35,159 bases of DNA from Treponema denticola (GTDB taxonomy: Bacteria > Spirochaetota > Spirochaetia > Treponematales > Breznakiellaceae). Below are positions 1 through 35,159 of the stretch, one piece after another. The notes beneath the pieces were generated by a model, which saw only the letters and a list, made by a program, of their open reading frames with translations, did not search any database and had not been told where the DNA came from. Every line of letters begins with the position of its first letter. The first letter of the stretch is position 1. Made by a program: the position numbers and the translations under genes. The stretch is taken from positions 1-35,159 of the forward strand of contig DYPP01000002.1 of assembly GCA_020719845.1 (NCBI GenBank), written 5' to 3'.

Positions 1-235
1 AGTGCCTTCCCGATGATCCTTTTGTAGAGCCTGACGAAATGCAGGACTTCCTTGTTGTCTTCGAGCCTGGTCCGATTTCGGCCTTCGCGGTATCGACCGC
101 CGCGTTGGCTTTGATCAGAAGTCCCCGATGATTGGATTGCCATGCGGTATCCAATCCGCGCATATCAGACTGATCAATCGTCGCAGAAACGTTCCTCTTC
201 TTTTTGTTCCGCTGTCCGGAGGATAGCGAATGGTG
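1..235 (-). pseudogene. Degenerate gene fragment, unrecognised protein
   Basis: Read on the minus strand, one frame stays open from about 235 to the window edge and gives a natural-looking helical, charged sequence (for example DTAWQSNHRGLLIKANAAVD). Near position 90 the plausible coding sense moves to another frame, which continues with LEDNKEVLHFVRLYKRIIGK. This suggests a small indel inside a former gene that continues beyond the window. I do not recognise the family. There is no convincing start codon with a ribosome binding site, and the nearest in-frame ATG is at 163. It may belong with the other broken fragment at 430-870, because both are minus-strand and lie on either side of a hairpin element. 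A short live gene with a sequencing error is the main alternative. Confidence 0.35.
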
Positions 236-278
236 AAATGATTGATTTTCTCCCTTGACAGGAGGTCACAACATATCA

Positions 279-431
279 GGAGCCTGTCGGATTGGTGGAT
301 TATGGCAACCCAAGGGGTACCCTTGGGTTGCCAAAATGCCGATAAACTCGGCTCCTTTGGGAGTTTGCAAGGTAAAAATTGCGGCGGGCCGCAATTTTTT
401 AATTCAAAACGGACAAGTCCGACAAACTCCT
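279..431. repeat. Hairpin-rich intergenic element C (MITE-like)
   Basis: The ends form an imperfect 14-bp inverted repeat: 279-292 against 418-431, 12 of 14 positions complementary. Inside are several strong hairpins. One has perfect 13-bp arms (304-316 and 320-332). A smaller one has arms at 338-342 and 348-352. A third has perfect 11-bp arms (374-384 and 389-399) followed by a T run, which would work as a terminator on the plus strand. A fourth pairs 410-414 with 417-421. No protein is encoded. The layout matches two other element types in this window, so I read it as a small non-autonomous mobile or REP-like element. Only one copy is seen here. Confidence 0.5.
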
Positions 432-870
432 AGGCGGAGGAACATGGGGCCTCCTCCGTCAACAAACCCGTCCGCACCGCGTAGGCCACGAACTCCGACC
501 GCTTGCGGCAGTCCGTCTTGCCGTGGATGTGCGTCCGGTGGCTGTCCACCGCCAGCGGCAGGTAGCGGCCCCCCCGGTTGAGGCTTTCCAGCGCCCCCAG
601 GACTTCCCGCAAATCCAGATGGAAGCAGACAAAGCTGTCCGGCTGGCCACTACCAAGGTTTTTTCATGCATCCTTTTGTCCTTCATCCACCAGGGTCAGC
701 GTCCCCGTCTGGTACCAGGCATCGCCCCAGGCCTTCGGATCCTTGCCGCGCTCCTTCAGCACGTCGTTGATCGTCTTCAGGCCCGCGTGGATCTCGGCGA
801 TGTCCCGTACTTGGACAGAATCGTGTACACGTTCCACCGGGCGTGGTATTCTTGACTTATGTCTACGTCT
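430..870 (-). pseudogene. Degenerate gene remnant, unrecognised protein
   Basis: A minus-strand coding remnant with high-GC codon use like its neighbours. It reads from about 870 as SQEYHARWNVYTILSKYG, shifts frame near 803-808 (consistent with loss of one base), and continues as IAEIHAGLKTINDVLKERG and then AWGDAWYQTGTLTLVDE. A TGA stop interrupts it at 664-666. The reading then resumes in the same frame with PDSFVCFHLDLREVLGALES and ends at a TAG at 430-432. The upstream end runs into the start of the TfoX-domain gene, so the 5' part is lost. One frameshift plus one in-frame stop make it a pseudogene. I do not recognise the family. Confidence 0.5.
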
Positions 871-1206
871 GCAGATTACATTGAATTCCTGTACGACCAA
901 ATCAAGAACGTCGGGAACGTACGCTACCGAAAAATGTTCGGTGAATATATGGTATACTTGAACGATAAGCCGGTGCTGTTGGTCTGCGACAATACACCCT
1001 TTGTCCGCAAGCTCGAATGCGTCCAGGAGCTGCTCGGAAATGCTGAAACAGGAATCCCGTACCGGGGCGCCAAAGAACAGTATATCCTGGACGTCGAGGA
1101 CGGCGATTTGACTTTCCGGGTACTGGCGGCCCTGGAACGGGTGGTGCCCATCCCCGCCAAGAAAAAGAAAACCGATAAACAGCCGCGGTCACGCCACCAA
1201 TCGTAG
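859..1206 (+). CDS. TfoX N-terminal domain protein
   Basis: A 115-residue protein made of a single TfoX N-terminal-type domain. The diagnostic stretch is RYRKMFGEYMVYLNDKPVLL near residues 22-42, followed by a short alpha/beta fold and a Lys/Arg-rich tail after residue 98. The family is named after the competence regulator TfoX/Sxy, but stand-alone N-terminal-domain proteins are common in bacteria and mostly uncharacterised, so no competence role is implied. The start has no clear Shine-Dalgarno sequence. It is kept because the domain needs the N-terminal helix, and the next in-frame ATG falls inside the conserved core. The stop is 7 bp before the folC reading frame, so the two genes probably share a transcript. 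Confidence 0.75.
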   Translation: MSTSADYIEFLYDQIKNVGNVRYRKMFGEYMVYLNDKPVLLVCDNTPFVRKLECVQELLGNAETGIPYRGAKEQYILDVEDGDLTFRVLAALERVVPIPAKKKKTDKQPRSRHQS

Positions 1207-1213
1207 CCGCAGC

Positions 1214-2578
1214 TTGAACGCGAGGTCTGTGTTGCGGAACAAGCATCGATTTGAGAGTTCAGACGAGATTTTTAAGTGGCTTTCGGGATTCATCAATTTT
1301 GAACGGGATCCTTCCGCCCGGGACTACCGGCTGGACCGGATGCAACGGTTGGCCCAGATCGCGGGACATCCGGAAGGTGCTCTGCGCGCCGTGCACGTGG
1401 CGGGCTCCAAGGGCAAGGGTTCGGTCACTACCATGGTGGCTTCCATTTTGTCCGAGGCCGGACTCAGGACCGCGCGCTACCTGTCGCCCCACGTGACCGA
1501 ATACCGGGAGCGGATTTGCCTGAACGCGCGCTTCTTCGACGAAGGCGTCTACACCGCCGCCGGCAGCGCGTTGCGGGATATCGTCGACCGCTACGGCGCC
1601 GAAGCGGCGGAGCAGGGGGAACCGACTTTCTTTGAGCTGTTGACCCTGTTCTATTTCCTCTGCGCCCAGGAAGCTTCCTGCGCGGCGGGAGCGATCGAAA
1701 CCGGACTGGGCGGCCGACTGGACGCGACCAACATCATCACCCCGGCGGTATCGGTCATCACCCCGATAGAACGGGAACATATCGAATACCTGGGCACCAC
1801 GATCTCGGCTATTGCGGGTGAAAAAGCGGGGATCATCAAAGCCCTGCGGCCGGTGGTGCTGGCCCAGCAGCCGCCGGACGCCCTGGCGGTTTTCCGCTCC
1901 GCCGCCGACCGCGCCGGGAGCCCCCTGCTCTACCTGCCGGAAGAAGCCCGCCTGACCGACCTCCGCACCGATACGACCGGAACGCGCTTCCGCCTTTCCT
2001 TCCGGAGCGCCGGCGCCTTGGCCGCGCCGCGGGAAGTGCGGCTGACCCAGATTGGGGAGATTCAGGCTTACAACGCGGCCTTGGCCGCTTTAGCCGTACG
2101 TACCGCTTTTCCCGAAGTGGACGAACCAGCGATCCTGGGAGGGCTGGAAAAAACCGTCCTTCCCGCCCGCTTTGAGCGTATTCTGGATCAGCCGCCGCTG
2201 ATCATCGACGGCGCGCATACTCCCCGGAGCGTCGCTCTGACGGTGGGGACCTTCGTGTCCCTCTACGGAGACGGGGGAATCTTGCTGTTCGCCTGCGCCG
2301 CGGACAAGAACGCCCGGGAAATGGCCCGCCTCCTGGTGCCCCATTTTTCCCGCATCCTGGTCACGACTCCGGGCTCTTTCAAGAAAAGCGATCTGGACGG
2401 CGTCCATCAGGCTTTTCTCGACCACCTGAGGGCGGACAAACCGGAACTGGCGCGCATCGAAAATACCCAGGAAGCGGTGGCCGCCGCGGTCCAGGCGGGT
2501 CGTCAAGGGTATCTGCCGATTCTGTGCGTCGGCTCCTTCTACCTGGCGGCCATCGCCCGGCGACAACTCCAATCTTGA
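1214..2578 (+). CDS. folC: Folylpolyglutamate / dihydrofolate synthase
   Basis: Mur-ligase-family enzyme that adds glutamate to folates and, in bifunctional members, joins dihydropteroate to glutamate. Counting from the TTG at 1214, the ATP-binding P-loop GSKGKGS is at residues 64-70. The loop ETGLGGRLDATN, the HIEYLG segment and GEKAGIIK follow as in FolC. The C-terminal domain has DGAHTP where most members have DGAHNP. At 454 residues the length is normal. The start is uncertain: TTG 1214, GTG 1229 and TTG 1232 are all in frame, and the only Shine-Dalgarno-like sequence (cgagg, 1221-1225) would best suit 1229 or 1232. The TGA stop (2576-2578) is also the first three bases of repeat element A copy 1. 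Bifunctionality is inferred; no folP is nearby. Confidence 0.92.
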   Translation: MNARSVLRNKHRFESSDEIFKWLSGFINFERDPSARDYRLDRMQRLAQIAGHPEGALRAVHVAGSKGKGSVTTMVASILSEAGLRTARYLSPHVTEYRERICLNARFFDEGVYTAAGSALRDIVDRYGAEAAEQGEPTFFELLTLFYFLCAQEASCAAGAIETGLGGRLDATNIITPAVSVITPIEREHIEYLGTTISAIAGEKAGIIKALRPVVLAQQPPDALAVFRSAADRAGSPLLYLPEEARLTDLRTDTTGTRFRLSFRSAGALAAPREVRLTQIGEIQAYNAALAALAVRTAFPEVDEPAILGGLEKTVLPARFERILDQPPLIIDGAHTPRSVALTVGTFVSLYGDGGILLFACAADKNAREMARLLVPHFSRILVTTPGSFKKSDLDGVHQAFLDHLRADKPELARIENTQEAVAAAVQAGRQGYLPILCVGSFYLAAIARRQLQS

Positions 2579-2686
2579 GTCCGGTCCAAAAAACGGTTGT
2601 TTTTAGACCGGACTTAAGCAATTCCTTACAGGAATTGCGTTTTAAGCGGAACAACCCTAAAAACTGAAGTTTTTAGGGTTGACTCA
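2576..2686. repeat. Intergenic repeat element A, copy 1 (111 bp)
   Basis: A 111-bp element with ends TGAGTC...GACTCA. It holds three hairpins: 2579-2617 (GTCCGGTC against GACCGGAC plus an A/T stem), 2618-2638 (GCAATTCCT against AGGAATTGC), and 2653-2682 (AACCCTAAAAAC against GTTTTTAGGGTT). It matches copy 2 at 19283-19393 over its whole length with 8 substitutions and no gaps. It fills the entire space between the convergent folC and pseudouridine synthase genes. The TGA stop codons of both genes are formed by its two ends. The third hairpin could also act as a bidirectional terminator. Confidence 0.8.
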
Positions 2687-3409
2687 TCCTTCTACCGAAA
2701 ACCGATAGGGAACGTCGCTGTCCGGGTCTCTAAAATAAAGCGACTGCGCCAATAAGGCCAGGCCTTCTCCCGGCCTTACCTCGCCCCCGTACAGCGTATC
2801 GCCGATGATGGGCAGCCCCAGCCAAGCCAGGTGACAGCGGATCTGATGCCGGAAGCCCCTGGTCAGGCGCACGACCAGCCGCAGGCTCAGGTCTTTCTCT
2901 TCGCCCCATTCCCGCACTTCCGTTCGGTATCCCAGCCCCCGATCGTCGCCAAACCCCGGGGTCCGGCCCTCATCGCCGCCGCTGACCGGCCGGACGGCGC
3001 GGCGACCGGGACCAAAGGGGCGGAAGGCGCTTTCAACCACCAGGGGAATTCCGGACCAGGACGGCGGCGGGGGAAACCCCAGCCGGCCGGCGGTTATCTC
3101 CAGCCGGGTACAGCGGGCGACGTAATCCTTGATGAGCGTGCCCGCTTCCTGCTGGCGATGCAACTGGTCAAAAGCGGCTTGGGTACGGGCCACCAGAACC
3201 AAACCCGCGGTTTCCCCGTCCAGACGATGCACCAGCCCGCCTTCGATCGCCTTGCGCCCCCGAACCAGCAGGGTTTCCGGAAACTTGTCGGCGCACCACG
3301 CCAGCAGCGTCCCTTCCTCATTTGCCTTCAGGGGGGCGGAATGCATGCCCGCCGGCTTGTACAGCACCAGAAATGCCGCAGTTTCGGCGATGACCCGGGG
3401 TTCCTTCAT
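2684..3409 (-). CDS. RluA-family pseudouridine synthase, short form
   Basis: A 241-residue pseudouridine synthase of the RluA family without an S4 RNA-binding domain. The active-site motif HRLDGETAG (residues 61-69, catalytic Asp64) replaces the usual HRLDxxTSG, with Ala for Ser. The C-terminal family motif GFRHQIRCHLAWLGLPIIGD is intact. The ATG at 3409 overlaps the stop of the upstream rluD gene in an ATGA arrangement, which fixes the start; longer open frame upstream is antisense noise within rluD. Between the motifs lies an insert rich in Gly, Pro and Arg (about residues 125-180), longer than usual. The substrate (rRNA or tRNA site) cannot be told from sequence. It is the last gene of the PilZ-led operon. 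Confidence 0.85.
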   Translation of the reverse strand: MKEPRVIAETAAFLVLYKPAGMHSAPLKANEEGTLLAWCADKFPETLLVRGRKAIEGGLVHRLDGETAGLVLVARTQAAFDQLHRQQEAGTLIKDYVARCTRLEITAGRLGFPPPPSWSGIPLVVESAFRPFGPGRRAVRPVSGGDEGRTPGFGDDRGLGYRTEVREWGEEKDLSLRLVVRLTRGFRHQIRCHLAWLGLPIIGDTLYGGEVRPGEGLALLAQSLYFRDPDSDVPYRFSVEG

Positions 3410-4335
3410 CGGCTTTTTCCGAGGGACGCCAGCAGCGCCCGGAAACGCGGCGGCAGGGGCGCGGTAAAGCTGGTTTGCCCGGCGTGGCCGGGCAGACGGA
3501 TAGCCAGGCGCAGGGCGTGGAGCATCAGGGTAGCATCGGGAAAGCGGGGATCCTTGGTGCCGTACACCGGGTCGCCCAGAATCGGACAACCCAGGTGCCG
3601 CAGGTGTACCCGGAGCTGGTGCGTCCGGCCGGTTTTCAGCCGGAGCAGCAGCAGGGCGTAGCCATCCCAGGTGCGCAGCACCCGGTACAGGGTCAACGCC
3701 GTCTTGCCGCCGGAGGCGGAAACGGCAAAGCGCTTGCGGTCCCGCTTGTCCCGGACGATCAAGGTTTCGATCCTGCCCTCCGGCGCGGCGGGTGTGCCGC
3801 GCACGATGGCCAGATAGGTTTTGCGGGTACTCCGTTCCTTGAACTGGCCGGCCAGCCAGGCCAGCGCTTCTTCATCGTAGGCGGCGATGATGACCCCGGA
3901 GGTATCCTTGTCCAGCCGGTGCACGATCCCCGGCCGCAGTCCGTCCCCGGAACCTCCCCGCTTGAGGCGACGGTACAGGAGGGCGTTGGCCAGCGTGCCT
4001 GCGGCGTTCCCCGCGCCGGGGTGCACGACCATGCCCTGGGCTTTGTGGACCACCACGACCCGCTGATCTTCGTAAATAATATCCAGGGGCAGGTCCTGGG
4101 GCAGCAGGTCGGAGGGCTCCGGATCCTGCCAGGTCAGCTCCAGCCGGTCCCCGGGAAAGAGGGGTCGGGATATTTTAACCGCCTTGCCGTTCACCCGGGC
4201 GGACAAAGCCCGGGTCTTGACCTGGGAACGGGAAAGCAGCTTGAGGAATTCCGCCACGTAGCGGTCCAGCCGCCAGCCGCCGGCGGCTACCTCCTGACCG
4301 GCTTCGTCGCCGACTACGCCGGAGTACCCGGGCAT
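3406..4335 (-). CDS. rluD: RluD-like rRNA pseudouridine synthase
   Basis: A 309-residue RluA/RluD-type enzyme with an N-terminal S4 RNA-binding domain (about residues 20-70). The catalytic domain has HRLDKDTSG at residues 139-147 (catalytic Asp142) and the C-terminal KTGRTHQLRVHLRHLGCPIL motif. The S4 domain and overall size match RluD, which modifies helix 69 of 23S rRNA in E. coli, but RluC-type specificity is possible. The start has GGAGC eight bases upstream and lies two bases after the stop of the preceding membrane-protein gene. The stop overlaps the next pseudouridine synthase by four bases, so the two synthases are probably translationally coupled. Confidence 0.88.
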   Translation of the reverse strand: MPGYSGVVGDEAGQEVAAGGWRLDRYVAEFLKLLSRSQVKTRALSARVNGKAVKISRPLFPGDRLELTWQDPEPSDLLPQDLPLDIIYEDQRVVVVHKAQGMVVHPGAGNAAGTLANALLYRRLKRGGSGDGLRPGIVHRLDKDTSGVIIAAYDEEALAWLAGQFKERSTRKTYLAIVRGTPAAPEGRIETLIVRDKRDRKRFAVSASGGKTALTLYRVLRTWDGYALLLLRLKTGRTHQLRVHLRHLGCPILGDPVYGTKDPRFPDATLMLHALRLAIRLPGHAGQTSFTAPLPPRFRALLASLGKSR

Positions 4336-4337
4336 GC

Positions 4338-4805
4338 TCAGGGCTCCGGCGCGGCAGGCCAGGGCTCCCGTTGGACCGGCGGCGGAACCACCAATACCGC
4401 CGCCGCCGCGTCCGCCGCGACGCCGCGTTTATGCCACAGGATGACATAGTCCACCAAGGCTAAAACCGCCGCCGCCGCCAACCCGGCGGAAAAGGCGCCG
4501 ATGCGCTGGTCTTCATCCATCTCGATGGCGCCCGCGGGTTTCAGCGGCCAGGGGGCATACTGAAAATCCCAGCCGTGCTGGGCAAAGCGCCAGGAATCAA
4601 CGGCGAACATGGAAAAAAACACGGTAAAGGGCACCGTACCGAAGGCGACGATATCGGCGCGCCGGAGATCCCGGGCCCAGAGCGGGAATTCCTCCGCGTC
4701 GTAGGGGGTAAAAACGGCGGCTTGGGCGGATAGCCGACCGGCGTTGATGACCAGCCCTGCGGCCAGCACAAAAAAGAACCTGGTAACCGAATGACGCCGC
4801 TTCAT
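4338..4805 (-). CDS. Small membrane protein of unknown function
   Basis: A 155-residue protein I do not recognise. Residues 4-28 form a signal-peptide-like or first membrane segment ending in LSAQA. A second hydrophobic stretch (about residues 57-70) and a clear membrane segment (about residues 104-126, ending in a HKR charge cluster) follow, then a Pro/Ala-rich tail. The middle part is rich in Trp, Tyr and Phe. It overlaps yggS by four bases (ATGA) and is followed two bases later by rluD, so it is expressed as part of the operon. It may be a lineage-specific envelope protein. No function can be assigned. Confidence 0.7.
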   Translation of the reverse strand: MKRRHSVTRFFFVLAAGLVINAGRLSAQAAVFTPYDAEEFPLWARDLRRADIVAFGTVPFTVFFSMFAVDSWRFAQHGWDFQYAPWPLKPAGAIEMDEDQRIGAFSAGLAAAAVLALVDYVILWHKRGVAADAAAAVLVVPPPVQREPWPAAPEP

Positions 4806-5497
4806 GGCTGGGCCGCGCCGAAAATCGCGGTGCCCACCCGCAACAGCGTGGCCCCCTCCTCTACCGCCAGCTCGTAGTCGTTGGACATGCCCATGGAGAG
4901 CGTAGACCAGTCGGCATGGGGATACCGGCGCTCCAGGCTGTCCCGGGCTTCCCGGAGCAGGCGGAAAGAACGGCGGACCGGAGCCTCGTCCCGGGTAAAG
5001 GGAGCCATGGTCATCAACCCCGACAGGCGGAGCCCCGGCGAAGCCAGGACCAACTCGGCGGCACCAAAAAGCGCGTCCCGGTCGGGGTACCCGGATTTGG
5101 ATTCTTCGCCGGTGTGCAGCTCCAGCAACACCCTCAGGATGCGTCCAGCTTCCTCCGTTCGCCTGGCCAGCTCGCGGATCAAATCGTCCCGGTCCACGGA
5201 TTGGACGCAGTCAAAAAGGGCGACCGCCGGCCGGACCTTGTTGCGCTGCAGATTTCCGATCAGGTGCAGCTCCGCGTCCGGATGTTGGGCCTTGAAATCA
5301 GGAAATTTCCCTGCCGCTTCCTGCACCCGGCTTTCGCCGAAGAGGCGGATTCCCGCGTCCCAGGCTTCCGTCAAAGCGGAACCGTCGTGGAATTTGGAAA
5401 CTCCCATCAATCTGATTTCATCGACCTTCCGTCCGGATCGCCCGCAGGCGGCCGCGATGCGTTCCCTGACCAGCAGTACGTTCTCGGCTATGCTCAT
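4802..5497 (-). CDS. yggS: YggS/PROSC-family PLP homeostasis protein
   Basis: A 231-residue protein of the YggS/PLPBP family, which binds pyridoxal 5'-phosphate and buffers the free cofactor; it is not an active racemase. The lysine that binds PLP sits in MGVSKFHDG (Lys35). The family segments LFGESRVQEA, LHLIGNLQRNK, LSMGMSNDYELAVEEGATLL and RVGTAIFG are all present. The C-terminal part supplies the phosphate-binding residues. The length is normal. The start overlaps the rsmA stop by four bases. The gene is often found in operons with cell-division or housekeeping genes; here it sits among translation-related genes. Confidence 0.92.
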   Translation of the reverse strand: MSIAENVLLVRERIAAACGRSGRKVDEIRLMGVSKFHDGSALTEAWDAGIRLFGESRVQEAAGKFPDFKAQHPDAELHLIGNLQRNKVRPAVALFDCVQSVDRDDLIRELARRTEEAGRILRVLLELHTGEESKSGYPDRDALFGAAELVLASPGLRLSGLMTMAPFTRDEAPVRRSFRLLREARDSLERRYPHADWSTLSMGMSNDYELAVEEGATLLRVGTAIFGAAQP

Positions 5498-6402
5498 ATC
5501 CGCTCCCCCAGAGCCCGGGCAATGGCTGCAAATTCGTCGACGGAAAGCCGTTCTGCCCGCTCTTCCTTTTTTATGCCGCTCTGTTCCAGCACCGTGCTGA
5601 CCAGGTCGTCCAGTGTCTCCGGGCTTCCCTTCCAGCGGGAAGCGGCAAAACTCAACAGATTGTTCCGGACCGTCTTGCGGCGGGAGGCAAAGAGGGCGCG
5701 CACCAGCGGTCGGAACAGGCGCGGGTAGTCCGCGGGATCCCGATCGGTGCGCAGATCCATGCGGACCGCCTGGGAATCGACGTTCGGTATGGGATAGAAT
5801 GAACCGCCCTTCAGCGTCATGGTCGGGACCACGTCGTAGGCCGAAGCGCAGAGCACGGAAAAGGACGAGTACCCCTCGGCGCCCGGTCGAGCGACCATGC
5901 GCTGGGCGACTTCCTTCTGCACCGTCACGACGGCGCGGCTAAAAAAAAAGCCCGCTTCGATAAAATCGGCTATCAGGGTCGCGGCGATATTGTAGGGCAG
6001 GTTGCCGAAAAAGCATTCCGGACGCCCGGATTGCCCCGCGGCGGGCCAGGTCTTGAGCACGTCCCCTTCCACCAGCGTAAAACGGGGGTCGGTACCGAAC
6101 TTTTCCCGCAATACCTGCGCAAAACCCCGGTCGATTTCAAAGGCATGTACGCGCAGACCCCGGTCCAGCAGTTCCGTCGTCATGGCGCCCAACCCGGGTC
6201 CCACCTCCCAGACCGTGCCGTCCCGGGACGCTTGCAGCGCGTCCGCCAGACGCCGACGGGCATCCGGATTTACCAAAAAGTTCTGTCCGAATTTCTTCTG
6301 CATCCCCAGGCCGCGCTGGTCCATGAACCGGCGGAGGGATCCGGGGGAATCGTAGTCCAGGGCTTCCGGAGCGGGCGAATTGTTCTCAGTCGAAGGGATC
6401 AA
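5494..6402 (-). CDS. rsmA: 16S rRNA (adenine 1518/1519-N6) dimethyltransferase
   Basis: KsgA/RsmA, which dimethylates two adjacent adenines near the 3' end of 16S rRNA using S-adenosylmethionine. Seen in the 302-residue sequence: the KKFGQNFL signature (37-44), the SAM-binding GPGLG (68-72), the acidic residue in HAFEID, and the catalytic NLPY (134-137). A short N-terminal extension (about 20 residues) precedes the family core. The gene overlaps the end of the comEC-like gene by 17 bp, so it depends on the operon transcript. A run of nine identical bases (5941-5949, coding for Phe-Phe-Phe) lies mid-gene, which is unusual in this GC-rich sequence and prone to slippage. Confidence 0.94.
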   Translation of the reverse strand: MIPSTENNSPAPEALDYDSPGSLRRFMDQRGLGMQKKFGQNFLVNPDARRRLADALQASRDGTVWEVGPGLGAMTTELLDRGLRVHAFEIDRGFAQVLREKFGTDPRFTLVEGDVLKTWPAAGQSGRPECFFGNLPYNIAATLIADFIEAGFFFSRAVVTVQKEVAQRMVARPGAEGYSSFSVLCASAYDVVPTMTLKGGSFYPIPNVDSQAVRMDLRTDRDPADYPRLFRPLVRALFASRRKTVRNNLLSFAASRWKGSPETLDDLVSTVLEQSGIKKEERAERLSVDEFAAIARALGERI

Positions 6403-7894
6403 GGCGCATCCTCGTGTGGTTTATACGCTGTCGAAGATACAACAGAAGCACCGAAACCGCAAGGGACAGGATCAAAGCTAAGACGGTGTTGTCCAGCGGC
6501 CATTCCGGCGCTTCCGCCGCAAACCGGACGATCCGGTTGTTGACCCGGTACAAGGCCGACAACACAAGCGCCAGCGGATGGGCGGCGAAGGGAACGGCGG
6601 CGGCCAGCACCAGGTAGGCCAAAGCCAAAACCATGAACAGGGAAGCCAGGGGCACCAGCAGGAGCGCCGCCGGTATGCCGATCGGCCTGAGGGAACCAAA
6701 GAACGCGACCACCACCGGGGCGGTCAGCGTAAAGGCGCCGATGGAAGCCGCCAGGGGGGTGCGCACAAAAGCGGGCACCAGGCCGTCCTGCAGTTCGTCC
6801 GCCGCCGCGCCGATCCACAGAATCCCCGCCAAAGCCAGGTACGACAGGACGAAGGACAGCGAAAGAGCCGAAGCGGGATCCAGTCCCAGCTGGACCAGAA
6901 AGGCGGCGCCCAGCAAAGCCGCTCCCCGCCGGGGCCGTCCGGCCAAAATGGCCGCAGCGCCGAAAACGTACATCAGAACCGACCGGACCAACGACGGCTG
7001 GGAGCCGACAAAGGCCACGTAGGCGACGATGCAGACCGCGCCGGCCACCGCTGCGGCCCGGAGTCCCAGGGGCTTTTTGAGCGCCATGGCCACCAGCGCG
7101 GAAATGACCGCCAGGTGCATACCCGACAAGGCCAGTACGTGCGCCGATCCGGCCCGGGTGTAGGCCTGCGCAATGTCCGTATCCAGCTGGTCACGGACGC
7201 CGAACAGCAGCGCCAGCGCCAAGCCGCCCCAGTCCAGGGGCGCCAGTCGTTCCAGCAGGGAACTCCGCCAACCGGTCCGCAGCCGCTGCGGCGGCGGAGC
7301 CTTGGCGGTCACCTCCGCGCTTTCGGCGCGGAAAGCGGCCGCAAAACCACCCTTAGCCGGCAGGACGCGGCCTGCGGCGCTGATCGCGCTGCCCCTGCCG
7401 TTAAGCACGACCCCAGGGACCGCCGCGGCGGGCAAGAAAACCGTCACCTCTCCGCCGGCTGAAACCCGGGCTCCATCGGCAGCACGGACGTTCCGCAAGC
7501 CGACGCGCAACATCCCGCGACGGTCATCAAAAATCCGGGGGTCATCCAGCACGGTACCGCTGATGCCGGAAACCGCGGCCACCGGGACGCCCCAGGCCGG
7601 CGCGGACCGATCCGACCCGAGGGCGGCGACGCCGATCGCGGTGCCCAGGGCAAAGGCGGCTGCCGACCACGGCAGGCCGCGGCGCGCCCGGGCCACGGAC
7701 CACAGGCCGGCGATCGGTTCCCGCCCCAGTGCCCACAGAACCGCCAGGACCGCCGCAGCGCCCAGCAGGGACAGGGTTAAAAACCGTGCCGCCGCGGAAA
7801 CGCCGGCCGGGGCCAGGATCCGGTACCCGTAAAAGGTCCAAGCAGCCCCGAGGGCCGCCGCCGCTACGGGAGGCAGACGTCGACGGCCTACCAT
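6386..7894 (-). CDS. ComEC/Rec2-family membrane protein without the nuclease-like domain
   Basis: A 502-residue polytopic membrane protein of the ComEC/Rec2 family, the inner-membrane DNA-uptake channel of competent bacteria. Four N-terminal membrane segments (residues 8-95) lead to a soluble OB-like region (about 105-200, DUF4131 type). The competence domain follows, with its ALSGMHLAVIS signature (255-265) and eight or so further membrane helices to the end. Full-length ComEC proteins are about 750 residues and end in a metallo-beta-lactamase domain. That domain is absent here; the protein stops shortly after the last helix. Similar short forms exist, so this need not be a truncation. It overlaps the HEAT-repeat gene by 7 bp and rsmA by 17 bp. 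No other uptake gene is nearby. Confidence 0.85.
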   Translation of the reverse strand: MVGRRRLPPVAAAALGAAWTFYGYRILAPAGVSAAARFLTLSLLGAAAVLAVLWALGREPIAGLWSVARARRGLPWSAAAFALGTAIGVAALGSDRSAPAWGVPVAAVSGISGTVLDDPRIFDDRRGMLRVGLRNVRAADGARVSAGGEVTVFLPAAAVPGVVLNGRGSAISAAGRVLPAKGGFAAAFRAESAEVTAKAPPPQRLRTGWRSSLLERLAPLDWGGLALALLFGVRDQLDTDIAQAYTRAGSAHVLALSGMHLAVISALVAMALKKPLGLRAAAVAGAVCIVAYVAFVGSQPSLVRSVLMYVFGAAAILAGRPRRGAALLGAAFLVQLGLDPASALSLSFVLSYLALAGILWIGAAADELQDGLVPAFVRTPLAASIGAFTLTAPVVVAFFGSLRPIGIPAALLLVPLASLFMVLALAYLVLAAAVPFAAHPLALVLSALYRVNNRIVRFAAEAPEWPLDNTVLALILSLAVSVLLLYLRQRINHTRMRLDPFD

Positions 7895-9117
7895 TTAAGG
7901 CGGTTCATAGCCTCCCGCGCCGCAGTCTGTATTTCATCAGGGTAGGACAGATAGCCGATGTACAGCAGGTAGTCGAAGGCTACCTTGTCGCCGATAGCGC
8001 CCAAGGCGGCAATGACGGCCATCAGCAGCTCCGTATCGTATTCTTTGTTCCGTTCCATCTGGGAATTGATCAGCCCCAGCTGCAAGGCCAGGGACTGGGC
8101 GGCTTCCGAACTCCCCATGGCGCCCAGACAGGCTACGGCTTCCAGAAAACGCTCCTTGGGCGCGGTGCCGTTGCCGTAATCAGTCTGGACCCGGTAGAAG
8201 TTCTTGATGGCCAGCGTGGTGGCCCGGGTCCAGGACAGGTCCGTCAGGGTGCGGACCGCGCGGTAGCGCAGATCCAGCACCGCTTCCATATCCGCCTCCT
8301 CGGCGGGGAAAAGGCCCAGGCTGATTTCCAGCGCCGTCTCCGCCAGTTCACCCAGCTCGGCGGGAGAAAATCCCTGGTTGACGATGCCCGCCTCAAAGGC
8401 CGCCAGTTTTTCTACCGGCGGATTCTTCTTCAGCACATCCATCAGGTATTTTTTATAGTCCCCCCGGATGGACGCCAGGGCGGCAGCGGCCTTGCGGGTC
8501 AACTGTTCCGGATATCCCGCGATCATGGCCGAGAAAAGGACGGGGAAGGAAGAACCATCCCCCAGGATACCCAAGGTTTCGATGCACACCCCGAGGAGGG
8601 TATAGTCGGGGACCATGCCGGAGCGGTACAGATTGTTCTGGTTGCCCAGGAACTGGTTGAGGTTTTCTATGACCTGGCTATCCCCCTTGCCCAGGACCGA
8701 CAGCGAGCGCAGCACCAGTTCCCGGGTTCCCGTATCCCGGAAGGCCATGAAGACCCGCCAGAGCGTTCCCACTGCAGGCTGATAGCCGGTTTTTCCGACG
8801 CCTTCCGACGCCATCCCCACCAGCCGGATCAGGTCCGCGTCTTCCCGGAGCAGTTCCGCGTTGCGCAGCGAAAAGTCCAGCGTAAACTGATACAGCGCCC
8901 CCAGGTCGGCGGCGACCTTTTCGTCCCCTGCGGCGTCCTTGAGAATATCCAGCTTGGTGGCCAGGTTGGAGCGCACAAAATTGCGCTGATAGGCGATGAT
9001 CGCCGCTTCCGGTTCCTGGGCGGCCAGAACCGGCAGGGAGCCGAACACCAGCACGCCGAGCATCCCCCGGGCAATCAGATAAGCGCCGCGGATCCGCGGG
9101 ACCTTGGTCTCTTTCAT
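7888..9117 (-). CDS. Exported HEAT-repeat-like protein
   Basis: A 409-residue, mostly alpha-helical protein with a signal peptide (hydrophobic core about residues 17-33, cleavage near LAA-QEP). The mature part is built from successive helical pairs with recurrent patterns such as LRSLSVLGKGDS, IETLGILGDGSS, LGAMGSSEA and IAALGAIGDKVA, typical of HEAT or armadillo-like repeats. Such proteins usually act as scaffolds; the partner is unknown. It is probably periplasmic. The start overlaps the stop of the PilZ gene (ATGA, 9114-9117), and the end overlaps comEC. Its place straight after a PilZ receptor in one operon suggests, but does not show, a link with motility or the cell envelope. Confidence 0.75.
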   Translation of the reverse strand: MKETKVPRIRGAYLIARGMLGVLVFGSLPVLAAQEPEAAIIAYQRNFVRSNLATKLDILKDAAGDEKVAADLGALYQFTLDFSLRNAELLREDADLIRLVGMASEGVGKTGYQPAVGTLWRVFMAFRDTGTRELVLRSLSVLGKGDSQVIENLNQFLGNQNNLYRSGMVPDYTLLGVCIETLGILGDGSSFPVLFSAMIAGYPEQLTRKAAAALASIRGDYKKYLMDVLKKNPPVEKLAAFEAGIVNQGFSPAELGELAETALEISLGLFPAEEADMEAVLDLRYRAVRTLTDLSWTRATTLAIKNFYRVQTDYGNGTAPKERFLEAVACLGAMGSSEAAQSLALQLGLINSQMERNKEYDTELLMAVIAALGAIGDKVAFDYLLYIGYLSYPDEIQTAAREAMNRLKW

Positions 9118-10232
9118 TCATTTCCTCCTGGACCCAATACAGCGTCTTCCGGCATCGCGCTTGAAGGTACTCCGGATTTTTCAGCGGAAAAAGGATCTTC
9201 CTTTTCCAAAAGGGAAAAAGTCTCGCCATAGTCGTCTTCCCCCTGCACGCCGAACACTTCCGCCAGAATCCGGTTGCGCGTCGCCATGGACAGGGGCCCG
9301 GATTCGATGTGCAGCAGGGACCGATTCTTTGCTTCATCAAAATCCGACGAACGGACCAGCCCGCTCATCACCACGGGATAGCCGTCCAGCTCGAATTGCG
9401 CCTTTACCTTCATCCCCACCTGCGCCCGGCCGCCGATGACAACCGCGCAGCCCGTCTCCGACAGGTCTTCGATGATGCACTTGAGCCCCGGGGCGACTTC
9501 CATCTTTTCCGGCGGCTCCTCTTCCTTGGGCAGGTACAAAAAAGCGGACTTGTGCGTCCTGGCCCGAATAGACCGGCGCTTTTGGGTTCTGAACAGGGAA
9601 TCCGAATGGGCCAGCTGCAGGACCGAAGCCTTCTGGGCCTGCACTTCGTCCAGGACGTAGGTGTCGAAAACGTAGCCCGCGTCGTTGCGGCGCCAAAAAT
9701 AAACCGCCAACCGCCGGCCCTTCCAGGTAAAATTCGACGGCAGCTGGGGCCCCGTCGGCTTGCTGATGGTCAAAAAACGGTCCGAGTTCCGCTGGACCTG
9801 GGCCTTGTAGACCCCCGCCCCGTCCACCAGAAGGCGTATGTGCTGGGACTCGGTGATATTGCGGGAACTGAGAATGCCCTTTTTGTATTTGGGGTGCTCG
9901 AATTCGATCTTCTTGCGGTAGTCGTAGAGTTTGGAAAAGAAATCCTGGGTTTCGTGTTCCCGGTCCTCGCCGGTCAGCTTGGATTTCTGCACCAGGGCGC
10001 GGATGCAGCGGTCCAGTTCGCGCTCGTTCCAAAACAGCGCGGAAGGATCTTCCAGCTCGACTTTGACGGCGATGCGCCGGAGCAGCTCGATTTCCTTGAA
10101 ACTGAATCCCGCATCCTTGCCTTTGGCAAAAAACTGCACCCAGGAGTACCTGTTTTTATCGTTGGAACGGTAGACCAACAGGGCGAGCAGGAAGAGAACG
10201 GGTACGCTGTACAGCAACAGGTAAAAAATCAT
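9114..10232 (-). CDS. Membrane-anchored PilZ-domain c-di-GMP receptor
   Basis: A 372-residue protein with one N-terminal membrane segment (residues 2-20), a long cytoplasmic helical region (25-115), a YcgR-like beta-rich domain (about 120-210) and a C-terminal PilZ domain. The PilZ c-di-GMP-binding residues are visible: RxxxR within QKRRSIRAR (Arg219 and Arg223) and DxSxxG in DLSETG (256-261). The two-domain order resembles YcgR-type flagellar brake proteins, and spirochaetes have related membrane-anchored PilZ proteins linked to motility. The acidic tail after residue 320 is low in complexity. This is the first gene of the eight-gene operon and has a near-consensus promoter 40-70 bp upstream. 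Its output is inferred. Confidence 0.88.
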   Translation of the reverse strand: MIFYLLLYSVPVLFLLALLVYRSNDKNRYSWVQFFAKGKDAGFSFKEIELLRRIAVKVELEDPSALFWNERELDRCIRALVQKSKLTGEDREHETQDFFSKLYDYRKKIEFEHPKYKKGILSSRNITESQHIRLLVDGAGVYKAQVQRNSDRFLTISKPTGPQLPSNFTWKGRRLAVYFWRRNDAGYVFDTYVLDEVQAQKASVLQLAHSDSLFRTQKRRSIRARTHKSAFLYLPKEEEPPEKMEVAPGLKCIIEDLSETGCAVVIGGRAQVGMKVKAQFELDGYPVVMSGLVRSSDFDEAKNRSLLHIESGPLSMATRNRILAEVFGVQGEDDYGETFSLLEKEDPFSAEKSGVPSSAMPEDAVLGPGGNE

Positions 10233-10272
10233 CCTTGCGTTTCCTTCACCGTCCGGGCTACTATACAGATAG

Positions 10273-10301
10273 AATATACCCTAGCCCGTCGGGGCTGTCA
10301 A
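10273..10301 (-). promoter_or_regulatory. Sigma-70-type promoter of the PilZ operon
   Basis: On the minus strand, TTGACA (10296-10301) and TATATT (10273-10278) are separated by exactly 17 bp. The -35 is a perfect match and the -10 matches at five of six positions. The predicted start of transcription is near 10266, giving a leader of about 33 nt before the ATG at 10232. It is the best promoter match in the window and fits the first gene of a long overlapping operon. Confidence 0.75.
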
Positions 10302-10313
10302 AAGGAGGAGACG

Positions 10314-10949
10314 ATTCGTGCCCTTTTTGAGCCAATACTAGTCTTTTGGATCCTCTTTCTCCCGGGCATCGGCGTCGGCCAAGCGGCTCCCCGGTACATC
10401 GAGTTTGTGACCAGCCACGAGGTGAGCCGGATACTTCTGTACAATATTCCCGCCTTGCTGCTGATCCTGCACCTGCTGCTGCGCGATTTTTCACCCCGGG
10501 AAGCCGGTTTTGCCCGTCCTGACCGGCATGATGCCCTGACCGCCGTGCTGGCCCTGGCGGGACTGCTCGTTGCCGCAGCGCTGCTGTCCCTGACGGCCAA
10601 AAACGTGGCCGCCGGGGACGCGCTGCCGATTCCCGAAGCGCCCCGGGGCGCCCTGCAATGGCTGTTGATGCTGGGCGCGGCGATCACCACGGCTTATCTG
10701 GAAGAAACCTATTTCCGGGCCTATCTGCTGACCCGTTTCGGCCACGCCGGGATCGCCCGGGCGCCGCGCATCCTGGTCTCGGTGCTTTTGTTTTCGTTCT
10801 GCCACTTATATGAAGGAACCTGGGGAATTTTGAACGCCGTCGCGGCGGGTTGTATCCTGGCCCTGCTCTACGAACGCCGCCAGTCGGTGCACGGCATCGC
10901 CTGGGCGCACGCGGCCTACAACGCACTGGTCTACGCCACCGGATTTTGA
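10314..10949 (+). CDS. CPBP-family (CAAX protease / bacteriocin-processing) membrane protease; start disrupted
   Basis: About 211 residues with several membrane segments and the three CPBP (ABI) motifs: EETYFR (Glu130, Glu131, Arg135), FSFCH (160-164, metal-ligand His) and the final HAAYN (199-203). Members are intramembrane glutamyl-type proteases; the substrate is unknown. The start is odd. A strong Shine-Dalgarno (aaaggagg, 10301-10308) sits before a GTG at 10318 whose frame stops after seven codons, while the protease frame has only ATT at 10314. One extra T in the five-T run at 10324-10328 would join that GTG to the protease frame. It is therefore either an ATT start or a recent one-base deletion (or sequence error). 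Coordinates use ATT. Confidence 0.7.
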   Translation: MRALFEPILVFWILFLPGIGVGQAAPRYIEFVTSHEVSRILLYNIPALLLILHLLLRDFSPREAGFARPDRHDALTAVLALAGLLVAAALLSLTAKNVAAGDALPIPEAPRGALQWLLMLGAAITTAYLEETYFRAYLLTRFGHAGIARAPRILVSVLLFSFCHLYEGTWGILNAVAAGCILALLYERRQSVHGIAWAHAAYNALVYATGF

Positions 10950-10958
10950 CTATTGTGC

Positions 10959-10987
10959 TTGCTGTCGCCCCCGGATTTTGATAATAT
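10959..10987 (+). promoter_or_regulatory. Promoter of tlpA-ccdA
   Basis: TTGCTG (10959-10964) and TAATAT (10982-10987) are 17 bp apart. The -35 matches four of six positions and the -10 five of six. The predicted transcription start is near 10994, with a short leader to the ATG at 11018 and a CAGGAG ribosome binding site at 11005-11010. Confidence 0.55.
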
Positions 10988-11017
10988 AGAGATATGAATA
11001 TATACAGGAGCACCGGA

Positions 11018-11668
11018 ATGAAGATTATGCCCTTTGCCCTCGCGGCCACCCTGTTGGCCGTTTCGTGCGTGCCCCCCAGCGCAGCCGCTCCCCGGGCGGA
11101 AGCGGAGGGGGGCACCCCAAAAGCCGAAAGCGCCCCGGCCGCCGACCCGGCTCCTGCCGTTGCCTCCCCCGTCGCGCCGGCGGCAGCCGCCGACCCGGGG
11201 ATTGCCGCGTTGCAGGGTATCGGGCTGGCGGTATTCCCCGAACCTCAGGCCCTGCCGCCGCTGGAAGTGCCCACGCCGGACGGCAAGACCCTGCGGCTGG
11301 TCGACTACGCGGGCAAATACGTATTCCTCAATTTTTGGGCTACCTGGTGCCCGCCCTGCAAAGCCGAGATGCCCTCCATGGAGCGGCTATTCGCCGCCCT
11401 GGACGGGAACGACTTCGGCATCATGGCCATTTCGGTGGGCGAAAAAACCGAAACGGTGCGGAAATTCATGTCCGAAAACAAGTATACCTTTCCCATTGGT
11501 ATGGACAGCGACGGCAGCCTGGGCGCCATGTTCGCCGGCCGCGGTATTCCCACCACCTACATACTGGACCGTAAAGGCCGGGCCATCGCCGGGGTCATCG
11601 GCGGCCGGGAATGGGACGACCCGGAGACGGTCGCGGCGTTCAAGCTGCTGCTGAGCGGCAAGGAGTAA
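11018..11668 (+). CDS. TlpA/ResA-type thioredoxin-fold lipoprotein
   Basis: A 216-residue membrane-anchored thiol-disulfide oxidoreductase. The N-terminus has a lipobox, LAVSC (lipid-modified Cys17), followed by an Ala/Pro-rich linker (about 18-75). The thioredoxin fold carries the active site WCPPC (Cys111 and Cys114) in the context FLNFWATWCPPCKAEMPSM. The cis-Pro loop is in GRGIPTTYILD. The ATG at 11018 is chosen over the upstream in-frame ATG at 10994 because CAGGAG lies seven bases before it and the signal peptide then has a normal length. It is followed at once by ccdA, which would supply electrons from the cytoplasm. Likely role: reducing disulfides in exported proteins or apocytochromes; the substrate is unknown. 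Confidence 0.9.
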   Translation: MKIMPFALAATLLAVSCVPPSAAAPRAEAEGGTPKAESAPAADPAPAVASPVAPAAAADPGIAALQGIGLAVFPEPQALPPLEVPTPDGKTLRLVDYAGKYVFLNFWATWCPPCKAEMPSMERLFAALDGNDFGIMAISVGEKTETVRKFMSENKYTFPIGMDSDGSLGAMFAGRGIPTTYILDRKGRAIAGVIGGREWDDPETVAAFKLLLSGKE

Positions 11669-11671
11669 GCC

Positions 11672-12673
11672 GTGCCGTCGCTGATTGAAGTTTTCACCGC
11701 CGCGACCGCAGGGCTGCTTTCCTTTCTTTCCCCCTGCGTTTTTCCCCTGGTTCCGTCCTATCTGGCGATGCTGGCGGGATCTTCGGTGGCCGAACTGCGT
11801 ACCGTGACCGGCGGCGCCGCGGCCACCGTCGGCCAGTCCACCGGCGCTGCGGATATCCGCAGGCGGGCATTTTTACGTTCCCTGTTTTTCACCCTGGGCT
11901 TTACGGTCGTCTTTGTCCTGCTGGGACTCGTTTTTTCCCAGGCCAACGCCATGATCGGCGGCCAGTCCCGGATCTGGAGCGTCATTGCCGGGCTGGTGGT
12001 CATCGTTCTGGGCGTCAACGTAGCTTTTGATTTGTTGGCGTTTCTGAATATCGAAAAGCGGTTCCACGCCGCCCGGCGTCCCGGCGGCCTGGTTTCTTCC
12101 TTTTTGTTCGGCGCCGCCTTCGGCGCCGGCTGGAGTCCCTGCGTCGGCCCTATACTGGCGTCCATCCTGCTCATGGCCGGAACCGGATCCCTGGCCAAGG
12201 CGGCCATTCTGCTGGCCTTCTATTCCGCCGGACTGGCCCTGCCCTTTTTGTTGGCCGGGACCTTCTTCGGCCGCCTGGAAGGGGTCCTCAAAGCCCTTAA
12301 AAAACGCATGGGACTGGTAAAAGCCATTTCCGGCCTGCTTCTGGTGGTCATCGGCCTGTATATGGCCCTGGGCGATTTCCGGACGCTTTCCGGCGACCTG
12401 GTGCGCGCGGGCTACGCGCTGCAAGAGGCGACGGACCAACACCCCCTGGTACTGCGCCTGGTCGTTTCGCTGCTCTACGGACTCTTGACGGTAGTGCTGG
12501 TCTCCTTTTCGCGGCGACGGACCTCCCAGCCGGACGGGGAATCGAAAAAAAAATCCTTCAACATCGGCTTGGCCGCCGGCGTCTTGTCGGCCCTGCTGGC
12601 GGTAGCCGAAGGGGTGGGTCTGCTGAACACCGCGCGGCTGATGGCGTCCTGGCTTTTATATCAGGGTATTTAA
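11672..12673 (+). CDS. ccdA: CcdA/DsbD-type thiol-disulfide electron-transfer membrane protein
   Basis: A 333-residue member of the CcdA family, which passes reducing equivalents from cytoplasmic thioredoxin across the membrane. The paired redox cysteines are visible in LSPCVFPLVPSY (Cys22) and GAGWSPCVGPILAS (Cys157). Six core membrane segments span residues 8 to about 240. An extra C-terminal part with two or three more hydrophobic segments (about 265-330) makes it longer than the usual 220-240 residues. The GTG start has AGGAG six bases upstream, overlapping the tlpA stop, so translation is coupled. A nine-A run lies at 12545-12553 within the linker to the C-terminal segments. A strong terminator follows. 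Confidence 0.9.
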   Translation: MPSLIEVFTAATAGLLSFLSPCVFPLVPSYLAMLAGSSVAELRTVTGGAAATVGQSTGAADIRRRAFLRSLFFTLGFTVVFVLLGLVFSQANAMIGGQSRIWSVIAGLVVIVLGVNVAFDLLAFLNIEKRFHAARRPGGLVSSFLFGAAFGAGWSPCVGPILASILLMAGTGSLAKAAILLAFYSAGLALPFLLAGTFFGRLEGVLKALKKRMGLVKAISGLLLVVIGLYMALGDFRTLSGDLVRAGYALQEATDQHPLVLRLVVSLLYGLLTVVLVSFSRRRTSQPDGESKKKSFNIGLAAGVLSALLAVAEGVGLLNTARLMASWLLYQGI

Positions 12674-12676
12674 TTG

Positions 12677-12708
12677 AAAAGGCTGTCCGTTCGGACAGCC
12701 TTTTTTTT
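12677..12708. terminator. Rho-independent terminator between ccdA and flgJ
   Basis: A perfect stem GGCTGTCC/GGACAGCC (12681-12688 and 12693-12700), extended by four A-T pairs, with loop GTTC and an eight-T run on the plus strand. A runs on the other side mean it can also end the convergent flgF-flgG-flgJ transcript, whose last stop codon is about 10 bp away. Confidence 0.92.
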
Positions 12709-12717
12709 GCTCCGGCG

Positions 12718-13131
12718 CTAGGAGCGGTTGCGGCCGGACAGTTCCCGGTAGGCTTGATCCGCCAGGCCGAAGCCGGCGTTCCGGGAAAGGTTCTGGGCGT
12801 ATTCGTCGTAGAGCATGTCCTCGTACATTTTTCCGGCAAACCCTTCAGGCATGAACTCCGACTTCTGCACGGTTTTGCGCAAACCTTCCAGCAAATTCTT
12901 GATTACAAAAGTTTCCAGCTCCCGGCACTGATCGTAGAGCTTGCCGGCTTTTTCTGCGGCGCTGATGGTCTTGGGGAAACCGCTTTTAGCCACCCCCGGG
13001 TCCGGTTGTTTTTCCAGCGCCGTATCCAGCAGAACCTGAAAATCGCCGGTTTTGCCTTGAGCGGCAAATACGCCGTTGCCGTTCAGAACGGCGTTTTCTT
13101 TATACATGCTTCCCAGGGCGTCGATATTCAT
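12718..13131 (-). CDS. flgJ: FlgJ-type flagellar rod assembly protein (rod domain only)
   Basis: A 137-residue protein matching the N-terminal rod-capping domain of FlgJ. The conserved core runs from about residue 60 (LYDQCRELETFVIKNLLEGL) to FAGKMYEDMLYDEYAQNL and the C-terminal helix. The muramidase domain of enterobacterial FlgJ is missing, as is usual in spirochaetes and many other bacteria, where a separate enzyme opens the peptidoglycan. It lies 15 bp after flgG, with a GGAG ribosome binding site, and is the last gene of the flgF-flgG-flgJ group. Confidence 0.85.
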   Translation of the reverse strand: MNIDALGSMYKENAVLNGNGVFAAQGKTGDFQVLLDTALEKQPDPGVAKSGFPKTISAAEKAGKLYDQCRELETFVIKNLLEGLRKTVQKSEFMPEGFAGKMYEDMLYDEYAQNLSRNAGFGLADQAYRELSGRNRS

Positions 13132-13146
13132 GGTTTGGAGCTCCGT

Positions 13147-13941
13147 TTACCGCTTGAGTCCCGTGGCGATGCCCAGCATGTTGTCGCTGGTCTGGATGGT
13201 TTTGGAATTGAACTCGTAGGCCCGCTGGGCGACGATCAGGTTGACCATTTCCCTGACCACCGAAACGTTGGACATTTCCAGAAATTTGTGGGCCAGTTTG
13301 CCCATGCCGTCAAAGCCAGGCCGGCCGGGGAGCGGCGCGCCCGAGGCGTTGGTCAGCTTGAACAGGTTTTCCCCCACCGCAGTAAGCCCCACCGGGTTGG
13401 GAAAGCGGTACAGTTCCATCTGGCCGACCAGAATCGGATCGTCCCGGCCGGGTATCTTTACCGTTATGCGGCCGTCCGCCGAGACCGAAAGGGTTTCCGG
13501 AATAAAGCCCTCCGGCAAAACGACGTCCGGGAGCACCTTGTAGCCGTTGGACGTCACCAGACGTCCGTCGCTGTCGATCTTGAAAGCCCCGTCCCGGGTA
13601 TAGGCGTAGCTGCCGTCGTACATCTGGATCCGGAAGAACCCGTCGCCCTGGATGGCCAGGTCGGAGACGTTTTCCGTATTCTGCAGGGCGCCCTGGGTGA
13701 ACATGCGCTGCGTCGCGGCGACTTTGACGCCGTGGCCCATCTGCACGCCCACGGGGGTCACGGTTTCTTCCGTGGCCGGCGTGCCCGCAGTTTTGATCGT
13801 CTGGTACAAGAGGTCCTCAAAATCGGCGCGCATCTTCTTGAAGCCCGAGGTGTTCACGTTGGCCAGATTGTTGGAAATCGTATCGATGTTGGCCTGTTGG
13901 CCGATCATGCCGGAAGCGCCGGTCCATAAGCTGCGTACCAT
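13147..13941 (-). CDS. flgG: Flagellar distal rod protein FlgG
   Basis: A 264-residue rod protein. It has the N-terminal signature LWTGASGMIGQQANIDTISN followed by NLANVNTSGFKK, the central beta domain, and a C-terminal heptad helix (MVNLIVAQRAYEFNSKTIQT) that packs in the axial structure. The length equals that of typical FlgG (about 260). The conserved N-terminal extension after NTSGFKKMRADFEDLLYQTI distinguishes FlgG from FlgF and from hook proteins. It starts four bases after the flgF stop with GAGGG upstream. It forms the distal rod that crosses toward the hook in the periplasmic flagellum. Confidence 0.93.
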   Translation of the reverse strand: MVRSLWTGASGMIGQQANIDTISNNLANVNTSGFKKMRADFEDLLYQTIKTAGTPATEETVTPVGVQMGHGVKVAATQRMFTQGALQNTENVSDLAIQGDGFFRIQMYDGSYAYTRDGAFKIDSDGRLVTSNGYKVLPDVVLPEGFIPETLSVSADGRITVKIPGRDDPILVGQMELYRFPNPVGLTAVGENLFKLTNASGAPLPGRPGFDGMGKLAHKFLEMSNVSVVREMVNLIVAQRAYEFNSKTIQTSDNMLGIATGLKR

Positions 13942-13944
13942 TCG

Positions 13945-14793
13945 TTATACCCTCGCTACTTCGTTGATCAATTTGGAAAGCATGGCGTCCGCCGCCTGGA
14001 CGACCTTCTGGTTGGCTTCGTAGGCCCGGTTGACTTCGATCATCTGCACCATCTCGGTTACCGGGTTGACGTTGGAGGCTTCTACAAAACCTTGGACCAC
14101 CTTGGGACGCGCCCCGACGGGCAGGATCCGGGCGGAGCCGGAAACGTCGCCGGCACGCCACAGACTGGATCCCTGCTTGGCCAGATAGCGGTCCTGGTCA
14201 AAGCCGACGATCTTGAGCGTATCCAGAAGCACGGTCTGTCCCCAGGCGTTGTTTTCTTTGGATACCAAAAGATCCGGATCCTCGGCGTATTCGGCGTTGA
14301 TCCATACCCCGCCGTCCTTGTCCACCATGAAGTTGTTGGCCTTGACCCGCAGGGGGCCCTTTTCGCCCAGCACCGGATAGCCTTCTTTGGTTTCCAGGTA
14401 GCCTTCTTTGCCGAGCTGGAAGGAGCCGTTGCGGGTGTACCGCTCGCCGTTCGGCGTGGCTACGGATAAAAAGCCCTTGCCGTCCAGGGCGATGTCGAAG
14501 TCGCTCTCGGTTTCCTTCATCGATCCCTGCTCAAAGCTGGTGAACAGTTCGTTCAGCTCCACCCCGGTGCCGATCTTGCCGACGATGGGTGCCGCGTCGG
14601 CGGAACCGAAGGGGTGGCGGTAGACGCCGTCGTCGTTGAGGCGCCGCATCAAAAGCTCGGGAAACGCCTTGTGCACGGCGATGTCTTTCTTGTAGCCGTC
14701 CACGTCCACGTTCGCCAGATTGTTGGAAACCGCATCCAACCGCCACTGCTGGGCGGTCATGCCGCTGGCCCCGGTGTACCATCCTCTTACCAC
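13945..14793 (-). CDS. flgF: Flagellar proximal rod protein FlgF (FlgG paralogue)
   Basis: A 282-residue rod protein starting with a signature like that of flgG (GWYTGASGMTAQQWRLDAVS, then NNLANVDVDGYKKD). It has a longer central domain and the C-terminal helix MVQMIEVNRAYEANQKVVQA. Spirochaete genomes usually label this pair as flgF/flgG or as two flgG genes. The open frame runs far upstream, antisense to the exporter gene. The GTG at 14793 is chosen because GGAGG lies seven bases before it and the family begins exactly there. A flagellar sigma-28-like -10 box lies just upstream. Confidence is high for the family and moderate for the F label. Confidence 0.87.
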   Translation of the reverse strand: MVRGWYTGASGMTAQQWRLDAVSNNLANVDVDGYKKDIAVHKAFPELLMRRLNDDGVYRHPFGSADAAPIVGKIGTGVELNELFTSFEQGSMKETESDFDIALDGKGFLSVATPNGERYTRNGSFQLGKEGYLETKEGYPVLGEKGPLRVKANNFMVDKDGGVWINAEYAEDPDLLVSKENNAWGQTVLLDTLKIVGFDQDRYLAKQGSSLWRAGDVSGSARILPVGARPKVVQGFVEASNVNPVTEMVQMIEVNRAYEANQKVVQAADAMLSKLINEVARV

Positions 14794-14812
14794 GACGTTT
14801 CCTCCACCCTGT

Positions 14813-14820
14813 GTATCGGC
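14813..14820 (-). promoter_or_regulatory. Possible sigma-28 (FliA) -10 box upstream of flgF
   Basis: On the minus strand, GCCGATAC matches the flagellar sigma-28 -10 consensus GCCGATAA at seven of eight positions, about 20 bp before the GTG start of flgF. The matching -35 (TAAA-type) is poor: CAAG at the right distance. The position just ahead of a flagellar operon supports it. Confidence 0.4.
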
Positions 14821-14874
14821 AGAAACGCCGTTGCCCTTGATGAAGTAAATGGGGATCGCTAGTATGGCGGCTAC

Positions 14875-15762
14875 ATGAATGAAAAAACGAAAGGACTGTT
14901 CGCCATCGCCCTGTGCGCCGTCCTGTGGAGCACCAGCGGCCTGTTCATCAAAATAATTCCCTGGCACCCGATGGTCATCGCCGGCGGCAGAAGTCTGATC
15001 GCGGCGCTTTTCATCCTGGGAATTCGCCGCCTGGGCAGGACCGGCCGGGATCCCGACGCCCGCCGGAGTCTCGACCGGCAATTGACGCGGCAACAGCGTC
15101 GCTGGGTCGTACTCGCCGCCCTGAGCTACACGGCGACCATGATTTCCTTTGTCGTCGCCAACAAGATGACCGCCTCGGCCAACGTCATCCTGCTGCAGTA
15201 CATCGCCCCGGTCTGGGCAGCGCTCTTCGGGTGGGGCATCGCCAAAGAAAAGCCCGGCACGGAACACTGGGTCGCCCTGGTGGCCGTCGCGCTGGGCTTG
15301 TACCTGTTCTTCAAGGATGGTCTGGGCGGCGGTTCGTTCGCCGGGGACGCCATCGCCATGCTGTCGGGGCTTACTTTTGCCCTCTATTCGGTCTTCATGC
15401 GCCTGCAGAAGCACGGCCGGCCGGAAAACGCCATCATTCTGGCCCATATCCTGACCGCCGTCATCGGGTTGCCCTTCATCTTTTCTTCCCCGCCCATCCT
15501 CACCCTCGGCTCGGGGGCGGCGATGCTGGCCCTGGGCATCGTCCAGATCGGTATGGCCTCGCTGCTGTTCGCCTACGCCATTCGGCGCATCAGCGCGGTG
15601 CAGGCCATGCTGACCGCCATGGTGGAGCCGGTGCTCAATCCGGTGTGGGTTTTTCTGGCCACCGGTGAACAACCCGGCGCTTCCGTGCTGACCGGGGGCG
15701 CCGTCATTCTGGGGGCGGTGCTTATGTCTTCGCTGGCCGGATTCCGCCGGCGCGCCGCCTGA
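14875..15762 (+). CDS. EamA/DMT-family exporter
   Basis: A 295-residue drug/metabolite-transporter family protein made of two EamA repeats with ten predicted membrane segments. The first repeat has the typical opening LWSTSGLFIKI and MVIAGGRSLIAA. The second starts near FAGDAIAMLSGLTFALYSVF and ends with TAMVEPVLNPVWVFLATGE, a common DMT signature. Substrates of this family (amino acids, nucleotides, other metabolites) cannot be told from sequence. The ribosome binding site is weak. It is divergent from flgF, and its 3' end overlaps the convergent TRAP permease gene by 41 bp, with no terminator between them. Confidence 0.87.
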   Translation: MNEKTKGLFAIALCAVLWSTSGLFIKIIPWHPMVIAGGRSLIAALFILGIRRLGRTGRDPDARRSLDRQLTRQQRRWVVLAALSYTATMISFVVANKMTASANVILLQYIAPVWAALFGWGIAKEKPGTEHWVALVAVALGLYLFFKDGLGGGSFAGDAIAMLSGLTFALYSVFMRLQKHGRPENAIILAHILTAVIGLPFIFSSPPILTLGSGAAMLALGIVQIGMASLLFAYAIRRISAVQAMLTAMVEPVLNPVWVFLATGEQPGASVLTGGAVILGAVLMSSLAGFRRRAA

Positions 15763-17650
15763 ACAGCTGGACCGCCACCGGCACCGCCATCAGCGCCAGG
15801 CCGATGACGTCGGTGATGCCCCGGGGGTCGATCATCAGTACGCCGCCGATGATGAACAGGATCCTTTCCACGGCGTAGGCTCTGCCGAACAGCCAGCCTT
15901 CGATGGCCGCGCCGATGCCCACCATCCCCAATAGGCTGGTGATGATGATCTGGACGATGGCCAGGGGCGTGGCCCCGATCAGCAGCATCACCGGATTGAG
16001 CACGAAAATGTAGGGTACGATAAAGGCCGCGATGGCCAGCTTGGTGGCGGTCACGCCGGTCTTGAAGGGATCGCTCTTGGCGATGGCCGACCCCGCGTAG
16101 GCGGCCAGGGCCACCGGCGGCGTGATGTCCGCCACGATGCCGAAATAGAAGGTGAACATGTGGGCCGCCAGGGTGGGAACGCCCAGGGCCACCACCGCCG
16201 GGGCGGTGATGGTGGCGGTGATCAGGTAGTTGGCCGTGGTGGGCACGCCCATGCCGAGCACCAGGGAAGCTACCATGGTAAAGAACAGCGTCAGCAGGGT
16301 GATGCCCCCGGCCAGATCCACCAGTCCGGAAGCCATTTTGAGCCCCAAACCGGTCAGGGTGACGATGCCGACGATGATGCCCGCCACCGCGCAGGCGATG
16401 GCCACGCCCACGACTCCCCGGCCGGCCTGCTCCAGGGCCCCGACAAAATCCTTGAAGGACATGCGGGTGCTTTTTTTGATCACGCTGGCGAGGATGGAAA
16501 AGACGATGCCGTAGAGCGCCGCCCGGGTGGGGGTGGAACCTTCGGCCAGAAAGTAGACGATGGCCACCAGCGGCAGGATCAGGTGGCCCCGGTCTTTGAG
16601 CACCCCGGTCAAGCGGGGCAGTTCCGCCCGGGGCATGCCCCTGAGGCCCAATTTTTTGGCTTCCAGGTGCACCATGATGAAAATGCCGGAAAAATAGAGC
16701 AGCGCCGGAATGATGGCCGCCTTGGCCACGTCCAGGTAGGGGATGCCCAGGGTTTCGGCCATCAGGAAGGCCGCAGCGCCCATGATGGGCGGCATCAGCT
16801 GCCCGCCGGTGGAAGCGGCGGCTTCGACGGCGGCGGCGAACTCAGGCTTGTAGCCCAGACGCTTCATCATGGGGATGGTGAAGCTGCCGGAGCCGACGGT
16901 ATTGGACACCGAACTGCCGGAGACGGTGCCTTCCAGGGCGCTGGTGATGACCGCCACCTTGGCCGGACCACCGGAGGCGAAGCCGGCCACCGAGTCGGCC
17001 AGGTCGATGAAGAACTTGCCGATGCCGGTTTTTTCAAGGAACGCCCCAAAGAGGATGAACAGGAAGATGAAGGTGGCGCTCACCCCCAGGGGAATGCCCA
17101 GCACGCCTTCGGTGGTAAAGAACAGGTGTCCCACCACCCGCTCCAGGCCGTAGCCCCGGTGGTTGAGAAAGCCCGGCATCCAGGGTCCCAGGTAGGCGTA
17201 GGCGATGAAGGCCAGGGCGATCACCAGGATGGGAATGCCCACCACCCGCCGGCAAGCCTCGAGCACCAGCAGGATGCCGAAGATGCCGACGGCGATATCC
17301 CGGGGTAGATAGGCGCCGGACCGGTCGATCAGGGCGGCGTGGTTGACCACCAGATAGGCGATGACCGACACGGAAGCCAGCGCCAGCAGGATATCGTACC
17401 AGGGGATGAATTTTTGGCCCCGGTTGCGCCGGATCGGGTACAGCAGGTAGGCCAGCACCAGGACGAACCCCAGGTGCACGGCCCGCTGCAGCCGGGCGGG
17501 CAGCAAGCCCACCGACGCGGTGTAGACCTGGAAGAGGGTAAATACGATCGCGATGGCCGATACGATCAGCGCGGCTCTGCCCGCCAGCCGGCGGAACGCC
17601 GACTCCCGGTCAACCTGGGCTAAAATGTCTTCAGCCTTGAATTCTTCCAT
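15722..17650 (-). CDS. TAXI-TRAP transporter fused small/large permease
   Basis: A 642-residue fused TRAP permease that combines the DctQ-like small subunit (about residues 25-160) and the DctM-like large subunit (about 180-630). Some 16 membrane segments are expected. Family signatures include GSSVSNTVGSGSFTIPMMKR (about residues 240-260), AAASTGGQLMPPIMGAAAF and LGMGVPTTANYLITATI. This fused type goes with TAXI-family binding proteins, and the binding-protein gene is two genes upstream. TRAP systems use ion gradients to import organic acids or amino acids; the ligand here is unknown. It is the last gene of a three-gene operon. Confidence 0.93.
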   Translation of the reverse strand: MEEFKAEDILAQVDRESAFRRLAGRAALIVSAIAIVFTLFQVYTASVGLLPARLQRAVHLGFVLVLAYLLYPIRRNRGQKFIPWYDILLALASVSVIAYLVVNHAALIDRSGAYLPRDIAVGIFGILLVLEACRRVVGIPILVIALAFIAYAYLGPWMPGFLNHRGYGLERVVGHLFFTTEGVLGIPLGVSATFIFLFILFGAFLEKTGIGKFFIDLADSVAGFASGGPAKVAVITSALEGTVSGSSVSNTVGSGSFTIPMMKRLGYKPEFAAAVEAAASTGGQLMPPIMGAAAFLMAETLGIPYLDVAKAAIIPALLYFSGIFIMVHLEAKKLGLRGMPRAELPRLTGVLKDRGHLILPLVAIVYFLAEGSTPTRAALYGIVFSILASVIKKSTRMSFKDFVGALEQAGRGVVGVAIACAVAGIIVGIVTLTGLGLKMASGLVDLAGGITLLTLFFTMVASLVLGMGVPTTANYLITATITAPAVVALGVPTLAAHMFTFYFGIVADITPPVALAAYAGSAIAKSDPFKTGVTATKLAIAAFIVPYIFVLNPVMLLIGATPLAIVQIIITSLLGMVGIGAAIEGWLFGRAYAVERILFIIGGVLMIDPRGITDVIGLALMAVPVAVQLFRRRAGGIRPAKT

Positions 17651-17653
17651 GCC

Positions 17654-18181
17654 TCACCTTCCATAAACCTTGATGTCCGCCAAAACCGCCGGGCTGACGC
17701 GTTCAAAACCGAGGGTCACAAAGCTCAAGGGAGCGGCGACGTCCGCCAGGGGCAGGTCCAGGCCGACGGCGTCGCAGCACAGACGATGCCCGGCCACGGA
17801 ACCCACCGCCACGGTCAAGGTTCCCAGCCGTCGCTTTAGCCCGTCCAGCTCCAGGCCCCGGTCGGTCAAGCGGACAAAACCGGTTTCCGCCGATCCTTCT
17901 TCCATTCCCGCGCCGAAGCTCTGATGGACCGAGGCGGTCAGGATGATGTCCCCCCGGACATCGACGTGGAACGAATCCCGGACCGCGCCGCGGTTGACCG
18001 AATGGGTATAGCACAGGTCAAAGGCCACGCCCGGTCCGATCTGGATAAAAGCCAGCGCCGCTCCGGTTTTGGTGCGCCGCAGGACCAAGCCTTCCCGCAG
18101 GGGGAAAAAAAAGAGAACGGCGATCGCTACCGGAGCGGCGATCGCCGGATAAAGCAGGTAAAAACGGAAACCCTTCCGCAC
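17654..18181 (-). CDS. DUF1850 protein of the TAXI-TRAP operon
   Basis: A 175-residue protein with one N-terminal membrane segment (about residues 8-27) and an exported or exposed beta-rich domain. The DUF1850 pattern is visible: CYTHSVNRGAVRDSFHVD, then the SFGAGMEEG loop. DUF1850 genes are regularly found between the binding protein and the fused permease of TAXI-TRAP systems, and the same order is seen here. It starts with GTG eight bases after the binding-protein stop and ends three bases before the permease start. Its role in transport is unknown; it may be an accessory subunit. Confidence 0.85.
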   Translation of the reverse strand: MRKGFRFYLLYPAIAAPVAIAVLFFFPLREGLVLRRTKTGAALAFIQIGPGVAFDLCYTHSVNRGAVRDSFHVDVRGDIILTASVHQSFGAGMEEGSAETGFVRLTDRGLELDGLKRRLGTLTVAVGSVAGHRLCCDAVGLDLPLADVAAPLSFVTLGFERVSPAVLADIKVYGR

Positions 18182-18189
18182 GGGCGGCG

Positions 18190-19167
18190 TTATTTGACGG
18201 CGCCTTTTTCCTTGTAGTACTTCAGCGCGCCGGGATGGAAGTCCACCGAAGCGCCCTGCACGCCGGCTTCAAGGGACAGTTCCTTGCCCTTGGCGTGGGC
18301 CTGGGCCAGGTCGGCCTGCTTCTCAAAAAGCGCCTTGGTCAGGGAATAGGCGACGGCGTCGGCCATATCCTTGCGGACGATGAGCGTTGCCTTGACCGCC
18401 AGCGCGGGGACGACGGCGGACACGCCGGTATAGGTCCCGGAAGCGATGGGGAAGTCGGTATAGAATTTATACTTGGACTTCAGCGCCGAGGCCTGCGTAG
18501 CGTCGATGCCGACCAACACGATGGGCGCCAGGGCGGAAATTTCCTGGATGGCCGGGTTGGGAACGCCGCCGGTGACGAAGAACGCGTCCAGCTGCTTGTC
18601 CTGCAGGCCCGAGGCGGACTCCTTGAAGGAAAGGTGGCTGGCCTTGACGTCGTCGAAGCTCATGCCGTAGGCCTCCAGGATCTGCTTGGCGTTGGCTTCC
18701 ACGCCCGAACCGGCGTCGCCCACGGAAACGCGCTTGCCCCGCAGATCGGCGACGGTCTTGATGCCCGCAGCGGGGCTGGCCACGATCTGGACCACTTCGG
18801 GGTACAGGGTGGCGATGGTGCGGAAGGTTTCGACCTTTTCGCCGTTGAACAGCTCGATGCCCTTGTAGGCGTAATCCATGACGTCGTTCTGCACGATGGC
18901 CAGATCCGCCTCGCCCTTGCCGACCAAGCGGATATTTTCTTTGGACGCCCCCGTGGACTGGGCGGTGACGTTCATTTTTTCGATATTTTTGTTCCAGATC
19001 TGGGCCATGGCGCCGCCGAAGGGGTAGTAGGTTCCCGCAGTGCCGCCGGTGGCCAGGATGAGGTTGGTGGGCTGGGCGGCCTGCTTTTGGCAAGAAACGA
19101 CCAGTACCGCCATGCCCAGCATCGCCAGGATGAAGGCATTTCGATACGACAATTTCAATCCTTTCAT
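18190..19167 (-). CDS. TAXI-family TRAP transporter solute-binding lipoprotein
   Basis: A 325-residue TAXI-type substrate-binding protein. The ATG at 19167 is chosen over an upstream start (19215) because a strong AGGAGGAAC precedes it and the signal peptide then begins MKGLKLSYRN. A lipobox VVSC (lipid-modified Cys26) anchors it to the membrane. The opening LILATGGTAGTYYPFGGAMA, followed by STGASKENIRLVGKGEADLA and VQNDVMDYAYKG, is the TAXI signature. It captures the substrate outside the cytoplasmic membrane and hands it to the fused permease. It is the first gene of the operon, with a promoter and a pair of direct repeats upstream. Confidence 0.93.
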   Translation of the reverse strand: MKGLKLSYRNAFILAMLGMAVLVVSCQKQAAQPTNLILATGGTAGTYYPFGGAMAQIWNKNIEKMNVTAQSTGASKENIRLVGKGEADLAIVQNDVMDYAYKGIELFNGEKVETFRTIATLYPEVVQIVASPAAGIKTVADLRGKRVSVGDAGSGVEANAKQILEAYGMSFDDVKASHLSFKESASGLQDKQLDAFFVTGGVPNPAIQEISALAPIVLVGIDATQASALKSKYKFYTDFPIASGTYTGVSAVVPALAVKATLIVRKDMADAVAYSLTKALFEKQADLAQAHAKGKELSLEAGVQGASVDFHPGALKYYKEKGAVK

Positions 19168-19192
19168 GAGTTCCTCCTTCAGGAATCGGAGC

Positions 19193-19222
19193 ATGGTACC
19201 ATGGTTCCGGGGCATTTTTCAA
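19193..19222 (-). promoter_or_regulatory. Candidate promoter of the TRAP operon
   Basis: On the minus strand, TTGAAA (19217-19222) and TACCAT (19193-19198) are 18 bp apart. A TG one base before the -10 gives an extended -10 element. The predicted transcription start is near 19186, ahead of the strong ribosome binding site and the ATG at 19167. Confidence 0.45.
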
Positions 19223-19229
19223 CCACGAT

Positions 19230-19277
19230 AGGAATATTCATGCAATCCCGGCTTGCCTTTTGAGGAATATTTATGCA
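19230..19277. promoter_or_regulatory. Paired 15-bp direct repeats, candidate operator
   Basis: AGGAATATTCATGCA (19230-19244) and AGGAATATTTATGCA (19263-19277) match at 14 of 15 bases. Their starts are 33 bp apart, close to three helical turns. They sit just upstream of the TRAP promoter, centred near -51 and -84 of its predicted start, a typical place for activator sites. They could equally act on metA, which is divergent. The regulator is unknown. Confidence 0.4.
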
Positions 19278-19282
19278 GAGTA

Positions 19283-19393
19283 TGAGTCGGGTCTAAAAAC
19301 CGGTTGTTTTTAGACTGGACTTAAGCAATTCCTTACAGGAATTGCGTTTTAAGCGGAACAACTCAAAAAACTGAAGTTTTTGGAGTTGACTCA
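19283..19393. repeat. Intergenic repeat element A, copy 2 (111 bp)
   Basis: Second copy of the 111-bp element at 2576-2686, with the same ends TGAGTC...GACTCA, the same three hairpins and no gaps. The central hairpin (GCAATTCCT/AGGAATTGC) is unchanged. In the third hairpin one C-G pair has become T-A through changes on both arms. Here the element lies between the divergent TRAP operon and metA, 25 bp before the metA start, so it would be part of a long metA leader if transcription starts upstream. A TA dinucleotide flanks each end, as after insertion at a TA target; copy 1 lacks this. Confidence 0.8.
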
Positions 19394-19418
19394 TACATGA
19401 ACTGTCAGGAGTCCAGCG

Positions 19419-20330
19419 ATGCCCATCAAAATACCCGCTGCCCTACCCGCCTACGAAGCGCTCAAGCAGGAAAACGTATTCGTCATGACCGAAGCCCGGG
19501 CGGAACACCAGGACATCCGGCCGCTGAAATTCGCCATCGTCAACCTGATGCCCACCACGGTGGATACGGAACTGCAGTTGCTGCGCCTGCTGGGCAATAC
19601 CCCCATCCAGATCAACGTCACTTTCTTGCGCATGGGCAGCCATGAATCCCGCAACGCCCCCCCGGGCCACCTGGACCGCTTCTACGTGACCTATGAAGAA
19701 GTGATGCACGAGCGCTTCGACGGACTGATCATCACCGGCGCGCCGGTGGAGACCCTGGCCTTTGAGGAAGTGGATTACTGGGACGAACTGGTGAGCGTCC
19801 TGGATTTTGCCGGGTCCCGGGTCTGGTCGACGCTGCATATCTGCTGGGGCGCCCAGGCCGGCCTGTACCGGCGCTACGGCATCCCCAAAAAACCCCTGGC
19901 CGCCAAACTATCCGGCGTCTACCCCCACGCGGTCAACGAACGGCTGAATCCCCTCTTCCGGGGTTTCGACGACCAATTCCTGGCGCCCCAGTCCCGGTTC
20001 ACGGAAAGCGACCGGGAAGCCATCGCCGCCCACCCCTCGCTGTCCATCGACTCCGAGTCGCCGGACTCCGGCGTGTTCATCACCACCGCCCGGGACAACC
20101 GGGAAATTTACGTCAGCGGCCACCTGGAATACGACCCGCTGACGCTGGACCGGGAATACCGCCGGGACCTGGCCAGAGGCTTGCCCGCCGCGGTGCCGGT
20201 CAACTATTACGACCGGGACGACCCCGCCCGGCGGCCGATCGTGCGCTGGCGGGCGCACGCCCATCTTTTCTTTTCCAACTGGGTCAACTACGTCTATCAG
20301 GAAACGCCCTACGACCTGGAGACGCTGTAG
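19419..20330 (+). CDS. metA: Homoserine O-acetyltransferase, MetA type
   Basis: A 303-residue MetA-family acyltransferase in the first step of methionine synthesis. The catalytic cysteine is in HICWGAQAG (Cys142), with the His/Glu partners in SGHLEYD near residue 235. In this family the residue after TGAPV/L decides the acyl donor: Gly in succinyl-CoA users such as E. coli, Glu111 in acetyl-CoA users. Here it is Glu111 (ITGAPVETLAFEEVDYW), so O-acetylhomoserine is the expected product despite the common 'succinyltransferase' label. AGGAG lies seven bases before the ATG. Its 3' end is 13 bp from the convergent hrpB. No other methionine gene is in the window. Confidence 0.92.
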   Translation: MPIKIPAALPAYEALKQENVFVMTEARAEHQDIRPLKFAIVNLMPTTVDTELQLLRLLGNTPIQINVTFLRMGSHESRNAPPGHLDRFYVTYEEVMHERFDGLIITGAPVETLAFEEVDYWDELVSVLDFAGSRVWSTLHICWGAQAGLYRRYGIPKKPLAAKLSGVYPHAVNERLNPLFRGFDDQFLAPQSRFTESDREAIAAHPSLSIDSESPDSGVFITTARDNREIYVSGHLEYDPLTLDREYRRDLARGLPAAVPVNYYDRDDPARRPIVRWRAHAHLFFSNWVNYVYQETPYDLETL

Positions 20331-20343
20331 AACCCGCCGTCGG

Positions 20344-22812
20344 TCACCAGCGGTGCCTGGGGTACCGGCCGCGCATCTCCTTGCGGATTTCCTGGTAGGA
20401 ACCGGTCCAGAAGCCCGCCAGATCGCGGGTTATCTGCAACGGCCGTCCGGCGGGGGACAAGAGGTGAAAGACGACCGGGACGCCCAGCACCGCCGGATTT
20501 TCCGCGCAGCCGAAGAGTTCCTGGATCTTGGCCTTGAGCACGGGTTCGCCGGAAGCGTAGTCCAGCTGTTTCGGCCTGCCTCCGGAAAGGGCGTAGTGCT
20601 CGGGAACCAGCCGCGCCAGTTCCTTCATCTCCATCCAACCGTATCGTTCCGCCAGCGCGGCGGCCAGGCTTTCTCCGGTCAGAACCGGCGCGTCGCCCGC
20701 GGGCGCGCCGTTCCAGAGGTAGGGTCCCAGCCAGAGCGGGCTTTCGCGGATCAGCGCGTCATCCGTCCAGCGTTCCTTCAGCGAGGCGTCCGCCCCGTGG
20801 TCGGTTAGAAAGCGGATCCGGTCCAGCAGGCGCCGGGGGGCGTCTTTCTGTTCCGTCCAGGGCAAAACGTCCAGACCGTCTTTCGCAAGCAGCTCCGGCA
20901 GAGCAGCGGCGGCTTCTTCCCGGCTGGTTTTGACGCTGGTCCGAGTGAGGAGCAGCTTGCCCGCGGCCAGGGTTGAAACGGTGCGGGGCACCAGACCCTT
21001 CCATTCCACCCGCCGCTCCTCCGTCGTTGCCGGCGCCAGCGCGCTCCGGGCGGTTTCCGCGTCCAGGGGCACCGCCAACCTGATGCGCCCCAGGCGATCG
21101 CCCGCGTCCACCTCCACCGCCGCCAGCCATTCTTCCCCGGCCAGCGGCCCCTCGACGCGGGCTTCCCGGCCGGAGGTAAAGCGGAAGCGGCCGGGCTCCT
21201 GCCGTCCGGCCACCCGGTCGGGGAAAGCCGCCGCCAGCAAGGAACCCGCGTCGGCTTCTTCCGCCGCCGTATAGCGGCCGCCGTCGGGTCCGCCGGCCAC
21301 GCCCAGCCGGCGCAGCAGGTCCCCCTGGACGTCCCGGGTACGGCGGATCCAGTCTTCCTGGCCCCCGGATTCGTCCGGGTCGCGGCGCAGGGCCGCCAGC
21401 CGCCGCCTGAAGTCCGCGTCGTCCCGGATGTTGGAACCGTCCCGGTCGGCCAGGATGGCCGCGGCGGCGCAGGCCAGCGGGCTGCCCGAACCCGCCAGCA
21501 CCAGGGCGCCCAGTCGGGGTTCCAGGCCCAGGGACGCCATGCGGCGCCCCTGGACGGTGGGCGTCGCGGCGGCGTCCAGGGCGCCGAGGCGGACCAGCAA
21601 TTCTGCCGCCAGGTCCCAGGCGGCCCGGGGCGGCGGCGTCAGCCAGGACAGGTCCTCGGGGCGCCGGCTGCCCCAGAGGGCGCACTCCAGCACCAACGCG
21701 GACAGGTCCAGGCGCAGCATTTCCGGTTCGGTCTGGCTGGACCGGGCCTGATCGGGCCGCCAGAGCCGGACGCAGCGCCCCGGACCCAGCCGCCCGGCGC
21801 GACCCGCCCGCTGGTCGGCAGCGGACAGGGCGGCTGCCTCCAGGGACAGCCGGTTCATGCCCGTGGGTAGGTGGAACCGTTCCAGCCGCACGTAGCCCGA
21901 ATCCACGACCAGGTCGACGCCGGGCACGGTCAAGCCCGTTTCGGCGACGTTGGTGGCCAGGATGATCCGCCGTTTTCCGTCCCCGCCGCCGACCGGAGCG
22001 ATGACCCGCCGCTGTTCCGCCAGGGACAGACCGCCGTGCAGGCTAAAAACCTGGACTCCGGAGGACGCAAGGCGGGAACGCATTTCTTGCTCCGCATCCT
22101 GGATCTCCCGTTTGCCCGGTAAAAACACGAGCATGTCCCCGGCATCCTGCCCGGCGCCGCGGCGGTCAGCCGCCAGCCCCGCCGCTGCGGCGCCGCATTC
22201 CCGTCCCAAACGGTCCCGTCCGGGCAGGGGACGGTAGTCGAGTGTCACCGGAAACACCCGGCCGGGGCAATCGATGACCGGCGCGCCGATGAAGTCCGCC
22301 ACGGCGCCGGCGTCCAGGGTGGCCGACATGATGACCAGGTTCAGGTCCTCCCGCATTCGGCGCAATTCCAGCACAAATGCCAGCGCCAGATCCGCCTGCA
22401 GGGAACGCTCGTGGAACTCGTCGAAAATCAGCGTCCCGACGCCGGCCAGATCCGGATCGGCCTGCAGCCGGCGGACCAAGAGTCCCTCGGTGAGCACTTC
22501 GATCCTGGTGCGGGGGGAGCTCTTTTTTTCCATCTTGACCGCGTAGCCGACCCGCCCGCCGGGTTCCTCGCCCAGCAGGTCCGCCATGCGGGCGGCGATG
22601 CTCAGGGCGGCCACCCGCCGGGGTTCCAACATCAGGATGCGCCCCGGTTCCGGGGTGTCCGCCAGCAGCGCCAGGGGAACCAGGCTGGACTTGCCGCTGC
22701 CCGGGTCGGCGCGGATCACCACCGCCCCCCGCCCGCCGAGGGCGGCCCGAATCCGGGGCAGGCAGGGAACCAGGGGCAGGCCGGTTTCCCGCAGTACTTC
22801 GGGGATGGTCAT
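20344..22812 (-). CDS. hrpB: ATP-dependent helicase HrpB
   Basis: An 822-residue DEAH-type helicase. Seen: Walker A as DPGSGKSS (36-43), the DEAH box as DEFH (132-135), motif III SATLD, motif V NVAETGLTVPGVDLVVDSG and motif VI DQRAGRAGR. The HrpB C-terminal domain follows, ending with PVVFHLLSPAGRPLQITRDL and WTGSYQEIRKEMRGRYPRHRW, the family's characteristic tail. The length is as expected. The biological role of bacterial HrpB is poorly defined. Its ATG shares one base with the stop of the upstream membrane protein gene (TAATG). It is the last gene of the ligA operon. Confidence 0.93.
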   Translation of the reverse strand: MTIPEVLRETGLPLVPCLPRIRAALGGRGAVVIRADPGSGKSSLVPLALLADTPEPGRILMLEPRRVAALSIAARMADLLGEEPGGRVGYAVKMEKKSSPRTRIEVLTEGLLVRRLQADPDLAGVGTLIFDEFHERSLQADLALAFVLELRRMREDLNLVIMSATLDAGAVADFIGAPVIDCPGRVFPVTLDYRPLPGRDRLGRECGAAAAGLAADRRGAGQDAGDMLVFLPGKREIQDAEQEMRSRLASSGVQVFSLHGGLSLAEQRRVIAPVGGGDGKRRIILATNVAETGLTVPGVDLVVDSGYVRLERFHLPTGMNRLSLEAAALSAADQRAGRAGRLGPGRCVRLWRPDQARSSQTEPEMLRLDLSALVLECALWGSRRPEDLSWLTPPPRAAWDLAAELLVRLGALDAAATPTVQGRRMASLGLEPRLGALVLAGSGSPLACAAAAILADRDGSNIRDDADFRRRLAALRRDPDESGGQEDWIRRTRDVQGDLLRRLGVAGGPDGGRYTAAEEADAGSLLAAAFPDRVAGRQEPGRFRFTSGREARVEGPLAGEEWLAAVEVDAGDRLGRIRLAVPLDAETARSALAPATTEERRVEWKGLVPRTVSTLAAGKLLLTRTSVKTSREEAAAALPELLAKDGLDVLPWTEQKDAPRRLLDRIRFLTDHGADASLKERWTDDALIRESPLWLGPYLWNGAPAGDAPVLTGESLAAALAERYGWMEMKELARLVPEHYALSGGRPKQLDYASGEPVLKAKIQELFGCAENPAVLGVPVVFHLLSPAGRPLQITRDLAGFWTGSYQEIRKEMRGRYPRHRW

Positions 22813-23723
22813 TAAAAGGCGAACCGTTCCTTGACCGTCAGGCCGCCGGTCTGCTCGATGCGCAGTTCCAGCCGGTCCCCGGGGGCTACGCGTTTATGCA
22901 CCGCGCTGCCGTAGAGGGAACGGACGATGCCCGCTTCCCGGGCGCTGCCGTCGGTGCGCACCAGTTCCATCAACTCCGTCAGGCGCTCCCGGTAGATCTG
23001 CGGGGTAAGACCGTAAATGTCCTCGTCCGCACGCTGAAAGACGTAGGGAACCCCCTGGTCATCCAGGGCGCCCAGGGAAATCCCTTCCATCTGGGGCACT
23101 TCGTCGCTGAATACCCGATACGGGATGGCGATGTTCACCCGCCGGCCGGAAGCGATCTGGGAATACTCGAAGTTGAGGACGATGGCGTCAAAATAGATGT
23201 CCCGTCCGGGTATGAGGATTTCTTTGCGCTCCACCGCTTCCCCGGCCTGGGACGGGGCGTAGAAGTCCAGGGCCAGCCGGGTCTGCCCGTTCTGGACCGA
23301 AAGCACCCGGACGTCGGCTACCTTGACGCTGCGCTCCAGGTTGCGCAGCAGGGTGGACAGTTCCTGGATGCGCCGGGCGGCGGCGGCGGCTTCTTCCAGA
23401 CCGGCGATGGTCTGCCCCACGGCGGTGATCGTCAACGCCAGGGCGACGGTCACCAGCAGCGTCGGCAGGGAGAGCAGCAACCGGGCGCCCAGACTGCCCA
23501 GGCTGTCCAGAATCGCGCCGATGCCGTCGGTCGGCCGAAAGCGCACCCCGGCGGCGGCGGCCAGCAGCGAAGCCTGGCGGAGGGACCGGAGAACGCGGAA
23601 AATCAGGATGACCGCGACCGTCCCGGCCAGGGACAGCAGCCCCGGGGTGCTGGTGAACAAAAAGACGAGCACCTCCGAGAGCTTCTTGACCAGATCGAGC
23701 AAAAGTTCACGATTTCCTTCCAT
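22812..23723 (-). CDS. Membrane protein of unknown function, paralogue of the upstream gene
   Basis: A 303-residue protein with two N-terminal membrane regions (about residues 15-45 and 78-102), a short coiled-coil-like stretch (108-130) and a large beta-rich extracytoplasmic domain (135-303). The C-terminal half resembles the upstream 212-residue protein: both have a [I/F]P[Y/V]RVF[S/T]D motif, then GVPYVF or GVPAIL, and then [S/G]xAVH inside VRSLYGSAVH or IRGYFGNAVH. This points to tandem duplication with a different membrane anchor. I do not recognise the family. It probably works as a cell-envelope pair with its neighbour. The stop overlaps the hrpB start. Confidence 0.75.
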   Translation of the reverse strand: MEGNRELLLDLVKKLSEVLVFLFTSTPGLLSLAGTVAVILIFRVLRSLRQASLLAAAAGVRFRPTDGIGAILDSLGSLGARLLLSLPTLLVTVALALTITAVGQTIAGLEEAAAAARRIQELSTLLRNLERSVKVADVRVLSVQNGQTRLALDFYAPSQAGEAVERKEILIPGRDIYFDAIVLNFEYSQIASGRRVNIAIPYRVFSDEVPQMEGISLGALDDQGVPYVFQRADEDIYGLTPQIYRERLTELMELVRTDGSAREAGIVRSLYGSAVHKRVAPGDRLELRIEQTGGLTVKERFAF

Positions 23724-23735
23724 GAGTATCCTGCC

Positions 23736-27044
<3,309 letters not shown>

Positions 27045-27048
<4 letters not shown>

Positions 27049-27695
27049 CGATCCTTTACGGGTACGGCGTCGGTCATGGCAGCCACGCCCGCAACCGGGT
27101 CTTCCGCCCAGAGCGCCACGCTCCGGGCGGCGGGAGGCAGCTTCAGGTCCGCCAGGCTCCCGGTCCGGGTGGTAAGCGGCAGTTTTTTGATCAGGCCGCC
27201 CTTTTCATCGTAGACGATCAACTGGTGGTCCGGGTAATCGGATACGACGGCGTAGCGTTTTTTTTCAAGGTCCAGGCTCGGAAAGGCGCGGCGCTGACCG
27301 GAGGCGTCGTCAAAAGCCAGCGTCCGTTCCGCCCGGGCGCCGCTTTTGTCCACCAGCACCGCCCGGTAGGCCCCCCGCGGCAGGCTCGCATCGTCGGCCA
27401 TGGCGATGTCGTGGGAACCGATCCAGGTCTGCCCCGACTTTTCCACCCGGATCCAGTCCGCATCGGTCAGCTTCCAGACCAGCTGCTCCCGGTCGTGCAG
27501 CAGATAGACTTCCGCCAGGTCTTCGGTTCCGTCTTCGTCCTCGGCGCTGATGAAAAAGCTGAAACGTTCCCGCACGGCTCCGTCTTCCTGCCGGTAGACG
27601 AGGCGCAGCTGCGCGGCGGGGATACGCGGCGCCGCCTGGGAACATCCGGCCAGGACCAACAGCGCCGCCGACAGCCATATATAGGTTTTAACCAC
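27045..27695 (-). CDS. Lipoprotein of unknown function
   Basis: A 216-residue protein with a short signal peptide and lipobox LAGC (lipid-modified Cys18), followed by a beta-rich exported domain with alternating patterns such as RFSFFISAEDEDGTEDLAEV and WIGSHDIAMADDASLPRGAY. I do not recognise a named family. It starts with GTG at 27695 without a clear ribosome binding site. It appears to be the first gene of the trmB-ligA-hrpB operon, and an A/T-rich TATATA stretch lies about 10 bp upstream. It overlaps trmB by four bases. Confidence 0.72.
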
Positions 27696-27713
27696 ACTGA
27701 AACTATATAGTCC

Positions 27714-27741
27714 TTGCCGCCCTGAGGCAAGCGTATATACT
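27714..27741 (+). promoter_or_regulatory. Promoter of the glutaredoxin cassette
   Basis: TTGCCG (27714-27719) and TATACT (27736-27741) are 16 bp apart; the -10 matches five of six positions. The predicted transcription start is near 27748, which would make the small ORF beginning at 27750 leaderless or place it in the 5' leader of the glutaredoxin gene. The same 70-bp gap must also hold the promoter of the divergent lipoprotein operon. Confidence 0.5.
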
Positions 27742-27749
27742 ATGGAACC

Positions 27750-27986
27750 ATGCGGGAAGATCGGAAAAGCGAGCTGAGGGCCAGCCGGGACGCCTCAGGC
27801 TGCGCCGGCATCGCCTGGTGCTTCGGCAAGCACGATCGGCCGTGGACGGGCCGCCCCCTTTACGGTACAGTGCGCTTCATGAACTCCGGCGGTCTGAAGC
27901 GCAAGTTCGACGCCGACCTGTACGTCTATCGAATGCGCCGCATGAAGGAGGATCGATGTTCGACTATCTCAAGTACACCCAGGTAG
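27750..27986 (+). CDS. Small hypothetical protein overlapping the glutaredoxin start
   Basis: A 78-codon frame just after the promoter. Codon third positions are strongly G/C up to the glutaredoxin start and lose that bias after it, which is what coding sequence in this genome looks like; so the first 68 codons may be truly translated. It is Arg-rich, with two cysteines near the start (CAGIAWC) and a basic end (KRKFDADLYVYRMRRMKEDR). It overlaps the glutaredoxin gene by 31 bp in another frame. No family is recognised. If it is not a gene, the 200-nt stretch is a long untranslated leader. Confidence 0.4.
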   Translation: MREDRKSELRASRDASGCAGIAWCFGKHDRPWTGRPLYGTVRFMNSGGLKRKFDADLYVYRMRRMKEDRCSTISSTPR

Positions 27987-28258
27987 CGGGTAAAAACGAC
28001 CGCCACGACGTGGAGGTCTACGCGCTTTCCACCTGCGGCTTCTGCAAAAGGGCGCTGTATTTTCTGAATGAAAACCACATTGCCTACCGCTACGTGTACG
28101 TCGACCTGGTATCCATCGACGTCAAGAACCAGGCCAAGGAAGCGCTGAAGGCGCAGTTCGCGGAACACGTCAGTTTTCCCTACGCCGTCATCGACGGCAA
28201 AACCACCCTGGTCGGATTTTTGGAGCTCGATTGGCGCAAAACGCTGCTGGATGCGTAA
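27956..28258 (+). CDS. Glutaredoxin-like thiol-redox protein
   Basis: A 100-residue thioredoxin-fold protein with the active site CGFC (Cys27, Cys30) in VYALSTCGFCKRALYFLNE. The central strand-helix order of glutaredoxins and a cis-Pro loop (VSFPYAVIDGK) are present. AAGGAGG five bases before the ATG at 27956 decides the start over the longer open frame upstream. It is directly followed by a ferredoxin-thioredoxin-reductase-like gene, which suggests that this protein is the electron acceptor of that reductase in place of a classical thioredoxin. Confidence 0.9.
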   Translation: MFDYLKYTQVAGKNDRHDVEVYALSTCGFCKRALYFLNENHIAYRYVYVDLVSIDVKNQAKEALKAQFAEHVSFPYAVIDGKTTLVGFLELDWRKTLLDA

Positions 28259-28281
28259 TTCCGCGGCGCAAGGAGGATTGG

Positions 28282-28608
28282 ATGGCCGAAAAATCGCTTG
28301 AACAGACAAAACATTTTACCGCAATGGTGGCGGCCAAGCAGGGCTGGGTGCTTTCCGCGGACGCCGAGCTCTACCTGGACCTGGTCGCGGGCTTGACCAC
28401 CAATTACAACCGCTACGGGTATTACCTGTGCCCCTGCCGGGACAGCGAAGGCAGCCGGGACCTGGACCGGGACGTCCTCTGCCCCTGCGAATACGCCAGG
28501 GCGGATATCGCCGAGTATGGCCATTGCTATTGTTCCCTGTACTGGTCAAAGGAATTCGCCGCCAAAGGCACGCCCGCCGTGGCCATTCCCGAACGTCGGC
28601 AAGACTAG
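28282..28608 (+). CDS. Ferredoxin-thioredoxin reductase catalytic-subunit-like protein
   Basis: A 108-residue Fe-S/disulfide protein with three CxC pairs: CPC (Cys50, Cys52), CPC (Cys67, Cys69) and CYC (Cys82, Cys84, preceded by His81). Plant and cyanobacterial catalytic subunits have CPC, CPC and CHC with four cysteines holding a [4Fe-4S] cluster and a nearby disulfide; here the His precedes the last pair instead of splitting it. It should reduce disulfides of a small redox partner, probably the glutaredoxin encoded 23 bp upstream, with electrons from a ferredoxin. AAGGAGG lies before the ATG. The TAG stop lies inside the terminal repeat of element B. Confidence 0.88.
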   Translation: MAEKSLEQTKHFTAMVAAKQGWVLSADAELYLDLVAGLTTNYNRYGYYLCPCRDSEGSRDLDRDVLCPCEYARADIAEYGHCYCSLYWSKEFAAKGTPAVAIPERRQD

Positions 28609-28742
28609 CAGGCTGTTGAAAATCGCGTATGCGATTGTTCAACAGCCTACCTTGATGGTGCATTTGTGCAGCGTTTCACTGGAAACGCGAACAAATGCGA
28701 AGGGTGTTGGAAAAGCAACCGGCTTTTTCAACACCCTGCTAG
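28605..28742. repeat. MITE-like intergenic element B (138 bp)
   Basis: The two ends form an inverted repeat that matches at 17 of 18 bases: CTAGCAGG[C/G]TGTTGAAAA. Three hairpins fill the element: a 17-bp stem (28610-28626 against 28631-28648 with one bulge), a nested stem with arms 28660-28667/28691-28698 and 28671-28677/28682-28688, and a 16-bp stem near the right end (28701-28737). CTAG at each outer edge may be part of the repeat or a palindromic target duplication. It fills the whole gap between two convergent genes, and both TAG stop codons lie within its ends. The TGTTGAAAA end motif resembles transposon termini, so I read it as a non-autonomous element. Confidence 0.7.
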
Positions 28743-29905
28743 AGGTTGAAGCTCAGCGAGATGACGGTGGTGTCGGATTCCTTGATCTGGCTGACCAGGG
28801 ATTCGAACTTCACGCCCACCTTCTCGCAGGCTTCATTCAGGTAGGAAAGGTAGTACAATCCCAATTCGGAGTCCGCGCCGCCGGCGGGCAGTTCTTTGTA
28901 AAAATCGAACAGGCTCTTTTTCTTGAGGTCCGCCGCTTTTTTTGCCTCGATGCTGTCTTTGACCGTCCGGTACTCGGCTTCCCGGTTGTAGAGGGTAACC
29001 TGCAGCTTGCCCTGGGTACCGATCGACGAACTGGTGCCGCCGATCTTCCAGGATACGTACACCAGTTCATCCTTGCGCCGCAATTCCTCGATCACTCTCT
29101 GCCGGATGTTGGGATCAAAAAGGACGGCGTTGGAATCCATGGTGCCCCGGTACAGCTGGGCCGCTTCCCGCCGCAGGCTGGCGTTTTCCGTGTTGACCGC
29201 CAACTCGATGATCATCAGCGCCACGTACTCGGCGATCCGGGACCGTTCCATATATTCCGCCAGGATGGCCCGGACGTCCCTGATCAGGGCTTCGTACCCG
29301 TCTATACCCCGAAACTTGACCAGGATGAACCAGTTCAAGGGCCGCATGGTGTTGAGGAATTTTTCGCTCAGGAACAGCTGGATGTTTTTTTCGTCCGGCA
29401 GCAGGTCGGTGTTGCGGGTGATCTGAACGCGCAGGGGCGACAGGAGCTCTTCCCTGATTTCCGCCACTGCGGCTTGTTGTTCCTTGAGATAATTCTGCAG
29501 GAACGTATCGTTGAAGCGGGTTTTTTCATCGATGATCGACTGGGTGTTGGCCCGATTCCAGCGCTTGATCATGTCGGAAGTCAGAATTTTGGATAAAAGA
29601 TAGGCGTTGAATTGCCGATAGAGCACGCCGTAGACGACGAGCTTGGAAAGATCCATGACTTCCTGGCGCCGGGAAACCAGCTCAATCCGGGAAATTTCGA
29701 TTTTGGAGATATAATCGATCAACAGCATCCGCTGGATCGAGGACGGCACGAACTTGTCCAGCACCAGGCCGTATTCATCCACGTTGTCCGCCAGCTTGAA
29801 GCGGGCCAGGCTTTTGTTCTGCTTGATGAAGACCGTCGTACCTATTTCGGTCAGGACGACCTTGAGAGGCAGATCGAGAACGGTTTTTCTTTCCTGGTTG
29901 GACAT
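28739..29905 (-). CDS. Conserved-looking cytoplasmic protein of unknown function
   Basis: A 388-residue protein without signal peptide or membrane segment. It is rich in charged helices (about residues 60-290), with a likely beta-containing C-terminal domain (290-388) that includes KIGGTSSSIGTQGKLQVTLY and ends ISLSFNL. I do not recognise the family. The N-terminal part (VLDLPLKVVLTEIGTTVFIK) is short beta structure. It has its own near-consensus promoter and an AAGGAG ribosome binding site, and is transcribed alone. Its TAG stop is inside element B. Its monocistronic, well-promoted organisation suggests steady expression. Confidence 0.75.
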   Translation of the reverse strand: MSNQERKTVLDLPLKVVLTEIGTTVFIKQNKSLARFKLADNVDEYGLVLDKFVPSSIQRMLLIDYISKIEISRIELVSRRQEVMDLSKLVVYGVLYRQFNAYLLSKILTSDMIKRWNRANTQSIIDEKTRFNDTFLQNYLKEQQAAVAEIREELLSPLRVQITRNTDLLPDEKNIQLFLSEKFLNTMRPLNWFILVKFRGIDGYEALIRDVRAILAEYMERSRIAEYVALMIIELAVNTENASLRREAAQLYRGTMDSNAVLFDPNIRQRVIEELRRKDELVYVSWKIGGTSSSIGTQGKLQVTLYNREAEYRTVKDSIEAKKAADLKKKSLFDFYKELPAGGADSELGLYYLSYLNEACEKVGVKFESLVSQIKESDTTVISLSFNL

Positions 29906-29935
29906 TCCGTCCTCGCTCCTTGATGATCTGGGGCC

Positions 29936-29964
29936 ATTATAACCGGCCGGGGGGCTTCTGTCAG
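29936..29964 (-). promoter_or_regulatory. Sigma-70-type promoter of the 388-residue protein gene
   Basis: On the minus strand, CTGACA (29959-29964) and a perfect TATAAT (29936-29941) are 17 bp apart. The predicted transcription start is near 29929, giving a leader of about 24 nt with an AAGGAG ribosome binding site. Confidence 0.7.
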
Positions 29965-29972
29965 CACTGTTC

Positions 29973-30001
29973 TTGACGCGTTCTCCGGCTTCATCTATGG
30001 T
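29973..30001 (+). promoter_or_regulatory. Candidate promoter of the 666-residue membrane protein gene
   Basis: TTGACG (29973-29978) and TATGGT (29996-30001) are 17 bp apart. The predicted transcription start falls at about 30008, which is the GTG start codon itself, so the mRNA could be leaderless. It sits back to back with the minus-strand promoter at 29936-29964. Confidence 0.45.
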
Positions 30002-30007
30002 TGCGGA

Positions 30008-32008
30008 GTGAACCTACCCTTCCGCACGGCGGGAATCCTGTTGGCGCTGATCGGTCCCACGCTTCTTGCGCAGGTCCCGGCGGCGTCCAAACGGGCCCTT
30101 CTGCTGCAAACCCTGCAAAACCGGGGCATCGCCCACCAGGAGCGCCCCCTTTTTTCCGCCTACGGGTCTTTTGGCGCTTCCATCCACGTTCTTCTACCCG
30201 GTTCCGCGCCGGGGCGGTCGCGGGACGAAACCTTCATCCTGGCCATTCCCCTGTTGGCATCGGAGGGAAACGCCCCGATCCTGAGCTGCGGTTCGCAAAC
30301 GGCCCTCGAATTTATCCGCCATTTCAGCGAGCACCCGGCTCCCCTGGATGTTTTGGTGGCTTTCCTGGAATATGAAGCACCGCTGCTGCCTTTTACCGAC
30401 CCGGCTATAAGCTATGCGGGACTCCGGGACGCCGTCGGTCGCTACGATGATCCGGAAAACGTGACCATCCTGTACCTGGATCTGCCGATAGCCGCCCGGG
30501 AACTGACCATCCACCACGGTGCCGGTGCTTCCGTCGCCCCGTTGCGCCTGCTCCGACCGCTGCCGGACCTGCTGAAACGCCGGGGAATCCCTTTCAGTCT
30601 GGCGGTGCACTACAACGAACTGTATCGGCTCGGTCTGGTCCGCGGGCCGGAAGCCCTGGGAATCATCCAGGCCCTGGGCAGCGAAGGTTTGTATCTGGGC
30701 GCCCATCCGGAACCCGGCGCGGGCGGATCGGTCAGCTGCGCCGGTCCGGAGCTGGCCGCCGTTCTGGCGGAGTACGCCGAAAGTTTGGCCCGCGGCCCGG
30801 CGGAGCGGGACTATCACTATTCGGTGCTGACGCTGGGAACCCGGACCTTCTTCATCCCTGAAACCGGCACGGTGATTCTTTTCCTGGCTTTGACCGCCCT
30901 CGTCCTGGCGGGCGTCCTGATTCATTCGCTGGTCCACCGCAAGATGCTCCTGGTCCAATGGAAGATTTTCCTGCGCCGGTCCTGGGTCATACCCCTCTAC
31001 CTGGCGCTGTTGTACGCCAGCCTCTGGTCCGCGGGCGTCCTGTATGACCTGCTGCTGCGCGGTTTCGGCGTCCATGCGGCCGCCGCGACCTACGGCGGGG
31101 CAATCCTGAAGGTATTCATGGCCCTGGCGGCATACGCCCTGCTGTACCCCTTGGCCGCGGGGCTTAAAATCCCGCGGCGGGCGCACTTTTACGGGCACGC
31201 GGCGCTGGTCTTTGCGGCCGCGGGTTTGCTGGTGGCCGCGAGCCTGGACGCGACCTTTATTCCCGTCTTTCTGTGGGCTTTTGTCTTTTCCTGGCTGGCG
31301 GCGGTGCTGCCTTCCCCCGGGGCCGTGTTCGTCTGCGCCCTCCTGGCGCCGTTGCAGATTCTCGCCGCCCTGGGCAACGCGGTCGGCAGCGGCGACGACA
31401 GCGTTGCCCTGCTGATCATGAGCGGCGCGCCGCTGAGTACGCTGTACCTGGCCTTTTTGCTCCTGCCCTTCATGATGCTGTTCAAGCGAGTTCTGTTGCT
31501 GGTTTCAGGACGAAGGCCGCGCGCGTCCCGGATACGCCGCTGGCTTCCCCGCGTGCTTTTTATGATCGCCAGCGTGGCCGCGACGCTTTCCTACGTTTAC
31601 CAGCGTTCCGGGCAGGGCGCCGATCCATCCCGGGCACTTCCCCTGGAAATCCGGAACACGCTGATTCCCGGCTTGACCGTGCGGGAACGCGCCTTTCTGG
31701 ATCGCCGCATCCTCGAGGTGACCCTGTCGGTGGATCAAGCGCCGCTCCGGTATGAACTGACTTTGTCCTCCGCCGATACGGACCGGACGCTGGTGGTCTA
31801 CGACGCGCCCGTGCCCTATTCCATCAGCCCGGACGGAAGCGGAGCGCGGTTTTTGCTGGGCGAACATCCGCTCAACCCGCTGGTGGCCGAACTGGTGGTC
31901 CCCCTGGACTTCCGGGGCACCCTGGAGGCGGCGACGGTCTACGCGCCGGGGACCAGGGCGCCGTATACGCGGGCGGTGCGCTATGTACGGAGCGTCGCCC
32001 TGCCGTAG
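30008..32008 (+). CDS. Large multi-spanning membrane protein with an N-terminal exported domain
   Basis: A 666-residue protein. A signal or first membrane segment (about residues 5-22) is followed by an exported domain of about 270 residues, whose GSFGASIHVLLPGS and FILAIPLLASE segments vaguely resemble degenerate M28-peptidase/GPAA1-like folds; no metal-binding set is obvious. Around eight or nine membrane segments follow (about 290-530), then a C-terminal beta-rich exported domain (535-666). The start is GTG at 30008 with no ribosome binding site; it overlaps the TGA of a five-codon mini-frame (29997-30011). The 3' end is one base from the convergent lipoprotein gene. Function unknown. Confidence 0.72.
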   Translation: MNLPFRTAGILLALIGPTLLAQVPAASKRALLLQTLQNRGIAHQERPLFSAYGSFGASIHVLLPGSAPGRSRDETFILAIPLLASEGNAPILSCGSQTALEFIRHFSEHPAPLDVLVAFLEYEAPLLPFTDPAISYAGLRDAVGRYDDPENVTILYLDLPIAARELTIHHGAGASVAPLRLLRPLPDLLKRRGIPFSLAVHYNELYRLGLVRGPEALGIIQALGSEGLYLGAHPEPGAGGSVSCAGPELAAVLAEYAESLARGPAERDYHYSVLTLGTRTFFIPETGTVILFLALTALVLAGVLIHSLVHRKMLLVQWKIFLRRSWVIPLYLALLYASLWSAGVLYDLLLRGFGVHAAAATYGGAILKVFMALAAYALLYPLAAGLKIPRRAHFYGHAALVFAAAGLLVAASLDATFIPVFLWAFVFSWLAAVLPSPGAVFVCALLAPLQILAALGNAVGSGDDSVALLIMSGAPLSTLYLAFLLLPFMMLFKRVLLLVSGRRPRASRIRRWLPRVLFMIASVAATLSYVYQRSGQGADPSRALPLEIRNTLIPGLTVRERAFLDRRILEVTLSVDQAPLRYELTLSSADTDRTLVVYDAPVPYSISPDGSGARFLLGEHPLNPLVAELVVPLDFRGTLEAATVYAPGTRAPYTRAVRYVRSVALP

Positions 32009-32009
32009 C

Positions 32010-33248
32010 TCAATCCAGGGCGGTCCGGATGGCCGCGGCGGCCCCGCTCAGGTCCTGCTCCACCGCCGCCCGGGCGGCGGACAGCGCCGACTGGATCGCC
32101 GCCTCGCCGGTGCCGCCCTGCCCGCGCGCGGCCAGGGCGGGCCGGGTCAGCGCGGCGGAACCGTCGCTGCGCAGGATGCGCACCTGGGCTCGGGCGTTGG
32201 ACGTGAAAATATTGTAGGTTTTACCCTGCACGACCATCTGCCGGGGTTCATCGAACTCGACCACCGCCAGCACCAGGTAGGAAGCCGACTGGCCCGAACC
32301 GAGGGCCAACGCCCGGGAAATGGCCTGGGCATCGCCCTGCAGGGCGGCGTTGAACAGGGGCGGGTCCAGCACCGCTTCGGTGGGCAGCAGGTCCAGACCG
32401 GTAGCCGCCAGACCGCGCAGGACCGCGTCCGCCAAGCCCATCCGGGTACCGTCGGCAGCGGAGTTCCCCGTCGTGCTCCGTTCCAGCGCAAAAACCCGGG
32501 CGGTTCTTCCCGGCAGGATGTACGAAAAATCCCGGAACACTTCGGGAAAGGCCCGGCTTTTGCCCCGGTTGGCGACCACCAGCATGGCCCGGATGACCAC
32601 CGGGCGGTCGGTGCGGGCCACCTTGCGCACCACCGCCGAGGCCAGGCCATACCCGTCGGTGATGCCCTGATTGGCCACTTCGCCGATGCCGTCGACAAAG
32701 GCAAAGCGGATCGGCGCGTCCGCCACCACCGACTTGCCGTAGTCGTAGTTGGCCACCAAGCGCACCGTGGGCATCAAGCCCGTGCCCTTGGCCAGATCCC
32801 GCACGCTGCCGGCCTTCTGCGTGCCGCCGGAAAGCCAGTCGTCCCCGGGTTCAAGGGTCAGCCGGGCGCCGATGGCGGTCATGTCCCCGTCGGCCCGGCG
32901 GACCAGCTCGGCCCGCTCGGCCTGTCGCTGCGCCTCGGCTTCCGCCGGGGCTTCCTCGTCCAGAGCCAGCACGGCCACCAGGTGCCGCAGCGCCTCTACC
33001 GGGTGGTTGGTGTCGAAGGCGGCTTGGGCGGCGGCCATGAGCTCGCGCATGGTTCTCAGCGCATCCACCGTCCCGGCGGGGCCGGTTTGGTCGCCGGAAG
33101 CGGAAACGTCGGCCCCCGGATCCGGCGCGGCGGCGTTCAGGGCGGGCGCGCCGGACTCCGGCGGCGCCGCGTCGACGGGCGCGCTTACGCAGGAAGAAAA
33201 CAACACTACGAGCAGAGCCGTGCCGGCAATACAGGCCGAAGGTTTCAT
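32010..33248 (-). CDS. Lipoprotein of unknown function
   Basis: A 412-residue exported protein. The ATG at 33248 is used because GGAGTG lies nine bases before it and the signal peptide then ends in a lipobox-like FSSC (Cys20). A low-complexity Ala/Pro/Gly linker (about 22-65) leads to a helical segment rich in Ala, Glu and Arg (70-125) and a mixed alpha/beta domain. The last 150 residues include SYLVLAVVEFDEPRQMVVQG and end in an Ala-rich helix, a pattern seen in LPP20- or CsgG-like envelope lipoproteins, but the match is weak. It begins six bases after the stop of a second lipoprotein gene; the two are probably co-transcribed. Confidence 0.75.
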   Translation of the reverse strand: MKPSACIAGTALLVVLFSSCVSAPVDAAPPESGAPALNAAAPDPGADVSASGDQTGPAGTVDALRTMRELMAAAQAAFDTNHPVEALRHLVAVLALDEEAPAEAEAQRQAERAELVRRADGDMTAIGARLTLEPGDDWLSGGTQKAGSVRDLAKGTGLMPTVRLVANYDYGKSVVADAPIRFAFVDGIGEVANQGITDGYGLASAVVRKVARTDRPVVIRAMLVVANRGKSRAFPEVFRDFSYILPGRTARVFALERSTTGNSAADGTRMGLADAVLRGLAATGLDLLPTEAVLDPPLFNAALQGDAQAISRALALGSGQSASYLVLAVVEFDEPRQMVVQGKTYNIFTSNARAQVRILRSDGSAALTRPALAARGQGGTGEAAIQSALSAARAAVEQDLSGAAAAIRTALD

Positions 33249-33253
33249 GGCGG

Positions 33254-33919
33254 TCACTCCTTCCACGTCAGGTTGAGGACTATCGGATCTTTGGCGTTCA
33301 ATATATCCGCAATGGGCGCTTGGTAGCGGGCGACGCGCTGCGCCACCGTCGCCGTGCCCACCGTCGCCGGGATGGCCTTGCCCGTCGCATCGGTCATGCC
33401 GAACCCCGGATTTCCCGGGACCTGGATGCGCAGATCCAGATCATAGCCGGAAAAAACCGAATCGACGAGTTTTTGCAGATCCGGATCCAGGGGGCCGCCG
33501 CCTTCGGAAAAGCGCAGCGTCAGCACCCGGTTGCCGTCGACGGAAGCCAGGGTAGCCGCCCGACCGGTGGCGTCCAGAAACGCGCCGAGGGTCTCCAGAC
33601 TAGTAAAAGCGAAGGAGGCTTTGACGGTGATGTCCTTTTCATCCTGGGTGGAAGCGAAGGAAGTCAGCGTCAGGCCCGGTACGCGGCCGACAGTCCGTTC
33701 CAGGTCGGACCGGCCGACGGGCAGGGGAAGCAGGTTCTCGTTGCCGTCCAGCTTGCCCATTCCTTCCACCAGGCGGGAGATGCGGTATTCCAGCACGATC
33801 GTTCCCGAACCGTCGGCGCGGATATCGATATCCGACCGGATGCCGACGCAGGAAGCGGCCAGCAGGGCCAGGGAACCAAAAAACAGGACGCGGGATGCAA
33901 AACGATTCTGCCGGATCAT
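33254..33919 (-). CDS. Lipoprotein of unknown function
   Basis: A 221-residue lipoprotein with the signal peptide and lipobox LAASC (lipid-modified Cys24). The mature part opens with DIDIRADGSGTIVLEYRISR, a beta-hairpin pattern seen in many spirochaetal and actinobacterial lipoproteins. The rest alternates strands and helices and ends VLNLTWKE. AAGGAG six bases before the ATG at 33919 favours it over the TTG one codon earlier. It is the first of a two-lipoprotein operon. No enzymatic motif is visible. Confidence 0.77.
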   Translation of the reverse strand: MIRQNRFASRVLFFGSLALLAASCVGIRSDIDIRADGSGTIVLEYRISRLVEGMGKLDGNENLLPLPVGRSDLERTVGRVPGLTLTSFASTQDEKDITVKASFAFTSLETLGAFLDATGRAATLASVDGNRVLTLRFSEGGGPLDPDLQKLVDSVFSGYDLDLRIQVPGNPGFGMTDATGKAIPATVGTATVAQRVARYQAPIADILNAKDPIVLNLTWKE

Positions 33920-33953
33920 CAACTACTCCTTGGTTTCCGAACCCGCCGGGCTC

Positions 33954-34241
33954 CTAGAACTCTTCCGAATGAATCTGTACGTCCTGGATGCGGACGGGAA
34001 CTTCCTTTTCGATCATCGTGAACGCCTTGTTCAGCACCGTCTCGCCGAAAGCCCGGGAATTGGAGACCAGGGCGGCGCCGATCTGGGCAAAGGAAAGGGA
34101 ATCGTTCAAATCCACCTCCGCGGCGCTGAGGTGAAACCGGCGCTGCAGTTTTTCTTTGACCGAGCGGACGATACGCCGCTTATCCTTGAGGCTGCCCGCC
34201 TCGGGAATCTCGAAAATCATCTGGATCAGGGAAACAACCAT
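33954..34241 (-). CDS. DUF503 / YlxP-like protein
   Basis: A 95-residue protein of the DUF503 (YlxP) family. It has the typical opening VVSLIQMIFEIPEAGSLKDK followed by RRIVRSVKEKLQRRFHLSAA, then the NDSLSFAQIGAALVSNS segment. Family members are small alpha/beta proteins often found near infB and rbfA and thought to help ribosome assembly. Here it stands alone, 34 bp upstream of the lipoprotein pair. ATG 34241 is preferred over the longer frame starting at 34319 because the family begins at this position; the ribosome binding site is weak (ggcgg). Confidence 0.87.
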   Translation of the reverse strand: MVVSLIQMIFEIPEAGSLKDKRRIVRSVKEKLQRRFHLSAAEVDLNDSLSFAQIGAALVSNSRAFGETVLNKAFTMIEKEVPVRIQDVQIHSEEF

Positions 34242-34321
34242 CGTTACCGCCGTTCTGGTGCCGAATTCTTCGGTCTGACTGGACGCGACCGGCTCCCGAC
34301 GGGATATACTATACACCATCT

Positions 34322-35159
34322 ATGCGTATTTTGCGAAGACCGCCGCCCGCTTTAGCGGCGGTCCTGCTGTTGGCTTTGGGCCTGATTCCGGGAATTCCCG
34401 CCCAGACCACGGACACTTCCCCGGCGATTCCCGCTTTGCAGGCTGTCGAAGCCCAGCCCGAACTGTTCACCACCGAATTGTCGGATACGGAAGTTTCGCT
34501 TTCCGTGATCGGTTCCTGGAAGGGCACGCTCACCGGCAGCTGGGGCATCGCCCTGACCCCCCTGGGGGCGATGGTGGCGGCGGAAGAAACCCCGATCCTC
34601 TTTGTCCAGGAAACCGACCTTACCCTGTCGCTCTGGGTGCGGGAACGCTGGTTTCTGGAAACCAGCTTCCTGGACGATTACGCCCTCAATACCTACCGCG
34701 CCGGCTACCAGGGGGACGTAGACGATACCGTCCAGTACCTGGGGGTCGGCAATACGGGGCTCGATTTTCCGGTTTTCCCCTACCTGGACCTGGGCGGGGA
34801 CGCGCCCAACTCCTTCGGCGTCTACGGCCGCTTCGGCACCGGACCGCTTGCCCTGCACGCCCTGTTCCGCTACGACGCGGCGGTGCGGGAAGAAAAGACC
34901 TTTCAGGGCGACCGGGAGCGGACCCAGTCGGACCTGGCGGCCGACGCTTTTCTGCGCGGCCGGTCCTTCGTGCTGCCCGACGCCGCCCTGGACACGGCAC
35001 CGGTGGTCTACCTGGAAGACGAGGACGGCGACCTGACGGGCAGCGACGGACGGCGCTGGCGCCGCGCCGCAGCCGTCGAGTACGCCGCCGGCGCCGCCTA
35101 CGGCCTGGTCGAACTGGCTTCCGCGCCGACCGGCCGGGTGGCGGCGGCGTACGCCAAGG
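34322..35159 (+). CDS. Large exported protein, N-terminal part only (possible SprA/Sov-like)
   Basis: An open frame from ATG 34322 to the window edge (279 codons, no stop). Residues 1-27 form a signal peptide (hydrophobic core AAVLLLALGLIPGIPAQ). The rest is beta-rich with alternating hydrophobic and polar residues. The stretch from about residue 85 (LFVQETDLTLSLWVRERWFL) through VQYLGVGNTGLDFPVFPYL, SFGVYGRFGTGPLALHALFR and SDLAADAFLRGRSFVLPD recalls the repeated unit in the N-terminal half of SprA/Sov proteins of the type 9 secretion system (GN-x-GL/MPL, then SLFG-K...FG-L-LTA, then D-Y-RHFFL). That is pattern resemblance only. An outer-membrane or periplasmic protein is the safe call. The end is outside the window. 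Confidence 0.65.
   Translation, partial: MRILRRPPPALAAVLLLALGLIPGIPAQTTDTSPAIPALQAVEAQPELFTTELSDTEVSLSVIGSWKGTLTGSWGIALTPLGAMVAAEETPILFVQETDLTLSLWVRERWFLETSFLDDYALNTYRAGYQGDVDDTVQYLGVGNTGLDFPVFPYLDLGGDAPNSFGVYGRFGTGPLALHALFRYDAAVREEKTFQGDRERTQSDLAADAFLRGRSFVLPDAALDTAPVVYLEDEDGDLTGSDGRRWRRAAAVEYAAGAAYGLVELASAPTGRVAAAYAK

Follow-up and report, generated by a model that had tools for sequence, protein, structure and literature searches.

A 111-bp repeat with three hairpins occurs twice in the 35,159-nt stretch of Treponema denticola DNA that we analyzed (hereafter the window; assembly GCA_020719845.1, contig DYPP01000002.1), which raises the questions of what this repeat is, what moved it, and why its hairpins have persisted. 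The first-pass annotation had called it a non-autonomous mobile or REP-like element. The first half of that description stands, and the likeness to REP elements is confined to a palindromic appearance. We conclude, with a probability of roughly 0.82, that the element is an IS-derived MITE whose ends are recognized by a DDE transposase of the IS5 family, encoded elsewhere and acting in trans. The mobile reading draws on dispersed copies, defined ends, 4-bp duplications, and insertion sequences with matching terminal repeats in related genomes. The interest of the family lies in its distinctive structure, in which the palindromic ends of a probable IS-derived MITE flank a covarying central hairpin.

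Both copies in the window are 111 nt long, align without gaps, and differ at the 8 positions (7, 12, 18, 34, 81, 83, 100, and 102) that the earlier annotation had counted. Its TGAGTC/GACTCA ends are present in both, and the 18-bp terminal repeat of copy 2 is matched at 14 of 18 positions. The flanks of the two copies are unrelated to each other, and the palindromic core has 4 matches in the window against 0.04 expected. Copy 1 sits between convergent folC-like and RluA-family genes and supplies the TGA stop of both, and copy 2 occupies the gap between a divergent TAXI-family TRAP solute-binding gene and metA (Table 1). Gene borders are touched elsewhere as well: at L172:4122-4988, hairpin 3 of an element forms the 3' end of a PD-(D/E)XK-like ORF, and on the right flanks at L014, L017, and L022, several copies of the window's own genome end right at an AGGA that is presumed to be the ribosome-binding site of the following gene. 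The ends of all copies in that genome, in the window at 2576-2581 and 2681-2686, also carry GANTC methylation-type sites (GAGTC/GACTC).

Table 1. Positions of the two element copies, their hairpins, and the neighboring genes in the window
Feature	Position	Strand	Remarks
folC-like gene	1214-2578	+	TGA stop codon coincides with the first 3 bp of copy 1
Copy 1, three-hairpin element	2576-2686	+	Orientation H1 to H3
Copy 1, hairpin 1	2576-2593 (5' arm), 2599-2616 (3' arm)	+	5' arm is the left terminal repeat
Copy 1, central hairpin 2	2618-2638	+	Arms 2618-2626 and 2630-2638
Copy 1, hairpin 3	2652-2681	+	Arms 2652-2664 and 2669-2681; right terminal repeat 2669-2686
RluA-family pseudouridine synthase gene	2684-3589	-	Stop codon coincides with the last 3 bp of copy 1
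TAXI-family TRAP transporter solute-binding gene	18190-19215	-	Divergent left neighbor of copy 2
Copy 2, three-hairpin element	19283-19393	+	
Copy 2, hairpin 1	19283-19323	+	Arms 19283-19300 and 19306-19323; left terminal repeat 19283-19300
Copy 2, central hairpin 2	19325-19345	+	Identical to copy 1
Copy 2, hairpin 3	19359-19388	+	Arms 19359-19371 and 19376-19388; right terminal repeat 19376-19393
metA homoserine O-acyltransferase gene	19419-20330	+	Start 25 bp past copy 2

RNA folding predicts the three proposed hairpins on both strands (z-scores of -6.2 to -8.7). Both terminal repeats are doubled so that they form local palindromes, giving the layout TIR>-<TIR, central hairpin, TIR>-<TIR. 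The central hairpin, described earlier as invariant, is 98% paired across 18 genomic copies. Relatives keep the order H1-H2-H3 with different sequences and with ends GGGAACCTCTAAAAAC...GTTTTTAGAGGTTCCC; a TCTAAAAAC core in both outer hairpins is common to them and to the window's own genome. The central hairpin of relatives is very different in sequence (for example, AGAAAATTGC...GCAATTTTCT or GTTGTAAATCGC...GCGATTTACAAC). Hairpin-2 stems have a median length of 12 bp versus 4.9 in shuffles. In the GTTTCTCGCCC... group the automatic stem finder reported just a 5-bp perfect stem, because the hairpin is interrupted there.

The prediction of many copies in the genome was borne out, which disposes of the alternative that just two copies exist through one segmental duplication. 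A blast search of the 3.3-Mb genome, a draft of 252 contigs, many of which end within a copy, returned 54 match rows at about 40 distinct places, comprising about 18 complete 111-bp copies and roughly 20 truncated or shortened ones. Ends of the TGAGTCnnnTCTAAAAAC type gave 54 matches per strand versus 5-6 for a backward control (at most 2 mismatches). Across 84,980 species genomes, the matches listed for the core CTAAAAACTGAAGTTTTTAG were all in spirochaetes, mostly Treponema and uncultured Spirochaetales. The pattern CTAAAAACN{3,9}GTTTTTAG, counted in 393 genomes of the phylum, reached 40 or more copies per genome inside the order and 1-2 elsewhere, which is the level of the backward control; the element is thus not multicopy outside the order in this sample. 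A diverged three-hairpin element occurs in many genomes of the order (Treponema and relatives), the relatives searched all belonging to genera other than that of the window. IMG/VR viral contigs gave no exact match, and a plasmid collection gave no match.

At 111 bp, without a gene of its own and bounded by terminal inverted repeats, the element has the makeup of a MITE, and the flanks of its copies record movement. Exact 4-bp flanking repeats accompany 10 of 27 copies in the genome, where 0.77 were expected and 0 of 2000 permutations reached the observed count; for copies elsewhere the figure is 9 of 20, against 1.21 expected. This excess, far above chance, indicates that the copies moved as units with defined ends. 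Duplications of 6-9 bp gave no signal at the copy flanks, and neither copy in the window retains an exact target duplication; nor did a filled/empty-site pair turn up among the relatives, all from other genera. Chimeras of 40-42 bp, consisting of the left half of H1 and the right half of H3, are also flanked by 4-bp repeats; they are no proof that short units move, because a full-length copy that lost its interior once inserted would still be flanked by the duplication.

The first-pass annotation had suggested looking for an intact transposase with the same terminal repeats; a likely partner was found in other genomes of the order and none in the window's own. Inspection of PF01609 loci in relatives revealed IS5-family insertion sequences of about 1.2 kb, in G028, G019, G179, and others, with a 16-bp terminal repeat GGGCACCTCTAAAAAC and 4-bp duplications as in the palindromic element. 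The ends in these three genomes read GGGAACCTCTAAAAAC, GGGCATCTCTAAAAAC, or GGGCACCTCTAAAAAC. The closed genome G028 carries a 1246-bp IS three times (duplications TAAA, ATAT, and ATAT), and G019 carries a 1237-bp IS (duplication TAAT). The closed genome G179 has a 1210-bp IS with seven transposase copies, and all four loci read have perfect TIRs GGGCACCTCTAAAAAC, two with duplications (AATA and TGTA) and two without. The G028 and G019 proteins score 293 and 284 bits against the IS5-family model NF033581 (cut-off of 140) and match PF01609 too. G019 carries both the IS and the three-hairpin element, which lies there between TAGT duplications and whose 16-bp left end is identical to that of the IS. 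The ends of the IS are not palindromic, and hence the palindromes are a feature of the small element alone.

In the window's own genome (the 252-contig draft) we found 0 matches to PF01609 and no homologue of the G028 transposase. Its ends, TGAGTC...TCTAAAAAC, are a derived version that has only TCTAAAAAC (nine bases) in common with the IS ends, and with no transposase found there, the window's elements look orphaned. When 294 genomes of the order were searched by pattern, TGAGTC ends were numerous in this genome only, with one in G036; the single matches in nine other genomes look like chance. A TGAGTC-ended IS was rejected as a candidate. Palindromes and IS frequently fail to co-occur: PF01609 has no match in G042, a genome with 40 palindromes, and G028, with its three IS copies, has no strict-pattern palindromes. 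This pattern would fit an IS that has been lost or is supplied from outside. Two further candidates were discarded. No long, IS-sized element bounded by palindromes was convincing in 114 loci, and half-elements of the window's own genome do not serve as ends of an autonomous element, their interiors being mutually unrelated.

We infer from these data that an IS5-type transposase moved the elements and that the TGAGTC-ended branch used a diverged IS5-type version, since lost from its own genome; the link to the window's branch comes from the architecture and the duplication length, both of which are shared, and from the homology between elements. The outer 16-18 bp would serve as terminal inverted repeats bound by an IS5-family DDE transposase acting in trans, which would cut out or copy the element and insert it at a staggered target site, thereby duplicating 4 bp. 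Transposition of the IS200/IS605 kind proceeds without target-site duplication and without DDE-type ends. The exact 4-bp target duplications, and the terminal inverted repeats that the element has in common with a DDE IS, therefore indicate a DDE transposase and not the RAYT tyrosine transposase (IS200/IS605-like) of REP elements, and movement by a RAYT is very improbable even though small palindromic extragenic doublets are what REPINs look like (PMC3116915). Still harder to credit is a PD-(D/E)XK (Rpn-like, TIGR01784) putative transposase as the autonomous partner. That candidate arose from a 288-aa ORF at L172, with a weak TIGR01784 match, between inverted ends 1021 bp apart. The right-hand hairpin at L172 is a solo insertion flanked by a separate TAAA duplication, and a screen of 30 TIGR01784 loci, run without a positive control, found no palindrome; we rejected the candidate on these grounds, and the window's own genome has one sub-threshold TIGR01784 fragment only.

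The first-pass annotation had also argued for selection on structure from one C-G to T-A change on both arms of the third hairpin. That change is real (pair 81-102), but C-G is found in copy 1 alone among 18 copies, and the double change is therefore one event. Over these 18 copies, the paired fraction of cells is 96.4%. Both-side changes number 16 versus 7.5 in shuffles and are found in the local hairpins only; two subfamily differences account for most of this covariation. End-to-end pairing of the two terminal repeats shows no covariation in the 18 copies and was rejected as a conserved structure. In rumen treponemes, 97.5% of hairpin-2 cells are paired, both-side changes affect 6 of 12 pairs, and pair 6-32 occurs as all four Watson-Crick types, with 28 both-side-changed cells (versus 6.6) and a covariation score of 0.427 (versus 0.106 shuffled). 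Counts of this kind are inflated by relatedness, but slid controls are nonetheless far lower. A covariance model built from the 18 copies was matched over its full length, down to an E value of 4e-23, by most of 72 loci, the majority of them from other genera, and had no match in the four IS loci included. Most of the loci were picked for holding the core, so these E values show shared architecture and not independent discovery. Conservation of structure thus extends well beyond sequence identity, contrary to the alternative that the copies are merely similar in sequence, and selection on the element's structure appears likely, on the basis of covariation across the order more than of the single pair first cited.

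A DDE transposase does not need hairpins of this kind, and the family offers a test case for why mobile repeats retain elaborate hairpins that their transposase can do without. The hairpins would persist across the order most likely through an effect on the transcripts or DNA of neighboring genes that makes insertions tolerable. A rival reading would make the element a selected RNA device, spread by old transposition and kept because co-transcribed three-hairpin modules terminate, protect, or process mRNA at gene borders. The hairpin-2 covariation in rumen treponemes, the long hairpin-2 stem, and retention throughout the order would suit such a role, as would the orientation of the element between co-directional genes, which opposes transcription 23:8 (11:3 in the window's own genome, 12:5 in others), a bias of 23/31 that comes from automated gene calls pooled across genomes post hoc (own copies plus L085-L198) and is suggestive only. 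Copies nonetheless occur in gaps of every type, whether convergent, divergent, or co-directional, truncation or shortening to 40-42 bp is common among them, the covariation within the genome is mostly the two subfamily differences, and no Rfam family reaches its cut-off; we regard an RNA device as rather unlikely. Mutational upkeep, in which cruciforms or template switching copy arm onto arm and keep palindromes perfect while they drift, is somewhat more plausible but still tentative. It would explain why covariation is restricted to local hairpins and missing from long-range pairing of the terminal repeats, and the chimeric 40-42 bp forms point to frequent exchange between palindromes; set against it is the retention, with wholly different sequence across genera, of the internal hairpin 2, which has no known role in transposition. 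Both explanations are compatible with a MITE, so our confidence in each concerns the persistence of the hairpins. We would also entertain, as a speculation no stronger than the RNA device, a DDE-transposase counterpart of REPINs, in which IS5-type TIRs arranged as paired palindromes outlive the IS across an order and are kept as a three-hairpin transcript or single-stranded DNA useful at gene borders. Such elements might be parasites, by-products of mutation, or RNA modules that have been recruited, and the question is made testable by the covariation in the central hairpin and by closed genomes that contain dozens of copies.

Comparison with known systems places the element closest to the IS-derived MITEs reviewed in PMC10969869. 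Like these, it is shorter than 200 bp, gene-less, AT-rich, and intergenic, with TIRs shared with an IS, target duplications, and a stable predicted transcript fold. Their transcript is usually portrayed as one long stem-loop, whereas here palindromic terminal repeats enclose a further hairpin of changing sequence in a three-hairpin design that spans an order. The IS5-family IS (NF033581) of related genomes has identical 16-bp ends and 4-bp duplications but bears a transposase gene and lacks palindromic ends. The Correia/NEMIS elements of Neisseria are likewise intergenic, about 107-155 bp long, and bounded by TIRs, with a highly structured transcript (PMC2229807); they have TA ends and 24-bp TIRs, in contrast to the 4-bp duplications, 16-18 bp TIRs, and three separate hairpins found here. 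The CIR elements of Caulobacter and Brucella share conserved structure and a GANTC motif, with two independent stem-loops joined by a linker (PMC2229807). They lack terminal inverted repeats, whereas our element has three hairpins, TIRs, and target duplications, which sets it outside the CIRs, and its GANTC ends are numerous in just one genome, with a single occurrence in G036. REPINs are similarly non-autonomous, inverted, hairpin-forming doublets dispersed extragenically, but they are linked to RAYT tyrosine transposases, unlike an element for which target duplications argue for a DDE enzyme.

The three-hairpin family has no name or description in the Treponema repeat literature searched, which lay largely outside subscription journals, and a 2006 stem-loop survey of 40 genomes included T. 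pallidum as its sole spirochaete (PMC1590033). No Rfam family reached its gathering score in the window, the best permissive match (E value of 0.054) lying far below its cut-off. At L110:32-347, a longer element contains a nested sister family of palindromes whose ends differ (GAGCCTGTTCCAAAAC; GCTGTTCCAAAACTGAAGTTTTGGAACAGC), and similar ends occur in L201 and L227; the nested family suggests that several palindromic families are built alike.
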